From: Candidatus Falkowbacteria bacterium S5_I03
Lineage (GTDB): Bacteria > Patescibacteriota > Patescibacteriia > Patescibacteriales > UBA12465
Assembly: GCA_019248265.1 (NCBI GenBank)
Contig: JAEHGX010000008.1
Span: 1-64,000, forward strand
Length of the DNA: 64,000 nt
Direction of reading: 5' to 3'
The stretch's first letter is position 1, and each line of letters begins with the position of its first letter. The notes beneath the pieces are model-generated. The model did no database searches and was not told where the DNA came from. It saw only the letters and a program-made list of their open reading frames with translations. Position numbers and translations under genes: made by a program. Below are positions 1-64,000 of this stretch, piece after piece.

Positions 1-141
1 ATAAACTAGAAATAATAAAAAAATTCCTAAACCTATAAACCAAAACATAGATTTAAATTTTCGCTTCTTGGGAGCACTCTTTGAAGGATTATTAATAGAA
101 GGATTATTAATAGAAGAATTTTTGATGGGAGGGTTGAGCAT
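1..141 (-). CDS. Membrane protein, N-terminal fragment (runs off window)
   Basis: The frame opens with ATG at 141-139 and stays open to base 1, giving 47 codons with no stop, so only the N-terminus is here. The first 32 or so residues are polar and rich in Asn, Ser, Pro and Lys and contain two copies of SINNP encoded by a 15-bp tandem repeat. A hydrophobic stretch rich in Phe, Leu and Ile follows and looks like a membrane anchor. It lies 20 bp after the EamA gene on the same strand, so it is probably the third gene of that operon. No function can be assigned from this fragment. Confidence 0.55.
   Translation of the reverse strand, partial: MLNPPIKNSSINNPSINNPSKSAPKKRKFKSMFWFIGLGIFLLFLVY
86..115. 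repeat. 15-bp tandem repeat, two copies
   Basis: The unit GGATTATTAATAGAA occurs twice head to tail inside the partial membrane protein gene. Read on the minus strand it encodes a repeated SINNP peptide in the polar N-terminal region. The length is a multiple of three, so copy-number change would keep the frame. Confidence 0.7.
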
Positions 142-160
142 ATTTGACAATGGGAGTTAA

Positions 161-1099
161 TTAAGAAAATGTTAAAAAATATAAACCAAGACCGATAATA
201 AACACCGCGGCGAACTTATGCAAAACAATGCGCCAAGAAAAAGTTTCTTTCAAAAGCTTAGGTGCTAAAATCGCTAAAATAGCGCTAATGACTAATAGAA
301 AAGCGTACTGAACTCCTTGAAGAGCGTTGACAATCGCTACCGAGCCTAAAAAAATAGCATAATTTTGCAAAATAAAACCTGAGGCCCCTAGAATCTGATT
401 AAAAACAACCAGATTTTTATTTTTATTAGGACTGGACTTACCAAATAAATCACGGATGGCTTGCCGGTCAACGCGATTTAACAAAAATAACATTACAAAT
501 AACGCCGCCCCGATTCTAGTCCAAACAAAAGCGCTTAGGAATGGCTGACTGGCATAAGCATATTTAGTGGCAATAAAATAACTAGAATAGGCAAACGCCG
601 ACAACAACGCAAATAGCAGGCCGCCGCTATGGAGATTAACACCTAACTTTAATTTCTTCATCACTCTCGTTAAAAAACTTCGGCTTTGCGGTAAAAAAGA
701 AATAACTAAAACTCCCAACAATAAAAAAAACATTCCTAACCACTGGTTGAGCGAGTAAGTTTCTTTGAAGAACAAAATCGAAAAACCGATAGAAAAAATT
801 GGCGTTAAGCCGCCAACAAAAACTAAAATCCGAGCCGCCTCCCCTCTTCTTAAGGCCTCATAAAGAAACCAGAGGGCGGTCGCAAAAATAGCTCCCGCAA
901 ATAAATTAAAGAAAAACAAAAAAGTTCCCGGCCATTTTAAAACCCAAGGAGCAATCACAATCACAATCGCGCCTAAAGTGCAGGCCACAAAAGCGTAAGC
1001 CTTGCTGTTTTTTAAAACGTTATCAACTAAAAACTTGTCCAACAAATTAGCGATCGCTAAAAATAGATATGCGCCCAGCGCTACCGGTAACCAAGTCAT
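161..1099 (-). CDS. EamA/DMT-family membrane transporter
   Basis: 312 residues, almost entirely hydrophobic, with about ten predicted membrane segments arranged as two repeats (roughly 1-140 and 158-310). This is the usual length and architecture of the drug/metabolite transporter superfamily (EamA). The polar break at about 140-155 separates the halves. The substrate cannot be read from the sequence. The start ATG at 1099-1097 lies 3 bp after the stop of the upstream glycosyltransferase gene, so the two are co-transcribed. An exporter or flippase for a lipid-linked or nucleotide-sugar substrate would fit the neighbour but is inference only. Confidence 0.8.
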   Translation of the reverse strand: MTWLPVALGAYLFLAIANLLDKFLVDNVLKNSKAYAFVACTLGAIVIVIAPWVLKWPGTFLFFFNLFAGAIFATALWFLYEALRRGEAARILVFVGGLTPIFSIGFSILFFKETYSLNQWLGMFFLLLGVLVISFLPQSRSFLTRVMKKLKLGVNLHSGGLLFALLSAFAYSSYFIATKYAYASQPFLSAFVWTRIGAALFVMLFLLNRVDRQAIRDLFGKSSPNKNKNLVVFNQILGASGFILQNYAIFLGSVAIVNALQGVQYAFLLVISAILAILAPKLLKETFSWRIVLHKFAAVFIIGLGLYFLTFS

Positions 1100-1102
1100 A
1101 AG

Positions 1103-2380
1103 TTATTTCTTTTTTAATAATATTTTTTCAATAGTATAGGCACCCGAGTTGTTGGCATTCAGAAATCCGTCAACCGCAGCCCGCGCTAAGCGTCCGGAGG
1201 CTAACAAATCAGGCAGCCACTCATCAACAAATTCTGCCTCTGGGCTATCAATTCCGGCGCCAATATTAAGCAGCCATTCACGATTAAAATCTTCTTGGCT
1301 GCCAACTGGAGTCGACATAATGATTGGTAAACCTAGAGCGGCATAAAAGGACAGCTCCGAGGGCTTGGTCCACAAAATATCTGTTTCCCTTAAAGCCAGG
1401 TTGAACATCTTAAAATATTTTAACTTATCGGGAGCAAAAATTACCTTAACTCCACTGCCTTCTTTTAGTTGGTTAATTTTAATATGCTCTTGAAAATAAT
1501 TTTTAATTTCCAAGCGATTGCCGGCAATTAAATTAAGGTTAATCTTTTTAGCTTTAACGCTGGCAGCTAATTTCTTTAAAATTAAAGCGCCAATCTCTTT
1601 CTGCGCGCCAGCGCCACCAACAGCAAACATTAAAGTTAAAGGTCGCTTGCTGGTATCTTTTTTAAATTTAAGAGCAGAGATTAAAGACTTATAAGTCGTT
1701 AAATATTGCCCCGATGGATCCAGACGACTAATACGGGCGCCAAGGTCATGTTTAGCGATTTCTTGATGTGCGCCGACATTCTCTTTGGGCAAGGGAAAAC
1801 CAGAAACAATAATATTTTCCGGTTTTACGCCATACATCAAAAATCGACGTCTTACTTTTTCACTCGGCACTAAAAATTTAGTTTTACTGAGAGCAGGATG
1901 AAGCGGCGCCCAAGCGCGCGAAGCATCGGTATCGCAAATGATGCAATAAATATCACCTTGATAATTATAGTATTCCGCAATATAAGCGGCTACAAAAAAA
2001 GTAGTGACAAATGGTAGCTTATTTTTATTGAGTTTTTCAATTAAAGCTTTCCCCAAGCCCTTCTTGATAAACTTAAAAAAATATTCCTGCTGGACGGTCG
2101 GCCGCGAAAGATCGCGAAAAGGATAAAAGTCATGAATTTTTTGAAAAGCATCCATTACCGCAAAAACTGCCGCACCAAATACAGGGATCTTATTCAAACG
2201 AGAAATTTTTTCATAGGAGCGTAAGCTGTCAATCCAGTATTTTTTCTCCCAATCAAGTATTCCCGGATAATTATTAATGGTTATTACTTCCCCGCCGCTT
2301 AAATCTAAGAGCGGATAGGCGGCGCGCTGATGGCCGTAACCCATGTCGGCAGCCACTAAATTTATTTTTTTAAGCCCCAT
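1103..2380 (-). CDS. MGDG-synthase/MurG-like glycosyltransferase (GT28-type)
   Basis: 425 residues. The N-terminus has the DMGYGHQRAA segment (about 12-21) typical of monogalactosyldiacylglycerol-synthase-like N-terminal domains. The C-terminal half has the nucleotide-sugar binding region with TKPSELSFYAALGLPII near residue 340, as in MurG and diglucosyldiacylglycerol synthases. Such enzymes transfer a sugar from a UDP-sugar to a lipid acceptor at the inner membrane face. No signal peptide is seen, consistent with a peripheral membrane enzyme. It is not obviously MurG itself, because the N-terminal motif is of the MGDG type. The acceptor, glycolipid or undecaprenyl intermediate, is unknown. 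First gene of a minus-strand run with the EamA transporter. Confidence 0.72.
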   Translation of the reverse strand: MGLKKINLVAADMGYGHQRAAYPLLDLSGGEVITINNYPGILDWEKKYWIDSLRSYEKISRLNKIPVFGAAVFAVMDAFQKIHDFYPFRDLSRPTVQQEYFFKFIKKGLGKALIEKLNKNKLPFVTTFFVAAYIAEYYNYQGDIYCIICDTDASRAWAPLHPALSKTKFLVPSEKVRRRFLMYGVKPENIIVSGFPLPKENVGAHQEIAKHDLGARISRLDPSGQYLTTYKSLISALKFKKDTSKRPLTLMFAVGGAGAQKEIGALILKKLAASVKAKKINLNLIAGNRLEIKNYFQEHIKINQLKEGSGVKVIFAPDKLKYFKMFNLALRETDILWTKPSELSFYAALGLPIIMSTPVGSQEDFNREWLLNIGAGIDSPEAEFVDEWLPDLLASGRLARAAVDGFLNANNSGAYTIEKILLKKK

Positions 2381-2423
2381 ATAAAATAAAGATATAAAAT
2401 TATTTATATCTTTATTATAGCAG

Positions 2424-3335
2424 TTAAGCCTTCATTTGAATATGTTGATAAGCCATTAAAGCCGCTGTAGTCGCTTCCCCCATCGCAACCGTTATCTGCT
2501 TAAAGGTGCAGTCGGTCACGTCGCCGGCGGCAAAGAGCCCCGGCGTTTTCGTTTCCATATTTTTATTGACAATAATTTGGTTCTTTTCGTTGCGTTCTAC
2601 AAATTCACCGACTAAATCCGTGCTGGCGATGCGGCCAACTTCCACAAATACCCCGTCTAATTCAATCTCGCGCTCGGCATTTGTTTGCCTATCTGAAACA
2701 ATAATTTTTTCTACTTTCCCATCACCGGTAATATTTTTAATTTCCGAATTTAAGATTATTTCTACGTTTTCCCGCCCCTTAACCTCATCTAGCAAAGTAT
2801 CAAAGGCTTTAAAAGCGTCATTACGATGAATAAGATAAACTTGGGTCGCTATTTTAGACATCAGCTCAGCGGCATCAAGCGCGGAGTTGCCGCCACCAAT
2901 AACAGCAACGCGTTTATTCTTATAAAAAGGACCATCGCAATTAGCACAGTAAGAAACTCCCTGTCCATTAAATTCAATTTCCCCAGGAACCGCCAAACGA
3001 CGCGGAGAAAGTCCCATGGCCACAATCACTGTTTTAGCAGTAAATGAGTCCCGACTAGTATACAAAATAAAGGTACCGTCTTCAGCTTTTTCAATCCGCT
3101 TTACTTCATCATCCTTAAATTCAGCGCCTGCCTTCTCGGTTTGTTGTTTAATTCTTTGAATCAGCTCAAAGCTCTTAATCATTTCAAAACCAGGATAATT
3201 TTCAATTTCATTAGCCCAAACCAGTTGGCCACCAACTTCTTTGCCAATGATTAAAGTTTTCATTTCCCTTCTAACTGCAAAAATACCCGCGGTCATCCCG
3301 GCTGGACCGGAGCCAATAATTATAACGTCGTACAT
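2424..3335 (-). CDS. trxB: Thioredoxin-disulfide reductase-like flavoprotein
   Basis: 303 residues, the normal length for low-molecular-weight thioredoxin reductase. The FAD site GSGPAG lies at about 8-13, the redox pair CANC at 130-133, the second Rossmann motif GGGNSA at 147-152 and the C-terminal FAD motif GLFAAGDVTD near 265. It reduces thioredoxin; a thioredoxin gene lies at 60239. One oddity is that the usual HRRxxxR NADPH 2'-phosphate motif reads HRNDAFK here, so two of the three expected arginines are replaced and cofactor preference may differ. A promoter-like sequence lies just upstream. Confidence 0.9.
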   Translation of the reverse strand: MYDVIIIGSGPAGMTAGIFAVRREMKTLIIGKEVGGQLVWANEIENYPGFEMIKSFELIQRIKQQTEKAGAEFKDDEVKRIEKAEDGTFILYTSRDSFTAKTVIVAMGLSPRRLAVPGEIEFNGQGVSYCANCDGPFYKNKRVAVIGGGNSALDAAELMSKIATQVYLIHRNDAFKAFDTLLDEVKGRENVEIILNSEIKNITGDGKVEKIIVSDRQTNAEREIELDGVFVEVGRIASTDLVGEFVERNEKNQIIVNKNMETKTPGLFAAGDVTDCTFKQITVAMGEATTAALMAYQHIQMKA

Positions 3336-3388
3336 AAAACAAGAAATACCGCCATTGAAACGGTGAAAAATTAATTAATGATAACTTT

Positions 3389-3417
3389 ATTATAAAGTTT
3401 TTAAATATTAAAAGCAA
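3389..3417 (-). promoter_or_regulatory. Sigma70-type promoter for trxB
   Basis: On the minus strand TTGCTT (3417-3412), a 17-nt spacer and a perfect TATAAT (3394-3389) precede trxB with a leader of roughly 47 nt. The wider gap 3336-3615 otherwise holds only AT-rich sequence, one TTATCCACA 9-mer and a weak terminator-like hairpin. Confidence 0.6.
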
Positions 3418-3529
3418 ACATCAGGCCTAAAAAATATCCAATCAGTCAAATATGTAAAATTAGTAAAATCAGGCAGCATAATAACAGGTTATCCACAAGT
3501 TTATCACTAAAATATTTTATTTAATATTA

Positions 3530-3582
3530 GCCAAATAAAAAAGAAGAGTCCACATTTTTGTAGACTTTTCCTCTTTTTTAAA
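3530..3582 (-). terminator. Weak intrinsic terminator after the hydrolase gene
   Basis: Read on the minus strand, an imperfect hairpin with an AGTC/GACT core and A-rich loop is followed by a run of U. The stem is interrupted, so this is a tentative call, but it is correctly placed downstream of the 3616-4206 gene. Confidence 0.35.
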
Positions 3583-3615
3583 CAATATAACTTTAATGGG
3601 TTCTTTTTAAAATTT

Positions 3616-4206
3616 CTATTTAATAATTTCCAACACCGCTCGTAAAATAACATCATATTTTGGCAAACCGGATGATCCAGAAAAGTGTCCCTGATTATGT
3701 TCAACAATTATTTTTGATTTTAATAAATCTTTAAAATCCGCGACGTTATCAAAAGGAACATATGGATCGTTATCAGAAAATATTGCTGTACTTTTTAACA
3801 GATGTTTATTTATTTTATTAAACTGAGTTTTATTATCAAGCCATTCAGATATGACGCCCTTTGATATTCTGTCTTGGCTCATGTTGGTGAGCTTCCTAAA
3901 AAACCCGGACACAAACACCGCGCCGCCAGAAACTTCCGCTCCCGGTAAAGCCTGCAAATAACGAGCAATGGCCTGACAACCAAGACTGTGGCCAACAAAA
4001 AAAGTATTTTTATCAGTCTTCCCCACCGACTCAGAAATCGCTTTTACCCAAGAGCCGACTCTAGGTGCTTCCGTATCCGGCATTTGCAAAGAAAAGGCTT
4101 CAAAACCTCTTAATAACAGCTCTTCTTTTAACCAGCCCAGCCAGCCTTCATTAGCTACGCCGCCCCAACCATGGATTATAAATATTCTTTTGGACATATT
4201 CGACAT
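3616..4206 (-). CDS. RBBP9/YdeN-type serine hydrolase
   Basis: 196 residues with the small alpha/beta-hydrolase pattern of the RBBP9/YdeN family. An N-terminal strand is followed by HGWGG, then the nucleophile elbow GHSLGC with Ser74. An Asp in SDNDPYVPF near 148 and a His in NQGHFSG near 174 complete a catalytic triad. No signal peptide is present, so the protein is cytoplasmic. The substrate is unknown in this family. Two in-frame ATGs are available (4206 and 4197); the first leaves a 4-bp gap to the upstream gene, implying an operon with the deoxyribosyltransferase-like gene. Confidence 0.78.
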   Translation of the reverse strand: MSNMSKRIFIIHGWGGVANEGWLGWLKEELLLRGFEAFSLQMPDTEAPRVGSWVKAISESVGKTDKNTFFVGHSLGCQAIARYLQALPGAEVSGGAVFVSGFFRKLTNMSQDRISKGVISEWLDNKTQFNKINKHLLKSTAIFSDNDPYVPFDNVADFKDLLKSKIIVEHNQGHFSGSSGLPKYDVILRAVLEIIK

Positions 4207-4210
4207 TCTA

Positions 4211-4624
4211 TTAATTTATTTTTGAATAATCATTATTAATAACTATCGGTTGCATGGCTTCAAGTTCATCTCGATAACCTAAAGCGGGAATATTATTTAA
4301 TAAGTAAATTGTTTTATTTAAAACAAAAGCAAACCCCATTTCCAAAAAAGCATTTCCGCCAATATATCCCTCGACACCATTTAGATCATCATTAATAACC
4401 AAAATAGCGTCACTATCGGCAATTTTATAATAATAGTCTCTAATCAAGTCATTATTAATCTTATTTTTAACAGATTCGTTATGAATATGATCAGAAGTAT
4501 TCATCGCGGCATATTCCTCGGTGTGGCGCGGTAAAATAAGCTCGTGGCCTAAAATTTCGAGCGCATCCTTAGCCTCAATCATTTTTTTAGAAAGCTTCAT
4601 GCTTCCACAAATGACTATTTTCAT
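4211..4624 (-). CDS. Nucleoside 2-deoxyribosyltransferase-like protein
   Basis: 137 residues with a Rossmann-like fold. KIVICGSM at the N-terminus is followed by an alternating strand/helix pattern, then DAILVINDD and GYIGGNAFLEMGFA. The last segment resembles the GYxGxxTxxEIxxA substrate-site motif of the nucleoside deoxyribosyltransferase/YtoQ clan. The Glu of that motif is kept. Related small proteins cleave N-glycosidic bonds of nucleosides or nucleotides, but many are uncharacterised, so the exact reaction is unknown. It lies directly upstream of the hydrolase gene in a likely two-gene operon. Confidence 0.6.
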   Translation of the reverse strand: MKIVICGSMKLSKKMIEAKDALEILGHELILPRHTEEYAAMNTSDHIHNESVKNKINNDLIRDYYYKIADSDAILVINDDLNGVEGYIGGNAFLEMGFAFVLNKTIYLLNNIPALGYRDELEAMQPIVINNDYSKIN

Positions 4625-4681
4625 ATTATCAATAATTAATAATTATATTCACTCTTATATTATATGCCACCTAAAAAATAA

Positions 4682-4711
4682 GTAAATAAAAACTCTGCCT
4701 TAACAGAGTTT
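4682..4711 (-). terminator. Intrinsic terminator after tRNA-Ala(GGC)
   Basis: The inverted arms AAACTCTG and CAGAGTTT enclose a 6-nt loop. On the minus strand the stem is followed by a U-rich tract, just beyond the tRNA 3' end. Confidence 0.75.
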
Positions 4712-4720
4712 TTATGTTTG

Positions 4721-4794
4721 TGGACCATAAGGGACTTGAACCCTTGACCTCTTCCATGCCATGGAAGCGCTCTAGCCAACTGAGCTAATGGCCC
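4721..4794 (-). tRNA. tRNA-Ala(GGC)
   Basis: The minus strand folds as a full cloverleaf. The acceptor GGGCCAT pairs with ATGGTCC and the discriminator is A. The anticodon stem CTTCC/GGAAG holds loop ATGGCAT with anticodon GGC. The 3' CCA is not encoded. Confidence 0.95.
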
Positions 4795-4916
4795 ATAATG
4801 TTTTTATCAAATTGTTCCTCAAGGAACAACTCACTTTAACTTTACTTTATCAATCCTTTATCTGCTGATGTCTAGCGGGAAACAAAACCAGTAAATATCC
4901 CTAAAGCTACCCTAAA

Positions 4917-4991
4917 AGTATAGCTAATCCATATTTATTGTCAAGGGAATGGTAATAACAATATTATAGATTATTGTCAATACCTTGACAA
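4917..4991 (-). promoter_or_regulatory. Tandem promoters upstream of tRNA-Ala
   Basis: Two sigma70-like promoters face the tRNA on the minus strand. The distal one is TTGTCA (4991-4986), 17 nt, TATAAT (4968-4963). The proximal one is TTGACA (4944-4939), 16 nt, TATACT (4922-4917). The remaining interval to the tRNA carries a hairpin with arms TTGTTCC/GGAACAA at about 4809-4826 and nothing that looks coding. Confidence 0.6.
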
Positions 4992-5015
4992 TAAAATACA
5001 AATATATCAATTATG

Positions 5016-5087
5016 TGTTCCCACCAGGAGTCGAACCTGGATCTAGAACTTAGGAGGTTCTTGTTCTATCCATTGAACCATGGGAAC
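5016..5087 (-). tRNA. tRNA-Arg(CCT)
   Basis: The acceptor GTTCCCA pairs with TGGGAAC and the discriminator is A. The anticodon stem AGAAC/GTTCT has loop CTCCTAA and anticodon CCT, which reads AGG. CCA is not encoded. Confidence 0.95.
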
Positions 5088-5180
5088 CGGAGACAGGATA
5101 ATCTGGCGGGAATAATAATCGCTGGTAAATTAACCTGACTTCATCTTATACTAAAACTTCCAGTTTTTCAAATATTTTCT

Positions 5181-5209
5181 TTGACAAGCAGGTAATATTA
5201 AACTAAAAT
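5181..5209 (+). promoter_or_regulatory. Promoter for bactofilin gene
   Basis: A perfect TTGACA (5181-5186), a 17-nt spacer and TAAAAT (5204-5209) lie about 35 bp before the ATG at 5245. Confidence 0.6.
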
Positions 5210-5244
5210 AAAAAGCAGTTAGACTATTATTCACCTTTAAACAT

Positions 5245-5658
5245 ATGTTCAACAGGGAAAACAAGCTGGAAAAATTTAAAGATGCAGAAACCGTTATCGG
5301 CGCCTCCATCAAAGTTAAGGGAAACTTCCACGGGCAGGGAAACATTATTATTGAGGGCTCCTTAGAAGGCTCTCTAAAAACCGATGCCAGTATTTTTATT
5401 GGCGAAAAGGCTAAAGTTGTCGCCAGTGTTGAGGCTAGAGACTTGATCGTCAACGGGGAAATAAAAGGGAACGTCAGTGTAAAAAATTATTTGTCACTCG
5501 GAAGTACAGCTAAAATAAATGGTGATATTCAATACGGAGAACTATCTATAGAAAAAGGAGCAATCATTAACGGCCAGCTATTATCTACCGGACCTGCAGG
5601 TAAAAAAATAAATGAAAAAGAGGAAGGGCGTGAAAATAAATTAAAGGAAGAGGAATAA
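5245..5658 (+). CDS. Bactofilin (polymer-forming cytoskeletal protein)
   Basis: 137 residues. After a short polar start, residues about 18-115 form the regular right-handed beta-helix repeat of bactofilins, with alternating small hydrophobic residues and Gly (for example ASIKVKGNFHGQGNIIIEGSLEGSL). A charged tail rich in Lys and Glu follows. Bactofilins self-assemble without nucleotide into filaments that scaffold envelope-shaping enzymes. No membrane anchor is seen, unlike the second bactofilin-type gene at 51142-52278. It has its own promoter and is followed 21 bp later by the diacylglycerol-kinase-like gene. Confidence 0.88.
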   Translation: MFNRENKLEKFKDAETVIGASIKVKGNFHGQGNIIIEGSLEGSLKTDASIFIGEKAKVVASVEARDLIVNGEIKGNVSVKNYLSLGSTAKINGDIQYGELSIEKGAIINGQLLSTGPAGKKINEKEEGRENKLKEEE

Positions 5659-5679
5659 TCGTCTATCCACAAAACCGCT

Positions 5680-6417
5680 ATGCACGTTTATATTTATGAT
5701 GACTATTTGAATAAAAGTAAGTATAGCAAGGCCGTAAACCGCATGGAAATCAGGTTAACAGACTTAGGGTTAAATGGAAAAATTATCCGTCTGGGCGGCA
5801 TTAAAAACATCAAGGGAACTATTCAAAACGAAATCAAATTAGGAGCCAAAACTATCGTTGCTGTCGGCAATAATCAAACAGTTAATAAAATAATTGGCGC
5901 GATTATTGATACCGATGTTTATGGAGATTTCCAGAGAAAAACTTTACTGGGAATTATTCCGATTGGCAATGATAATTCTATTGCCGCTTCTTTCGGCATT
6001 AAAAACGAAGAAGAAGCTTGTAATATTTTGTTGGCGCGCCGCATAGAAAAAATAGATCTAGGACTGGTAGGCGATCGCTATTTTTTAAATGAAGCCACTA
6101 TTGAAGGCCTGGGGACGACAATTGATTTGGGTGATTATTCTTTAGAAATTGAAGATAAGGGAACAGTTAGAATAGTTAATTTATTAAGCGATAAAGCTAA
6201 TCTAATCGGTTCCAACCCTCATGACGGACTTCTGGATTTGATTATTAACACCCGGAAGAAGGACCAGACCCTTTTAAAATTAAATAAATTTGTAATTTCT
6301 AACGCCAGTGAACAATTATTAATTGATGGCGTGATTGAAGTAAAGACGCCGGCGGAAATTAGCGTTGACCGAGATAAGGTCAGTGTAATCGTCGGTCGAG
6401 ACCGACTTTTCCAATAA
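5680..6417 (+). CDS. Diacylglycerol-kinase-fold protein with degenerate nucleotide motif
   Basis: 245 residues resembling the DAGK/YegS/BmrU fold. A strand leading into VAVGNNQTVNK (about 66-76) sits where active enzymes have GGDGT, and LLGIIPIGNDNSIAASFGI (about 96-114) matches the conserved GIIPxGTxNDxAxxxGI segment. The C-terminal half is a beta-rich domain as in YegS. Because the GGDGT signature is changed to VGNNQ, lipid kinase activity is doubtful; it may bind nucleotide or lipid without phosphorylating it. It is transcribed after bactofilin, hinting at an envelope role. The call is by fold pattern and moderately sure. Confidence 0.55.
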   Translation: MHVYIYDDYLNKSKYSKAVNRMEIRLTDLGLNGKIIRLGGIKNIKGTIQNEIKLGAKTIVAVGNNQTVNKIIGAIIDTDVYGDFQRKTLLGIIPIGNDNSIAASFGIKNEEEACNILLARRIEKIDLGLVGDRYFLNEATIEGLGTTIDLGDYSLEIEDKGTVRIVNLLSDKANLIGSNPHDGLLDLIINTRKKDQTLLKLNKFVISNASEQLLIDGVIEVKTPAEISVDRDKVSVIVGRDRLFQ

Positions 6418-6576
6418 AAAAGACCGGCTTAAACGGGGAGGCAAAAAAACTTCTTCTAGGGACTTTCGAGCTAAAAAGCCAGAAAATCCTAGGAAGAACG
6501 TTCCTATGCTTGTCGTGCCTGTCCCGTTTAAAACGGCCTTTAAATCTTTTCAACAAAAATCGTCACTTAAAGACGA
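6414..6576 (-). ncRNA. Candidate stand-alone structured RNA, about 163 nt
   Basis: No coding frame of note is present between the two flanking genes. On the minus strand a strong promoter at 6611-6583 would start a transcript near 6576. It opens with a small hairpin (TCGTC/GACGA) and then folds into a long imperfect hairpin. The outer arms pair TTAAACGGG with CCCGTTTAA and GGCA with TGCC; the inner arms pair TTCTTCCTAGGA with TCCCTAGAAGAA. It ends in a run of six U at 6421-6416. The shape and length recall 6S RNA, but I recognise no conserved sequence of 6S, SRP, RNase P or tmRNA. Confidence 0.5.
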
Positions 6577-6582
6577 CTCCTT

Positions 6583-6611
6583 AATATAGCATACCATAAA
6601 TTGTTTGTCAA
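6583..6611 (-). promoter_or_regulatory. Consensus promoter of the ncRNA candidate
   Basis: A perfect TTGACA (6611-6606), an exact 17-nt spacer and TATATT (6588-6583) lie on the minus strand. No CDS lies downstream on this strand for more than 900 bp, so the promoter serves a short untranslated transcript. Confidence 0.65.
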
Positions 6612-6636
6612 TAGCCTTATACACAACTTATAAACA

Positions 6637-6666
6637 CCAAAAAATCCCGGTAGCCGGGATTTTTTA
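6637..6666. terminator. Intrinsic terminator after RNase J
   Basis: The perfect stem ATCCCGG/CCGGGAT with a 3-nt loop has A-runs on its left and T-runs on its right, so it can stop transcripts in both directions. It lies 30 bp beyond the rnj stop codon. Confidence 0.85.
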
Positions 6667-6691
6667 TTAACCGAACGGTTCTTTGATTGGC

Positions 6692-8551
6692 TTAAACTTT
6701 AATAACGACCGGTAAAACCATTGGCCGACGCTTAGTGGAATTGAATAAGAATTGTCCAATTTCATTTCTAATTTTATTTTTAATATAGTCATCATCCGCG
6801 GCGCTAGTCGGATTCTTGTCCTTCACAATTTGTTTAACCTTCATTCTAGTCTTCTCAATCAAATCGCGATTCTCTTTCATGTGTACAAAGCCACGAGAAA
6901 TTAAATCTGGATTACCGATAATCGCACCGGTCTTGGCATCAATCGTGGCAATGATAACAATCATGCCGTCGTCCGCCATCATGCGCCGATCGCGCAAAAC
7001 AATTTCGGAGACATCGCCGATACCGAGGCCATCAACCATCACGTAATCAGTGTTTGCCTTTTCTTTTAATACCGTTGGTTGGCGGCCTTTTTGAAATTTA
7101 ATAATATTTCCATTATCCAGAACAAAAACTTGATCTTCACGAAATCCCTCACGCAGTGCTAACTTTTTAGCTTCCACTAACATGTAGTGATTAGCGTATA
7201 CCGGTAAAAAATAATCGGGCTTAATTTGTTTTAAGATGGTTTTAATATCATCAACGTTAGCGTGGCCACCGGAATGAACATCCATAATACTGCTATGAAT
7301 AACGTGATCGCTCAAACGATAAATTTGATCTTTAACTTTTTGCACCGAACGTTCATTACCGGGAATTACCGAAGAAGAAAAAATAACTACATCTGATTTC
7401 TTGATATTTATATAACGATGATTACCGTTAACAATCCGCGAGAACACGGCGTTCGACTCGCCTTGGGCGCCAGTACAAATCACCACAATTTTATTCTCCG
7501 GGTATTTGCTGATTTCTTCCACCGGAATTAAGGTGTGTTTATGGGCAGGAATATAGCCGAGTTCTTGAGCAATTTTCACATTCATCTTCATGCCATAGCC
7601 ATCAAGAATTACCTTTTTACCAATTTTTTCGGAATAGGCTAATAGGCTGGTAACGCGCTCTAGCTGGGAAGCAAAAGTGCCGATGATTACTCGACCAGGA
7701 GCTTCGCTAATTAATTTTTCTAAGTTTCCTTGGCTGGTTTTAATCGGAATTCTTTCTTTAGAATAAGCAACGCCCAAACTTTCCAACATTAAAATACGGG
7801 GGGAAGGGAGTTTGGCTAATTCTTCATAGCCGACAACGCCGCCCTCCATTGGATCGCCTTCAATCATCCAATCTCCGGGATGAATTACGGTGCCATGCGG
7901 TGTTTGAATAATTACGCCGACGGCATCAATGATAGAATGCTCAACTTTAAAAAAGCTGATTTGAAATTTTCCTAAACTTATTTTTTGATCGATAGAATCA
8001 ATGACGATTGTCTTTAAATTCTTAGTCGTCCCGCGCTTATAATCTTCCTGGCGGTGCTTAATCATTGCTAAGGTCAATTTGCGGCCGATAATCGGCGGGT
8101 TACCCAACTGCTCCAATAGAATTGGGGCGGCACCGATATGGTCAAGGTGGCCATGACTAAAAATGACACCGCGGATATTCTTTTCCTTGCCGCGCAAAGA
8201 GGCGACATTAGGAACAATGTAATCGATGCCAGGCATATCTTCGTCAGCAAACTGCATGCCCATATCCAATATGATAATATCATTATCATATTCAAAAACG
8301 GTGCAATTGCGACCGACTTCCTCCTGCCCGCCAAGCGGACAAATTTTTAATCCTGAGCCGCTCGGTGCCGATTTAAAATTAGGCACAAATTTAGGCCTTG
8401 GAGCTCTTAATTTAGCCGCCGGCTTACCAACAGCTGGTGTGGGGGTGCTAGCAACTTTTATAATTCTGCTGGTTTCGACGCGACGCGAAGAATTACTAAC
8501 AAAATTTCTTCTCGACGAGTTCGTCGGAACATTCTGATTCTTTACAAACAT
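6692..8551 (-). CDS. rnj: Ribonuclease J
   Basis: 619 residues. A basic, low-complexity N-terminal extension of about 65 residues (Ser/Arg then Pro/Ala/Lys rich) precedes a metallo-beta-lactamase/beta-CASP core. The metal motif HGHLDH lies at 133-138, LDMGMQF just before it and DVHSGGHA further on. The C-terminal RNase J domain ends near KRRPMVLPVVIKV. RNase J is a 5'-to-3' exonuclease and endonuclease that matures and degrades RNA, including 16S ends. Typical RNase J is about 555 residues; the surplus is the N-terminal tail, which could bind RNA or ribosomes. It is the last gene of the infC-led minus-strand run. Confidence 0.93.
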   Translation of the reverse strand: MFVKNQNVPTNSSRRNFVSNSSRRVETSRIIKVASTPTPAVGKPAAKLRAPRPKFVPNFKSAPSGSGLKICPLGGQEEVGRNCTVFEYDNDIIILDMGMQFADEDMPGIDYIVPNVASLRGKEKNIRGVIFSHGHLDHIGAAPILLEQLGNPPIIGRKLTLAMIKHRQEDYKRGTTKNLKTIVIDSIDQKISLGKFQISFFKVEHSIIDAVGVIIQTPHGTVIHPGDWMIEGDPMEGGVVGYEELAKLPSPRILMLESLGVAYSKERIPIKTSQGNLEKLISEAPGRVIIGTFASQLERVTSLLAYSEKIGKKVILDGYGMKMNVKIAQELGYIPAHKHTLIPVEEISKYPENKIVVICTGAQGESNAVFSRIVNGNHRYINIKKSDVVIFSSSVIPGNERSVQKVKDQIYRLSDHVIHSSIMDVHSGGHANVDDIKTILKQIKPDYFLPVYANHYMLVEAKKLALREGFREDQVFVLDNGNIIKFQKGRQPTVLKEKANTDYVMVDGLGIGDVSEIVLRDRRMMADDGMIVIIATIDAKTGAIIGNPDLISRGFVHMKENRDLIEKTRMKVKQIVKDKNPTSAADDDYIKNKIRNEIGQFLFNSTKRRPMVLPVVIKV

Positions 8552-8592
8552 GTGTTTTGTATTAAGTTTTATGAGTTATTTGAGCCTAGTTA

Positions 8593-10374
8593 TTACCAGG
8601 TCAATTTTTTATGAGTTTTTATATACCAATCAGAGACGTGGCTAAAGCGATCGGCCGGCTCAATAATAGTCTGGCCGGAAAACCCTTTAATCTTTTTGCT
8701 CTGAACATAAGTATAGGTTGGCGAATATAAGAAAATAGCGGGAATTTCAGAACTAACAATTTCTTGAAAGCGTTGATATTTGGCAATACGGTCAGTGTCG
8801 GAAACATTACCTTTAGCTTCAGTTAATAATTTATCAACTTCATCATTACTATAACCGGCGATATTCAATCCCTTGGCGCCAATTTGCGTGGAATGCCAAA
8901 AGGCGGAAACATCTGGATCGCCGCCAACGGCTTGACCATAAAGCAAAGCTTCAAAATCACGATTTTTAATAATGTTAGCTGCCTGCTCTAAAGGAATTAT
9001 TTTTAATTCTACTTGGATGCCGGCCGCTGACCAATCTGCTTGAATTTTGTTAGCCACGGCGACGTTGCTATTTAAATCAATGACCGTAAGTACGATATTT
9101 GTTAGCTTGCCGCTTAAACCACTTTTAGCTTCTTCACCGGAATAATCATAGCGGCTAAGGTTACTATTATAATAGGGGCTATTTTTTAAAATTGGGCTAT
9201 CGGCTGATTGATAAACGCCGGAAAAAATATCATTTAACAAGCCCTCTTTATCAATCGCTTTAGCTAAAGATGAACGGACCCCTTGATCGGCTAAAGCTTT
9301 ATTTTTATCTTTATTGAAAAATATGCCGACTATCTGCGGGCGCATCAAGTCAAACATATTGGCGGAGTCCTTAACCAAAAGTTCATGGCGCTCGTTAAAC
9401 GGAAGATAGCTTAAACCATCGAGTTGATTATTATCGAAGCTTTTGATAGCTTCGGTATAGTCTGGAAAGAATTTAAAATTGATATTCTTAATATACGGCT
9501 TTTGGTCGTAATAATCTTCATTTAACTCCAAATGATATTCTTTCAAATCACCGCTTTTGCTTTTAACTAAAGATTTAAATTTATAAGGACCGGAACCGAT
9601 TGGCTTTAAATTAAGATCAGTTAAACTGGCAGCATCCGGACTGATATTCTCCCAAAGACTTTTAGGCATTACCCCAAAAGTTAACATTTCCAAGAAGGGC
9701 GCATAAGCTTCCGGCAAAATAAACTTAAGTGTTTGCGCGTCAATCTTTTCCGCGCTGACATTTAATAACTCTGTTCTCAGCGGTGAGCGATAATTTTCAT
9801 CTTTTATCAAACCGACAGTAAAAATAACATCGTCAGCTGTTAATGGTTCGCCGGTATGCCACTTGGCATTATTTTTTAAAACTACAGTGTATTCCTTGCC
9901 ATCGGCTGAAATTTGATAACTAGCAACTAAATCAGGAATAATTGTTCCGCTAGTATCGTATTTAAAAAGCGAAGAATAAATTAAACGGCTTAAATCATTA
10001 TCCACGTCACGGCTAGTAGCGTAAAGCGGATTAATCGTTTTAGGATAACCAATAATCGCCTCTGTATAAATACCGCCATCCGCCGGGGTATACTGAAGGT
10101 GGCTGCGGACAAAAACCGTCCCTAAATAAATAATGTTAACAATGGCTAGAATGCCAAAAATTTTAATAAATAAATATTCTTTCGGATTTAAAAATTTGGG
10201 TAGATGTTTAAATTGGCTGCCGGTCGGAATTTTACGCGGAGAGAGGGAATAGACCAATTTTTTGTCTATCTCAGACTGACTAACGCGTCCCGGTTTTTTA
10301 AAAACGCCAAAAATAGAAAGAGCCTGGTACCCCCTTGCAAAATACGAAAAAATTTTAGTTTTCAGTGAAGACAC
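8593..10374 (-). CDS. Membrane-anchored extracytoplasmic peptide-binding protein (SBP family 5)
   Basis: 593 residues starting at GTG (10374). A basic N-terminus of about 65 residues leads into one transmembrane helix (about 68-92). The rest matches ABC-type solute-binding family 5 (OppA/DppA): INPLYATSRDVDND near 115, a middle segment KWHTGEPLTADDVIFT and a C-terminal region ending in FLYSPTYTYV. The protein is probably tethered by its helix, because there is no lipobox. It should bind peptides or related solutes outside the membrane. No permease or ATPase genes lie in this window, so its transporter partner is unlinked or absent. It starts 10 bp after secG in the same operon. Confidence 0.82.
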   Translation of the reverse strand: MSSLKTKIFSYFARGYQALSIFGVFKKPGRVSQSEIDKKLVYSLSPRKIPTGSQFKHLPKFLNPKEYLFIKIFGILAIVNIIYLGTVFVRSHLQYTPADGGIYTEAIIGYPKTINPLYATSRDVDNDLSRLIYSSLFKYDTSGTIIPDLVASYQISADGKEYTVVLKNNAKWHTGEPLTADDVIFTVGLIKDENYRSPLRTELLNVSAEKIDAQTLKFILPEAYAPFLEMLTFGVMPKSLWENISPDAASLTDLNLKPIGSGPYKFKSLVKSKSGDLKEYHLELNEDYYDQKPYIKNINFKFFPDYTEAIKSFDNNQLDGLSYLPFNERHELLVKDSANMFDLMRPQIVGIFFNKDKNKALADQGVRSSLAKAIDKEGLLNDIFSGVYQSADSPILKNSPYYNSNLSRYDYSGEEAKSGLSGKLTNIVLTVIDLNSNVAVANKIQADWSAAGIQVELKIIPLEQAANIIKNRDFEALLYGQAVGGDPDVSAFWHSTQIGAKGLNIAGYSNDEVDKLLTEAKGNVSDTDRIAKYQRFQEIVSSEIPAIFLYSPTYTYVQSKKIKGFSGQTIIEPADRFSHVSDWYIKTHKKLTW

Positions 10375-10384
10375 ACTTTAAGCT

Positions 10385-10609
10385 TTAAGCTTTTATCCAA
10401 ATAGTGCCCAAAGAAACGAGCACAAAAAGAGCGGCTAATATGATAGTTAAAAGATGTAATTTCTTTTCAATTCCTCTTTTGGTTAAATAGACTCCACTGC
10501 CACCACCGCCAAAAACCCCGCCGACACCGCCGCCGCGATTTTGTAGCAAAATAGCAATTGTCAAAACAATCGCGATGACCAGTTGAGCTATTTTAAGCCA
10601 GAAAATCAT
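10385..10609 (-). CDS. secG: Preprotein translocase subunit SecG
   Basis: 74 residues with two hydrophobic helices (about 3-22 and 52-72) joined by the Gly-rich turn RGGGVGGVFGGGGSGVY, the signature of SecG. It is the accessory subunit of the SecYEG channel and sits in the inner membrane. It lies 3 bp after rplT and before the solute-binding protein gene. Confidence 0.9.
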   Translation of the reverse strand: MIFWLKIAQLVIAIVLTIAILLQNRGGGVGGVFGGGGSGVYLTKRGIEKKLHLLTIILAALFVLVSLGTIWIKA

Positions 10610-10612
10610 ATA

Positions 10613-10960
10613 TTACTGCTTTATTTTATTTATAATGGCGATAAACGCCTCTTTGTTATTTACGGCTAAATCGGCAAAAATCTTCCGATCAACAGCAATG
10701 TTGTTCTTTTTTAAAGCATCAATAAAACGAGAGTAAGAAAAACCGTGTTCTCTAACAAAAGCGCTGATTTTAATCTGCCATAAAGAACGCATGGTTCTTT
10801 TCTTCTTGCGACGATCAACGAAAGCATGAGCTCCCGCCTTAGTTCTGGCAGTTCTCGCTAATTTAATTAAATTTTTGCGGCCCCATTTATAACCTTTAAC
10901 GGCCTTTAACAAATTTCTTCTTTTTTTGACATGGGTAGTACCACGTTTTACTCTAGGCAT
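10613..10960 (-). CDS. rplT: 50S ribosomal protein L20
   Basis: 115 residues, the standard length. The N-terminus MPRVKRGTTHVKKRRNLLK and the central RTARTKAGAHAFVDRRKKKR are the conserved RNA-binding helices, followed by the globular domain with ALKKNNIAVDRKIFADLA. It binds 23S rRNA early in large-subunit assembly. It sits in the classic infC-rpmI-rplT order. Confidence 0.97.
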   Translation of the reverse strand: MPRVKRGTTHVKKRRNLLKAVKGYKWGRKNLIKLARTARTKAGAHAFVDRRKKKRTMRSLWQIKISAFVREHGFSYSRFIDALKKNNIAVDRKIFADLAVNNKEAFIAIINKIKQ

Positions 10961-10981
10961 ATTATCTAGTAAGAATTAGGA

Positions 10982-11179
10982 TTAATTATAAGGGGTAAGG
11001 GCTTTAATAGTTCTCGTTAAAGTCTTGGTAGTGGAAATATCGAGTCTTTTTTGACGACCGACATTACCGGTTTCGCGAGAATTAAAATGATCTTGACCAG
11101 CTTTTCTTTGTATCAGCTTATCATTTCCAGTCTTCTTGAAACGTTTAACGGTTGCTTTATGCGTTTTTATTTTTGGCAT
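10982..11179 (-). CDS. rpmI: 50S ribosomal protein L35
   Basis: 65 residues when started at the ATG at 11179, giving the canonical MPKIKTHKATVKRFKKTGN. An upstream in-frame codon would add ten hydrophobic residues never seen in L35, so it is rejected as the start. The protein is small and basic, and the motif NSRETGNVGRQKR is typical apart from the usual HILTKK stretch, which reads AGQDHF here. Second gene of the infC operon. Confidence 0.95.
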   Translation of the reverse strand: MPKIKTHKATVKRFKKTGNDKLIQRKAGQDHFNSRETGNVGRQKRLDISTTKTLTRTIKALTPYN

Positions 11180-11227
11180 ATATTCCAGATTAAAAAAACA
11201 GGCAATCACCTGAATTTAGGATTTTTT

Positions 11228-11782
11228 TTACTTTTTATTGATTAGTATTATAGTAAATCTTCCGCCTTGATTTGTCAAGGGCTGTTCAACCTCGGTTTTT
11301 AATTCGGTATTGGCCTGTAATTTAGACACAAAACTATTCATAATTTCCGCTGCTTTTCGAGGATATTGTCTTTCGCGTCCTTTTAATATTAGCTCTACCT
11401 TTATTTTATTATCTTTGGCCAAAAACTTTTCCGCCTGGTCTTTGCGCATATTTAAATCGTGTTCGCTAATTCGGAAAGACAATCTAATGTTCTTAGTTTC
11501 CACCTTTTTTTGTTGCATCTTCTGCTTATGCGCCATTTTCTCCTTTTCGTATTTAAGTTGATTCAAGTTAACAATTTTAACTACTGGCGGGTTGGCCTTG
11601 GGATTTACCTCTACTAAATCCAAATCAGCGTCTTGAGCGAGCTTTAAGGCGGCTTCAATCGTAATTTTACCGATTGCCTCGTCATTTTCATCAATTAAAA
11701 AAACCTCCGGCACTTTAATTTGAAGATTGGACCTGAAGGTTGGCTCTTCTTTTCTTTCTACTCTGTGAAATTTGATACGCAT
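11228..11782 (-). CDS. infC: Translation initiation factor IF-3
   Basis: 184 residues. The N-terminal domain (FLIDENDEAIGKITIEAALKLAQDADLDLVEV) is joined by a Lys/Glu-rich helix (about 76-95) to the C-terminal domain with KNIRLSFRISEHDLNMR and VELILKGRERQYP. IF-3 prevents premature subunit joining and checks start codons. That is of interest here because most genes lack Shine-Dalgarno sequences. First gene of the operon infC-rpmI-rplT-secG-SBP-rnj, behind a good promoter divergent from that of 16S rRNA. Confidence 0.96.
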   Translation of the reverse strand: MRIKFHRVERKEEPTFRSNLQIKVPEVFLIDENDEAIGKITIEAALKLAQDADLDLVEVNPKANPPVVKIVNLNQLKYEKEKMAHKQKMQQKKVETKNIRLSFRISEHDLNMRKDQAEKFLAKDNKIKVELILKGRERQYPRKAAEIMNSFVSKLQANTELKTEVEQPLTNQGGRFTIILINKK

Positions 11783-11811
11783 GGATATTTTTACAAGTTT
11801 ATTATAATTAC

Positions 11812-11840
11812 TTTATATCTTAAAACTAGCTAAAAGTCAA
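11812..11840 (-). promoter_or_regulatory. Promoter of infC operon
   Basis: On the minus strand TTGACT (11840-11835), 17 nt and TATAAA (11817-11812) precede infC by about 30 bp. It is divergent from the rRNA promoter, and the two -35 boxes are only 26 bp apart. Confidence 0.65.
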
Positions 11841-11866
11841 ATAAAATCAAGGATAAAGGGCTCCTC

Positions 11867-11895
11867 TTGACAGACATTTTTTATTAGTATAAAAT
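11867..11895 (+). promoter_or_regulatory. rRNA promoter
   Basis: A perfect TTGACA (11867-11872), a 17-nt spacer and TAAAAT (11890-11895) give a leader of about 225 nt before the 16S gene. The leader holds several hairpins, including one with arms GAAGATTC/GAATCTTC closed by GCAA. Confidence 0.7.
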
Positions 11896-12028
11896 GGGGT
11901 TATTAAAAATAAAACAGAATAGAAAATAAAAAACAAGATAAATTTTATTATCTCTGTTTTTTTCTGTCTATCTCGGACCTTAAAAAATCAATAGTACTAA
12001 ACAATCATGGTGATGGTTAATTTTGATG

Positions 12029-12047
12029 CTAATTGGCATCGATTCGG
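12029..12047 (+). other. 5' arm of the 16S pre-rRNA processing stem
   Basis: CTAATTGGCATCGATTCGG in the leader pairs along its full 19 nt with CCGAATTGGTGCCAATTAG at 13709-13727, using two G-U pairs. The two arms bring the ends of 16S together, the arrangement cut by RNase III in bacterial pre-16S RNA. Confidence 0.8.
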
Positions 12048-12128
12048 ATAACAAAAATTTTGTCCGTTTTTAAAACGGAATCTTATATAGAAGATTCGCA
12101 AGAATCTTCAAAATTAGAGTCAATCAAA

Positions 12129-13612
<1,484 letters not shown>

Positions 13613-13708
13613 TAGGGAGAACAATTCTTCTTTTCCACGTGGAAAGAAGAGTTAGTCGCCTCTAACTTAGTGTTAGAGTGGCTATATTCTTCGGAATTAT
13701 AGCAAAAA

Positions 13709-13727
13709 CCGAATTGGTGCCAATTAG
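13709..13727 (+). other. 3' arm of the 16S pre-rRNA processing stem
   Basis: Partner of the arm at 12029-12047. The spacer between the 16S 3' end and this arm contains further hairpins (TTCTTTCC-type arms at about 13628-13651, and TCTAAC/GTTAGA at 13662-13678). Confidence 0.8.
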
Positions 13728-13757
13728 ACTCACAATTCATTGCATGATTGTCAAAAG

Positions 13758-13782
13758 ACCACCCGTAAAAGGTGGTTTTTTG
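13758..13782 (+). terminator. Intrinsic terminator ending the 16S transcript
   Basis: ACCACC/GGTGGT with an 8-10 nt loop is followed by a run of T. It lies about 145 bp after 16S and 30 bp beyond the processing arm, showing that the transcript ends without a 23S gene. Confidence 0.85.
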
Positions 13783-13825
13783 TTGTGATAATAGCCATAA
13801 TTAGTGATTTAAGGCCCAATAATCA

Positions 13826-13854
13826 TTGACATTATTAAGAAAATGTGATATATT
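13826..13854 (+). promoter_or_regulatory. Promoter of the membrane protein/Nudix operon
   Basis: A perfect TTGACA (13826-13831), 17 nt and TATATT (13849-13854). The first stem arm of the leader begins 38 nt after the -10 box, almost the same spacing as at 59153-59221. Confidence 0.7.
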
Positions 13855-13891
13855 TAAAAGTTAGACTTTGGTCTTTAACAAACAGGTTAAC

Positions 13892-13956
13892 TCAAATTAA
13901 TTACTAAGGATATCTTCTTTACACAAGATAGAAGGTGTTTTTAGTAATTAATTTGA
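13892..13956 (+). promoter_or_regulatory. Structured leader element, copy A
   Basis: The perfect 16-bp inverted repeat TCAAATTAATTACTAA (13892-13907) / TTAGTAATTAATTTGA (13941-13956) encloses a 33-nt loop that itself can pair TATCTT with AAGATA. The start codon follows 26 nt later. The 12-nt core ATTAATTACTAA, its complement and the loop start GAT..TCTTC recur in the leader at 59220-59287, where the outer base pairs differ but still pair. Confidence 0.6.
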
Positions 13957-13982
13957 ATGTATAACCTTAAAAACAAATTGTC

Positions 13983-14255
13983 ATGGAAGAGAAAACCATT
14001 TTTGTTAAGTTGCGTCGGATTGCACAAATATTTTTTTCACTAATAGCTGTATTTGTGACTATCTTTTTGACCTTGGCGACATGGAGCGCTGAACCATATG
14101 CCCCAATTTTCTTAAAATGTCTTGTTACTTTTATTGTATTTGTGCTCTGTTCTTGCGTAAGTATAGTTATATTTAATGCCTTATTTGGAAAAAGAAAAAA
14201 CACAGCAACCCACAAACAACGTAAAAGAAAAACAAAAAAATCCACCGCGCAATGA
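13983..14255 (+). CDS. Small membrane protein with basic tail (unknown function)
   Basis: 90 residues with two predicted transmembrane helices (about 16-34 and 41-66) and a strongly basic C-terminal tail (KRKNTATHKQRKRKTKKS). I do not recognise a family. The ATG at 13983 follows the structured leader. The stop TGA overlaps the ATG of the Nudix gene by four bases (ATGA), so the two are translationally coupled. Tail and helices suggest an inner-membrane protein with a cytoplasmic nucleic-acid- or phospholipid-contacting tail, but that is inference. Confidence 0.6.
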   Translation: MEEKTIFVKLRRIAQIFFSLIAVFVTIFLTLATWSAEPYAPIFLKCLVTFIVFVLCSCVSIVIFNALFGKRKNTATHKQRKRKTKKSTAQ

Positions 14256-14770
14256 AACACTATGCGATTGAAAATGATGCTCCGGTTGACCTGGAAAAAA
14301 TGAAGCAAGATGGTTTTATGCCAGAAAATGAGTACCGCTCCGCCAATGCTAACCTGGTGTTAGCTTGCCACGATGTATTCATCAAATATGCCGATGGCAT
14401 ACTACTTGTTAAGCGTAAAACCAAACCGGCTATTAATGTCTGGTGGCCCCTCGGCGGTCGGATTCTTAAAGGATTCTCTAATGAAGAATCCTTAAGTAAA
14501 CGAGTCGAGTCCGAATGCGGGCTTAAATTAACCAACATCCAGGAAATCGGATGTTCCCGGGTAATTCTCGGAACCGATCCCTTCGGACATGGGAAAGGCG
14601 TTGATGCGATTGCGGTCGTCTTCTACGCCGAAAGTATTGGTAATTTAAATTTGGATCAATTTCATTTTGATCCGCAAATAATTACTCCTGCAACCTACAC
14701 GGAAGAATTCCGTGAAACTCTTCACCCGTATGTGCGGGACTATATGGATATCGCCATTGCTAAATTATAA
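14252..14770 (+). CDS. Nudix-fold hydrolase with degenerate Nudix box
   Basis: 172 residues with the Nudix layout. VFIKYADGILLVKRKTKP leads to WWPLGGRILKGF, then a helix ending RVESECGL. The canonical GX5EX7REUXEEXGU box is eroded: the GE after the first Gly reads GF, RE reads KR and EE reads SE. GDP-mannose mannosyl hydrolases and some DUF4916-like relatives also have altered boxes, so activity on a nucleotide sugar or similar substrate is possible, but canonical pyrophosphatase activity is doubtful. It overlaps the preceding membrane protein gene and is followed by a strong terminator. Confidence 0.68.
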   Translation: MKHYAIENDAPVDLEKMKQDGFMPENEYRSANANLVLACHDVFIKYADGILLVKRKTKPAINVWWPLGGRILKGFSNEESLSKRVESECGLKLTNIQEIGCSRVILGTDPFGHGKGVDAIAVVFYAESIGNLNLDQFHFDPQIITPATYTEEFRETLHPYVRDYMDIAIAKL

Positions 14771-14792
14771 AGCAAAACGATAAACAAAATTA

Positions 14793-14832
14793 AAAGAGCG
14801 ACCAATCAAACGGCCGCTCTTCTTTTTTTTAA
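14793..14832 (+). terminator. Intrinsic terminator of the membrane protein/Nudix operon
   Basis: AAGAGCG/CGCTCTT, with a 14-nt loop, is followed by CTTTTTTTT. It separates this operon from the convergent gene at 14837-16204. Confidence 0.85.
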
Positions 14833-14836
14833 AAAA

Positions 14837-16204
14837 TTATCTTTTGGTAACTATTCCGCTCTTAGAATCAACTTCAACAATATCGCCATTCTTTAAAATC
14901 TTGGTTACATTTTTAATCCCAATAACACAAGGCTTTTTCATTTCTCTAGCGACAATGGCGGCATGGCAGGAAATGCCTCCTTCCTCGGTTATAAATGCTC
15001 CCGCTTTGCTCATTAACGGTAAAAATTCGGGACGAGTCATTGAGGTAACTAAAATATCTCCGGATTTAAAATCCTTTATTCCGGCTTGGGCGTTTAAGAC
15101 AACCTTTACCCTGCCGGTATATATACCCGGGCTAGCCGATACGCCACGTAAAATATTTTCTCCGTCTTTATTATTTAACGATAAAACTGATTCAAAAATC
15201 TTTTCACTGACATCGATATATCCTGGGCTGGACATCAATCCTAAGCGCCTGTGATTTTTTTCATATTCAGCTGCAGCGTTTAAATATGATAATTGTTTAT
15301 TAACTACTAAATTTTTTACTTCATCAACCGTTAACCAGCGCAGACATTTATAACTATATTTATTTTGTCTACAAATATCTTTAAGCCACCCATCCATCAA
15401 ATCAACCGCTAAAAGCAGAAGTTCTTTCTTTTTATCTCTAACAATAGCTGCGGTTCTGGCCAGTTTTATTAAATTACGATAGTCTCGCGCTGGCGTAATT
15501 TTTGTTTTTTTAACCAAACTAGAACTGGTTTCTGTTTTTAAATCACGCAAATATTTTTTTAACCAAGCGGACGTCAATGGGGAAGGGCCGCAATATGTAT
15601 TTTGTAACCAAGAAAACTTTTTAATAAACTTTTTAAAAACTAAATCAAAATTTTTATTTTTTTTATTTAGCTGGTGCAAATAAACGCCCGCTTCAGTCAT
15701 AAAAGACGGCAGATTATCATTTATTTTATGAATCAAAAAATGAAAATCAGCTGGCCGCTTTTTGCTCAATTCTATTAAGAAGTTATCGAAGGGATAATCA
15801 AAAGAAAATAACAGATTAGTGGTATGAAAAAGGGCCGACTCTGTGTCGTCCCACCATTTGCCCAAAGCTTTTGTATTCTTTCTGCGCGCAATATGACAAA
15901 TCTTAATTGCTTGTTCTAATTCGTTCTGCAACTTTATCAAATCGCGTAAATATTCAGTGTTGCCAGTCAAAGTTTCTCTAATAATACACCGTCCAATTTT
16001 TAAAATTGTTCCACTTTTCTTAAAAAGCGTTAAATTACCATTATTAAAATCGTTTATGGCATCATCAAAAAATATGCTATACCGGCTGTCTATTTTTTTA
16101 ATTGAGGCGGCAATATAAACAGATGTAAAAAACGGATAAGCTTGAAATTGCCATTTATAAGCGTTCTGCCAATCATCTCCTATAATGGCCTGCTTCTTAT
16201 TCAT
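14837..16204 (-). CDS. Orphan PEP-utilising-enzyme mobile (phosphohistidine) domain protein
   Basis: 455 residues. The last 100 or so form the swivelling phosphohistidine domain of PEP synthase, PPDK and EI. ASPGIYTGRVKVV is followed by GDILVTSMTRPEFLPLM and the catalytic GGISCHAAIVARE with His414. The first 340 residues are helical, rich in Lys, Phe and Trp, and match no domain I can name. There is neither an ATP-grasp nor a PEP-binding barrel domain, so phosphoryl transfer would need partner proteins. Similar stand-alone proteins are common in CPR genomes and have no known function. It lies 1 bp after trpS, so the two form an operon. Confidence 0.7.
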   Translation of the reverse strand: MNKKQAIIGDDWQNAYKWQFQAYPFFTSVYIAASIKKIDSRYSIFFDDAINDFNNGNLTLFKKSGTILKIGRCIIRETLTGNTEYLRDLIKLQNELEQAIKICHIARRKNTKALGKWWDDTESALFHTTNLLFSFDYPFDNFLIELSKKRPADFHFLIHKINDNLPSFMTEAGVYLHQLNKKNKNFDLVFKKFIKKFSWLQNTYCGPSPLTSAWLKKYLRDLKTETSSSLVKKTKITPARDYRNLIKLARTAAIVRDKKKELLLLAVDLMDGWLKDICRQNKYSYKCLRWLTVDEVKNLVVNKQLSYLNAAAEYEKNHRRLGLMSSPGYIDVSEKIFESVLSLNNKDGENILRGVSASPGIYTGRVKVVLNAQAGIKDFKSGDILVTSMTRPEFLPLMSKAGAFITEEGGISCHAAIVAREMKKPCVIGIKNVTKILKNGDIVEVDSKSGIVTKR

Positions 16205-16205
16205 A

Positions 16206-17207
16206 TTATCTCACTCCAATCACTTGTCTGACCTTTTCCATTTTAGCGCTGGCCAATTTTTCAACTTTTTTACGACCCGCTTCTAAAATCTTTATAACTT
16301 TGTCATCACTAATCTTGTTATATTTCTTCTGAAAATCTGTTAAAAACTTAACAACCACATCAGCTAAATCTTTTTTAAAGTCGCCATAGCCTTTACCCCG
16401 ATAATCCTTAACCAAGCGCGGAATCTCGCGCGTTCCTAGTTGGGCATAAATAGTTAACAAGTTGGAAAGGGCTGGCTTATCTTCTAAGTCATATTCGATT
16501 TCGCTTCCGGAATCAGTCACTGCGCGCATAATTTTTTTACGCGCCACTTCAATATCGTCTAGCAGGCCGATACAATTATTTTGATTACTATCGCTCTTAC
16601 TCATTTTCTTTTTAGGATCCAATAAGGACATAATACGGGCACCTTCTTGTTTAATAACAGCTTGTGGAATTAAAAACGTTTCGCCAAATTCATTATTAAA
16701 GCGCTTAGCAATATCACGCGCGAGTTCCACGTGCTGTTTCTGATCTTCGCCGACCGGTACAATCTCCGTATTATATAATAAGATATCGGCAGCCATTAAA
16801 ACTGGGTAGTCATACAGACCAACAGAAACCGATTCTTGATTTTCACCCGCCTTATCTTTAAACTGAGTCATCTTGTTTAAATCGGCAATCCGAGCGCCAT
16901 AACAATTTAAAATCCAAGCCAGCTCGGTATGAGCAGCAACTGCTGATTGTTGAAAGATAATTGACTTATTAGGGTCTATTCCGGCCGCTAAGTAAATCTT
17001 AACCACCTCAATGATGCGTCGGCGCAACTCTTCCGGACTTTGCTTAACGGTAATGGCATGGTAATCAACAATCGAAAATATACAATTATATTTTTCCTGC
17101 ATTTTCACCCACTGCGAAATTGCTCCTATATAATTGCCGATATTAAGATTACCGCTCGGCTGAATGCCGGAAAAAATTGTCTTTTTGATTTCTATTTTTT
17201 TCTCCAT
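16206..17207 (-). CDS. trpS: Tryptophanyl-tRNA synthetase
   Basis: 333 residues, the usual length for a class Ic enzyme. The HIGH-like signature is SGNLNIGNYIGA near 17-28, and the KMSKS loop is KKMSKSDSN near 200. SIVDYHAITV, VGEDQKQHVELARDIA and LMAADILLY are characteristic. It charges tRNA-Trp with tryptophan. I see no T-box or trp leader upstream. A tRNA-Glu gene and an ncRNA candidate lie upstream on the same strand, so the transcript may begin there or at a nearer AT-rich promoter. Confidence 0.95.
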   Translation of the reverse strand: MEKKIEIKKTIFSGIQPSGNLNIGNYIGAISQWVKMQEKYNCIFSIVDYHAITVKQSPEELRRRIIEVVKIYLAAGIDPNKSIIFQQSAVAAHTELAWILNCYGARIADLNKMTQFKDKAGENQESVSVGLYDYPVLMAADILLYNTEIVPVGEDQKQHVELARDIAKRFNNEFGETFLIPQAVIKQEGARIMSLLDPKKKMSKSDSNQNNCIGLLDDIEVARKKIMRAVTDSGSEIEYDLEDKPALSNLLTIYAQLGTREIPRLVKDYRGKGYGDFKKDLADVVVKFLTDFQKKYNKISDDKVIKILEAGRKKVEKLASAKMEKVRQVIGVR

Positions 17208-17299
17208 AAAATTATCATTTATACTAATATTCTAATGTAAAATCGGCGTAAAAGCAATCGTTAATAAAAAAGCTCCGATATTATAAATCAGAGCTTGAG

Positions 17300-17371
17300 C
17301 GGTCCGGCCGGGATTCGAACCCGGGCCTCCTGAATGAAAATCAGACGTCTTAACCGCTTAACGAACGGACC
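17300..17371 (-). tRNA. tRNA-Glu(TTC)
   Basis: The minus strand starts GGTCCGT and ends CCGGACC plus discriminator G. The anticodon stem TCTGA/TCAGG encloses TTTTCAT with anticodon TTC. CCA is not encoded. U34 of this tRNA is a typical target of mcm5-type wobble modification. Confidence 0.95.
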
Positions 17372-17379
17372 AATTTTAA

Positions 17380-17569
17380 AAAAGAACAAAAGCAAGGAAA
17401 AATAAATCTGTTTTTAATTGAATTGAACAATTTGCAGCCGTTTCGCGATTATTCAGCGGCTAGACTGACCGATATCGCACAAAATATCTGCACGTAATCA
17501 TGATTCCTGCAACAGAAATACTTTCCTTGCTAAACTTCTGTGTGCAAAATACCAATTTCAGAAGTATTT
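17380..17569 (-). ncRNA. Candidate structured RNA, about 185-190 nt
   Basis: The 340-bp gap 17372-17710 has no plausible CDS. On the minus strand a promoter (17603-17576) would start a transcript near 17569. It opens with hairpin ACTTCTG/CAGAAGT, then a 10-bp closing stem AGCAAGGAAA/TTTCCTTGCT (17531-17522 with 17400-17391) encloses about 120 nt with an internal AGCCG/CGGCT hairpin. It ends in a U-rich tract at about 17390-17378, just before tRNA-Glu. It could also be only a long tRNA leader. I recognise no 6S, SRP, RNase P, tmRNA or T-box sequence. Confidence 0.42.
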
Positions 17570-17575
17570 TCTTAT

Positions 17576-17603
17576 ATCTTAATCCATAAAAATATTTTGT
17601 CAA
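17576..17603 (-). promoter_or_regulatory. Promoter of ncRNA candidate/tRNA-Glu
   Basis: TTGACA (17603-17598), a 16-nt spacer and TAAGAT (17581-17576) on the minus strand. Confidence 0.55.
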
Positions 17604-17645
17604 ACTTTAACTTATTTCTCTGAAAAAATGAGCTCAAAAATCTGC

Positions 17646-17673
17646 TTGAAATATCCATATTTTATGTTAAGAT
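17646..17673 (+). promoter_or_regulatory. Promoter of tRNA-Pro/Ala/Pro cluster
   Basis: TTGAAA (17646-17651), a 16-nt spacer and TAAGAT (17668-17673), with the first tRNA beginning at 17711. The same -10 variant and spacing occur in the opposite-facing promoter at 17576-17603. Confidence 0.55.
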
Positions 17674-17710
17674 AGGAGCAGGTTTAGACATAGGCCTATT
17701 TTTATGTTTG

Positions 17711-17784
17711 CGGGCTGTAGTATAATGGTAGTACGCGTGCATGGGGTGCATGTAGCCCCGGTCCGATTCCGGGCAGCCCGACCA
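17711..17784 (+). tRNA. tRNA-Pro(GGG)
   Basis: It begins with C1 of CGGGCTG, as tRNA-Pro does, pairs with CAGCCCG and has an encoded ACCA end. The anticodon stem CGTGC/GCATG holds ATGGGGT with anticodon GGG. Confidence 0.94.
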
Positions 17785-17803
17785 TTTTTCTAAGCTAAGA
17801 TTA

Positions 17804-17876
17804 GGGCTTGTAGCTCATCTGGTAGAGCGCTGCATTCGCATTGCAGAGGTAAGGGGTTCGAGTCCCCTCAAGTCCA
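17804..17876 (+). tRNA. tRNA-Ala(CGC)
   Basis: The acceptor GGGCTTG pairs with CAAGTCC and the discriminator is A. The stem CTGCA/TGCAG holds TTCGCAT with anticodon CGC. CCA is not encoded. Confidence 0.95.
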
Positions 17877-17903
17877 CAGGCATTTTTTTAAGATGCTAAA
17901 TAG

Positions 17904-17978
17904 CGGGCTGTGGTATAAAGGCTATTATACACGCTTCGGGTGCGTGTGATCCCGGTTCAATTCCGGGCAGCCCGACCA
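17904..17978 (+). tRNA. tRNA-Pro(CGG)
   Basis: The acceptor CGGGCTG pairs with CAGCCCG and ACCA is encoded. The stem CACGC/GCGTG holds TTCGGGT with anticodon CGG. It is close in sequence to the tRNA-Pro(GGG) 190 bp upstream. Confidence 0.94.
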
Positions 17979-17988
17979 AAATTTATTT

Positions 17989-19449
17989 ATGATTGATTTT
18001 AAGAAAAAAATGGAAGAATTAGAAAAACAAGAGGCTAGAGAATCCGGCCTAGAGGAGTTTGTAGCTCCTGTTAATAAGAAGAGAAAAAAAATTACTGCTT
18101 ATGTAATTGCGATTGTGGTAATCGGTTTAGTTTTTTCCAGTCGCGTTATCATGTCCAGCCAAAATGCTTCCGGGTGGTTAGCTGAAAGCGGATTATTCAA
18201 TAAAATAAAACACTTGGTTCCTAGTACAGATAAACAATTAAAAGGTGAGGAAAATGACCGCATTAATATCTTGCTTTTAGGCATGGGTGGCGAAGGCCAT
18301 GATGGCGCCTATCTTTCCGATACAATTATGCTAGCTAGTTTAAAGCCCTCAACCAAGCAAGTGGCTCTAGTTTCCGTCCCTCGCGACTTACAAGTTCCCC
18401 TGGAAGAAGCCGGATATCGAAAAATAAATAATATTAATGCGTTCGCAGAGGCTAAAGAAGCTGGAAGCGGTGGACAAGCCACCATTGATTCTTTAAGCAA
18501 ACTATTTAATCTAAATATTGACTATTACGTCCGGGTTGATTTTGCCGGTTTTGAAAATGTGATTGATGAACTTGGCGGCGTGACCGTCAATGTAGAAAAT
18601 ACGCTCGATGATTATGCTTATCCAATTTTAGGGCAAGAAGATAATCCTAATTACTACGCCCGCTATGAGCATTTGCATATTGAAAAAGGAGTTCAAACTA
18701 TGGACGGAGAACTAGCACTTAAATACGCTCGCAGCCGCCATGGTGTCGGCGGAGAGGGTTCTGATTTTGCCCGCGCTAAAAGACAACAGCTTATTCTTGA
18801 GGCAGTGAAGGAAAAATTACTATCCAAACAAACTTTATTGAATCCAGTAACTATCGGAAAATTAATTAGTCAATTCAGCCAGCACGTCAGCACTAATTTC
18901 AGCGTTTGGGAAATTTTACGTGCTTGGGATTTATTTAAAGACGTAAATAAAGACCAAATAATCAACCAGGTTTTAAGCGATGCCCCCGATGGTTTATTAA
19001 TTTCCACTATCAGCAGCGAAGGCGCTTATATTTTAGTCCCAGCAGCTGGGAACTTCTCTAAAATAAATGCCTTGATTAGAGATATATTTAACAACAACCA
19101 AGCGCCAACTCAAATAGAAAAAATAGAAAAAATTAGCGAAGACGCTAGTGTCACTGTTAAAAATGGAACTTGGATTAGCGGTTTAGCCGGAGCCACAGCT
19201 GCTAACTTGCAGGAGCTGGGACTGACAGTCAAAGAAACCGGCAATGCTCCAGAGAGAGGCTATGCAAAAACTTTAGTTTTTGATTTTACTTACGGCAAAA
19301 AAAATGAAGCTTTAGAAGCAATTAAAAAAGCAACCGGGGCGGAGCAGGGATTTGATGCTTCAACGCCCTGGATTAAAGAATATCAAGAACAGGCGAATGT
19401 CGCCGACTTCCTGCTAATTCTCGGAACCGACGCTAATACAACAAACTAA
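17989..19449 (+). CDS. LytR-CpsA-Psr (LCP) family cell-wall ligase
   Basis: 486 residues. A short cytoplasmic segment and one transmembrane helix (about 36-55) precede the LCP domain (about 85-275), with NILLLGMGGEG, SDTIMLASLKP, VSVPRDLQV and the Arg-rich ALKYARSRHGVGGEGSDFARAKRQQ. A LytR_C-type domain (about 378-480, VTVKNGTWISGLAG) ends the protein. LCP enzymes transfer lipid-linked glycopolymers to peptidoglycan outside the membrane. The ATG lies 10 bp after tRNA-Pro, so the gene is probably read from the tRNA promoter. The der gene follows after 1 bp. Confidence 0.9.
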   Translation: MIDFKKKMEELEKQEARESGLEEFVAPVNKKRKKITAYVIAIVVIGLVFSSRVIMSSQNASGWLAESGLFNKIKHLVPSTDKQLKGEENDRINILLLGMGGEGHDGAYLSDTIMLASLKPSTKQVALVSVPRDLQVPLEEAGYRKINNINAFAEAKEAGSGGQATIDSLSKLFNLNIDYYVRVDFAGFENVIDELGGVTVNVENTLDDYAYPILGQEDNPNYYARYEHLHIEKGVQTMDGELALKYARSRHGVGGEGSDFARAKRQQLILEAVKEKLLSKQTLLNPVTIGKLISQFSQHVSTNFSVWEILRAWDLFKDVNKDQIINQVLSDAPDGLLISTISSEGAYILVPAAGNFSKINALIRDIFNNNQAPTQIEKIEKISEDASVTVKNGTWISGLAGATAANLQELGLTVKETGNAPERGYAKTLVFDFTYGKKNEALEAIKKATGAEQGFDASTPWIKEYQEQANVADFLLILGTDANTTN

Positions 19450-19450
19450 T

Positions 19451-20902
19451 ATGGAAGTAAAAAAAACATTGCCACTCGTTGCCATTTGCGGACGAACGAA
19501 TGTCGGCAAATCAACTCTATTCAATTGTTTGACGGAAAAAAATCAAGCGCTAGTTTCGGATATCGCGGGCACCACCCGCGATAGTAATTTAGGAACGGTC
19601 GAATGGTCAAACAGCGCTTTTGATTTGGTGGATACGGCCGGACTACTTGATTGGAAATATCTAGCCACTAAAAAGTTGACCGGCACCAGCATTGATGAGC
19701 AGACGCAAAAACAAGCTAAAAAATATTTAGATCAAGCTGATTTAATTTTATTTGTGGTCGATTCAAAAGTCGGCATTTTACCGGAAGATAAAGAATTGGC
19801 GACTATTCTCAAAAAGACTGAACAGTATCGTTCCAAGTTGATGTTAATTGCCAACAAGGTTGATAACTTTAAAAACGCCTCCGAAGCCGCTCAGTTTAAC
19901 AAGCTAAACTTAGGCGAACCTTTTACTATTTCCGCGGCCAGCGGTATGGGTACCGGCGATTTGCTTGATAAAATTATTGAACGGATTGATAATAAGCGTA
20001 AATTTAAAAAAGCAGTTGAATCAGAAGGGGAAAATAAAATAAGCGTCTGCATTATTGGCAAACCTAATGTCGGTAAATCCTCATTATTAAACTCCATTCT
20101 GGGCTATGAACGCGTAATTGTCAGTCCTGTCGCCCACACTACCAGAGAGCCACAACACACCAATATTGCTTACGGGGGGCATGAGATAAAATTAGTGGAT
20201 ACGGCCGGCATTTCCAAACAAGGAACTAAAACCAAGGGTCTGGAAAAGCCGGGAATTTTAAAATCCTTAAAATCTCTGGAAAAGGCGGAAATTGCCATGC
20301 TGGTGCTTGATATCAGCGAACCACTTACCCATCAAGATTCTAAATTAATCCAAGAAATTGTCGACCGAAATAAAAGTTTAATTTTCATCGCCAATAAATG
20401 GGATTTAATTCCTGATCGAAATACCAAAAAATGGACCGAAATTTTATATGACAAAATGCCTTTTGCAACTTGGGCGCCGGTTCAATTTATTTCCGCTAAA
20501 ACCGGGGAGAAGGTTAACAAAATTTTAGATTTAATCATTAGCATTGATAAGCAGAGAAAATTGGAACTCAGCGATTCTCAGGCTGACAAATTTTTAAAGC
20601 ACGTGGTTAAGATCCATAAACCAGCCAAGGGCAATGGGCTGAAGGCTCCGCATATCTATGAGTTTCGCCAGAAAAAAAGTAATCCCCCGGCTTTTATTTT
20701 ACGAATTGGTCCTAATGACGACCTGCATTTCTCTTATGTCCGCTTCGTAGAAAATCGTTTGCGGGAAAAATACGGGCTTATTGGCACGCCTATTCATATC
20801 AGCGTTACTAAAAATCGAAAGTCTCATACTACTTATCAAGATCCGAAGCATAAACAAAAATTGGATATTGATGAAGATAACGGCGAAGATAACGAAGACT
20901 AA
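19451..20902 (+). CDS. der: Ribosome-assembly GTPase Der (EngA)
   Basis: 483 residues with the diagnostic tandem GTPase domains. The first P-loop GRTNVGKS (14-21) with DTAGLLDW, and the second GKPNVGKSS near 204 with VDTAGIS and ANKWD. A C-terminal KH-like domain (about 370-465) contains FLRIGPNDDLHFSYVRFVENRLR. Der acts in 50S subunit assembly. The acidic tail (DIDEDNGEDNED) is longer than in many homologues. It overlaps no gene but leaves only 4 bp to pth. Confidence 0.95.
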   Translation: MEVKKTLPLVAICGRTNVGKSTLFNCLTEKNQALVSDIAGTTRDSNLGTVEWSNSAFDLVDTAGLLDWKYLATKKLTGTSIDEQTQKQAKKYLDQADLILFVVDSKVGILPEDKELATILKKTEQYRSKLMLIANKVDNFKNASEAAQFNKLNLGEPFTISAASGMGTGDLLDKIIERIDNKRKFKKAVESEGENKISVCIIGKPNVGKSSLLNSILGYERVIVSPVAHTTREPQHTNIAYGGHEIKLVDTAGISKQGTKTKGLEKPGILKSLKSLEKAEIAMLVLDISEPLTHQDSKLIQEIVDRNKSLIFIANKWDLIPDRNTKKWTEILYDKMPFATWAPVQFISAKTGEKVNKILDLIISIDKQRKLELSDSQADKFLKHVVKIHKPAKGNGLKAPHIYEFRQKKSNPPAFILRIGPNDDLHFSYVRFVENRLREKYGLIGTPIHISVTKNRKSHTTYQDPKHKQKLDIDEDNGEDNED

Positions 20903-20906
20903 TTTT

Positions 20907-21452
20907 ATGAAAATAATTGTTGGTTTAGGTAATCCGGGAAATCAGTATGAACGCACGCGTCATAATGCGGGCTGGATTTTTTTGGATAATTTAATCGGAG
21001 CCGACAACTGGCAAACAAATAAAAAATTCAACGCTTTAATCAAAGAGGTTGACGGTTTAATTTTTGTAAAACCGCTAACCTTCATGAATGAATCCGGACA
21101 AAGTGTTCAAAAAATATTAAATTATTACGGATTGCTAAGTAAAAATCTAGGAATCTTTTCCAAAAAAGATGAAGATTTAAACAATTGTTTGACTGTTATC
21201 CAGGATGATTTGGATTTAAATATCGGAGTTTGCAAAATTGCCACCGATTCCGGCAGCGCCGGCCACCGCGGAATTGCTTCAATTATCAAACATCTAAAGA
21301 CTCAAAAATTTAAACGCCTGCGCCTGGGAATTAAAAACGGATTACTGCGAACCCATATTCCGGCGGAAAAATTTGTTCTTCAACCTTTTGCCAAAGAAGA
21401 ACTGGAATCCATTAAAACCAGCGCCGACAAATATTCAATCGCCGATTTATAA
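20907..21452 (+). CDS. pth: Peptidyl-tRNA hydrolase
   Basis: 181 residues from the ATG at 20907, giving the canonical MKIIVGLGNPGNQYERTRHNAGW; the catalytic His is in RHNAG. KPLTFMNESGQSV, DDLDLNIG and GSAGHRGIASI are the conserved substrate-site motifs. It recycles peptidyl-tRNA released during translation. An insertion of about 15 residues (LGIFSKKDEDLNNC) precedes the DDLDL strand compared with E. coli. An in-frame extension into der is possible but does not fit the family. Confidence 0.95.
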   Translation: MKIIVGLGNPGNQYERTRHNAGWIFLDNLIGADNWQTNKKFNALIKEVDGLIFVKPLTFMNESGQSVQKILNYYGLLSKNLGIFSKKDEDLNNCLTVIQDDLDLNIGVCKIATDSGSAGHRGIASIIKHLKTQKFKRLRLGIKNGLLRTHIPAEKFVLQPFAKEELESIKTSADKYSIADL

Positions 21453-21481
21453 TAATCTTAGGAGCCGCTTGATTACTGCTT

Positions 21482-21512
21482 AATCTCGCTATTTTAGCGA
21501 GATTTTATATTG
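21482..21512 (+). terminator. Intrinsic terminator after pth
   Basis: AATCTCGCTA/TAGCGAGATT with a 3-nt loop, followed by TTATATT. It ends the LCP-der-pth unit. Confidence 0.75.
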
Positions 21513-21546
21513 TTTATCGTATAATAAAAGCTAATTTCTTTTTTAT

Positions 21547-22671
21547 ATGATAAACAATAGATTGGCGCTTTTAAGTTTGGCAACTTGTCCTTATCTAGGA
21601 CCTAAAAAAATTACGCATTTAGAAAAGCTTTTTCCTGACTTGGGGCAAGTATTGGAAATTGGCGCGGAAAAACTTTTGAAACTGGGCTTGTCTTCCGCTT
21701 GGACTGATAAATTTATAAGTTGGCGCCAAAATTTTTCTTTAACTAATCTTTTAGAAGTTTTGCAGGCCGAAAAAATTTCCTTTCTATCTTGGCACGACTC
21801 TTCATATCCTAAACTTTTAAAAGAAATCTCTTCGCCGCCCCCGGTGCTGTTTTATCAAGGAAATATCTCGTTAATTAATCAAAGACCGCAATTGGCAATT
21901 GTTGGCTCGCGTAAAAATACGCTTTACGCCGAGCGAGTTCTTAAAGAATTCATACCCGAACTAACAAAATCAAAAATAATAATTGTCAGCGGACTGGCTC
22001 TAGGTGTCGACGGCTTAGCTCACCGCCAAACTTTAAGCAACTCAGGATTAACAATCGCTATCTTGGGCTCCGGTCTAAAAAAATCTAATATTTATCCAGC
22101 TGCTCACCGTCAATTAGCTCAAGAAATAATTGCTAAACAAGGATTATTGCTCTCGGAATTTCCGCCGGCATATCCGGCTAAGAAAGAAAATTTTCCACGC
22201 CGCAATCGTTTAATTTCCGGTCTCAGCGAAGCGGTATTATTAATAGAAGCGGCTGAAAAATCAGGTTCTTTAATCACCGCTCAGCTGGCTCTGGAACAAA
22301 ATCGCGAGGTATTGGCTATTCCAGGAAGTATTTTTTCAAACTCTTCAAGCGGTACTAATAAGTTACTCCGTGATGGAGCGATCCCGATCTTAAAAAGTGC
22401 TGATATTTTAGAGGTTTTAAAAATTGAAACTAACTTAAAAAATAAATCTGGTCAGCCGAAAAAAATCTTAAATTATCAAAGTATTGATGACACGGAAATG
22501 ATTGTTTATAAAACGATTTTAGAGGCAGAGAAAAATGGCGACTTGGTTAGCGTGGACGAAATTGTAAAAAAAACCAAACTTGACACCGCCACGATAAATA
22601 GTAAACTAAGTATATTGGAGATTAAAAAAGTAATCGAGAATCATAACGGCTATTTTAATCTAAGCTTCTAA
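21547..22671 (+). CDS. dprA: DNA-processing protein DprA
   Basis: 374 residues. An N-terminal helical domain is followed by the Rossmann-fold DprA core (about 110-300): AIVGSRKNT, VSGLALGVDGLAHRQ, AILGSGL, NFPRRNRLISGLSEAVLLIEA and SGSLITAQLALEQ. A C-terminal winged-helix-like segment (about 310-374) follows. DprA loads RecA on incoming single-stranded DNA during natural transformation, so its presence suggests competence, as in other CPR bacteria. A -10-like TATAAT lies about 25 bp upstream. The topA gene follows after 22 bp. Confidence 0.93.
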   Translation: MINNRLALLSLATCPYLGPKKITHLEKLFPDLGQVLEIGAEKLLKLGLSSAWTDKFISWRQNFSLTNLLEVLQAEKISFLSWHDSSYPKLLKEISSPPPVLFYQGNISLINQRPQLAIVGSRKNTLYAERVLKEFIPELTKSKIIIVSGLALGVDGLAHRQTLSNSGLTIAILGSGLKKSNIYPAAHRQLAQEIIAKQGLLLSEFPPAYPAKKENFPRRNRLISGLSEAVLLIEAAEKSGSLITAQLALEQNREVLAIPGSIFSNSSSGTNKLLRDGAIPILKSADILEVLKIETNLKNKSGQPKKILNYQSIDDTEMIVYKTILEAEKNGDLVSVDEIVKKTKLDTATINSKLSILEIKKVIENHNGYFNLSF

Positions 22672-22693
22672 TTTCACTAAGCTTATTGCAACT

Positions 22694-24919
22694 ATGGACT
22701 TAATAATTGTAGAATCACCAACCAAAGCGAAGACTATCAGTAAATTTTTGAATGGTAAATACCGTGTAGAATCTTCTTTCGGCCATATTCGCGATTTGCC
22801 GAGCCGGGAATTAGGTGTAGATTTAGAAAATGAATTTACTCCTAAATACGTCATCCCAACCAAGGCTAAAAAAACTGTCACCGCCCTTAAAACCGCCGCC
22901 AATAAAGCAGGCGAAGTCATTTTAGCTTCTGATGAAGACCGCGAAGGAGAAGCCATCGCCTGGCACTTAGCCCAAGCCTTAAAGTTGGATGATTTTAAAG
23001 CCAAGCGAATTGTTTTTCATGAAATAACTAAAGCCGCCATTGAGGAGGCTTTAAAGCACCCACGCAATATCGATTTAAATATGGTTGACGCCCAGCAAGC
23101 TCGCCGCGTGCTTGATCGTTTAGTCGGTTACAAACTTTCGCCCTTCTTATGGAAAAAGGTGGCTAAGGGCTTATCGGCCGGACGCGTTCAGAGCGTAGCT
23201 ACCAGAATAATTATTGAAAGGGAAAAGGAAATAAATGCTTTTCACAAGGAAGATTACTGGACGATTAGCGCCGATTTGAATAAAGACGGAAAAGATAATT
23301 TTCAAGCTGATTTGTTAAAAATAAACGGTAAATCTTTTGACAAACTCTCAATTAAAGAAGCTGACGCGGAAAAAATAAAAAAGATATTAGAGATTTGTAC
23401 TTATACCATAAATAAAACTGAGAAAAAAAAGTTAAGCAAATCTCCCGCCGCCCCCTTTACTACCTCAACCCTGCAACAAGCGGCTAATCGCCATTTGGGC
23501 TACAGCGCCAAGCAAACAATGACTGTCGCTCAGAAATTATACGAAAAAGGGCACATTACCTACATGCGTACCGACTCCCTTAACTTATCTCCGAAATTTA
23601 TCAGTGAAGCGCAATCCTGGATTATTGATAATTTAGGAAAAGAATATTATTCTGGCGGACGCGTCTTTAAAAACAAAAGTAAAAATGCACAAGAGGCGCA
23701 TGAAGCAATTAGACCGACAGAAGCCTTGGTGACTCCTGAAAACTTGAAAGCTCAATTAGAGGGAAGCGAAGAAAAGTTATATCGCTTGATTTGGCAGCGT
23801 TCAGTTTCTAGTCAAATGTCAGCTGCTAACTTAGAGGCGACCATAATCGACGCTGAAGCAAAATCTGCTCAAGAAAATTATATTTTAAGAGCTAACGGGC
23901 AAACGATTGTCTTTCCCGGATATTTAAAAGTTTGGCCGGAAAAAACTAAAGAACAATTATTACCGGTTTTAAAAGCTGGTGATGCCCTTAATTTAGAAAA
24001 GATAATTTCGGAAGCTCATAGCACTAACCCGCCAGCTCGCTACTCCGATGCCGGCCTGGTAAAAGAAATGGAAAAATACGGTGTCGGCCGACCTTCAACT
24101 TATGCGCCGACCATCGCCACCATTATCGCCAGAAACTATGTCGAGCGCGATGAAAATAAACGTTTAAAGCCAACCGAAATTGCCTTTGTGGTGATTGATT
24201 TATTAATCGCTCATTTTCCAAAAATTGTTGATTACCAATTTACTGCCCAGATGGAAAATAATTTAGACGAAATCGCCGCTGGCCAGAAAAAATGGCAGCC
24301 AGTTATTGGAGAATTCTATGAAGACTTCAGTAAAAATTTAGAAAATAAATATCAAGAAATTAATAAAAGCGACATTATGCCAGAAGAACAATCAGAAGAA
24401 GTTTGCGATAAGTGCGGTGCGAAGATGTTAATTAAAACCGGGCGTTACGGAAAGTTTTTAGCTTGCAGTGCCTTTCCAGACTGTCGCAATATTAAAAAAA
24501 TGAATGGCGGCGCGGCTAGCGATAAGCCGGCCGATCCTAAAATATTAGAACTGGAAAAGAAATACGCTGGCGAAGTTTGCGATAAGTGCGGCGCGGCGAT
24601 GAAAGTTCGAACCGGCAAATACGGTCCTTTCTTGGCCTGCTCAGCTTATCCTAAATGTAAAAATATCAAAAATATCGGCTCTGATTCCGGGAAAGAAGTG
24701 GAATGCCCGATTTGCCATGAAGGCAAAATAGTTAAAAAATTTAGCCGACGCGGCGCTTTTTATGCTTGCAGCAACTATCCGAAATGTAAAAATGCCTATC
24801 AAGGAGAGCCTAACGGTAAAGACTGTCCAAAATGCGGCGCTTTAATGATTTTAAATAAAGACGGCAAAGCAAAATGCAGCAATAAGGATTGTAAAAAGAA
24901 AGAGCCGGTTTCCGAATAA
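22694..24919 (+). CDS. topA: DNA topoisomerase I
   Basis: 741 residues of a type IA topoisomerase. The TOPRIM domain (about 1-115) has IVESPTKAKT and SDEDREGEAIAWH; the catalytic Tyr sits in TYMRTDS near residue 290. The C-terminal 170 residues carry three complete four-Cys zinc ribbons (starting near CDKCGAKM, CDKCGAAM and CPICHEGK) plus a shorter fourth (CPKCGALM). It relaxes negative supercoils. Standard length and domain order; no SD sequence before the ATG. Confidence 0.96.
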   Translation: MDLIIVESPTKAKTISKFLNGKYRVESSFGHIRDLPSRELGVDLENEFTPKYVIPTKAKKTVTALKTAANKAGEVILASDEDREGEAIAWHLAQALKLDDFKAKRIVFHEITKAAIEEALKHPRNIDLNMVDAQQARRVLDRLVGYKLSPFLWKKVAKGLSAGRVQSVATRIIIEREKEINAFHKEDYWTISADLNKDGKDNFQADLLKINGKSFDKLSIKEADAEKIKKILEICTYTINKTEKKKLSKSPAAPFTTSTLQQAANRHLGYSAKQTMTVAQKLYEKGHITYMRTDSLNLSPKFISEAQSWIIDNLGKEYYSGGRVFKNKSKNAQEAHEAIRPTEALVTPENLKAQLEGSEEKLYRLIWQRSVSSQMSAANLEATIIDAEAKSAQENYILRANGQTIVFPGYLKVWPEKTKEQLLPVLKAGDALNLEKIISEAHSTNPPARYSDAGLVKEMEKYGVGRPSTYAPTIATIIARNYVERDENKRLKPTEIAFVVIDLLIAHFPKIVDYQFTAQMENNLDEIAAGQKKWQPVIGEFYEDFSKNLENKYQEINKSDIMPEEQSEEVCDKCGAKMLIKTGRYGKFLACSAFPDCRNIKKMNGGAASDKPADPKILELEKKYAGEVCDKCGAAMKVRTGKYGPFLACSAYPKCKNIKNIGSDSGKEVECPICHEGKIVKKFSRRGAFYACSNYPKCKNAYQGEPNGKDCPKCGALMILNKDGKAKCSNKDCKKKEPVSE

Positions 24920-24933
24920 ATAAACAACAAAAA

Positions 24934-24962
24934 AGACCGCTGAATTAAGCGGTCTTTTTTTA
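24934..24962. terminator. Bidirectional terminator after topA
   Basis: AGACCGC/GCGGTCT with an 8-nt loop, A-run on the left and T-run on the right. It separates topA from the convergent gene at 24976-25287. Confidence 0.85.
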
Positions 24963-24975
24963 TATCTTTAAAATA

Positions 24976-25287
24976 TTATTTTTTTCTATTCGGACGGGAA
25001 CTGCTTTTTTCTTTTGAGCTGGCACTTCTTTTCTTGGCAAATTCCATCGCCTGTTTAGCAATTTCAGTTAATACCATTAAATAAGCGGAGCCGCTTTTCA
25101 CTTTTTCATTAACCAGTGAAATCACTTCTTCAACTTTAGTAACACCGCTTTCTACGCGCTTAATTAACTTATGAACTTTCTGAGCACTGGAAATAAAATA
25201 ATAAAGGGACCAGCAGAGAAAAACGGTTAAGGCTAAGATGCAAATTGTTAGCACTAAATGCAAAACATCTAATGAACTGCTAAACAT
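24976..25287 (-). CDS. Single-pass membrane protein, DUF948-like
   Basis: 103 residues. One N-terminal membrane helix (about 8-31) is followed by an amphipathic, probably coiled-coil region (VHKLIKRVESGVTKVEEVISLVNEKV) and a basic Ser/Lys/Arg tail. This resembles small DUF948/YtxH-type envelope proteins, but no motif proves it. It lies 16 bp after pheT and is the last gene of the valS-pheS-pheT run. Confidence 0.5.
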   Translation of the reverse strand: MFSSSLDVLHLVLTICILALTVFLCWSLYYFISSAQKVHKLIKRVESGVTKVEEVISLVNEKVKSGSAYLMVLTEIAKQAMEFAKKRSASSKEKSSSRPNRKK

Positions 25288-25303
25288 ATAATTATTTTAA
25301 TAA

Positions 25304-27730
25304 TTAAAAGTCTCTTAATTTGGCCTCAAACTTGGAAATTAAATGATTGACTAGCTCGGTTTGCAAATTATCAACTTCTGCAGACTTCAGCGTTCTGTCA
25401 GGCGCTTGATAATTAATATGGAAGGCTAAACTTTTCTCATGAGCCGCCAATTTATTGCCAACATAAACATCAAACAATTCGACAGATTTAATAAGCGGAT
25501 TAAAATCGGAAATTTCTTTCTTGATATCATTATACAATATTTCTTCGGAAACAACAAAGGCTATGTCGCGTATTACCGCCGGATATTTAGCCGTTTCTTG
25601 AAAACGAAAAGAATCTGAATCGGAGATAACTTTGTTAAGCGCATCTAAACTTATTTCCGCAAACCCCGCTTTCATTTTTAAATTCAAGTTTTTTTCTACG
25701 CTTGAATTTAAAATGGCGATTAATCCTAATTCTTGGCCGGCAATTGAAATTTTAGCGGCTAAGCGGCTTTCTGCCCAACCAGGAAAATTTTCTAACTGCG
25801 AAAAGATAACTTCATTGTTTTGAGGGATGAGTTCATGAAAAAATCCGGTTACCAAGCTTTTTAATTCGGAAAAAATATCCCGCGAATTTTCCGCCAGCAC
25901 TAAACCAATATGTTTTTCTTGATAAGGAATCTTAGCTTCGCTATCATTGTCTTTCTTAAAGTCGCCGGGGGCATTAAAAAATACGCTGCCAAATTCAAAA
26001 AATCTTAAAGAGTCATAGCGAAACTGATTATTCTTGATATTACTGGCTAATCCCGGAACCAAAGACTGTCTGAGCATGCTATGAATTTCCGAAAGCGGGT
26101 TAGCTAATTTCAAATGATTAAAAAAATCAATATTTAATTTCTTAAGCTGTTCTTCGCCCACGAAAGAATAATTATAAACTTCGCTAAGCGCAAATTTTAA
26201 GTAAAGAATATCTTTAATTTTTCTTTCCAAGGCACGCTCCTGATTAATTATCGGGGCGGTCATCTTCTCTGCCGGCAAACTGGAATTAACATTATCATAA
26301 CCATAAATGCGCAATATTTCTTCAACTAAATCCTCACGCCCGCGGATATCTTTAGTCGCGCGCCAGGAAGGAACAACCACGCTCAACATCTCTTTATGTT
26401 TAGTTGCTTGAAAGCCAAGTTTATTTAAAATATTAAGAACTTGCTCTTTTGGCAATTCTTGTCCGATTTTAGAAAACAACCAAGAAAATTCCAAATCTAA
26501 TTTATTTTCCGTTTTAACCCTTCCTCCCAAATCAAATAAATTACCGGTAATTTTCATATCCGGACAGATATCTTTAAGAAGCGCCAGAAAACGCTTTAGA
26601 GCGTCTTCGGTTAAATTAGGATCTAATGATTTTTCAAAACGAACTGAAGCCTCCGTTCTCAAACCTAAACGCTGGGCCGTCTTTCTGATTGTCGCCGCTC
26701 TAAAATTAGCGGCCTCTAAGATAATTGCGGTAGTTTCTTCGCTAACCTCGCTATTCTTTCCACCCATAACGCCGGCAATCGCTAAAGTTTGAGAGCCGTC
26801 AGAAATAACTAAGTCATCGGCGCTTAATAAACGTTCTTTACCGTCTAAAGTTTCAAATGGTTCTTGTTTGCTGAGTTTAACGACAATTTTTTTAATATTA
26901 AGCGCGTCAAAAGCATGCAGCGGCTGGCCGGTCTCAAACATGACATAATTAGTTAAATCAACAATATTATTAATCGGCCGCTGATTAATGGCAATTAATC
27001 TTTCTTTTAACCAGCTTGGGGATTCGGCAATTTTAATATTTTCCACTCTGATTGCCAAATAACGCGGACAAAGCTCTGAATTTTCAACCGCGACATTTAA
27101 CTTACTATCTTTGGCCTCGGGAAATAATATTTCTTTACCAATCACTTTGTCATATGGCTTTAGGCGGGAATCAAAAATAACCGCTAACTCGCGAGCTAAG
27201 CCGTAATGACTTAAAAGATCGGGGCGGTTAGACAATGATTTGTTATCGACTTCAAAAATAATATCATCAGACTTAAGATATTTAGCGAACGGTTCGCCAA
27301 TCTTGGCATTTTTTCCTAAAACCATTATTCCTTCATGATTTTTACCTAAACCTAATTCATCTTCCGCGCAAATCATCCCTTCCGATTTTTCACCTCTGAT
27401 TTCACTGGTCTTTATTTCTAGACCATTGGGCAAAAGAGCGCCGCTAAGAGCCACGGGCACCATTTGTCCGACGGCGACATTTGGAGCACCACAGACAATA
27501 TTAAGTTTTTGGTCACCAACGTTAACCACTGTTAGCCGCAATCTGTCGGCATTGGGATGTTTTTTAACTTCCAAAACTTTAGCGACTACTACTTTGTCAA
27601 ATTTATTAGCTTGACTGACTAAGCCCTCCACTTCGACCGTATGCGCTGTTAACGCTTCGGCAATTTCTGCCGGAGAAACTTTTGAAGGTAGTTTAACAAA
27701 ATCTTTTAACCAATTATAAGAAATATACAT
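25304..27730 (-). CDS. pheT: Phenylalanyl-tRNA synthetase beta subunit
   Basis: 808 residues from the ATG at 27730 (MYISYNWLKDFVKL); an upstream TTG would overlap pheS and is not needed. Domains in order are the tRNA-binding OB fold (about 40-150, KVLEVKKHPNADRL), B3/B4 (about 200-380, VDLTNYVMFETGQPLHAFD), B5 (about 400-480), the catalytic-like core and the C-terminal FDX-ACB domain (YPAVIRDIAFVV). It pairs with PheS as an alpha2-beta2 enzyme. Its start lies 4 bp after the pheS stop. Confidence 0.96.
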   Translation of the reverse strand: MYISYNWLKDFVKLPSKVSPAEIAEALTAHTVEVEGLVSQANKFDKVVVAKVLEVKKHPNADRLRLTVVNVGDQKLNIVCGAPNVAVGQMVPVALSGALLPNGLEIKTSEIRGEKSEGMICAEDELGLGKNHEGIMVLGKNAKIGEPFAKYLKSDDIIFEVDNKSLSNRPDLLSHYGLARELAVIFDSRLKPYDKVIGKEILFPEAKDSKLNVAVENSELCPRYLAIRVENIKIAESPSWLKERLIAINQRPINNIVDLTNYVMFETGQPLHAFDALNIKKIVVKLSKQEPFETLDGKERLLSADDLVISDGSQTLAIAGVMGGKNSEVSEETTAIILEAANFRAATIRKTAQRLGLRTEASVRFEKSLDPNLTEDALKRFLALLKDICPDMKITGNLFDLGGRVKTENKLDLEFSWLFSKIGQELPKEQVLNILNKLGFQATKHKEMLSVVVPSWRATKDIRGREDLVEEILRIYGYDNVNSSLPAEKMTAPIINQERALERKIKDILYLKFALSEVYNYSFVGEEQLKKLNIDFFNHLKLANPLSEIHSMLRQSLVPGLASNIKNNQFRYDSLRFFEFGSVFFNAPGDFKKDNDSEAKIPYQEKHIGLVLAENSRDIFSELKSLVTGFFHELIPQNNEVIFSQLENFPGWAESRLAAKISIAGQELGLIAILNSSVEKNLNLKMKAGFAEISLDALNKVISDSDSFRFQETAKYPAVIRDIAFVVSEEILYNDIKKEISDFNPLIKSVELFDVYVGNKLAAHEKSLAFHINYQAPDRTLKSAEVDNLQTELVNHLISKFEAKLRDF

Positions 27731-27734
27731 ATGT

Positions 27735-28763
27735 TTAGAATTGTTCAAGAAACTTTAAATCGCCGCTATTAAATAGGCGAACATCAGTAACACCATATTT
27801 TAACATCGCTAATCTAGTAAGGCCGAAGCCAAAAGCGAGTCCGGAATATTTTTCAGGATCCAGACCGCCGGCGCGCAAGACGTCGGGATGGACTAGGCCG
27901 CCGCCGACAATCTCCAGCCAGCCGGTATTTTTACAAACGCGGCAACCCTGGCCATTGCACAAGAAACAAGTATATTCGCCATTGTTTCCGGGCTCAACAA
28001 AAGGATAAAACTTTGGCCGCATCCGCAATTTGGTATTTGGTCCAAATAATTTTTTCCCGACTAATTCTAACAGACTCTTAAGATTGGCAAAATTAATATT
28101 TTCACCGACAACCAAACCCTCAAATTGATAAAAAGTGTGTTCGTGCCTGGCGTCTGTCGCCTCATTGCGAAAACATCTACCTGGAACCACCACTTTTAAG
28201 GGCGCGCCTAATTTTCTCATGGCTCTAATTTGCACCGGGGAAGTATGGGTTCTCATCACTAAATCTAAATCACCGTCTTGATTTTTGGAATCAACATAAA
28301 AAGTATCCTGCATGTCGCGCGCGGGATGAAAAGGCGGGATATTCAAAGCGGTAAAATTAAAATAATCACTTTCCAGTTCCGGGCCGTCAAAGATAGTAAA
28401 CCCTAAGGAAGAAAAGATATCTTCCATTTCTCTTTGAATAATAGTAATCGGATTTAGATGCCCATGAACCGGCTCAACCCCGGGGACAGTGATATCGACT
28501 AAAGCATTTTTAACGCTGAGCTTATCAAGCTGATCCTTAACCTCATTAAAAGTTGTTTCTAATTCATTTTTAATATTATTAGCCAGTGCCCCCAATTCTT
28601 TCTTCATATCAACGCTAAGGTCTTTAAGTTCATGCATTAAAGAACTGAGTTCGCCTTTACGAGAAAGGTATTGTAATTCTAGCTCGCGCAGGCCGCCCAC
28701 ATCACTGACAGTTTTCAGTTTTTCTAAAAATTCTGCCCGAATTTTTTGAAATTTGTTTTTCAT
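27735..28763 (-). CDS. pheS: Phenylalanyl-tRNA synthetase alpha subunit
   Basis: 342 residues. An N-terminal coiled-coil (about 1-90) precedes the class II core with HPARDMQDTFYV, FRNEATDARHEHTFYQFEG (motif 2) and GLAFGFGLTRLAMLKYG (motif 3). A four-Cys cluster CFLCNGQGCRVC near 260 could bind zinc; this insert is known in a subset of bacterial PheS. It catalyses Phe activation together with PheT directly downstream. The upstream gene encodes a small membrane protein 1 bp away. Confidence 0.96.
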   Translation of the reverse strand: MKNKFQKIRAEFLEKLKTVSDVGGLRELELQYLSRKGELSSLMHELKDLSVDMKKELGALANNIKNELETTFNEVKDQLDKLSVKNALVDITVPGVEPVHGHLNPITIIQREMEDIFSSLGFTIFDGPELESDYFNFTALNIPPFHPARDMQDTFYVDSKNQDGDLDLVMRTHTSPVQIRAMRKLGAPLKVVVPGRCFRNEATDARHEHTFYQFEGLVVGENINFANLKSLLELVGKKLFGPNTKLRMRPKFYPFVEPGNNGEYTCFLCNGQGCRVCKNTGWLEIVGGGLVHPDVLRAGGLDPEKYSGLAFGFGLTRLAMLKYGVTDVRLFNSGDLKFLEQF

Positions 28764-28764
28764 A

Positions 28765-29148
28765 TTATTGGCGATTGTGATTATAGCTAATTAAGAAGAG
28801 TTCTAAAATTGAAAATCCCAAAATCAACAATAACAGATTAAGCCCATTAAATAAGTGGTTAGCCTTTAAAAACAAAACAGCGGTTAAAAACAAGGCAAAT
28901 AAAAATGACTGGCGAAAAGCAACCTTTACTAAATTAAAAGCTAATTCTTTTTTTAAAGCGACAAATCTGATTATAAATCCCGATAGGGCGGCGATGCCGC
29001 TAAGCGCAATAAACAAAGAAAAATAAAAAAGCATGAATCCTAACCAATTGGTAGCGGTCGGGTCTATTAAATTAGCGACAAATAAAAATATTCCCCAGCA
29101 AACAGCCGTTAAAACCGACATTACCAATAAATAATTTTTTAGAGTCAT
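28765..29148 (-). CDS. Four-helix membrane protein between valS and pheS
   Basis: 127 residues with four predicted membrane segments (about 5-27, 37-60, 78-94 and 100-121). I do not recognise a family; a conserved GxxxxxxF pattern is not evident. The ATG overlaps the TGA of valS (ATGA) and the stop lies 1 bp before pheS, so it is locked into a synthetase operon. A role in envelope or transport is possible, but nothing in the sequence tells. Confidence 0.6.
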   Translation of the reverse strand: MTLKNYLLVMSVLTAVCWGIFLFVANLIDPTATNWLGFMLFYFSLFIALSGIAALSGFIIRFVALKKELAFNLVKVAFRQSFLFALFLTAVLFLKANHLFNGLNLLLLILGFSILELFLISYNHNRQ

Positions 29149-31778
29149 AGCTGAGTAAGTGCTTTAATTATCTTTTCTAAATCTTGTTGATAAGAAACAA
29201 TCTTTTCTTTTTCCAGTGCCACTATTTTTTCCGGAGCGCGAGCGATAAATTCTTGATTGGCTAATTTATTAGTTTGTATTTCCAATAATTTTTCTAAATT
29301 AGCTTTTTCCTTTAGAAGCCGCGCCTCTTCCTTCTCTTTATCAACCGCTCCTAAAAGATAAATTTCGGTTTTCCCCGAAATAGCTAAGACGGCGCCGCTA
29401 ATTTTCTCTCCCTGTTCTTTAATTTCTAAAGATTCCAAGCCGGTTTTTAAATTTTTAATAAGTTTGGCATTATTTTTAATAAGCGTCTCCAGTCCGTGGC
29501 CATAAATTACCGCCGGTAATTTTCGCGCCGGCTCGATTTTATTCTCGCTGCGGACATTGCGAACGGCAATAATTATTTCCTGAAGTGCGCTAAAGTCGCG
29601 AGCCGACTGATCATTTTTTTCCTCATCGGAACGAATGGAGGTTGGCCACTTTTCTACCATCAACAAGCTGTCATTAAAACTAGACCAAATTTTTTCCGTT
29701 ACAAAGGGGATGAACGGATGCCAGAGAATTAAGATGTTCTTTAAGATATAAAACAAGATTTCTGATTTTTCTTTTTCAATTTTGGCAATTTCCAAATACC
29801 AATCAGCTAATTTATTCCAAGTAAAATCATTTAATTCGTCGGCCGCCAAAGAAAAATTCATATCCTCAATATGCTTATCAACGGCGCTGATAGTTTTTTG
29901 TAAAGCATCCAAAATCCAACTATCGGCCAAACTTTTAGGCAGCGGTTTAGTATTTAAATTTTGAGATTTAATATTATCGGCCTCTACTGATGATAAAATA
30001 AAACGAGAAATGTTCCATAGCTTATTAACAAAGTTGCGTTTAGTTTCAATTCTATCCTCGCTGAATTTATTATCATTACCAGGGGTAAAGCCCATAAGCA
30101 AAGAGAGCCGGACGGCGTCAGCCCCAAATTTTTCAATCATCTCAATCGGATCAATGCCATTCCCCTTGGATTTTGACATTTTTTTACCATCCTTATCTAA
30201 AACCATGCCGTGTAGATAAACTTTGGAGAAGGGAATTTCGTTAAGCGCAAATAGAGACATCATAATCATCCTGGACACCCAAAGAGTAATGATTTCATAA
30301 CCGGTTTCTAAAACCTGAGTCGGGTGAAATTTAGCCAAGTCGCCAGTCTTCTGGCCATCTTTAAAATTATTAGGCCAACCTAAAGTTGAAAAAGTCCACA
30401 TTCCTGAAGAAAACCAAGTATCAAGGGTGTCGGTATCTTGCTGCCAGTCATCACCTTCAGGCGCTTCTAAACCGCAATAAACTTCTGAGCCACGATACCA
30501 AACTGGAATTTGATGACCAAACCAAATTTGACGAGAAATGCACCAATCGTGAAGATTGCTCATCCAATCTAAATAACGTTTTTTGAATCTATCGGGAACA
30601 AAAGTAATTTCTTCCGTTTGAGCGACCTCTAGGGCGCGCTCTTTTAATGATTTATTACCTAACCGCGCTAATTTTTTATCAACCCCGATAAACCATTGTT
30701 CAGAAGGCAAGGGTTCGATAACGGAATCGCAACGATAACAGCGAGCGGAGTTATGAATATAATTTTCATCAATATGATCAATTAACCCCATCGCTTCCAT
30801 GTCGGCCACAATTGCCTCGCGTGCTTCAGCGGTTGTCAATCCGGCATATTTACCGCAGTTAGCCATCATTCGCCCATCCTCATTAATAATTTTTTTACTG
30901 GGAATATTATGGCGAGCGGCAATTTCGCTATCAATAAAGCTATGAGCTGGGGTGACTTTAATAACTCCGGAGCCAAATTCCATCTCAACCGCCTTATCGG
31001 CAACTACTTTAACAGTAAAGTTTCCTAAAACACCGGGAATTTCTAAATTTTGACCGATATATTTTTGATATCTGACATCATCAGGGTGTACCGCAACGGC
31101 CGTATCTCCCAATTTTGTTTCCGGACGAGAAGTGGCTAAAACAAACGGGCCATATTTTATCCAATATAATTTAGCGTGTTCTTCTTTATATTCTACTTCG
31201 TCATCAGCTAAAGTGGAGTGGCAGCGCGGACACCAATTAACCATTCTCTCGCCCCGATAAATAGCCCCCGCCTCATACATTTCTTTAAACATTACCTTAA
31301 CTGCTTGTTGGCGTTCGTCATCAAGGGTAAAGGCTAAGCGCGACCAATCTAAAGAGGCTCCCATACTTCTGGTTTGCACTAAAATTTCTCCTTGAGTTTT
31401 TTTTAAAAAAGACCAAACTTCTTCTAAAAGCCGGTCTCGACCTAAATCATGTCTAGTTTTTCCCGTTTCTTTTAAAATCTTTTTCTCAACCGCATTTTGA
31501 GTAGCGATAGCTGCGTGGTCAGTTCCCGGCAACCACAAAGTCCTAAAACCTTTTAAGCGTTTATAGCGAATTAAAAGGTCTTCAATCGCCAACATAGCGG
31601 AATGGCCGAGGTGTAATTTAGCGGTAATATTAGGCGGCGGCAAAACTATAGTATAGCTCAGAGCCTCGCTTGACAATTCTAAATTATCCGGGTTGAAATA
31701 CCCGGATTTTTCCCACTTTTCATAGATTTTGTTCTCATTTTCCGTGGGGCTATAGGCCTTTTCTAGTTCGTCTTTCAT
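29145..31778 (-). CDS. valS: Valyl-tRNA synthetase
   Basis: 877 residues, normal for ValS. The HIGH motif is in PPPNITAKLHLGHS near 50, the CP1 editing domain carries ATSRPETKLGDTAVAVHP, zinc-type Cys pairs lie in WCPRCHST, and KMSKS is in GKKMSKSKGN near 530. The C-terminal anticodon domain and coiled-coil (from about 800) are present. The -10 box of its promoter ends 6 bp before the ATG, so the mRNA is predicted to be leaderless. First gene of the operon valS-127aa-pheS-pheT-103aa. The stop is TGA. Confidence 0.96.
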   Translation of the reverse strand: MKDELEKAYSPTENENKIYEKWEKSGYFNPDNLELSSEALSYTIVLPPPNITAKLHLGHSAMLAIEDLLIRYKRLKGFRTLWLPGTDHAAIATQNAVEKKILKETGKTRHDLGRDRLLEEVWSFLKKTQGEILVQTRSMGASLDWSRLAFTLDDERQQAVKVMFKEMYEAGAIYRGERMVNWCPRCHSTLADDEVEYKEEHAKLYWIKYGPFVLATSRPETKLGDTAVAVHPDDVRYQKYIGQNLEIPGVLGNFTVKVVADKAVEMEFGSGVIKVTPAHSFIDSEIAARHNIPSKKIINEDGRMMANCGKYAGLTTAEAREAIVADMEAMGLIDHIDENYIHNSARCYRCDSVIEPLPSEQWFIGVDKKLARLGNKSLKERALEVAQTEEITFVPDRFKKRYLDWMSNLHDWCISRQIWFGHQIPVWYRGSEVYCGLEAPEGDDWQQDTDTLDTWFSSGMWTFSTLGWPNNFKDGQKTGDLAKFHPTQVLETGYEIITLWVSRMIMMSLFALNEIPFSKVYLHGMVLDKDGKKMSKSKGNGIDPIEMIEKFGADAVRLSLLMGFTPGNDNKFSEDRIETKRNFVNKLWNISRFILSSVEADNIKSQNLNTKPLPKSLADSWILDALQKTISAVDKHIEDMNFSLAADELNDFTWNKLADWYLEIAKIEKEKSEILFYILKNILILWHPFIPFVTEKIWSSFNDSLLMVEKWPTSIRSDEEKNDQSARDFSALQEIIIAVRNVRSENKIEPARKLPAVIYGHGLETLIKNNAKLIKNLKTGLESLEIKEQGEKISGAVLAISGKTEIYLLGAVDKEKEEARLLKEKANLEKLLEIQTNKLANQEFIARAPEKIVALEKEKIVSYQQDLEKIIKALTQL

Positions 31779-31784
31779 AATTTA

Positions 31785-31813
31785 AAATTAACAAAAAAAT
31801 AGGCTTAAGTCAA
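31785..31813 (-). promoter_or_regulatory. Promoter of valS operon (predicted leaderless)
   Basis: On the minus strand TTGACT (31813-31808), 17 nt and TAATTT (31790-31785). A start 7 nt past the -10 box would coincide with the A of the valS ATG at 31778. Confidence 0.5.
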
Positions 31814-31825
31814 TGAAAAATAAGC

Positions 31826-31854
31826 TTGACTGTCGCCTATATTAATTATATATT
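31826..31854 (+). promoter_or_regulatory. Promoter of DHH-family gene
   Basis: TTGACT (31826-31831), 17 nt and TATATT (31849-31854), divergent from the valS promoter and about 38 bp before the ATG at 31892. Confidence 0.55.
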
Positions 31855-31891
31855 AATTAGTCGGGCCTGATAAGGGCTCAGTTTGAATTAC

Positions 31892-33031
31892 ATGCTAAAT
31901 TTAGAACAACAAATCTTCAAACAAATAGAAAAGGCCAATAATATTTTGGTGGTTTTTGCGGCTGATTGGGATGGAGACGCGGTAGCGGCCGCCTCGTCTT
32001 TTTTTGTATATTTAAAAAAAATCGGAAAAAATGTAGAAATCGCCGGAGCAAAACCGTTCCGAGAAATTAAACAATTATCCTTCTTGCCGGGATTTTCTGA
32101 AATCAAAAATAGCCTTGACCATCTAAGACGCTTTATCGTGTCTCTTGATATCAGCAAAACTAAAGTTAGCCAAATTAAATATCTAGTAGACAATAATCAA
32201 TTAAATTTTATTGTTTCCCCGGAAAACGGTTGGTTCGAGGCAGACGATGTCAGCACTAAAGCTGGGGAATTTAAATATGATTTAATTTTTGTAATCGGAG
32301 CCAACGACTTAGAATCGCTAGGCTCTCTTTATGATCAAAATGTAGAGTTTTTTTATAAAACCCCGATAATTAACATCTCCCAACAAGCAGCCAATGAAGA
32401 ATTCGGCCAAATAAATTTAATTGATATTAATTGCGTGGCTGTTTCTGAGCTGGTATTTAATTTAATTCAACAAGAAGCTGAAAAATTAATTGATGAAGAT
32501 TTGGCGACCGGGCTGCTGGCTGGCATTATTATTAAAACTCGTAATTTTAAAACCGGCAATCTAACGCCGCAAACTTTAATGGCCACCTCGGAACTGATTA
32601 GCGCTGGGGCCAGAAGAGAAGAAATTATTAATCGCCTATACCGCTCCCATAAAATTTCCGACTTAAAACTTTGGGGCAAGGTTCTTAATAATTTAAAATT
32701 GGAAAACACTGGCGATTTAGCCTGGTCATGGTTATCAAAAGAAGATGCTGAAGGTTTGCGCGGCGGAGGCGAAATTTTACGCGACATGGTGGACGAATTA
32801 ATGTCTAATTTGCCGGACACCAAAATATTTATGATTATCGTCGAAAAAGATCTGAACCTGAGCGAAGTTTTTGTTTTTTCTCTAAAAAATATTAATGTTC
32901 TTGATATGTTTAAGGAATATTCTCCAATCGGAACCATAAAAAACGCCTTCTTTAATGTAGAAAAAAATATAAAAACCGTGATTACTGAAAAAATCGCTGA
33001 AACTAATGCAAAACTTGATAAATTAAAATGA
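31892..33031 (+). CDS. Degenerate DHH-family phosphoesterase-like protein
   Basis: 379 residues from the ATG at 31892. The N-terminal domain follows the DHH/RecJ-NrnA pattern. A first strand leads to ADWDGDAVAAASSF, where active enzymes have HxxPDGDAxGS, and later INISQQAANEEFGQINLID, where they have NIDHHxxNxxFG. The DHH triplet itself is SQQ, and the leading His is absent. Metal-dependent phosphodiesterase activity is therefore unlikely, although the fold and the C-terminal DHHA1-like region appear kept. It may be a nucleotide-binding pseudoenzyme. Paralogues of this type are frequent in CPR genomes. Confidence 0.7.
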   Translation: MLNLEQQIFKQIEKANNILVVFAADWDGDAVAAASSFFVYLKKIGKNVEIAGAKPFREIKQLSFLPGFSEIKNSLDHLRRFIVSLDISKTKVSQIKYLVDNNQLNFIVSPENGWFEADDVSTKAGEFKYDLIFVIGANDLESLGSLYDQNVEFFYKTPIINISQQAANEEFGQINLIDINCVAVSELVFNLIQQEAEKLIDEDLATGLLAGIIIKTRNFKTGNLTPQTLMATSELISAGARREEIINRLYRSHKISDLKLWGKVLNNLKLENTGDLAWSWLSKEDAEGLRGGGEILRDMVDELMSNLPDTKIFMIIVEKDLNLSEVFVFSLKNINVLDMFKEYSPIGTIKNAFFNVEKNIKTVITEKIAETNAKLDKLK

Positions 33032-33043
33032 TAATGATATAAA
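33015..33043 (+). promoter_or_regulatory. Promoter of tRNA-Ile/tRNA-Val pair
   Basis: TTGATA (33015-33020), 17 nt and TATAAA (33038-33043). It overlaps the end of the DHH gene, and the first tRNA begins 31 nt later. Confidence 0.55.
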
Positions 33044-33074
33044 TTAAACGAACTCTTTTTCCGGATCGTCGACT

Positions 33075-33151
33075 GCGCCTATAGCTCAGTTGGTTAGAGC
33101 ACCGCTCTTATAAAGCGGGGGTCGATGGTTCAAGTCCATCTAGGCGCACCA
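33075..33151 (+). tRNA. tRNA-Ile(TAT)
   Basis: The acceptor GCGCCTA pairs with TAGGCGC and ACCA is encoded. The anticodon stem CCGCT/AGCGG encloses CTTATAA, giving anticodon TAT, which reads the AUA codon. Most bacteria instead read AUA with a CAT-anticodon tRNA modified to lysidine by TilS, so this gene implies a TilS-independent route at least in part. Confidence 0.93.
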
Positions 33152-33156
33152 AAAGA

Positions 33157-33233
33157 GGGCTTGTAGCTCAGTTGGTTAGAGCGCTACGTTGACATCGTAG
33201 AGGTCTGCAGTTCGAGTCTGCACAGGCCCACCA
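33157..33233 (+). tRNA. tRNA-Val(GAC)
   Basis: The acceptor GGGCTTG pairs with CAGGCCC (one G-U) and ACCA is encoded. The stem CTACG/CGTAG holds TTGACAT with anticodon GAC. It is only 5 bp after tRNA-Ile, so they share a transcript. Confidence 0.95.
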
Positions 33234-33234
33234 G

Positions 33235-33262
33235 AAAACCGCCAAATTTATGGCGGTTTTTT
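33235..33262 (+). terminator. Intrinsic terminator after tRNA-Val
   Basis: AAAACCGCC/GGCGGTTTT with an 8-nt loop, ending in a T-run. Confidence 0.85.
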
Positions 33263-33326
33263 AATTTGTTTTTTATTTACATTTTCTTAAAAAATTGGTA
33301 AATTATAATATAGAATAAATAAAAAT

Positions 33327-33740
33327 ATGCTTTTCAATAAAAATAAAACTCCGCAGCTAGTACGTCAGGAAGAACCGTCTATCGATGAGTGGTTAAAAAA
33401 CGAAGAGGATGAATCAGAGGGACAATTGGCCGTTGATGTTTTTCATGATGAAAAACGCATTATTATTAAATCCACCATTGCCGGCGCCAAACCGGAAGAT
33501 TTAAAAATATCTTTACATAATGATCTACTAATGATTAAAGGACGACGCGATGTCGGCGAGGAAATTTCTGAAGAAAATTTTTTATTTAGAGAATGTTATT
33601 GGGGCCCGTTTTCCCGATCAATTATTTTACCGGCCGCGGTTGATAACAAGCGCGTAGAAGCAGAATTAGAAAATGGTGTTTTAACAATAATTCTATATAA
33701 ATCAGACGTTAATAAAATTGAGGTAAAACTGAAAGATTAG
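33327..33740 (+). CDS. Hsp20/alpha-crystallin small heat-shock protein
   Basis: 137 residues. The alpha-crystallin domain (about 40-130) includes LAVDVFHDEKRIIIKSTIAG, DLKISLHNDLLMIKGRR and the terminal VEAELENGVLTIIL, the family signature. Such proteins hold unfolding proteins as oligomers in the cytoplasm. The N-terminal arm is short and acidic. A TATAAT lies about 20 bp before the ATG, without a clear -35. The VanW gene follows after 9 bp. Confidence 0.9.
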   Translation: MLFNKNKTPQLVRQEEPSIDEWLKNEEDESEGQLAVDVFHDEKRIIIKSTIAGAKPEDLKISLHNDLLMIKGRRDVGEEISEENFLFRECYWGPFSRSIILPAAVDNKRVEAELENGVLTIILYKSDVNKIEVKLKD

Positions 33741-33749
33741 TCCGCTTAT

Positions 33750-35642
33750 ATGGTAAAATCAAAAAAAACTGTTTTAATTGCCTCGGCACTAGCCATTTTT
33801 TTATTATTGGCTATTTTTTTTATTGCCTACCTAGATTGGAACAGCTCCAATAAAGACCGCTTACCAAAAAATACCATGCTGGGCACGATTAATTTAGGCA
33901 ATCAGAATAAGGATGAGGCCTCCAAAACCTTAGAATCAAAAGAGGAATTAGTCAGGGCGCAGGGAATAAGTTTCCAACACGAAAACAAAGTCGTTAACCT
34001 GCCTTTAAAATTAGATTCGGCATCGGTGTCGGCCGATATTCCTGATGTTAATACTATTTATGCCGATGCGGTTATTTATAATCGCGAAGAAACAATTGAT
34101 AATTTATTTGATAATAAAAATAATAATTTTGTTAAATATCTAGAGGATTGGCTGCCATTTATAAAATCAAAGACTAATTATGAAGCGGCGGCTAAATATT
34201 CGCCAACCCTTATTGATCAGTGGCTTAAAGAAAATTTCAGCGAACTCAGCATTGAACCAGAACCAGCTTTTTTTTCTTTAAAAACTAATAACGGAAAAAC
34301 GGAATTAATAAATAACCAAGAAAAAATTGGCAAAGAAATAAATAGGGACGAACTGCTTAAGGACTTAATGAACAGCCTTAACGTCTTTAATAATAGCACG
34401 ATAGTTATTAAAACTCGTTCCAAATATCCTGATGTCAGACAAGCTGATTTAGAACAAATCAGGAGCCAGGTCCAGCTTATTATTGATGCTGGCGACCTGA
34501 ACGTCTTTTATAATGATGCTAAAAAAGGGAAGTTGTCCTGGAAAATTGATACGAAAGAGATTGTAACCTGGATAAGCATTAAAAAGGGTGGTGATATCTT
34601 TCAAATTGACTTTAACACAGATAAAATTAAGGATTATTTACTTAAAAATATTGCCGATAAGCTTAACGAGGACGCTGTTTTACCAAGAATGGAAATTAAA
34701 GACGGCAAGGTTGCTAGTTGGCAACGGGGCGTTAACGGACGCGAAGTTGATATTGAGGCTAGCGCCGATTTATTGTCTAAGAAGTTATTTGATTCCGAAC
34801 GAGAAGCGGAACTAATCGTTAAAGATATTAATATTGATGAGCTGGTCTCTGAAAATAATTTTAAAATAAAAGAAATAATCGGCACCGGGCATTCTAATTT
34901 TGCCGGCTCTCCAGCCAATAGGCGCCACAACATTAAAGTTGGGGCGGAGGCTGTTCAGGGACTTTTAATTAGCCCTGGCGAAGAATTTTCTTTGGTAAAA
35001 ACTTTAGGAGAAATTGATGCTGCTTCCGGTTATTTGCCGGAACTAGTAATTAAAGATAATAAAACTATTCCGGAGTACGGTGGCGGTCTTTGCCAAATTG
35101 CCACTACGATTTTCCGTTCCGCTCTAGCCTCAGGTCTGCCAATTAGCGCTCGCCGAAATCATTCTTATCGAGTTAGTTATTACGAACCAGCTGGCACTGA
35201 TGCCGCTGTTTATGACCCTTGGCCGGATATTAAATTTATAAATGACACAAGTAATTATGTTTTAATTCAATCTCGAATTGAAGGTAATGATATCTACTTT
35301 GATTTTTGGGGAACTAGCGATGGGAGAGTAGCTACAACCACTAAGCCGGTAATTTATAATATTACCCCGCCGAAACCAACAAAAATTATTGAAACAGATA
35401 CTCTAGCTCCCGGCGAAAAAAAATGTACCGAAAAAGCTCATAACGGCGCCGATGCCTATTTCGACTATACGGTTATTTATCCGGCAGGAGCAACTACCAC
35501 TCCCGAACAAACAACCAGGTTTAATTCGCATTATGTCCCCTGGCAAGAAGTTTGTTTGGTTGGCAAGGCTACTAGCACACCAATCACTAATACAAGCGCC
35601 TCAAGCTCGCCAGCCACTAGCTCCACAACTCCAATTCAATAA
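33750..35642 (+). CDS. VanW-family cell-surface protein
   Basis: 630 residues. An N-terminal membrane helix (about 8-28) is followed by two repeats resembling the peptidoglycan-binding/YoaR-type domain (about 40-370) and the VanW domain (about 375-510), with NRRHNIKVGAEAVQGLLISPGEEFS, YGGGLCQIATTIFRSAL and NHSYRVSYYEPAGTDAAVYDP. A C-terminal Thr/Ser/Pro-rich tail of about 40 residues ends it. VanW proteins are extracytoplasmic and peptidoglycan-associated; despite the name they do not by themselves imply vancomycin resistance. No vanA/H/X genes are nearby. Transcribed after the Hsp20 gene. Confidence 0.9.
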   Translation: MVKSKKTVLIASALAIFLLLAIFFIAYLDWNSSNKDRLPKNTMLGTINLGNQNKDEASKTLESKEELVRAQGISFQHENKVVNLPLKLDSASVSADIPDVNTIYADAVIYNREETIDNLFDNKNNNFVKYLEDWLPFIKSKTNYEAAAKYSPTLIDQWLKENFSELSIEPEPAFFSLKTNNGKTELINNQEKIGKEINRDELLKDLMNSLNVFNNSTIVIKTRSKYPDVRQADLEQIRSQVQLIIDAGDLNVFYNDAKKGKLSWKIDTKEIVTWISIKKGGDIFQIDFNTDKIKDYLLKNIADKLNEDAVLPRMEIKDGKVASWQRGVNGREVDIEASADLLSKKLFDSEREAELIVKDINIDELVSENNFKIKEIIGTGHSNFAGSPANRRHNIKVGAEAVQGLLISPGEEFSLVKTLGEIDAASGYLPELVIKDNKTIPEYGGGLCQIATTIFRSALASGLPISARRNHSYRVSYYEPAGTDAAVYDPWPDIKFINDTSNYVLIQSRIEGNDIYFDFWGTSDGRVATTTKPVIYNITPPKPTKIIETDTLAPGEKKCTEKAHNGADAYFDYTVIYPAGATTTPEQTTRFNSHYVPWQEVCLVGKATSTPITNTSASSSPATSSTTPIQ

Positions 35643-35653
35643 GATAAGTATAT

Positions 35654-35684
35654 AAAAAAACAACCTTAAGCGGTTGTTTTTTTA
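35654..35684. terminator. Bidirectional terminator between VanW gene and yidC
   Basis: AACAACC/GGTTGTT with a short loop, A-run left and T-run right, between convergent genes. Confidence 0.85.
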
Positions 35685-35697
35685 TATACTTATCTTT

Positions 35698-36438
35698 CTA
35701 TTTAACAATTTCTCCTTCAATCGGGCCAACCGTATTTTTTGTTCTAAAGGTAATAGCTTGTTGAACGGCGGTAAGAAGTGTTAGGACAAACCAATAAAGT
35801 GTTAGACCGCCAGGAAGTGACAGGCCAATAAACACTGTGACCGCTGGCATAATATATAGCATTTGCTTATTCATAATGGCCATCATATTTTCATCCTTAG
35901 AGCCTTCGGTTTTAACTGCCGGCTTCTTGGTAATCATCATCTTGGCTTGCCAAAACTGAGCAGCACCAGCTAGTAAGGCTAAATAGGTATTAGGCTTTGA
36001 TAAATCTAGAAATCCGAAAGAAAAAGTGTTAATTACTTCCGGGCGATGAATAAAAGAATAAACTAAATCAAGATTATTTGCTAAGCCATCACTGAAAACT
36101 CGATAAACGGCCCATAAAAAAGGTAGTTGGATCAAAAGCGGCAAGCAAGAAGAAAAAGGATTAACTTTATTATTTTTATAAAGAGCCATCATTGCCTGAC
36201 TAGAGCCAGCCTTATCGTCGGCATATTGGCGTTTTATTTCTTCAATTTGCGGCTGTAAGTCTTGAAGGGCTTTCTGCGATTTAATAGCCTTGCGTCCTAA
36301 CGGCCAAAAAACTAACTTAATTACTATGGTTAAAGCAATAATTGCGGCCCCAAAATCATTAAAGGGCATGATATTATAAAGCCAAACTAAAAGATTAAGG
36401 ATTGGCTGATAGAAGATAATTGTAAAAATGTGGGCCAT
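35698..36438 (-). CDS. yidC: Membrane protein insertase YidC (short, Oxa1-type)
   Basis: 246 residues, the short form without the large periplasmic domain. Five membrane segments are visible, with GRKAIKSQKALQDLQPQIEEIKRQYADDK as the cytoplasmic loop and the hydrophilic-groove Arg in the first conserved helix region (FWPLGRK). NPFSSCLPLLIQLPFLWAVYRVF and GLTLYWFVLTLLTAVQQ are typical. It inserts and folds inner-membrane proteins with or without SecYEG. Fourth gene of the rpmH-rnpA-yidD-yidC cluster next to dnaA. Confidence 0.94.
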   Translation of the reverse strand: MAHIFTIIFYQPILNLLVWLYNIMPFNDFGAAIIALTIVIKLVFWPLGRKAIKSQKALQDLQPQIEEIKRQYADDKAGSSQAMMALYKNNKVNPFSSCLPLLIQLPFLWAVYRVFSDGLANNLDLVYSFIHRPEVINTFSFGFLDLSKPNTYLALLAGAAQFWQAKMMITKKPAVKTEGSKDENMMAIMNKQMLYIMPAVTVFIGLSLPGGLTLYWFVLTLLTAVQQAITFRTKNTVGPIEGEIVK

Positions 36439-36453
36439 AATATTTAATTTTAA

Positions 36454-36708
36454 TTATTTAACAGGGTCATATCCGCCTTTATTCCAAGGATTGCATCGAG
36501 CTACGCGCCAGGCGGCCATAGTTCCACCCTTAGCGACACCATATTTTTCAATTGCTTCTTTGCCATACTCGGAACAGGTGGGGGTAAAACGACAAAAACC
36601 GTGGGGATAAAACATTTTTAAGGGGCTATGATCAAAAGACAGGGTTTTTTGATAAACCGTTATTAAAAAAATAACTATTTTTTTACTAATATAAGAAAAA
36701 AAATTCAT
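36454..36708 (-). CDS. yidD: Membrane protein insertion efficiency factor YidD
   Basis: 84 residues. [19 protein letters not shown] is followed by the strongly conserved [19 protein letters not shown] and [17 protein letters not shown], the YidD signature with three cysteines. It is amphipathic and membrane-associated and helps YidC-dependent insertion. It lies between rnpA and yidC as usual. Confidence 0.95.
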
Positions 36709-36720
36709 ATTGCTGACAAT

Positions 36721-37062
36721 TTATTTCAGCGCCCTTAATTTTTTAAGAGCATAATCGATCTCGGAAGCTATTTCTTGAATGTTTTTATCTAATATAAGAG
36801 GAAAAACTATAACAACAAAGTCATTTCCGGTCTTTAAATATTCTAACCGGGACTTAATAATTTCTCTTATTTCCCGTCTAATTTTGTTTCTTACAACTGC
36901 TTTTTTGCTAACTTTAGTGTTAATTAAAATACCAAAGCGATTCTTGTCATTATTATTAGGAACACACTTAATGCCCAATATTTTACCATAAAAAGACTGG
37001 CCGAGTTTAAAGGCTCGGTCAAATTCTTTATTTAATCCTATTCTGTTTTCCTTCTTGAGCAT
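36721..37062 (-). CDS. rnpA: Ribonuclease P protein component
   Basis: 113 residues. KKENRIGLNKEFDRAFKLGQSFYGK is followed by the RNR motif region KKAVVRNKIRREIREIIKSR and GNDFVVIVFP. It binds the RNase P RNA to mature tRNA 5' ends. I found no RNase P RNA gene in this window. It follows rpmH on the same strand after 17 bp. Confidence 0.94.
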   Translation of the reverse strand: MLKKENRIGLNKEFDRAFKLGQSFYGKILGIKCVPNNNDKNRFGILINTKVSKKAVVRNKIRREIREIIKSRLEYLKTGNDFVVIVFPLILDKNIQEIASEIDYALKKLRALK

Positions 37063-37079
37063 GGATACGCTTAAAGGTT

Positions 37080-37217
37080 TTATTTAGAGAGGACGGCTCG
37101 TCCTTTATCACGACGTCTCTTTAAAACAGCGCGGCCATCCTTAGTCTCCATTCGGCTAATAAATCCGTGTTTTTTCTTGGCACGCTTTTTATTTGGTTGG
37201 TAGGTTCTCTGTGGCAT
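37080..37217 (-). CDS. rpmH: 50S ribosomal protein L34
   Basis: 45 residues, the usual length, read from ATG at 37217 to TAA at 37080. The sequence begins [19 protein letters not shown] and continues with [20 protein letters not shown], the L34 signature. It is the first gene of the rpmH-rnpA-yidD-yidC cluster, divergent from dnaA, the arrangement found at many bacterial origins. Confidence 0.96.
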
Positions 37218-37245
37218 AATATTATTATATCTTTATTGTTTTAAT

Positions 37246-37274
37246 AACATAACACCTTTATTTATAAGAGTCAA
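37246..37274 (-). promoter_or_regulatory. Promoter of rpmH operon
   Basis: On the minus strand TTGACT (37274-37269), 17 nt and TATGTT (37251-37246), about 29 bp before the rpmH ATG. Confidence 0.6.
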
Positions 37275-37341
37275 CCGGTCCTCAAAACAGCAAAACCATC
37301 TTATACACCTTTTATTAACATATTTTTAACAAGCTCTCTGC

Positions 37342-37370
37342 TTGTGGGAAAGGGGTTTATCTAATATAAT
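37342..37370 (+). promoter_or_regulatory. Promoter of dnaA
   Basis: TTGTGG (37342-37347), 17 nt and a perfect TATAAT (37365-37370), giving a leader of about 55 nt. The rpmH-dnaA gap also holds TTATACACC at 37301, one mismatch from the DnaA-box consensus. Confidence 0.6.
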
Positions 37371-37432
37371 TAAATAAACAATATTTTTATAAACTTCCCC
37401 TATTACTAAGCAGGGTTTAATTTCACTTTTTT

Positions 37433-38842
37433 ATGAATAATGAACAAGTCTGGCAGGCCGTCTTAGGAGAAATTGAAATCAGTCTTTCACGCGCTAATTT
37501 TGTAACCTGGTTTAAAGATACTTTTATCTCATCTTTTGAAAACAACCGCGTCGTGGTTTGTGTTCCAAATGCTTTTGTTAAAAAATGGCTAGAGGAAAAG
37601 TATCATAAAAATATTATTAGCGCCTTACAGAACGTTGTTAGACAAGATGTGGTTGAGGTTATTTATAAAATAGAACTTAAAAAAAATAATACTTCTTTTC
37701 AAATTGATTTAACTAGTGGTGCTGTTGAAAGTAATCAACTAGCCGCTCCAATAAAACACCCAGTGGCTCCGACAACCAACAATAACCAAAACCAAACAAC
37801 TTCCAGTCTTAACCGTTTTGGTCTAAACCCTAAATATGTTTTTGAAAATTTTGTTGTTGGCCGCGGCAACGAATTGGCACACGCCGCCTGTCTTGCGGTC
37901 GTCAACAATTTGGGCAAATCTTATAACCCTTTATTTATTTATGGTGGCGTTGGTCTGGGAAAAACTCACCTTCTCCAAGCAATTGGTAATGAGCTTGCTA
38001 AAAAAACTGATAAAATTCTTTACACAACCAGCGAGAAGTTTACCAACAACTATATCCAGGCGGTGACCGGCGGTAAGGCTAAGGAATTTAAAAATTTATA
38101 TCGCAACGTTGACTTACTCTTAATTGATGACATTCAGTTTATGGGTGGTAAAGACGGAACCCAAGAAGAATTCTTTCATACCTTCAATGAATTACAACAA
38201 AACGACAAACAGATAGTCATGACTTCTGATCGTCCGCCAAAATCTATTCCGGCTATTGAAAAAAGGCTTATTTCTCGATTTGAGTCGGGCATGGTAGCAG
38301 ATGTTGGCAAGCCTGATATTGAAACCAAGGTGGTTATTTTAGAAAACAAAGCTAATGAGAAGGGCTTTCCTTTAGATAAGGAAGTTTTAATTTATATTGC
38401 CGAGCACGTCCAAAATAATATTAGAGAATTAGAAGGAGCTCTCAATAAAATAATCGCTTTTCACCAATTAAAGGGTCTGGAGCCAAACATTAAAACCGTT
38501 AAAGAGGTTTTGGGTGACTTTATTTCTAATATCCAATCACGATCAATGTCTCCTAAAGATATTATTGAGGCGGTGAGTAAGTTTTATGGAACCAGCAGCA
38601 AGGAAATTATCGGCAACAGCCGTAAAAAAGAAGTGGTTTGGCCGAGACAAATAGCAATTTATTTAATTAGGGAAGAATTAAATACTTCTTATCCGACTAT
38701 CGGCAACGAACTTGGTGGCCGTGACCACACCACCGCTATGCATGCTTATAATAAGATTTATCACGAAGTAAAGGACAAGGAAAATGAAAAAATAAAACAA
38801 GAGTTGGAATCAGTCAAACAACTTTTCCACCAAAATTATTAA
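37433..38842 (+). CDS. dnaA: Chromosomal replication initiator DnaA
   Basis: 469 residues. N-terminal domain I (about 1-75), a Gln/Asn/Thr-rich linker (about 95-125), the AAA+ domain with LFIYGGVGLGKTHLL (Walker A) and LLIDDIQFMGG (Walker B), and C-terminal domain IV with GGRDHTTAMHAYNKI, the DnaA-box recognition helix. It opens the origin and loads the helicase. It is followed by dnaN, as in most bacteria. Confidence 0.97.
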   Translation: MNNEQVWQAVLGEIEISLSRANFVTWFKDTFISSFENNRVVVCVPNAFVKKWLEEKYHKNIISALQNVVRQDVVEVIYKIELKKNNTSFQIDLTSGAVESNQLAAPIKHPVAPTTNNNQNQTTSSLNRFGLNPKYVFENFVVGRGNELAHAACLAVVNNLGKSYNPLFIYGGVGLGKTHLLQAIGNELAKKTDKILYTTSEKFTNNYIQAVTGGKAKEFKNLYRNVDLLLIDDIQFMGGKDGTQEEFFHTFNELQQNDKQIVMTSDRPPKSIPAIEKRLISRFESGMVADVGKPDIETKVVILENKANEKGFPLDKEVLIYIAEHVQNNIRELEGALNKIIAFHQLKGLEPNIKTVKEVLGDFISNIQSRSMSPKDIIEAVSKFYGTSSKEIIGNSRKKEVVWPRQIAIYLIREELNTSYPTIGNELGGRDHTTAMHAYNKIYHEVKDKENEKIKQELESVKQLFHQNY

Positions 38843-39105
38843 TTTCTGGGGAATACTCTGTTGATAACTTGCTAACTTAGTCTTAATTACTTTTAACAAC
38901 TTGTTAATAAAAATCTGAATTTCAACCTTACTCACAAGTTACAAAAAATAAACCACTATTAACTAGTCGGGCTATAAACAGCTAAATGACTTAAAACCCT
39001 AAATAATAAATAATATTTTTCAAAAATCGCCAGTTATCCCCTCCCTTATTACTATTATTAATTAAATATATATATTTAATAATATAATAAGAGAAAACAA
39101 ATAAT
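38843..39105 (+). other. Candidate oriC interval between dnaA and dnaN
   Basis: A 263-bp non-coding gap in the classical rpmH/dnaA/dnaN context. It includes near-consensus 9-mers such as TGTTGATAA and TTATCCCCT and ends in a very AT-rich stretch (about 39050-39090) suited to unwinding. No clear cluster of perfect DnaA boxes is seen, so the origin could equally lie in the 215-bp rpmH-dnaA gap (37218-37432). The call rests mainly on gene context. Confidence 0.4.
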
Positions 39106-40227
39106 ATGAAATTTATCAGTCTTCAAGAAAATTTAAAAAAGGGTTTAAGTATTGTAGGACACGCAACTACCAAGAACATTAATCTTCCAATTCTTAACAA
39201 TATTTTAATTAGGGTTGAGGGTGGTAATATTGAACTAACAGGAACTAACCTAGAAATTGGAATTAAACACCAACTAAGAGGAAAGGTTGAAACTGACGGT
39301 GAGTTTACCGTCGAAGCTAAGCTAATATCAGAATATGTTGGTTTACTGAATTCTGGTGAAAAAGTAAAACTGGAAGAAAAGGATGGTGAACTAAAAGTAG
39401 AATCAGGAAATTATAAAACAAAAATAAAGGGGGAGTCAGCCAAAGAGTTTCCTTTAATACCAACAATTCCTGACAACGACTACTATTTATTTGATATTAA
39501 TGATTTCAAGCGGGCGCTCGCAGTTGTTGTTTTTGCCGTTTCTACTAGTGAAAACCGAGTCGAACTAACCGGAGTAATGTTTAATTTTAATGGCAAAAAT
39601 TTAAGTTTAGCGGCCACGGATAGTTATCGTTTGGCTGAAAAAGAGGTAAAAATAAAAAATAACAGAGAGAATCAGGAACAAAAAGTAATTGTGCCGGCTA
39701 AAACCGTTCAGGAATTACTTAGAATTTTAAATACTTTTGATTCTGAAGACTTAGGCGATAACGAAATTAAAGTTTGTATTTCTGATAACCAAATTTTATT
39801 TATTTTTGATTCGGTCAGTTTGATTTCTAGAGTGATAAATGGTCGCTACCCCGACTACAAGCAAATAATCCCCAGCAAGAGCCAAACTGAGGTCGTGGTG
39901 GGACGTCAGGAGCTGGTCAGGGCAGTTAAAGCAGCCGCTCTTTTTTCTAAAACTGGGATTAACGACACAACCCTCCTATTTTCTAAAAATAAAATAATCG
40001 TTTCCGCCTTTTCCGGAGCCAGCGGCGAAAGTCAGGCTGAAGTAGAAGCGGAGCTTAAGGGGGTTGATAATGAAATAACTATTAATTATCGTTATTTGCT
40101 TGATGGTTTAAATAATATTTCCAGTGATCGCGTGGAATTAAGGTTGATGAATAATACCACCCCCTGCTTAATTAAGCCCGAAAAAGAAGACGATTACTTA
40201 TATATTGTAATGCCGATTAGACAATAA
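39106..40227 (+). CDS. dnaN: DNA polymerase III beta subunit (sliding clamp)
   Basis: 373 residues with three repeated clamp domains of about 120 residues each. GHATTKNINLPILNNILIR, LTGVMFNFNGKNLSLAATDSYRLAEK and the C-terminal YLYIVMPIRQ are characteristic. It encircles DNA and tethers the polymerase. A TATAAT lies 18 bp before the ATG. Confidence 0.97.
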   Translation: MKFISLQENLKKGLSIVGHATTKNINLPILNNILIRVEGGNIELTGTNLEIGIKHQLRGKVETDGEFTVEAKLISEYVGLLNSGEKVKLEEKDGELKVESGNYKTKIKGESAKEFPLIPTIPDNDYYLFDINDFKRALAVVVFAVSTSENRVELTGVMFNFNGKNLSLAATDSYRLAEKEVKIKNNRENQEQKVIVPAKTVQELLRILNTFDSEDLGDNEIKVCISDNQILFIFDSVSLISRVINGRYPDYKQIIPSKSQTEVVVGRQELVRAVKAAALFSKTGINDTTLLFSKNKIIVSAFSGASGESQAEVEAELKGVDNEITINYRYLLDGLNNISSDRVELRLMNNTTPCLIKPEKEDDYLYIVMPIRQ

Positions 40228-40235
40228 ATTAAATA

Positions 40236-40268
40236 AAAAAATAAGCCCCAATTTTGGGGCTTATTTTT
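40236..40268. terminator. Bidirectional terminator after dnaN
   Basis: AATAAGCCCCA/TTGGGGCTTATT with a 3-nt loop and a T-run. It separates dnaN from the convergent PBP gene. Confidence 0.88.
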
Positions 40269-40286
40269 ATTAAAGCATTATTAGTT

Positions 40287-43145
40287 TTAGTTAGTGACAG
40301 AGATTTTTACTTCATTACTGGTTTTGGAATCACCACTCCAAGATTTTAATTCTCCATAAATAGTATAAGATCCTGAGGCTGGTGCCTTATCCCAAGAAAG
40401 ATTTGTTGTGCTTTCAGATATAGAATTTAAGTTAGCAATTAATTCTAACTTTTGATTGTCATTATTTTTAGCAAAAACCAAGACTCGGGAAATATCGTTG
40501 CCGCCAGTAATGTTTAAATTTATTTTTAAGGGGAAGTCTATAGTATTAGCACTCGTGCCATTAGTCGGGGAGCTAATAGATATTGAGTGTTCGGTGGCGG
40601 CGTTATTGTTGCCGTTTACTTTTAAATTAAAATTTAAACTTTGTTCGGCGCAATTATCAACATCATCGCAAGCCTTAACAGTTAATGATTGATAACCGTT
40701 AGCTAGTGGCGGTAAAGATCCACTAATTGAACCATTGTTACCGGGACTGGTTTTCCAAAGATTACCATTGATATAATACTCAAAACGACTAACTCCTCTA
40801 GGGGCAACCGCGGAAGCAACGACTGATAAATTATAATCAGTAATTATGTCACCATCCTTAGGACTGCTAACTGTCATATTGGGGTTATTTTCTGGTTTAT
40901 GTAGCGCGTTATAATCTTTTAATAATAAAGATGAACTGGCATTTTTTTCTGCCCAAGCGGTAACCGCTGCTTCCCAGAGATTAAATTGCGGGTCATTTCC
41001 CGGATTTTCCGGCTGTGGCCCCAAAGGATTATCTTTATCAACGAAGAATAAAATTGAATGAGCTTCAGGAACAACTAATTCAGAGGTTAATTCCGGTGGC
41101 GTTTGACTAGTTGCTAGTTGTCCAGTGGAGACATCTATTTTTATTGTCTGTGATGGCAACTGGCCATCAATAATTGCTTTGCCTGATTTATATTCATCAG
41201 GAGCCTTAAAGCTCTCAAAAGGAGTATTGCCTAAAACCCGAGACATATAAGCATTCCAAATTGGTGCCGCCACTACACTGCCGTCAGCAGCCCCCTTCAT
41301 CTTATCGTTATTAGTATTACCAACCCAAACCCCGGTTACAATGGATGGTGTATAACCAATAGTCCAGGCATCATGATAATCATTGGTGGTTCCAGTTTTA
41401 GCGGCTACCGGCCGTCCGCCGAGAACTAAATTATTTTTTTCTCCGAAAATAAAGGCTCGGGCCGAGTTATCAGAAAGGACACTGTTAATCATTCTCGCTA
41501 TTTGCGGTTCCAACACTTTTTTTTCTTCCGCTTGATATTCCTCGATTACTTTACCATTCTTGTCTTCAATTTTTAGAATGCTAACCACCGGGCTCATTTG
41601 ACCGTCGCGAGCAAAAGCGCTGAAAGCATTAACATGTTCAACTAGCTTTACTTCAGCTCCGCCGAGCACAAAAGCTAGACCAAAACGATCGCGTGGATAA
41701 AAGGTAGAATAACCAAGACTATCTGCTAAATCTAAGACATTCTTTATTCCCGCTAGATATAAAGCTTTAACTGCTGGAGTGTTTAAAGAGCCGGCTAAAG
41801 CTTTTCGGATACTAATTGGGCCGCGTTCTTTAAGATCATAATCTTTTGGCTGGTAGGGGTTAGCGGGGTCGCTAGAAAAATTTGTGTTAACGTCGTAAAG
41901 AATAGTGTCCGGGCTGTAACCCTTTTTAAATAAAGCGGCGTAGACAATTGGTTTGATTGACGAGCCCGGCTGGCGGTTGCTTAATGCCACATTTACTTGG
42001 CCGTCAATTTCATCATTAAAATAATCGCGCGAACCAACCATTGCTAGAATTTGTCCGGTTTTTGGATCAATAGAAACTAGAGCGGCATTGTTGGCGTTAT
42101 ATTTTTCCTGATATTTTTCAGTTTTTTCTTTAATAACTTCTTCGGCAATCTGCTGTTTATATAAATCTAAAGTAGTGTATATTTTTAAGCCGTCTTGCTC
42201 AATCATTTTTTCACCATATTTTTCCGCTAAAATATCTTTAATATACATCACAAAATGAGGAGCAGTAATGCTTACTTCCGGCGGCATGAATTTTATTTCC
42301 TCGGCCTTAGCGGACGTCTCTTGTTCTTCGGTGATATGACCCTGTTCACGCATCAAGGTTAACACATAATCTTTTCTGCCCAAGAGAAAATCTTTATTAG
42401 AGCCGTATGGTGAGTAGCGACTAGGAGCTTGTGTGAGGGCCGCTAAGAGCGCCGCCTCGGCCAAGCTGATATCTTTAGCATGTTTGCCAAAATATTTCTC
42501 ACTGGCGGCTTCTATGCCGTAGGCGTTAGAGCCGTAAGGAATTTCATTAAGATACATTTGCAAAATTTCGTCTTTAGAAAAACGCTGCTCCAAACGATAA
42601 GCTAAAACCAGCTCTTTTATTTTTCTAGTAATCTTTTTTTCCGGAGTTAAGACCGCGTTTTTAATAAATTGCTGGGTTAAGGTAGAACCGCCGGCAGTTT
42701 GTCCATATAAAACATCAGTGATTGCCGTTCTAAACATCGCCCAAATACTGAAGCCGCCATGATTATAAAAACTCTTGTCTTCAATAGCAATTGGCGCCCA
42801 CTTTACATACTCCGGCAGGTCGCTGAGAGAAATTAAAGTTCTTTTTTGGTCGCCGTGAATTTCGTATAAAATATTTTCACCGGTGCGGTCATAAATTTTA
42901 GTGCTTTGAGCAACTTCGCGATTAATTAATTGGTTAGGATTTGGTAGGTCACGCGAAATCCAGGCAACAGCGATAAAAGCAATAACTAAAAAAGCCACCG
43001 CTAGAATTGCTAGAAATTTAATTATTTTCCACTTATTTATTTTTTTTGTTTTTTTAGGTTTATTGGAGGCGGTCTGAGCGGAAGCTCTGACTACTTGGTT
43101 TTTCCAGCCGTCTATTTGACGCCTTCTCATTTGTGGTATCGGCAT
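40287..43145 (-). CDS. Class A penicillin-binding protein (PBP1A type) with Ig-like C-terminus
   Basis: 952 residues. A basic cytoplasmic tail and one membrane helix (about 45-68) precede the GT51 glycosyltransferase (about 95-270), with IEDKSFYNHGGFS and GGSTLTQQFIKN, and the transpeptidase (about 335-650), with SxxK in QPGSSIKP, SLN and KTGTTNDYHDAW. The last 200 residues hold two beta-sandwich, Ig-like modules (SPKDGDIITDYNLSV and SSPTNGTSANTIDFPLKI). It polymerises and crosslinks peptidoglycan. The family is often 650-850 residues; the extra length is the Ig-like pair, which may bind wall or surface polymers. Confidence 0.93.
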   Translation of the reverse strand: MPIPQMRRRQIDGWKNQVVRASAQTASNKPKKTKKINKWKIIKFLAILAVAFLVIAFIAVAWISRDLPNPNQLINREVAQSTKIYDRTGENILYEIHGDQKRTLISLSDLPEYVKWAPIAIEDKSFYNHGGFSIWAMFRTAITDVLYGQTAGGSTLTQQFIKNAVLTPEKKITRKIKELVLAYRLEQRFSKDEILQMYLNEIPYGSNAYGIEAASEKYFGKHAKDISLAEAALLAALTQAPSRYSPYGSNKDFLLGRKDYVLTLMREQGHITEEQETSAKAEEIKFMPPEVSITAPHFVMYIKDILAEKYGEKMIEQDGLKIYTTLDLYKQQIAEEVIKEKTEKYQEKYNANNAALVSIDPKTGQILAMVGSRDYFNDEIDGQVNVALSNRQPGSSIKPIVYAALFKKGYSPDTILYDVNTNFSSDPANPYQPKDYDLKERGPISIRKALAGSLNTPAVKALYLAGIKNVLDLADSLGYSTFYPRDRFGLAFVLGGAEVKLVEHVNAFSAFARDGQMSPVVSILKIEDKNGKVIEEYQAEEKKVLEPQIARMINSVLSDNSARAFIFGEKNNLVLGGRPVAAKTGTTNDYHDAWTIGYTPSIVTGVWVGNTNNDKMKGAADGSVVAAPIWNAYMSRVLGNTPFESFKAPDEYKSGKAIIDGQLPSQTIKIDVSTGQLATSQTPPELTSELVVPEAHSILFFVDKDNPLGPQPENPGNDPQFNLWEAAVTAWAEKNASSSLLLKDYNALHKPENNPNMTVSSPKDGDIITDYNLSVVASAVAPRGVSRFEYYINGNLWKTSPGNNGSISGSLPPLANGYQSLTVKACDDVDNCAEQSLNFNLKVNGNNNAATEHSISISSPTNGTSANTIDFPLKINLNITGGNDISRVLVFAKNNDNQKLELIANLNSISESTTNLSWDKAPASGSYTIYGELKSWSGDSKTSNEVKISVTN

Positions 43146-43220
43146 ATTTATTATATTTGTGTTATTTTATATTTATATATTATAGTCTTATTATAGCATT
43201 TAGTTTATAATATAGTTATT

Positions 43221-44012
43221 ATGACAAATATTAATAGTTTAGAAAATAAAAAAATAAAAGAGTTAATTAAACTGCAAAAAGCGGGCTTTAGAAAAAAGAC
43301 TGGCCAGTTTTTAATCGATGGCCTTAGAGAAATAGAACTGGCAATTTCCGCTGAGGTTAGTATTATAGACATCTTTTATTGTCCAGAACTAGCCAAGAAA
43401 AATTTATCAGCAGCGTTCAAACAGTTTAATATTATTGAAGTTTCAGCGGCAGTTTTCAAGAAAATTTCTTATAAAGAAAATGCTGATGGTTTTTTAGCAT
43501 TAGCCGCTAGAAAAGTAAAGGATATTTTTAGCCTTAAGTTAAGCCGCAACCCCTTGGTTGTTGTTTTAGAAACCGTTGAAAAGCCCGGCAATTTAGGGGC
43601 AATCTTGCGCAGCGCTTACGCGGCCGGCGTTGAAGCAGTAATTTTAAATGATTCGCAAACAGATATTTTTAATCCCAATGTTATTCGATCTAGCGAAGGT
43701 CATATTTTTACCAATCAAATTGTTGCCGCCTCGGTTAAAGAAACAGTTAAATTATTCGAAAAATTAGGGATAAAAAGCTTTGCCGCCGCAACCAGTAAAA
43801 ATAATAATTATACGGAGGCTGATTTTTCCGGACCAAGCGCTATTATTTTAGGTTCCGAAGCCCAGGGACTTAGCAAAGAATGGCTAAAATTAGCTGATAA
43901 TAAAATAAAAATCCCCATGAAACCCGGCATTGACTCTTTAAATGTTTCAGTTTCCGCGGCCATAATTATTTTTGAAGCCTTAAGACAGCGAAATATTAGT
44001 AAAAAAAGATAG
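43221..44012 (+). CDS. TrmH/SpoU-family RNA 2'-O-methyltransferase
   Basis: 263 residues. An N-terminal substrate-binding domain (about 1-95) with IKELIKLQKAGFRKKTGQFLIDG is followed by the SPOUT domain with ETVEKPGNLGAILRSAYAAG (motif 1), LGSEAQGLS (motif 2) and IPMKPGIDSLNVSVSAAI (motif 3). The target is rRNA or tRNA ribose, probably 23S as in RlmB-like enzymes, but the site cannot be read. A TATAAT lies at 43206-43211, so the leader would be only a few bases. Divergent from the PBP gene. Confidence 0.92.
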   Translation: MTNINSLENKKIKELIKLQKAGFRKKTGQFLIDGLREIELAISAEVSIIDIFYCPELAKKNLSAAFKQFNIIEVSAAVFKKISYKENADGFLALAARKVKDIFSLKLSRNPLVVVLETVEKPGNLGAILRSAYAAGVEAVILNDSQTDIFNPNVIRSSEGHIFTNQIVAASVKETVKLFEKLGIKSFAAATSKNNNYTEADFSGPSAIILGSEAQGLSKEWLKLADNKIKIPMKPGIDSLNVSVSAAIIIFEALRQRNISKKR

Positions 44013-44013
44013 T

Positions 44014-44042
44014 TTGACAATAGCTTATAATTCTATTAATAT
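44014..44042 (+). promoter_or_regulatory. Promoter of tRNA-Arg/tRNA-His pair
   Basis: A perfect TTGACA (44014-44019), 17 nt and TAATAT (44037-44042), starting 2 bp after the SpoU gene stop and 22 bp before tRNA-Arg. Confidence 0.6.
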
Positions 44043-44064
44043 AGGACAAGATTGATTTTTTTGA

Positions 44065-44136
44065 GCGCCCATAGTTCAATGGATAGAACACCAGCCTTCT
44101 AAGCTGGTTATGTAGGTTCGATTCCTGCTGGGCGTA
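44065..44136 (+). tRNA. tRNA-Arg(TCT)
   Basis: The acceptor GCGCCCA pairs with TGGGCGT (first pair G-U) and the discriminator is A. The stem CCAGC/GCTGG holds CTTCTAA with anticodon TCT. CCA is not encoded. U34 makes this another typical mcm5-type target. Confidence 0.94.
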
Positions 44137-44163
44137 CGTTTCTTAATTGAAATATTTTAGCAT

Positions 44164-44235
44164 GGTGCCCATGGTGTAGTGGTAACACAGCAGGTTGTGG
44201 TCCTGTTATTTCGGGTCCGATTCCCGATGGGCACC
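44164..44235 (+). tRNA. tRNA-His(GTG)
   Basis: An encoded G-1 at 44164 precedes GTGCCCA and faces C73 after TGGGCAC, the histidine identity pair. The stem GCAGG/CCTGT holds TTGTGGT with anticodon GTG. CCA is not encoded. Confidence 0.95.
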
Positions 44236-44244
44236 CTATTTGAA

Positions 44245-44272
44245 AAAGACGAGCGCAAAGGCTCGTTTTTTT
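44245..44272 (+). terminator. Intrinsic terminator after tRNA-His
   Basis: ACGAGC/GCTCGT with a 6-nt loop followed by a long T-run. Confidence 0.85.
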
Positions 44273-44329
44273 GTTAGGCAAAAATTGGGATAAATGTTAA
44301 AATTAAAATATAGAATTGATAATTAATCA

Positions 44330-47300
44330 ATGTTATTAAAGATAGTTAACCAAAAAAAAGAATTTTTATTTTTTGCCACTTTTCTTGTCGGCTTGTTTTT
44401 TGTTTTGCCTAGTTTAGCTAATGCTACCACCTATTATATTGCCACTTCAGGCAGTGATACTAATAACGGGACCTCAACCTCTACTCCCTGGAAGACCCTT
44501 GCTAAAGTGAAGAACGCTACCTTTAACCCAGGAGACAATATTTTATTTAAGCGGGGCGATTCTTGGGAAGGAGGTATCACTGTTTCTTCTTCTGGTGCTT
44601 CGGGTAACCCGATTACTTACGGAGCTTATGGCACCGGCGATAAACCGGTCATTACCGGTTTTAAAACTATTAGTTCTTGGACAAATTTGGGCGAAGGAAT
44701 TTATGAAGCATCGTGTCCAAGTTGTTTGGACAGCGTCAACGTTTTAACAATAAACGGAGTAAATACCGGCATGGGAAGATATCCAAATTATAATTCAACT
44801 GACGGAGGATTCTTAAGATTTGAATCACATACAAGCGATACTTCTATTACAGACAATCAACTAACAGAGACGCCTAATTGGACGGGAGCGGAAGTAGTAA
44901 TCAGATCAAATAGATGGACTTTGTCTAGAAAAAAGATATCTTCACATTCTGGTGGAACTCTAACTTTTCCGGCCACGGGCTATCAACTCAGTAATGGTTC
45001 TGGTTATTTTATTCAAAATGACCCCAGAACGCTTGATCAAATTGGAGAGTGGTATTACAACCCATCAACAAAAAAGATTCAGATATATTTTGGGGGGAAT
45101 AACCCCGCTTCTTATATCGTAAAAGTTTCAGCTGTAGATAATTTAATTTTTAATTATAGTAAATCAAACCTAATTTTCGAAAATTTATCACTCAACGGAG
45201 GAAATGTTGCGGCCATATATCTAACCCAATCTTCGCAATATAATAATATAAATAATATTGATGTTTCAGGGATTGGCCAATATGGCGTTTTGGCTTGGGG
45301 CAGCTCCTCTAATTTAACAATAGAAAATAGTACTTTTGATGATATAAACGAAACAGCTGTTTATGTATGGGGGGCAAACACCACAGTAAGAAATAACAAC
45401 ATCTCCGATGTGGGTTTAATCCCAGGCATGGGGATTACCTATACGGGGATTTCGGCAAATGGTAATGACTCGATTACAGAATATAATAGCATCAGTAATA
45501 TTGGTTATAACGGGATACACCTAAGAGGAAATAATTCTATTATTAAAAATAATTTAATTGATACTTTCTGCTTAGTGGTAGATGATGGCGGCGGTGTTTA
45601 TACGGGTGGGATTACTAATTATGGTAAAGTGATAACCGGAAATATTGTTTTAAATGGCGTTGGTAATTATTTTGGAGCAGTAAACTATTTTAGTGAAACC
45701 CCTTCGGCTACAAAATATGCAGAAGGCATATACATAGATGAGCCAATAACTGATATTACTGTTTCCAATAATTCCGTCTCAACTGTTTCAGACTACGCAA
45801 TGATTATGCACGAATCATGGGGCGTCAATATTATTGGTAATACTTTTTTTAATGCCAGTAACTCACAAATAGTTGTTGCTAATAATAATACTTCCTATCC
45901 GCCCTTAACATTTGACACTGATATTTCAAACAATATTTTCTTCGCAAAAAAAGCATCACAAATGGTTTTTAAAAATATTACAACCCTAAACGGCGGATAT
46001 TTTGGAATGGCCAATAATAATTATTATGCTCGACCAGTAGACGATAATTTAACTTTTTATCTGCAAACAACAGACACTGGAGGGGCGGTTGTTTTGAAGA
46101 ATTTGGCAGGCTGGCAGGCTTATAGTGGATATGATACGAATTCTCATATATCTCCAATTTCCATAACCGATCCAAACGACATCCTTTTCGAATACAACGC
46201 CACTAAATCAAACAGAACAATCTCGCTTAGCCGGCCAATGATAGATGTCGCTGGCGCTAAATATGCTAGCAGTGTCACTCTATTGCCATATACTTCTGTT
46301 ATTCTTATGCCAGATCCGAATCCAGATACGAGCCCTGCTCCAACCCCCACTCCCGACACCACATCTCCTACAATCAGCTCTATTTCACATTCAAATATCA
46401 CTAATTCGGCCGCAACTATCACCTGGAACACTAATGAGAATAGTACTAGCCAGATTGAATATGGGGCAACCACAAGTTATGGCAGCTTATCTATTATTAA
46501 TCAAACACAAACTCAATCTCACACAGTTACTCTTTCTAATCTGCGCCGTGGAACAACCTACCACTATCGAGTTAAGTCGCTTGATAGTTCATCAAACTTG
46601 GCAATAGGTGCTGATAAAACATTTACCACGGCCTCAAGATTACCTAAAATTCCAAAGATTAGATCGCTTACCGCCACCAAGGGTTCTGTTAATTTAGCCT
46701 GGTTAATGCCAGTGGATGATAGCGGTGAAACATACGAACTCTATAAAGGAGTTATTATCATGAAAAGCACTGAAGGATATATCAATGAAGCAAATATAAA
46801 TACCTCCTTGGTTGATGTAAAAAGTCCGGCCTTAACTTATAAAGACACCAACGTTGTTAATGGGACAAAATATTATTATTCAGTTTTTGCTTATGATGAT
46901 TTAGGAAGCTATTCTGACCCTGAATATATTACCTTTACACCCTCAATTAATGGAGGCACTAGTGGAGGAGGCGGTGGAGGCTCATATACGCCACCGACTA
47001 GCAATAATCCGGTAGTTTCAACCAGCACTGAAGCGACCTCAACACTAAGTTCTGTAAATACGGACAATTCTAATAATACTAGTAACAATAATACCGGCAG
47101 TAGCAGTACTAATAGTAATATTAACCCCGAAGAATTGGAGAAAATTACCACGACAGCTAAAGAGTTCGTGGCCATTGAGAAGAAGTTGGTTACTAAAATA
47201 AACAATGCCCTCTCTAAATCACTAGCTGGTCGGCTACTTTTACAAGTAGAAAATAGAGGCGAGGCTTGGTATGTTAATCCAAATAATAATTTAAAATATT

Positions 47301-47764
47301 ATCTCGGTACCCCAAACATGGCCTTCTCACTTATGAGAACAATGGGGGTAGGAATAAGTAATAGTGATTTAGAAAAGATAAAAATAAATAACTATAATTT
47401 AGGCAATGGACTAGATAGTGATAATGACGGATTATCTGATGCCTTTGAAGACGCCATTGGTTCTAATAAAAACAGCCAAGATACCGACTCAGATGGCCAC
47501 GACGATAAAACCGAAGTAATAAATAGCTATAGCACCAAAGGCAAATCAAAATTACCGGTTAATGAGTTATTTACTAAAAACCAGGCAGGCAAAATACTTA
47601 TCCAGGTTGAAAGTCACGGAGAGGCTTGGTATATTAATCCGCTTAATAACACTAGATATTATTTAGGTCGCCCAGACGACGCCTATGCTTTAATGAGATA
47701 TTTATCATTAGGAATATCTAATTCAAATCTCAGAAAAATAGGAATAGGTGAGATAAAAAATTAA
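44330..47764 (+). CDS. Large secreted surface protein: beta-helix, fibronectin-like domains, duplicated C-terminal motif
   Basis: 1144 residues. A signal peptide (about 1-32, ending LANA) leads into a right-handed parallel beta-helix of about 600 residues (ATSGSDTNNGTSTSTPWKTLAK, then many NN/IS/N-turn repeats). Two fibronectin-III-like domains follow (about 678-765 and 773-865), then a Gly run and a Ser/Thr/Asn linker (about 873-930). The C-terminus holds two copies of a 55-residue motif with LLQVENRGEAWYVNP and YYLG (about 964-1018 and 1086-1140), separated by a thrombospondin-3-like calcium segment (DSDNDGLSDAFED). It probably binds or cleaves a polysaccharide at the surface; no catalytic residues are identified. 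Confidence 0.8.
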   Translation: MLLKIVNQKKEFLFFATFLVGLFFVLPSLANATTYYIATSGSDTNNGTSTSTPWKTLAKVKNATFNPGDNILFKRGDSWEGGITVSSSGASGNPITYGAYGTGDKPVITGFKTISSWTNLGEGIYEASCPSCLDSVNVLTINGVNTGMGRYPNYNSTDGGFLRFESHTSDTSITDNQLTETPNWTGAEVVIRSNRWTLSRKKISSHSGGTLTFPATGYQLSNGSGYFIQNDPRTLDQIGEWYYNPSTKKIQIYFGGNNPASYIVKVSAVDNLIFNYSKSNLIFENLSLNGGNVAAIYLTQSSQYNNINNIDVSGIGQYGVLAWGSSSNLTIENSTFDDINETAVYVWGANTTVRNNNISDVGLIPGMGITYTGISANGNDSITEYNSISNIGYNGIHLRGNNSIIKNNLIDTFCLVVDDGGGVYTGGITNYGKVITGNIVLNGVGNYFGAVNYFSETPSATKYAEGIYIDEPITDITVSNNSVSTVSDYAMIMHESWGVNIIGNTFFNASNSQIVVANNNTSYPPLTFDTDISNNIFFAKKASQMVFKNITTLNGGYFGMANNNYYARPVDDNLTFYLQTTDTGGAVVLKNLAGWQAYSGYDTNSHISPISITDPNDILFEYNATKSNRTISLSRPMIDVAGAKYASSVTLLPYTSVILMPDPNPDTSPAPTPTPDTTSPTISSISHSNITNSAATITWNTNENSTSQIEYGATTSYGSLSIINQTQTQSHTVTLSNLRRGTTYHYRVKSLDSSSNLAIGADKTFTTASRLPKIPKIRSLTATKGSVNLAWLMPVDDSGETYELYKGVIIMKSTEGYINEANINTSLVDVKSPALTYKDTNVVNGTKYYYSVFAYDDLGSYSDPEYITFTPSINGGTSGGGGGGSYTPPTSNNPVVSTSTEATSTLSSVNTDNSNNTSNNNTGSSSTNSNINPEELEKITTTAKEFVAIEKKLVTKINNALSKSLAGRLLLQVENRGEAWYVNPNNNLKYYLGTPNMAFSLMRTMGVGISNSDLEKIKINNYNLGNGLDSDNDGLSDAFEDAIGSNKNSQDTDSDGHDDKTEVINSYSTKGKSKLPVNELFTKNQAGKILIQVESHGEAWYINPLNNTRYYLGRPDDAYALMRYLSLGISNSNLRKIGIGEIKN

Positions 47765-47769
47765 ATATT

Positions 47770-49443
47770 ATGGCCATCAATAAAGATAAATTTAAAATTG
47801 CCTATTTCAGCATGGAAATAGAACTAGAAAATTCTATTAAGACTTATTCTGGCGGACTTGGTATTTTAGCGGGAGACATTTTACGCTCCGCTTCTGATTT
47901 AAGATTGCCGATGGTTGGGGTCACTCTTTTAAACAACCAAGGTTATTTTAATCAAAAAATAAATGCGGCCGGCGAACAAGAAGAAACGATTGTAGATGAT
48001 TATGATTTTTCTCATTTAAAAAAAATAAAAGATAGTACGGTTATTAAAATCGGCCAGGATAATGTTAAGCTTGGTGCTTGGAAATATTTAATAAACGGCG
48101 CCGATGGTTTTAAAATTCCAGTCTATCTTTTAGATACTAATTTTCCAGAGAATAAGCCAATTTATCAAGCTTTGACCGGAAAACTATATGGCAACGATAA
48201 GGAATACCGCCTGCTTCAAGAAATAGTTTTAGGCCGCGGCGGTTTTGCTTTATTAAAATCGCTCGGTTATGGAATTAAAAAATTTCACATCAATGAAGGA
48301 CATGGCAGTTTTGTGGCTATCAGCCAGTTTTTAAGTTCGCGCCGTAAAAGCTTAGCGGCCAGAATTGCCGACACAAAAACCAGATGTGTTTTTACCACGC
48401 ATACGCCGGTTAAAATGGCGAACGACATTTTTCCTTTGGATTTAATTCTAAAGTATCAGTCAGATTTTCCCTTGAATATTCCGGAAATCATTAAAGATAA
48501 ACAAGTTAACATGACCAAGTTGGCTTTGTATTTTAGTGGATATATTAACGGGGTAGCTATTAGTCATGCATTTGTTTCTCGTAAAATGTTTCCTGATTAT
48601 CAAATTCACGCCATTACTAACGGTGTTCATTCTTTAACTTGGACAGCCCCTGAATTTGCCGCTTTATATGACAAACATTTATTAAATTGGCGTCATTCCA
48701 GTCTGTCTTTGCGCAACGCTTTTACTATTCCGACCGAAGAAATTTGGGAAGCGCATCAAGGAGCAAAAAAACGTTTATTAAAATTTGTAAAAGAAAAAAG
48801 CGGCGTTGAGCTTGAGCAAAATATTTTTACCATCGGATTAGCGCGACGTTTCACTGCCTATAAAAGACCATTATTATTAGTAAGCGATATTAAAAAGTTA
48901 ATTAAAATTAGTGATACTGTCGGTAAAATTCAAATTGTTTATGCCGGTAAGGCTCACCCGGCCGATATGGGTGGGAAAAAATTAATTGCTGAACTTCAGG
49001 CGATTATTAAAAAATATCAAACACAGATAAAAATTGTTTTTTTGGAAGGCTATGATACTAATATTTCTAAATTAATGACCGCCGGCGTTGATTTGTGGGT
49101 TAATACCCCATTGCCACCGAATGAGGCCTCGGGAACCAGCGGCATGAAAGCTGCTCATAATGGCGTGCCGCAACTAAGCACTTTTGATGGCTGGTGGCGT
49201 GAAGGTTATATTCGCGGTAAAACAGGCTGGACTATCAGAGGCGATAAAATTACCGAAACCGGAGATATCGATTATAAAGATGCTCTTAGTTTATATAATT
49301 TATTGGAAAAAGAAATTATTCCGCTTTATTATAATAACCCGATAAAGTGGCAAGAGATTATGCGCTTTGTTATCGGAATTAACGCTTCATTTTTCAACAC
49401 AGAAAGAGTTCTGCAGGAATATGCTCAAAACGCTTATTTATAA
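47770..49443 (+). CDS. glgP: Alpha-glucan phosphorylase (GT35, short type)
   Basis: 557 residues, shorter than the classical 800-residue glycogen phosphorylase and like the compact bacterial/archaeal type. KIAYFSMEIELENSIKTYSGGLGILAGDILRSASD opens the protein; FHINEGHGSF, THTPVK and GLARRFTAYKRPLLL are conserved, and the PLP-region GTSGMKAAHNGVPQLSTFDGWW carries the expected Lys. It would release glucose-1-phosphate from storage glucan. It starts 5 bp after the surface protein gene. The phosphomannomutase/phosphoglucomutase at 49797-51170 could use its product. Confidence 0.88.
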   Translation: MAINKDKFKIAYFSMEIELENSIKTYSGGLGILAGDILRSASDLRLPMVGVTLLNNQGYFNQKINAAGEQEETIVDDYDFSHLKKIKDSTVIKIGQDNVKLGAWKYLINGADGFKIPVYLLDTNFPENKPIYQALTGKLYGNDKEYRLLQEIVLGRGGFALLKSLGYGIKKFHINEGHGSFVAISQFLSSRRKSLAARIADTKTRCVFTTHTPVKMANDIFPLDLILKYQSDFPLNIPEIIKDKQVNMTKLALYFSGYINGVAISHAFVSRKMFPDYQIHAITNGVHSLTWTAPEFAALYDKHLLNWRHSSLSLRNAFTIPTEEIWEAHQGAKKRLLKFVKEKSGVELEQNIFTIGLARRFTAYKRPLLLVSDIKKLIKISDTVGKIQIVYAGKAHPADMGGKKLIAELQAIIKKYQTQIKIVFLEGYDTNISKLMTAGVDLWVNTPLPPNEASGTSGMKAAHNGVPQLSTFDGWWREGYIRGKTGWTIRGDKITETGDIDYKDALSLYNLLEKEIIPLYYNNPIKWQEIMRFVIGINASFFNTERVLQEYAQNAYL

Positions 49444-49469
49444 AATAAATAATTATTAATTTAAATTTT

Positions 49470-49739
49470 ATGGCCACTAAAACTAAAGGAAAAAAACAAG
49501 AAAAGAATACCAGTGAACAATTTAAAGTCGCTGGCGAAGAAGTCTTAGCCAAAGTTAAAAAATTAATTAAAGAGGGGAATGTCCGTCGAATTATTATTAA
49601 GAATGATAAAGGTAAAACATTAATGGAGATTCCAGTTACCTTTGCAGTTGTCGGCGTGGTAGTCGCTCCTTTGTTAGCTGCCATCGGCGCCTTAGCCGCT
49701 TTGCTTTCCAGCGTGACGATTGTGGTTGAAAGAAAATAA
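49470..49739 (+). CDS. DUF4342-like small protein
   Basis: 89 residues. A basic start precedes FKVAGEEVLAKVKKLIKEGNVRRIIIKNDKGKTLMEIPVTF, typical of DUF4342, and a hydrophobic C-terminal segment (about 53-84) that is likely a membrane hairpin. The function of this family is unknown. It lies 26 bp after glgP on the same strand and ends at a strong terminator. Confidence 0.75.
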   Translation: MATKTKGKKQEKNTSEQFKVAGEEVLAKVKKLIKEGNVRRIIIKNDKGKTLMEIPVTFAVVGVVVAPLLAAIGALAALLSSVTIVVERK

Positions 49740-49750
49740 GCTTGACCATT

Positions 49751-49785
49751 AAAAAAAGACCCGAAATTATTCAGGGTCTTTTTTG
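49751..49785. terminator. Bidirectional terminator after the DUF4342 gene
   Basis: GACCC/GGGTC with A- and T-flanks and an 11-nt loop, between convergent genes. Confidence 0.8.
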
Positions 49786-49796
49786 TTAAATTATTT

Positions 49797-51170
49797 TTAA
49801 ACCATTAGTTTTAAAATCTCTTCCGTTTTAGCTTTCATTATTTCCGTGTTAACCGCTTCTAGATTTAATCTGACAATATCTTCGGTATTAGAGGCGCGTA
49901 CGTTAAACCAAAAATCGGGATAACTGACACTGACGCCGTCCAACTTATTAATATTGCCGTCGGAAAACTTATCTTCTATTTTTTTTAGCACTTCGTCTTT
50001 ATTGCTCACAGTGCGATTAATTTCCCCAGAAGCGAAATATTTCTGATACTCAGAAACATAATTAGCTATCGGAAGATTTGCCTCGGAAAAATCGGTTAAT
50101 AATTTTAGAATTATTGTGCTCGGGTATTCAAAACAGCCAAGCTCAGTATTTAGATAAAAATGCCCCGATGATTCGCCGGCAAAATAAATATCTTCTTTAA
50201 GCATCTGCTCTTTGATAAGTGAATGGCCCACCCTGGTTATTATGGCCTGGCCGCCATTTTCGGTTATTAAATCAGCGGTAATTTTTCCCGGGCGGACGTC
50301 ATATCCGATTTTGGCGCCCGGTTTTTCTTTTAGGAATAATTTAGCAAGCAAGCCGCGGACAATCGCTGGATTAATAGTTTTCCCTTGATTATCAACAAAG
50401 AAAATTCGATCGCCGTCGCCATCAGTAGCAATTCCTAAATCCGCCTGGTGGCCTGCCACCGTTTTTTTTAACTGCTCTAGGTTTTCTTCTTTTAGCGGGT
50501 CGGCTTCATGTGCTGGGAAAGACCCATCCAAGTCAAAGTTCAGTGGAATTAAGGTTGTCGGCAGGTGTTCAAATAATTTTTTCAAATAAGTCGCCCCCAT
50601 GCCATTAGCGGCATCGGCTACTATTTTTAAAGGCTTGATTTTATTGATATCCGTTCTTTTTAGAGTGTAGGCAATTTCTTCCGCTAAAGAATCCTCTTTG
50701 AGAGTTACTTGTCCGCGTACTTTGGCGGGGATAAATTTATTTTCTAAAATCTTATCTTTCAGAAATTCAATTCCGGTTTCACCGCTAATTGGGACCCCCT
50801 TGCTCCTAACTAATTTAAAGCCGTTCCACTGCTTGGGGTTATGGGAAGCAGAAATCATAATCCCGCCGTCGCAGTTATTTTTGCCAACCGCAAAATAGAA
50901 AGTCGGAGTTGCCACTAGGCCTAAATCCAGAACATTGGCACCGCCATCTTGCAGCCCACGGATTAAATTTTCTTTAAGCAGGGGAGAAGAAATCCGCATA
51001 TCGCGACCCACGGCGATATTGAAGGCTTGGCCGTTAGTATAGTCGGGGTCGGATTTCCTTAGTTCTATAAAAGCTAAGCCTAAGCGATAGGCCAGCTCAT
51101 TATCAAAGTCTTCGCCGTAGATTCCGCGGATGTCGTAAGCTTTAAATATTTTTTGGTTGATTGGTAACAT
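49797..51170 (-). CDS. Phosphomannomutase/phosphoglucomutase
   Basis: 457 residues of the alpha-D-phosphohexomutase family, close to the bifunctional PMM/PGM type. FKAYDIRGIYGEDF at the start, the phosphoserine loop GIMISASHNPKQWNGFK near 100, the metal loop ATDGDGDRIF near 240 and the sugar-specificity loop AGESSGHFYL near 325 are all present. It interconverts hexose-1- and hexose-6-phosphates for glycan precursors. Its ATG lies inside the end of the upstream bactofilin-type gene, with a 29-bp overlap that suggests translational coupling. Confidence 0.92.
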   Translation of the reverse strand: MLPINQKIFKAYDIRGIYGEDFDNELAYRLGLAFIELRKSDPDYTNGQAFNIAVGRDMRISSPLLKENLIRGLQDGGANVLDLGLVATPTFYFAVGKNNCDGGIMISASHNPKQWNGFKLVRSKGVPISGETGIEFLKDKILENKFIPAKVRGQVTLKEDSLAEEIAYTLKRTDINKIKPLKIVADAANGMGATYLKKLFEHLPTTLIPLNFDLDGSFPAHEADPLKEENLEQLKKTVAGHQADLGIATDGDGDRIFFVDNQGKTINPAIVRGLLAKLFLKEKPGAKIGYDVRPGKITADLITENGGQAIITRVGHSLIKEQMLKEDIYFAGESSGHFYLNTELGCFEYPSTIILKLLTDFSEANLPIANYVSEYQKYFASGEINRTVSNKDEVLKKIEDKFSDGNINKLDGVSVSYPDFWFNVRASNTEDIVRLNLEAVNTEIMKAKTEEILKLMV

Positions 51171-52278
51171 AAAATAAAAATCCTCCTAAGCCTAGCCAGA
51201 TGGTAAGCAAGCTTATAATCCAACCGACAACAGGGAGTGAAAATAATACTGACATAATAAGTGTGCCAAAGATTAACGACCAAAATAAAGGTGTTTGGGG
51301 TTTTTTAATTAAATCTTTAATTAATAAGTTGCCGACAAAAATTGCGACCATGGTTTTCGCCAAGAATATTCCTGCCAACCAAAGAGATAACAAGATAGCC
51401 GCTAGTGGTAAGCCGATAATTGTGATTGCCAAAACGATTGCTAATGGCGGTACTATCAGGAAAATAATTGCCCCGACTAAAAATGATTTAGCCGGTTTAG
51501 TTTTAAGAGTTTTTAAAATATTGTTGGTATGCTTGGTGGTGATAAACAAGAATATTAAGCCGATTAAAATCATGGAGAGAATAGAAAAAACTCTGGCCCA
51601 AATCCAAGCGGAAACGTTATTCTTCTTTTGAATTATCGGTGCTTGGTAATTAATTTGTCCGGAAATATTTGCGCCTGATTCAATTTCCGCTCTTGTTGCT
51701 GAAGTGTAATTAAGGTCGCCATTAATAATGCTTTCTTTGGTAATAATTATTCTTTGCGCCTGATTTTTGTCATAAGTTTTAAGATCGGCATTTTTACCAA
51801 TTTTTCCGGAGATTATTACATTTTGAACATAGCCATTTAAGCTGCCGGTGATAGCGCCTTTTATCTGGGCGCTAGAAGCGAAAAGCATCGCGTCCCAACC
51901 GATACGGGCATCTTTGCTAATAACGATATCGGAGCCAAAAGCATTAACATTTCTGGCCACTTGGCTATTAATTGTTACGGAATTACCGATTACTCTGATA
52001 TTGCCGCCCACTTCGCCATTAATTACCACGTTTTGCGCAACCGCCAAAACATCGCCCTCCACCCGGCCGTTAATGGTGATTGATTGGGCGGCCGCGATTA
52101 CGTCGCCGCTGACAGTTCCATCAACGGTAATGTTTTGACTAGCCGCCAGCAGATTGCCGGAGACCACGTCATTTTCCGAAATTAAAATTTGCTCGTTATT
52201 ATTACTGGCCCCGAATACGCCTAGAGGAACAATAATTAAGACCGCAATAATTAAGATTTTAAGGTTTTTAATATTCAT
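51142..52278 (-). CDS. Membrane-anchored bactofilin-like protein
   Basis: 378 residues. A signal-type helix (about 5-23) is followed by a beta-helix of bactofilin repeats (about 30-205: VSGNLLAASQNITVDGTVSGDVIAAAQSITINGRVEGDV), then four hydrophobic helices (about 225-370). The beta-helix therefore lies outside the membrane, unlike cytoplasmic bactofilins. Such polymer-forming plus transmembrane proteins are common but unstudied in CPR genomes. The upstream region on the minus strand has two TATAAT-like -10 boxes. It overlaps the phosphomannomutase gene, linking envelope glycan supply and scaffold. Confidence 0.75.
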   Translation of the reverse strand: MNIKNLKILIIAVLIIVPLGVFGASNNNEQILISENDVVSGNLLAASQNITVDGTVSGDVIAAAQSITINGRVEGDVLAVAQNVVINGEVGGNIRVIGNSVTINSQVARNVNAFGSDIVISKDARIGWDAMLFASSAQIKGAITGSLNGYVQNVIISGKIGKNADLKTYDKNQAQRIIITKESIINGDLNYTSATRAEIESGANISGQINYQAPIIQKKNNVSAWIWARVFSILSMILIGLIFLFITTKHTNNILKTLKTKPAKSFLVGAIIFLIVPPLAIVLAITIIGLPLAAILLSLWLAGIFLAKTMVAIFVGNLLIKDLIKKPQTPLFWSLIFGTLIMSVLFSLPVVGWIISLLTIWLGLGGFLFYVTNQPKNI

Positions 52279-52311
52279 AATAATCCTTGTTAAATTTGGT
52301 AAAATGTTATA

Positions 52312-52341
52312 TTGTTAATTAGATTATAGACTAATTATACT
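52312..52341 (+). promoter_or_regulatory. Promoter of the elp3-glyA-folD run (near-leaderless)
   Basis: TTGTTA (52312-52317), 18 nt and TATACT (52336-52341). The Elp3 ATG at 52350 is only 8 bases after the -10 box, so the leader would be 0-2 nt. Confidence 0.5.
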
Positions 52342-52349
52342 CTAAAAGG

Positions 52350-53990
52350 ATGGCGGAAGCAATAAAAAAATTAATCATTGAAAACTTCAATATTCTCGAA
52401 AATCGAGACCAATTGGAGGATGTTAAGCGTGCTTATTGCCGCCAATTTAAATTGGATACTATTCTTAATTCCGACATTTTTAAGACATATCGTCTACTTT
52501 TAGCCGCAAAGAAAATTAAGCGGTCTGAAAGATTTGAAAATCTATTGCGGAAAAGAAGCGTCCGCACGCTGTCGGGCATTGCTCCGGTAGCGGTTTTAAC
52601 TAAATCCTATCCTTGTCCGGGGACTTGCGCCTATTGTCCGCGCCAAGAAGATGTTCCGGTCAGCTACTTATCTAATGAGCCGGCAGTTATGCGGGCTATT
52701 CGTTGCCAATATGATCCTTATAAGCAAGTAGTTTTAAGATTAAAAGCCCTAGAAAATAATGGTCATGAACCGGAGAAGATTGAAATTATTGTGATTGGTG
52801 GAACTTGGAGCTATTTGCCGCAAAAATATAAATATTGGTATATCGTTAATTGTTTTCGCGCCGCTAATGATTATTCGCGTTTGCGTCTTAAAAAACTATC
52901 CAGCGCTAAAGAAGACGACAGCTTTAAAATTAACATCAGCTCTTTTTATAAACAAAATTTAAGTTTGGCTGATTTGAAAAAAGCTCTTTTGCGCGAACAG
53001 TGGAAGAATGAAAATGCCAAGTATCGAATTATCGGCTTAACTTTAGAAACCAGGCCGGATTATATTAATGAGTCGGAGTTAATGGAAATGCGCGAATTCG
53101 GCTGTACCCGCGTGGAAATGGGAGTACAGGCGCTTGATAATAAAATTTTAACCTTAAATAAGCGGGGACACGGAATTGAAGAAGTGGCGGCAGCAACTAA
53201 ATTGCTTAAAGAATACGGTTTTAAAATTACCTACCATATTATGCCCGCTCTTCCCGGGTCAACGCCGGCTAAGGATTTAAAGATGTTTAAAATGTTATTT
53301 AGTGATGAACGTTTTCAGCCGGATCAAATAAAATTTTACCCCACCGTTGTTACTAAGGGCAGTTTATTATATGAATGGTATCGCCAAGGAAAATATAAGC
53401 CATACTCTGATAAAGTATTGCAAGAGCTAATTGTTAAATGCAAGGCCGCTGTGCCCGAATACGTCCGCATTATTCGTTTGATTCGTGATATTCCGGGAGA
53501 ATCAATTGTCGCTGGCAATAAAATTACCAATTTGCGGCAAGTTATGCAGCAACGGGGCGTAAAATGTAACTGTATCCGTTGTCGCGAAGTTAAAGACGGG
53601 CACATTATCTCTCCTAAAATAAATATTATTGAATATCCATCTTCTTCTGGTCGGGAATTTTTCTTAAGTGCTGATAGTACCGACCATAAAACATTATATG
53701 GATTTTGCCGTTTGCGAATTGATAAAAACAGTCCAATTGCGCCGGCAATTATTCGCGAGCTTCATGTTTACGGTAAATTAGTTTCTGTCGGCGGTGATAA
53801 AAAAGTTCAACATAGCGGATTAGGGAAACAACTTTTGGCGGCCGCCGAAGATATCGTCAAAGCTAATAATTTATCTAAAATTGCAGTAATTTCCGGTGTT
53901 GGCGTACGGGGATATTATAAGAAATTCGGTTATAAATTAAAAAACACTTACCTGGTTAAGAGTTTTGACAAAAGACCCTCCCTGGATTAA
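52350..53990 (+). CDS. elp3: Elp3-like tRNA wobble-uridine carboxymethyl-synthase (radical SAM + GNAT)
   Basis: 546 residues. The radical-SAM cluster is CPGTCAYC (Cys89, Cys93, Cys96), followed by Elp3-specific EPAVMRAIRCQYDPYKQV and IEIIVIGGTWSYLPQKY. ALPGSTPAKDLKMFK, TVVTKGSLLYEWYRQGKYKPY and RLIRDIPGESIVAGNK are also typical. The C-terminal GNAT domain (about 420-546) has QHSGLGKQLL and GVGVRGYYKKFGY. Elp3 uses SAM and acetyl-CoA to place a carboxymethyl group on U34 of tRNA. No other Elongator subunits are seen, as in other bacterial and archaeal single-protein Elp3. A Trm9-like methyltransferase lies downstream at 58284. Confidence 0.9.
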   Translation: MAEAIKKLIIENFNILENRDQLEDVKRAYCRQFKLDTILNSDIFKTYRLLLAAKKIKRSERFENLLRKRSVRTLSGIAPVAVLTKSYPCPGTCAYCPRQEDVPVSYLSNEPAVMRAIRCQYDPYKQVVLRLKALENNGHEPEKIEIIVIGGTWSYLPQKYKYWYIVNCFRAANDYSRLRLKKLSSAKEDDSFKINISSFYKQNLSLADLKKALLREQWKNENAKYRIIGLTLETRPDYINESELMEMREFGCTRVEMGVQALDNKILTLNKRGHGIEEVAAATKLLKEYGFKITYHIMPALPGSTPAKDLKMFKMLFSDERFQPDQIKFYPTVVTKGSLLYEWYRQGKYKPYSDKVLQELIVKCKAAVPEYVRIIRLIRDIPGESIVAGNKITNLRQVMQQRGVKCNCIRCREVKDGHIISPKINIIEYPSSSGREFFLSADSTDHKTLYGFCRLRIDKNSPIAPAIIRELHVYGKLVSVGGDKKVQHSGLGKQLLAAAEDIVKANNLSKIAVISGVGVRGYYKKFGYKLKNTYLVKSFDKRPSLD

Positions 53991-54018
53991 GATTAAAGTA
54001 CAAAATAACTACAAAAAT

Positions 54019-55263
54019 ATGAAGTACGACCATCTAAAAAATCAAGACGAGCAAGTTTTTGCTATCGTCGAAAGAGAAGAGCAGCGTCAAAATGAAGAGA
54101 TAGAATTGATTGCTTCAGAAAACTATGTAACCCCGGCTGTTTTAGAGGCGATGGCCACCGTACTGACCAATAAATATAGCGAAGGCTATCCCGGTCATCG
54201 TTATTACGGCGGCAATTATATTATTGATGATATTGAAAACTTGGCGATTGAACGAGTTAAAAAATTATTTGACGCTGAACATGTTAACGTCCAGCCTTTG
54301 TCCGGTTCTCCGGCCAACGCCGCGGTTTATATGGCTTTCTTAAATCCGGGTGATAAAGTTTTGGGTTTAAAGCTGGATCACGGCGGACACTTATCTCATG
54401 GTCACAGTGTTAATTTTTCCGGACGCTTATATAATTTTGTTCAATATGGTGTTAATCCGGAAACCGGAATAATTGATATGGACGAAGTTCGCGAAATCGC
54501 TCTACGAGAAAAACCAAAAATGATTGTTGCGGGTTTTAGTGCTTATTCCCGAGAAATTGATTGGCAAAAATTTAAAGATATTGCTGACGAAATTGGTGCC
54601 TATACTTTTGCGGACATTGCCCATATCGCCGGACTGATTGCCGGCAAGCAATTAAAAAATCCAGTCCCAATTTTTGATGTTGTTTCCACTACTACCCATA
54701 AAACTTTAAGAGGTCCGCGCGGTGCGATTATTATGTGCAAGGAAAAATATGCCAAGCAAGTAAATAGCGCGGTTTTTCCAGGTATGCAGGGCGGTCCGCA
54801 TGATCATATTACTGCCGCTAAAGCCGTAGCTTTTGGCGAAGCTTTAAAACCGGAATTTATTGAATATGCGGCGCAGATAATTAAAAATGCTAAAACGATG
54901 GCCGCTGAATTTTTAAATCTCGGCTACAGAATAGTTTCCGGTGGCACTGATAATCATTTGATGGTTGTTGATTTAAGTAGTAAAGGTTTAGCAGGTAAAG
55001 AGGCGGAAATTGCTTGGGAGAAGATTGGTATTTCTGTTTCCCGCTCCACTATTCCTAACGACCCTAACCCACCAATGAATCCTTCAGGCGTTAGATTAGG
55101 AACCCCAGCCATCACCACTCGAGGCATGAAAGAGGCAGAGATGAAATTAATTGTTTCGTTGATGGATAAGGCTTTAATGAATAAAGATGATGAAATTAAA
55201 TTAGCGGAACTCAAAGAAGAAATTAAAAAGATGTGCGCCCAGTTTCCGATTCCGACCAAATAA
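54019..55263 (+). CDS. glyA: Serine hydroxymethyltransferase
   Basis: 414 residues from the ATG at 54019; an earlier in-frame codon would overlap elp3. EIELIASENYVTPAVLEAMATVLTNKYSEGYPGHRYYGG, FADIAHIAGLIAG and the PLP-lysine motif VVSTTTHKTLRGPRGA are diagnostic. It converts serine and tetrahydrofolate to glycine and methylene-THF. It lies 28 bp after elp3 and 23 bp before folD, forming a one-carbon pair. Confidence 0.97.
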   Translation: MKYDHLKNQDEQVFAIVEREEQRQNEEIELIASENYVTPAVLEAMATVLTNKYSEGYPGHRYYGGNYIIDDIENLAIERVKKLFDAEHVNVQPLSGSPANAAVYMAFLNPGDKVLGLKLDHGGHLSHGHSVNFSGRLYNFVQYGVNPETGIIDMDEVREIALREKPKMIVAGFSAYSREIDWQKFKDIADEIGAYTFADIAHIAGLIAGKQLKNPVPIFDVVSTTTHKTLRGPRGAIIMCKEKYAKQVNSAVFPGMQGGPHDHITAAKAVAFGEALKPEFIEYAAQIIKNAKTMAAEFLNLGYRIVSGGTDNHLMVVDLSSKGLAGKEAEIAWEKIGISVSRSTIPNDPNPPMNPSGVRLGTPAITTRGMKEAEMKLIVSLMDKALMNKDDEIKLAELKEEIKKMCAQFPIPTK

Positions 55264-55286
55264 TATTCTCAAAAGACAAATAACCT

Positions 55287-56090
55287 ATGGTAAAATTGAT
55301 TGATGGTAAATTAATTGCGGAAAGAATAAAGGATGAAATTACGCAAACAATATTTGAACTTAATGGACCAAGACCAAACTTGGCCATTATTTTAGTGGGC
55401 GAACGCGAGGACTCTAAAATTTATGTCGCGCTTAAACAGAAAGAGGGCGTAAAAGTCGGCGTTGATACCCATCTTTATGAATTTGATGCCGATTCCAGTG
55501 AAGACGATATTTTAGCGGCTATAAAATTTCTCAATCAAGACGAAACCGTGGATGGAATTTTAGTGCAGTTGCCGTTACCTAAAAAATTTAACACCGATAA
55601 GATAATTGAAGCCATTGACCCGGAAAAAGATGTTGATGGTTTTCATCCGCAGCATCCGGCCTATATTGTTTCGCCGGTTTTGGCTTCGGTTGGCGCCTGT
55701 TTAGATGAAATAAAAATGACGGGCACCGGTAAAATTGCTTGCGCGCTTTATAATTCTGATGTTTTTGGGAGGGGAATAGAGGAGCTTTTAATCGAACGCG
55801 GTTTTAAAATTTGCGTCCGTGAAGAAATTATCCAAGCCGATTTAATTGTGAGTGCCCTTGGTGAGCCGCATAAAATTAAAAAAGAAATGGTTAAAGACGG
55901 TGTGGTTATAATTGATATTGGCATAACTAAGGTCGGTGAAGATGTTTTAGGCGATGCCGATTTTGTTGATTTACAAAATAAAGCCTCTTATATTACTCCG
56001 GTTCCTGGAGGAATTGGTCCGATGACCGTCGCCTTCTTGTTTAAAAATGTTTTGGAAATTTTTAGGCGCAATTCGGATATGCGGGAATAA
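55287..56090 (+). CDS. folD: FolD-like methylene-THF dehydrogenase/cyclohydrolase, divergent
   Basis: 267 residues. The catalytic Tyr46/Lys50 in YVALKQK, DGILVQLPLPKKF near 90, DVDGFHP and TPVPGGIGPMTVAFL are kept. The middle is unusual: the family PCTPxG motif reads SPVLAS, and the nucleotide motif GRSxxVGxP reads YNSDVFGRGI. The cyclohydrolase/dehydrogenase site therefore looks intact, but NADP binding may be altered. It follows glyA, whose product it would use. The reduced length (about 285 is usual) comes from this region. The identity is sure; the cofactor and dehydrogenase competence are not. Confidence 0.85.
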   Translation: MVKLIDGKLIAERIKDEITQTIFELNGPRPNLAIILVGEREDSKIYVALKQKEGVKVGVDTHLYEFDADSSEDDILAAIKFLNQDETVDGILVQLPLPKKFNTDKIIEAIDPEKDVDGFHPQHPAYIVSPVLASVGACLDEIKMTGTGKIACALYNSDVFGRGIEELLIERGFKICVREEIIQADLIVSALGEPHKIKKEMVKDGVVIIDIGITKVGEDVLGDADFVDLQNKASYITPVPGGIGPMTVAFLFKNVLEIFRRNSDMRE

Positions 56091-56093
56091 AAA

Positions 56094-56126
56094 AAATCAC
56101 CTTTTGGGAAAGATGATTATTTTTTG
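56094..56126 (+). terminator. Intrinsic terminator after folD
   Basis: AATCA/TGATT plus an inner CTTT/AAAG pairing, followed by a T-run. The stem is imperfect. Confidence 0.55.
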
Positions 56127-56141
56127 TTGTTTTGATGATTC

Positions 56142-56405
56142 CTATTTTTTAGGGTCATCAGAATGATTTGGTCGTAACCACGCTTCAAAAGCAGGAGGGT
56201 TCATCATCGCTATTCCAGCAGTGATAATAATAATCCCCATGGATAGTGGTCCGATAGCGCCTAGCCATCCAATTTTTGGATCATTTACCATAGATATAAG
56301 CCCTGCAATTAGTATGGCTAAGAAAATGGTAAGTCCGAAGAGACTGGCTAATAATTGGCCTTTTGTACGCGGCGACGTTTTGAAAAAACAAATAAATGCT
56401 TTCAT
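56142..56405 (-). CDS. Small two-helix membrane protein (unknown function)
   Basis: 87 residues. A short basic and Thr-rich start (FFKTSPRTKGQ) is followed by two membrane helices (about 17-38 and 47-68) and a polar C-terminus with the end HSDDPKK. No family is recognised. It is the only minus-strand gene between folD and recQ and has its own near-perfect promoter, so it is likely expressed independently and strongly. Confidence 0.6.
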   Translation of the reverse strand: MKAFICFFKTSPRTKGQLLASLFGLTIFLAILIAGLISMVNDPKIGWLGAIGPLSMGIIIITAGIAMMNPPAFEAWLRPNHSDDPKK

Positions 56406-56458
56406 AATCTGATATTATTGGTTTTAAATTGAAATGAACTATTAATTACTATTTGACT

Positions 56459-56487
56459 ATTATACAACCTTTAACGATTTTTGTCAA
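56459..56487 (-). promoter_or_regulatory. Perfect consensus promoter of the 87-residue membrane protein
   Basis: TTGACA (56487-56482), exactly 17 nt and TATAAT (56464-56459) on the minus strand: both hexamers match the sigma70 consensus. It overlaps the recQ start codon, so the two genes may interfere. One arm-like TAGTAATTAAT follows, but without its partner. Confidence 0.75.
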
Positions 56488-58259
56488 TGCTTAAGAAAAA
56501 AGAACAATTATTGGAGCTTTTGAAGATTCATTACGGTTATGAGTCTTTTCGGCCTGGTCAAGAGCAAGCAATTGATAATATCCTCCATGGCCGCGATACT
56601 TTGGTGGTTTTGCCGACCGGCGGCGGCAAGTCTTTAATTTTTCAATTGCCGGCTTTAGTGCTTGAAGGCGCCACGATTGTAATTTCGCCATTGATTGCAC
56701 TGATGAAGGATCAGGTTGATTCCCTGGAGAAGGTTGGTATTCCAGCCACCTTTATCAATTCCTCAATTTCACCAGATGAAGCCAGCGCGCGCTTGGAAAA
56801 AGTAAAAGCTGGCTATTACAAAATAATTTATATCGCGCCGGAACGTTTTTATAATCAAAGTTTTTTAGAGGGACTTAAAGGAATTAAAATTTCTTTGTTT
56901 GCGGTTGATGAAGCACATTGCGTCAGCCAATGGGGACATGATTTTCGTCCCAGTTATTTGCGACTGAGAGATGCGATTCGTTTTGTCGGCCGACCGCCGG
57001 TTGTGGCTTTAACCGCGACCGCCACGCCGGAAGTGCGCGATGATATTGTTAAACAATTGGCGATGAAAGAAGCAGAAACGGTTATCAGTGGTTTTGCTCG
57101 CCCTAATTTACAACTAGCAGTTATTCCTTCACAGAATGGTCAAAAATTAGAACACATTTTAAACTTTTTAGTTACCAATCCAGATTTAGGTGCCGGAATT
57201 ATTTATGCCGGGACGCGCTCCAAGACAGATGAAATCATGGAGCTCTTGATGGATAACGATATTAAGGCGGTGGCCTATCATGCCGGCATGGATGCTTCCA
57301 GTCGCGATTGGGTGCAAGAACAATTTATGAGCGGCGCGGCACGGGTAGTAGTAGCGACCAATGCCTTTGGTTTGGGAATTAATAAAAAAGATATCCGCTT
57401 TGTAATCCATCATGACTTACCGGGAACAGTAGAAGCTTATTATCAAGAAGCGGGCCGGGCGGGGCGCGATGGCATCGATAGTTTTTGTTTATTATTTTAT
57501 CACCAGCAGGATAGATATTTGCGAGAATTTTTTATTAAAGGCGATAACCCAGAGCCGCGCTTAATTGTGGAGATTTATGATTTTTTGTTGCGTCGAGCAG
57601 AGCTAGAGATTGATCCAGATGCTTCAGTTTTAGTTACTTATGCCGAGATTGGTCAAAATTTATCGGAGAGCGTTCCGGAAATGGCTATCGGCACAGCTCT
57701 TAAAATTTTAGAAAAAGAAGGTTACATTTCACGTCCGAATGAAAAGAATTCCAGCTCATTTTTAAAAGCCAAACGACCGTTGGCGGAAATTGGCGCCGCT
57801 ATCGGCAAGCGTTCCAAAATGCAGGTGGAGATTTGGGAAAAGTTGTCACTTAAGTATGCCACCGAACTGGAAAGCGGCTGGGATTTTTCACCGGAAGAAG
57901 TAGCCGTTGTCTTAAAGGTTAAAAAAGATTCATTGCTTCGAGCGGTTAAGAAATTAGCCGAGAAAGATTTGGTGGAGTATAAGCCGCCTTTTAGGGGGAC
58001 GGAAATTAAAATTTTAAAAATTGTTGAGCCTGAAGATTTAAATTTAGATTTTAAAGCCTTAAAAGAAAAAGCGGCCCGCGCTTATGAAAAATTAGATGAA
58101 ATGGAGAATTACGTTTATCATACCGGTTGCCGCCAAGAATATATTTTAAATTATTTTGGCGACTTGAGCGCCAAGCCTTGCGGTAAATGTGATTCTTGTT
58201 CGCGTCTTAAAAAACATCCCGAATCAGGCAAGAAGCATGAGTATTTAATCAGTGAATAA
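56487..58259 (+). CDS. recQ: RecQ-family ATP-dependent DNA helicase
   Basis: 590 residues from the ATG at 56487; an upstream TTG adds two residues and is not preferred. [30 protein letters not shown] (motifs 0 and I), [21 protein letters not shown] (motif II plus aromatic-rich loop), ALTATA and [39 protein letters not shown] are all present. The zinc site is CRQEY...CGKCDSC near 570. No HRDC domain follows, so it is the short form. It unwinds DNA 3' to 5' in repair and recombination. Confidence 0.95.
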
Positions 58260-58283
58260 TTAGCGGGTAATCATAAAATATTT

Positions 58284-58991
58284 ATGAAGCCGGAAACAAT
58301 TAAACAACTAAGTGCGCTTTCTAAACAGAGCTATGATAAAATTGCGGCTGAATTTGATGCGACCCGAAAAAAATATTTATGGCCGGAGATTAGCAAACTC
58401 AGTGCTGATATTAAATCTGGAGCCAAAATTTTGGATGCCGGTTGCGGTAATGGCCGGTTGTTGGAAGCTTTTTCTAATAAACAAATTGAATATTTAGGAA
58501 TTGATAATAGTCGCGCTTTATTAGATTTGGCCAAGACTAATTATCCCGCCTATAATTTTCAAGAACTGGATTTAAGCGCGCCTGATTTTGCAAATACTAA
58601 TTTGTTAGCTGGCCAGAAATTTGATTTTATTTTTTGTATTGCCGTTTTACAGCATATTCCCAGTCGAGATCTTAGAGTTCAGCTACTCAAGAATTTTAAG
58701 ACTTTATTGGCTCCTGGCGGGCAGCTAATTATTAGCAATTGGAATTTATGGGCCAGCCCGAAGCGATCGCTATTGTTTAAACAGGCTTTGAAGAAAATTA
58801 TTGGTTTAAATAAATTAGATTTTGGCGATGTAATTTTCCCTTGGAAAAATAATGTCGGGGAAGAAGTAAGTGAGCGTTATTACCATGCTTTTAACGGGCG
58901 AGAATTGAAATCTTTAGCCGCCCAAGCTGGTTTTAAAATTAAACTTTTTAAAAAAGATAAGCGTAATTATTGGCTGGTTTTATACCAGTAG
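58284..58991 (+). CDS. Trm9/ALKBH8-like tRNA wobble-uridine methyltransferase
   Basis: 235 residues. A class I SAM methyltransferase with ILDAGCGNGRLL (50-60), and the Trm9-type pattern SYDKIAAEFDATR at 16-28. FCIAVLQHIPSRDLRVQLL near 115 is followed by GGQLIISNWNLW, FPWKNN near 185 and the C-terminal block RYYHAFNGREL (198-208) plus a final NYWLVLYQ. Yeast Trm9 and the ALKBH8 methyltransferase domain have matching VPW and RYYHxxxxxEL blocks and methylate cm5U34 to mcm5U34. It follows recQ by 24 bp, about 4.3 kb after elp3 on the same strand. The match is from memory of the family; a general SAM methyltransferase is the alternative. Confidence 0.72.
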   Translation: MKPETIKQLSALSKQSYDKIAAEFDATRKKYLWPEISKLSADIKSGAKILDAGCGNGRLLEAFSNKQIEYLGIDNSRALLDLAKTNYPAYNFQELDLSAPDFANTNLLAGQKFDFIFCIAVLQHIPSRDLRVQLLKNFKTLLAPGGQLIISNWNLWASPKRSLLFKQALKKIIGLNKLDFGDVIFPWKNNVGEEVSERYYHAFNGRELKSLAAQAGFKIKLFKKDKRNYWLVLYQ

Positions 58992-59023
58992 AATGTAATC
59001 GAATCTCATCCTCCCCGCAATAA

Positions 59024-59055
59024 CAAAAAATAAGCTAGTAATAGCTTATTTTTTG
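59024..59055. terminator. Bidirectional terminator after the methyltransferase
   Basis: ATAAGCTA/TAGCTTAT with a 4-nt loop, A-run left and T-run right. The gap 58992-59317 beyond it holds a promoter and a structured leader. Confidence 0.85.
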
Positions 59056-59152
59056 TTGAATAGAGCATGAAAATATTATAAAATAGTAGCATGTTTTAGC
59101 TAATGTTTATACAAAAAATAGCAGCCTCAAAGCACGAAACTTTATCTACTAA

Positions 59153-59181
59153 TTGACATATTTATTAAAATATGCTATTGT
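59153..59181 (+). promoter_or_regulatory. Promoter of the 184-residue membrane protein
   Basis: TTGACA (59153-59158), 17 nt and TATTGT (59176-59181). The first leader-stem arm begins about 39 nt after the -10 box, as in the promoter at 13826. Confidence 0.65.
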
Positions 59182-59219
59182 TTAGTCATTAAAAATAGAA
59201 CATTCACAAAAAAGATTAG

Positions 59220-59287
59220 ATTTGATTAATTACTAAGATCGTCTTCCGCGGCTGGCGGATTTAGGCGGATTTAGTAATTAATCAAAT
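59220..59287 (+). promoter_or_regulatory. Structured leader element, copy B
   Basis: A perfect 17-bp inverted repeat has arms ATTTGATTAATTACTAA (59220-59236) and TTAGTAATTAATCAAAT (59271-59287) and a 34-nt loop with an inner CCGC/GCGG hairpin. The start codon follows 30 nt later. Relative to copy A at 13892, the core is identical and the outer pairs are swapped in a compensating manner. Confidence 0.6.
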
Positions 59288-59317
59288 TAACAGTAATCTT
59301 AAAAAAAACGTAAAAAG

Positions 59318-59872
59318 ATGGAAACAACAATTAGTATTATGGTTATCGGGTTTGTCGTTTTGACAATTGTTTATGTAGAAATGTTTATGCATCGGAAGCC
59401 CCTAACAGAAAAAGAAATTTCCGATTATCAAAAGACACTGGACAAAATAAACGCAAGTTTAAAGACAAACCATGGCCTTGAATTAAAGTATGAAGCCAAA
59501 GCTCAACTTCTTGAGGAAAGGAGGCAGACAAAGGCGTCTGTCCTAATTTTTGCCGGAATGTTTGTCGCCTCAGCTCTCGTATTATCGATTTTTATAAAGG
59601 TCCCGTCCTTTACTAATATCGGAATAATGTGCGTAAGCGCTATAATGCTTATCTGTTATGGAATTATTAAAATGTCAGAATCAAAGAAATTGGCTATTGG
59701 GCTTTTGTTATTTATTTTTATCTTTGGAACATTGGCAAAATTTGCCTTTGATAAATTAATGGTGATGTCTCCAAGTGTTTATTTTTATCTATGCCTGCTT
59801 ATAGTAATAGTAAGTATCGGTGGTGTTGTAATTAACACCGATTGTACGGCATTAAAAGCCAAAAAACTTTAA
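59318..59872 (+). CDS. Multi-pass membrane protein (unknown function)
   Basis: 184 residues. One N-terminal helix (about 5-22) is followed by a charged, helical cytoplasmic or external segment (about 28-70, rich in Glu, Lys and Leu) and four further membrane helices. No family is recognised. Like the 90-residue protein at 13983 it starts with ATGGAA and is preceded by the paired leader element, so the two genes are probably regulated alike. A terminator follows. Confidence 0.6.
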   Translation: METTISIMVIGFVVLTIVYVEMFMHRKPLTEKEISDYQKTLDKINASLKTNHGLELKYEAKAQLLEERRQTKASVLIFAGMFVASALVLSIFIKVPSFTNIGIMCVSAIMLICYGIIKMSESKKLAIGLLLFIFIFGTLAKFAFDKLMVMSPSVYFYLCLLIVIVSIGGVVINTDCTALKAKKL

Positions 59873-59895
59873 ACTAATTTAGCTTTTTCAAGGGG

Positions 59896-59926
59896 GGAGG
59901 TCTAAAACATCAGACCTCCTTTTTTT
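59896..59926 (+). terminator. Intrinsic terminator after the 184-residue membrane protein
   Basis: GGAGGTCT/AGACCTCC with an 8-nt loop and a T-run. Confidence 0.88.
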
Positions 59927-59932
59927 GTTTTC

Positions 59933-59962
59933 TTGACACCCCCAGGGGGTGTATGATATTAT
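59933..59962 (+). promoter_or_regulatory. Auto-regulated promoter with CsoR/CstR-type operator
   Basis: TTGACA (59933-59938), 18 nt and TATTAT (59957-59962). The perfect palindrome ACACCCCC-A-GGGGGTGT (59936-59952) fills the spacer, with the G-tract pattern bound by CsoR-family repressors. The predicted start site coincides with the ATG at 59969, so the mRNA should be leaderless. Confidence 0.75.
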
Positions 59963-59968
59963 AGTAAT

Positions 59969-60211
59969 ATGAAAACCAGCGAACAAAGAATTAATAATAT
60001 TATTGGCCAATTAGAGGGCGTCAAAAAAATGTTGGCTGACGGTCCGCAAGATTGCGTCTCTTTAATTGTGCAACTGAAAGCGGTTAAGTCGGCCATGGCT
60101 TCGCTGATGGAAAAAATTATTGCCGATGAATTTAGTTATTGCCTTTTGGACGAAAAACTTTCTTCACAGCAAAAAATGGAAAAGATATTCAAAGAATTAA
60201 TTAATAAATAA
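59969..60211 (+). CDS. CsoR/CstR-family transcriptional repressor
   Basis: 80 residues, the compact four-helix DUF156 fold: RINNIIGQLEGVKKMLADGPQDCVSLIVQLKAVKSAM. Cys29 and Cys58 match the first and last ligand positions of CsoR (same 29-residue spacing), but the His that lies four residues before the second Cys in CsoR is Glu54. Cu(I) sensing is therefore unlikely and a thiol/persulfide sensor of the CstR kind is favoured. It represses its own promoter through the palindrome in the spacer. It starts the unit csoR-trxA-gdhA, tying the regulon to thiol redox and glutamate metabolism. Confidence 0.85.
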   Translation: MKTSEQRINNIIGQLEGVKKMLADGPQDCVSLIVQLKAVKSAMASLMEKIIADEFSYCLLDEKLSSQQKMEKIFKELINK

Positions 60212-60238
60212 AATAATAAATAATTAACACATACATTT

Positions 60239-60568
60239 ATGTCAAAAGCAACGGAACTCAGTAAGAGTAACTTTGAAGCGGAAGTCCTAAAAAGCGACTT
60301 ACCGGTTTTAGTAGATTTTTGGGCACCATGGTGTGTGCCTTGTCAGATGATGGCTCCAATTTTAGATGAACTTTCAGCGGAGATGGCCGGGAAGATTAAA
60401 GTCGCTAAAGTTGATACTGAAGATGGCGACAATCAAGATTTAGCCATGGAATATCGCATCCAAAGCATTCCAAACATGAAACTTTTTAAGGATGGTAAAA
60501 TTATCGGTGAATTTATCGGTATGCGTAATAAAGAAACTTTAAAAACCGAAATTGAGGGTTTAATTTAA
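60239..60568 (+). CDS. trxA: Thioredoxin
   Basis: 109 residues with the thioredoxin fold. The active site is FWAPWCVPCQMMAP (Cys-Val-Pro-Cys instead of the usual CGPC), with KVDTEDGDNQDLAMEYRIQSIPNMKLFKDGK and the cis-Pro loop SIPNM. The Val at the second position is seen in some bacterial thioredoxins and may shift its redox potential. It reduces protein disulfides, with TrxB at 2424-3335 as the likely reductase. It lies 27 bp after csoR. Confidence 0.94.
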   Translation: MSKATELSKSNFEAEVLKSDLPVLVDFWAPWCVPCQMMAPILDELSAEMAGKIKVAKVDTEDGDNQDLAMEYRIQSIPNMKLFKDGKIIGEFIGMRNKETLKTEIEGLI

Positions 60569-60586
60569 AATATTAAACCCAAACAT

Positions 60587-61816
60587 ATGAGTATTTTTGC
60601 AGATAATCTGAAACGCTTGCAAGAAGTTCAAGCAATTTCTGGAATTAAAGACGAGGAGATGAAAGTTTTGTTAGAGCCAGTCCAGAACAAATATGTTGAA
60701 TTAGAAATTGAGGGTGAAAAATATCCCGCTTGGCGCATTTTGTATAATCGCGCGCTCGGTCCGGGAAAAGGCGGAATCCGTTTTCATCCCGAAGTAAGCG
60801 AGGATGAGGTTAAGTCTCTAGCTTTCTGGATGACTCTTAAAAATTCTTTAGCCGACATTCCTTACGGCGGCGCTAAAGGCGGAGTTAAATTTAATCCCAA
60901 GGGTTTAAGCGAGCAAAAATTGGAAGCGATTAGTCGCGCCTATGCACACGCCTTTGCTCCATATCTAGGACAAGATAAAGATATTCCGGCGCCGGATGTT
61001 TATACTAACGGTAAGATAATGTCTTGGATGTTGGATGAATTTGAACAAGTTGTCGGCCACCATGAACCCGGAATGATTACTGGCAAGCCAGTCGAACTAG
61101 GCGGAATAAAGATGCGGGGCGATGCCACTGCTCAAGGCGGTTACATCGTGATTAAAGAAATGGTCAGTAAATTTTTGGCTGGCAAAAAAAACTTAAGCTT
61201 TGCCGTTCAAGGATTTGGTAACGCCGGTTCTTTTATCGCCGAAAAATTAGCAGCTGATGGTTTTGTAATGGTCGCTGCTTCTGATAGCTCGGGCGGCGTT
61301 TATCAAGCAGATGGTTTGGATGTTAGTAAACTAGCACAATTTAAACAGGCTGCTGGTTCACTAAGTAGTTACGAAGAAGGCACAAAGATTTCTAACGCCG
61401 AACTTTTAGAAACTGAGGTTGATATTTTAATTTTAGCAGCCTTAGAAAATCAAATCACCGAACTTAATGCCGATAAAATAAAAGCTAAATATATTGTGGA
61501 ACTAGCTAATGGCCCAGTTGATTTTGCGGCTGATAAAATTCTGGCCAGCAAGGGGACTTTGATTGTCCCGGACATTCTAGCTAATTCCGGTGGAGTAATT
61601 ACCAGCTATTTCGAGTGGGCGCAGAATCGAACCGGACAAATTCTTGATGAAGAATATTTGCGCGTTTTGCTTGATAAAAAAATGAAAGCTAATTGGACGG
61701 CAGTTTATGAAAAATATTTAGCCGCCGAGAATAAAATTACCTTACGCCAAGCAGCGTATTGGTTGGCAATTAATAGAATCTTAATAGCCGAGAAATATCG
61801 GGGACGAATTTCATAA
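60587..61816 (+). CDS. gdhA: Glutamate dehydrogenase
   Basis: 409 residues of the Glu/Leu/Phe/Val dehydrogenase family, hexameric short type. GPGKGGIRFHPEVSEDEVKSLAFWMTLKNSLADIPYGGAKGGVKFNPK covers the substrate site with the catalytic Lys; VQGFGNAGSF is the nucleotide-binding fold and NSGGVITSYFEW the C-terminal helix. It interconverts glutamate and 2-oxoglutarate with ammonia. It follows trxA by 18 bp. Cofactor preference (NAD or NADP) is not clear from sequence alone. Confidence 0.93.
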   Translation: MSIFADNLKRLQEVQAISGIKDEEMKVLLEPVQNKYVELEIEGEKYPAWRILYNRALGPGKGGIRFHPEVSEDEVKSLAFWMTLKNSLADIPYGGAKGGVKFNPKGLSEQKLEAISRAYAHAFAPYLGQDKDIPAPDVYTNGKIMSWMLDEFEQVVGHHEPGMITGKPVELGGIKMRGDATAQGGYIVIKEMVSKFLAGKKNLSFAVQGFGNAGSFIAEKLAADGFVMVAASDSSGGVYQADGLDVSKLAQFKQAAGSLSSYEEGTKISNAELLETEVDILILAALENQITELNADKIKAKYIVELANGPVDFAADKILASKGTLIVPDILANSGGVITSYFEWAQNRTGQILDEEYLRVLLDKKMKANWTAVYEKYLAAENKITLRQAAYWLAINRILIAEKYRGRIS

Positions 61817-61843
61817 AAGAGTACAATAAAATAATTACTAAAA

Positions 61844-61873
61844 AACAGACCGTAATTTAACGGTCTGTTTTTT
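61844..61873. terminator. Bidirectional terminator after gdhA
   Basis: AACAGACCG/CGGTCTGTT with a 7-8 nt loop and flanking A/T runs. Confidence 0.88.
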
Positions 61874-61896
61874 TATTTGCGAGAACTTATTGCTAA

Positions 61897-62907
61897 CTAG
61901 TTGCAGGCAGCTGCCGAACCGCCGCTAGCGGCTGTTCCGGTTCCAAAGCCAGCAGCTGGAGTGTCGCTGGATAGAGCAGTTTTACATTCTTCTGGCTGGT
62001 TGTTGAAAGCAGCACAGATAGTTGTTAATAGAGTCTGAGGATCGCGTCCTGATTGAACGGTCTTGCCATTGATGACTAAGGTTGGAGAACCGCCAACGCC
62101 ATATTTGGTGTTGTCATCTTTGTAAATATCAAATCCTGGGTAACTTCCTTGATAACCAACTTTATTTTTAAAGTTTTCAGTAATTTTGTATTTAGTATCG
62201 GTTGTCTTTACACAGCTATCAACTTTAGATTGATTGATACCGGTAGATTTTAGACAGCTAGCAGTGTCGCCAGCAACTAAGAAGCACTTTAGGTAAGAAT
62301 AATATTTATCGGATTGAGTTTCGTTGATACAGTATTGGTTCATTTGTTCCTTAAGTTCTGTTTCACCATGCATGGCGTAGTCCACGAATTTTAGTTGGAA
62401 GTCCATTTTCTTGCCCAATAACTCTACGACCGGTAAAATTCCTTTTTCAATTTGGGTGCCGTATGGGCAGTGGCTCATAACGAACAATTCTACTACCGGC
62501 TTATCAGTTTTTGGTAAATCAGCCGGAGCGACAGCGGTGGAAGCGGCTGGTGTGCTATTGGCTTGTTGACCGCTCATTTCGGCGATATTCAAGGCCTGAG
62601 GGAAGAATAATTTACCATCCTTAGTGATATATGATTCTACGACATCACTGACGATATCGATTTGTAATTTATACATACCGTATTCTTCGGTAATTTCTTT
62701 GACAGTTGCCTTGTTGCCGCCAGACATTAAGAATTCGTTAATGAAAGTCTCGGCTGTAGTTTTAGCTTCTTCGGAGCTAAGATTCTTTACGCTTGGTTTT
62801 TTCAAAGTGGCAAAACCAATTATCGCCAAAATTATAACTAGGATGATCGGCAATACCACCTTAGTCATCGTTTTGGATTGCGCTAGGCGCTTGAGATGAT
62901 TCTTCAT
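61897..62907 (-). CDS. Membrane-anchored DsbA-like thioredoxin-fold protein
   Basis: 336 residues from the ATG at 62907; an upstream TTG adds four residues and is not preferred. An N-terminal membrane helix (about 16-35) and a PepSY-like or hypothetical domain (about 40-120) precede a DsbA-fold domain (about 140-310). The active-site region is MSHCPYGTQIEKG, so only one Cys of the usual CPYC pair is present; further Cys (QYC, KCFL, SC, ICAAF, ECK) could form structural disulfides. GVGGSPTLVINGK is the cis-Pro loop. The C-terminus is Gly/Ala-rich and ends in Cys-Asn. Likely an extracytoplasmic thiol protein of unclear activity. Confidence 0.75.
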   Translation of the reverse strand: MKNHLKRLAQSKTMTKVVLPIILVIILAIIGFATLKKPSVKNLSSEEAKTTAETFINEFLMSGGNKATVKEITEEYGMYKLQIDIVSDVVESYITKDGKLFFPQALNIAEMSGQQANSTPAASTAVAPADLPKTDKPVVELFVMSHCPYGTQIEKGILPVVELLGKKMDFQLKFVDYAMHGETELKEQMNQYCINETQSDKYYSYLKCFLVAGDTASCLKSTGINQSKVDSCVKTTDTKYKITENFKNKVGYQGSYPGFDIYKDDNTKYGVGGSPTLVINGKTVQSGRDPQTLLTTICAAFNNQPEECKTALSSDTPAAGFGTGTAASGGSAAACN

Positions 62908-63020
62908 AAGTTTATGCAATTATTTATTATTGCTTATTAATTATTTTTTTACTTATCGTATTTGCTATTATACTAAAAACCGGCGCTATAGTCAAAAGGT
63001 GCTTGATAAAGCTAACGATT

Positions 63021-63785
63021 TTAGTTTTTTGGTAAAAAGGCCTTAAGTTCCGGTGCGAGCGGTAAAGAAAATTCGCGCTTCTCGCCTTGCAAATCAGTGA
63101 ATGATAATTGGCTGGCCATTAAAAAAACTCGTCCCAATTTTAGTTTTTCGTTTTTGAGTTTAGTCTTTTTGGTGCAGTATAAATTGTCTCCGACCAGCGG
63201 GTGTCCAAGCGCAAAAAAATGAACTCTTATTTGATGAGTACGTCCGGTTTTAATTTTTACTTCAAGCAAGGTGTAATTTACAAAGCGAGTTTTAACTTTA
63301 AATAAGGTAATTGCTTCCTTCGCTTTAAAAACACCACTGATATTTCCGGTGTCGCGCGATTTTGGATTACGTCTGGTTAATAAGTCGACAGCGTTGAGCG
63401 GCATGGCTGCCATTTTGTAGCCTTCGCTTGATCTTTTGATAGGGAAATTAATTTCGCCTTCATCGTTAGCCAGCTTGCCATAAACCAAAGCTAAATATTG
63501 TTTGTTGATATCGCGTTTTTTAAATTGTTCTTTTAGATTATCAAAACTATCGTTATTTTTGGCAATGACCATTAAGCCACTGACTTCTTTATCCAGACGA
63601 TGGACAATTCCGGGGCGCGCTTCATCATCGCCAACCTTAATTATCTGGGGGTAGCGGGCCACCAGCAAATCGGCAAGAGTTTCTTCTTTAATGTTGCCGC
63701 CGCCGTGCACTGCTAAGCCAGCCGGTTTATTGATAACCAAATAATCGTCATCTTCAAAAATGATATCGGGGAAATTATTATTCAT
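63021..63785 (-). CDS. RluA-family pseudouridine synthase
   Basis: 254 residues. The catalytic Asp is in RPGIVHRLDKEVSGLMVIAKN, and the family block TGRTHQIRVHFFALGHPLVGD follows. The N-terminal S4 domain of RluC/RluD is absent and an insert (about 135-155, RRNPKSRDTGNISG) precedes the C-terminal strand. It isomerises uridine to pseudouridine in rRNA or tRNA; the target cannot be inferred. It follows the partial gene at 63788 on the same strand by 2 bp. Confidence 0.92.
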   Translation of the reverse strand: MNNNFPDIIFEDDDYLVINKPAGLAVHGGGNIKEETLADLLVARYPQIIKVGDDEARPGIVHRLDKEVSGLMVIAKNNDSFDNLKEQFKKRDINKQYLALVYGKLANDEGEINFPIKRSSEGYKMAAMPLNAVDLLTRRNPKSRDTGNISGVFKAKEAITLFKVKTRFVNYTLLEVKIKTGRTHQIRVHFFALGHPLVGDNLYCTKKTKLKNEKLKLGRVFLMASQLSFTDLQGEKREFSLPLAPELKAFLPKN

Positions 63786-63787
63786 AT

Positions 63788-64000
63788 TTATAAATTACTT
63801 GGATTAAAGGGTTCAGCGCCGGTTGATTTTTTAGACATGGCCTTTAAATCGTTAAGCTTAATGCCGCCGATTAAAAATAAAGATAGTCCGTAAAAAGCGG
63901 CCGCCGCTATAATTATGGTTATCAAACCCCAGACATTAGCTTGCCAGCTTTTTGGAAATAAAACAATGGCTAGCCCCATTAAAGCGGAAGCGGCAATCGC
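63788..64000 (-). CDS. Membrane protein, C-terminal fragment (runs off window)
   Basis: The frame stays open from base 64000 to the stop at 63788, about 70 residues, so the N-terminus lies outside. Two hydrophobic segments and a final basic, polar tail (LKAMSKKSTGAEPFNPS) resemble the end of a multi-pass protein such as a polysaccharide flippase, but this is only a guess. An internal ATG at 63979 is unlikely to be the true start because the frame continues upstream with hydrophobic residues. Confidence 0.45.
   Translation of the reverse strand, partial: AIAASALMGLAIVLFPKSWQANVWGLITIIIAAAAFYGLSLFLIGGIKLNDLKAMSKKSTGAEPFNPSNL

Follow-up and report, generated by a model that had tools for sequence, protein, structure and literature searches.

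The RNA element boxA is the binding site of NusB-S10 and a signal otherwise of ribosomal-RNA operons. Its published consensus reads GYTCTTTAANA (PMC5725501). In the rrn operons of Escherichia coli, boxC lies 18-19 nt past boxA, within a helix of 25-40 bp that overlaps an RNase III site, and boxA holds boxC near the polymerase so that this long helix can form (PMC10250234).

Sites of this kind before protein genes are already known, in a few genes per species. On the E. coli suhB mRNA, a Nus complex bound to boxA represses translation, probably by drawing the start region into a loop; autoregulation of lambda N is similar, through Nus-dependent translational repression (PMC5725501). Baniulyte et al. 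looked for boxA sites no more than 50 bp from a start codon.

Gene regulation in Patescibacteria is barely known, and for most of their accessory genes no function has been assigned. The stretch of DNA analysed here (64 kb of a Candidatus Falkowbacteria genome, hereafter the window) carries two members, leaders A and B, of an undescribed family of structured mRNA leaders, the boxA-hairpin leader. Each combines a boxA near the predicted start of the transcript with a long conserved hairpin before the start codon of a membrane protein gene.

Leaders A and B

The transcription unit of leader A comprises the following features, in which PWM scores refer to the boxA matrix described below.

13826-13854, + strand: sigma70-type promoter, TTGACA (13826-13831), 17-nt spacer, TATATT (13849-13854); 11/12 matches
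13868-13883, + strand: boxA, TTGGTCTTTAACAAAC, the top PWM site of the whole window (17.2 bits)
13884-13889, + strand: 5' arm of the basal stem, AGGTTA, from the fold; helix 1 has six compensatory pairs
13892-13907, + strand: 5' arm of the long stem with the near-invariant TTAATT core, from the fold and covariation
13908-13940, + strand: inner stem (ATATCT.../...AGGTGT) and variable apical loop, from a 27-nt extended repeat, the fold and covariation
13941-13956, + strand: 3' arm of the long stem, from the fold and covariation
13962-13967, + strand: 3' arm of the basal stem, TAACCT, from the fold
13983-14255, + strand: gene A, a 90-aa small membrane protein with no Pfam family above cut-off
14252-14770, + strand: NUDIX-domain gene, sharing 4 nt with gene A
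14787-14829, + strand: terminator hairpin ending the unit; the hairpin is bidirectional and its scoring came from the - strand

Leader B is built alike.

59153-59181, + strand: promoter, TTGACA-17-TATTGT, with the -10 box at 59176-59181
59196-59211, + strand: boxA, TAGAACATTCACAAAA, the second-best PWM site of the window (15.2 bits)
59212-59300, + strand: hairpin of basal stem (AAGATT/AATCTT), long stem, inner stem and loop, from the fold and covariation
59318-59872, + strand: gene B, a 184-aa membrane protein

An initial annotation had paired the two loci as promoter-linked inverted repeats at a fixed distance from an ATG, and its coordinates were reproduced at both. In leader A the arms form a perfect 16-bp repeat with a 33-nt loop and 26 nt to the ATG at 13983, as had been described; the gap from the -10 box to the stem is 37 nt and not 38. 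Leader B has 17-bp arms (59220-59236 and 59271-59287), a 34-nt loop and 30 nt to the ATG at 59318. The shared GAT..TCTTC, previously taken for the start of the loop, is in fact the 5' strand of an inner stem. Pairing beyond the arms had been missed altogether, both in a basal AAGRTT/AAYCTT stem and in this inner nnnnRUCU/AGGYnnnn stem. Both leaders fold far more stably than shuffled sequence (z = -6.2 for A and -8.3 for B), with none of 200 shuffles equally stable in either case.

Extent of the family

Around 110 copies of the leader were found in the window's family, Ca. Falkowbacteria (Patescibacteria), a lineage of ultra-small bacteria. They are spread over 34 of the 39 genomes, with up to about ten in each; the genomes are draft assemblies. 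This genome has three, namely leaders A and B and a copy at 118945-119035 of contig C10. The exact arm pair recurs in 8/39 family genomes and the reversed control in none, so the pair is not a matter of chance. A covariance model built on eleven leaders (R1) was positive in the 34 genomes, with at most 13 matches in each, some of them opposite-strand readings of one site, and a best E-value of about 1e-16. Across the order it added a single genome from another family (G076, 7 matches), while a weak match elsewhere in the order was rejected. A refined model (R2), run on 381 genomes of the class, was positive solely in the window's family and G076. Named relatives confirmed by the models are mostly Candidatus Falkowbacteria.

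Several candidate matches were discarded. Lone occurrences of ATTAATTACTAA elsewhere in the genome have no partner arm and were attributed to chance. The covariance model confirmed none of the 26 viral contigs that carry the arm pattern, and by the same measure most pattern matches outside Falkowbacteria and unnamed Patescibacteria are chance. One locus upstream of an HU-like protein (L151) was judged a false match.

The remark that no named riboswitch fits the two leaders agrees with Rfam (release 15), in which no family matched them above its gathering threshold; permissive thresholds returned sub-threshold matches alone, nearly all of them microRNA-type hairpins. The annotation had also stated that its proposal would fall if related genomes held no further copies or if the arms proved to be a mobile palindrome outside leaders. 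Neither was found, and the copies are sense-oriented upstream of genes. What stands of its interpretation is a repeated, promoter-linked 5' leader of constant spacing. Nothing points to a riboswitch, and the annotation had overlooked the boxA that both leaders share with the rRNA leader 1.9 kb from leader A.

Anatomy of the module

The module keeps one order and one orientation: promoter, boxA, 19 nt, a hairpin of about 25 bp, about 30 nt and the ATG. A sigma70-type promoter precedes 89% of the leaders, compared with 13% in shuffles. In 68 of 112 leaders the end of its -10 box is 15-19 nt 5' of the boxA C. The predicted 5' end is at most about 10 nt away from boxA. Downstream, the distance from the boxA C to the stem is 18-19 nt (10th-90th percentile), that from boxA to an invariant UUAAUU segment is 14-15 nt, and that from the 3' arm to the ATG is 29-33 nt (interquartile), with start codons mechanically assigned. 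The inter-arm spacing varies between leaders. An intrinsic terminator lies within 150 nt past the stop of 77/106 genes (3 in shuffles), and most units hold a single gene. No repeated sequence was found beyond the promoter and terminator of the units.

The absence of a Shine-Dalgarno sequence was considered as a special trait of the leader genes and rejected, given its presence before 13/112 of them and 3/47 background genes. That such a sequence precedes so few background genes of the window is an observation in its own right, though the 3' end of 16S retains CCTCC. At one locus in a relative (L023:514-1478, - strand, G005 contig C30), the leader has no normal ATG after it; at the customary spacing stands ATAAAAAAG, in frame with a lipoprotein-like product.

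A conserved RNA structure

Covariation was assessed in a MAFFT alignment of 77 leaders. The family hairpin measures about 25-31 bp and carries a variable apical loop; 90% of alignment cells pair, and 28 of the 31 predicted base pairs show both-sided changes. Compensatory cells number 267, against 74 in shuffles, and none of 500 shuffles reaches the observed values, although the rows are related and the counts are not probabilities. Structures slid along the alignment fail the same test. In addition, G·U pairs outnumber A·C mismatches about fourfold in the family stems (273 vs 67). A DNA palindrome would not give such an excess of G·U over A·C; together with the compensatory changes, it shows the conserved object to be RNA. 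Within the stem, the UUAAUU/AAUUAA segment is nearly invariant while the flanking stem covaries.

The leaders show no riboswitch expression platform: there is no U-run 3' of the hairpin and no Shine-Dalgarno sequence to mask, and the start region is unpaired. A riboswitch or attenuator reading was rejected on the lack of a platform and on the unrelated protein clusters downstream, 89 in number.

boxA in the leaders and in the rRNA leader

The 5' end of the leaders follows the consensus tAGttC[T/A/G]TTnA[A/C]AAA, which fits the published boxA. Its G and C are each conserved at 92% and the TT at 96-97%, followed by AnAAA. A PWM was derived from 77 leader rows, leaders A and B included, and on both strands of the window it scores leaders A and B highest, followed in third place by the rRNA leader, which lay outside the training set. 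Since these are the top three, boxA is not a general feature of 5' UTRs here. When the same matrix was applied, as an independent check, to the 300 nt upstream of 16S at 26 family loci, about 19 had their best site 129-163 nt before the gene. The identification of the leader motif as a boxA is thus strongly supported. In the window, the rRNA leader contributes two features.

11973-11988, + strand: rRNA-leader boxA, TCGGACCTTAAAAAAT, the third-best PWM site of the window
12029-12047, + strand: 5' strand of the 16S leader-trailer helix, whose 3' strand is 13709-13727; 19 consecutive pairs

The sequence of the leader hairpin is unlike the family's rrn sequence 3' of boxA.

Some further features of the rRNA loci deserve mention. 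Between promoter and boxA, the rRNA leader has a hairpin followed by seven T at 11932-11966 (ACAAGATAAATTTTATTATCTCTGTTTTTTTCTG). Many relatives also have a CTCTGTTTTTTTCTG-like stretch in their 16S leaders, which resembles an attenuator within the rrn leader. Downstream of the 16S rRNA gene itself (12129-13790) come a terminator-like hairpin of its own and protein genes in place of 23S; the rRNA operon is split. At L174, L175 and L184 (in G038 and G034), 16S genes are over-long or matched piecewise, suggesting insertions.

Downstream genes and turnover of units

The 111 genes downstream of the leaders form 89 protein clusters, 76 of them singletons. The initial view that the leaders precede small membrane proteins of unknown function was right; the products are orphans, chiefly membrane-bound or secreted, with a membrane or signal segment in 75/111 of them and in 10/33 of the background. 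At most 18 of 110 leader genes have a Pfam match, an upper bound as the scan lists families and not members, compared with 26/30 window background genes of similar size. No functional theme or shared function that would call for co-regulation with rRNA was found among them. Phage or defence cargo was considered and rejected, as the 110 proteins matched just 12 PHROG families and one PADLOC family, each with a single member.

Units come and go between relatives. In G015 (L156) the whole unit is absent beside 16S. In G006 (L165:1210-1290, - strand) the promoter of leader A and a boxA, CAGTTCATTGAAAAAT, with a PWM score of 17.2, stand directly before the NUDIX gene, and both the hairpin and gene A are missing. 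This locus is a natural deletion or a pre-insertion state, and it shows boxA and hairpin to be separable, as the former is kept there without the latter. Homologues of gene B are confined to 3/39 genomes, and all four found in the family are preceded by the leader. In G076, three units of promoter, boxA, hairpin, gene and terminator stand in tandem; in the same region (L150:400-3600), a gene without a leader, at 3406, resembles the neighbouring gene at 2554.

Possible function

NusB scores above the TIGR01951 cut-off in 37/39 family genomes, G000 included. A true Rho was not found in the family genomes, where matches to the model reach at most 57 bits against a cut-off of 509. Each genome has two of these sub-cut-off matches, which are as large as F1-ATPase subunits. 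It is therefore unlikely that the leader serves as protection from Rho.

The best reading, to which we give an even chance, is a Nus-factor leader resembling that of rRNA that gates the translation of accessory genes, with a mechanism and direction that we infer. It is favoured because the leader copies the rrn layout in miniature, with boxA, 14-15 nt and a helix. NusB-S10 is predicted to bind boxA as it emerges from RNA polymerase and to tether the leader to the polymerase, as in rRNA operons. The helix that follows would be a local copy of the leader-trailer helix, acting as a co-transcriptional clamp, and its hairpin, judged by substrate size, is a likely target of RNase III. For as long as the Nus complex stays on the RNA, the start region would be enclosed in a tethered loop and hardly accessible to 30S subunits, as with suhB and lambda N. 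The mRNA would be freed once the hairpin is cut or released, or once nascent rRNA draws NusB-S10 away. In this way the expression of accessory surface genes would depend on the current state of rRNA synthesis, through either repression or enhancement. Counted against such a gate are the persistence of boxA without the hairpin in G006, the lack of a common function among the genes, and a hairpin unlike that of rrn. More tentatively, and at somewhat below an even chance, the leader may be a miniature rRNA leader that bacteria without detectable Rho have attached to numerous orphan surface genes, a set that changes quickly, coupling their expression to free NusB-S10.

Processive modification of RNA polymerase is an unlikely alternative, in which boxA and hairpin load Nus factors as a positive, nut- or rrn-like element and let the polymerase move through AT-rich, poorly translated accessory genes more quickly or with no pauses. 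An rrn-type boxA at the 5' end of every unit would fit such a role. In lambda nut, too, a hairpin accompanies boxA; the rrn complex needs no more than boxA (PMC10250234). However, its usual target is missing where no true Rho was found, the single-gene units mostly end at a terminator soon after the stop, and a fixed distance from hairpin to ATG is unexpected of an elongation signal.

It is quite improbable that the hairpin serves to shield the mRNA from 5'-end-dependent decay, in the manner of ompA, with the A-rich boxA-like stretch merely an unstructured initiation or standby region. Its strong fold, its position about 30 nt or less from the predicted 5' end, and the unrelated genes downstream would suit a stabiliser, which nonetheless needs neither the nearly invariant UUAAUU of the stem nor the G..C.TT.A.AAA motif found also in rrn leaders, a motif missing from the window's other 5' regions. 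At least as doubtful is a binding site, either for an uncharacterised RNA-binding regulator peculiar to the lineage or, as an aptamer, for a small molecule, in which boxA would play a secondary part. A near-invariant segment within an otherwise covarying stem and the sharp taxonomic limit are what such a site might show, yet the leader lacks the multi-branched core of an aptamer, neither a terminator nor a Shine-Dalgarno platform is present, and the genes have no functional theme in common. A DNA-level element, whether palindromic operator, integration site or mobile repeat, might explain the palindromic arms and the patchy, cassette-like units, but is very improbable and already contradicted by the compensatory changes and G·U excess, by the sense orientation before a gene of all copies analysed, by variable arm spacing, and by the lack of any repeat beyond promoter and terminator.

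If the reading as a miniature rRNA leader is true, the regulon would be set by ribosome-biogenesis factors (rRNA synthesis, 30S assembly) and not by a transcription factor. The leader would link accessory genes to ribosome biogenesis and the Nus factors in a lineage that yielded no true Rho, and Rho-independent roles of boxA on mRNAs become testable. As it is recognisable by sequence alone, it also marks accessory genes and supplies a usable covariance model.

Comparison with known systems

In Rfam and the literature searched, no leader family was found that joins boxA to a covarying, conserved long hairpin over dozens of orphan families in bacteria with no detectable Rho. LoaP- and RfaH-type processive antitermination leaders are likewise promoter-proximal RNA elements with a hairpin; they use a NusG paralogue on long operons, whereas the units described here are single genes with an rrn-type boxA. 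The lambda nut/N leader (nutL, structured RNA, N start) also has boxA followed by a hairpin. In contrast to it, the present leaders have no small boxB-type hairpin with a small loop, only a stem of 25-31 bp with conserved sequence; no N protein is known, and the regulon is chromosomal.

Leaders of the suhB type share a boxA in the 5' UTR of a protein gene, near the start, where the Nus factors of suhB control translation. They differ in several respects. Here a long conserved hairpin lies between boxA and start, and the two are about 100 nt apart in linear sequence, not within 50 bp. Rho-dependent termination after repression has no counterpart here, as no true Rho was found. suhB-type leaders also occur in few genes per species, whereas the present family counts about 110 copies over some 89 unrelated clusters.

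The rRNA boxA-boxC leader belongs to rRNA operons, while these leaders precede protein genes. Their helix closes locally on the mRNA, and its conserved segment is UUAAUU, not boxC. Even so, the arrangement is the same in both: boxA, a short spacer (14-15 nt here, 18-19 nt in E. coli) and a conserved segment inside a helix.
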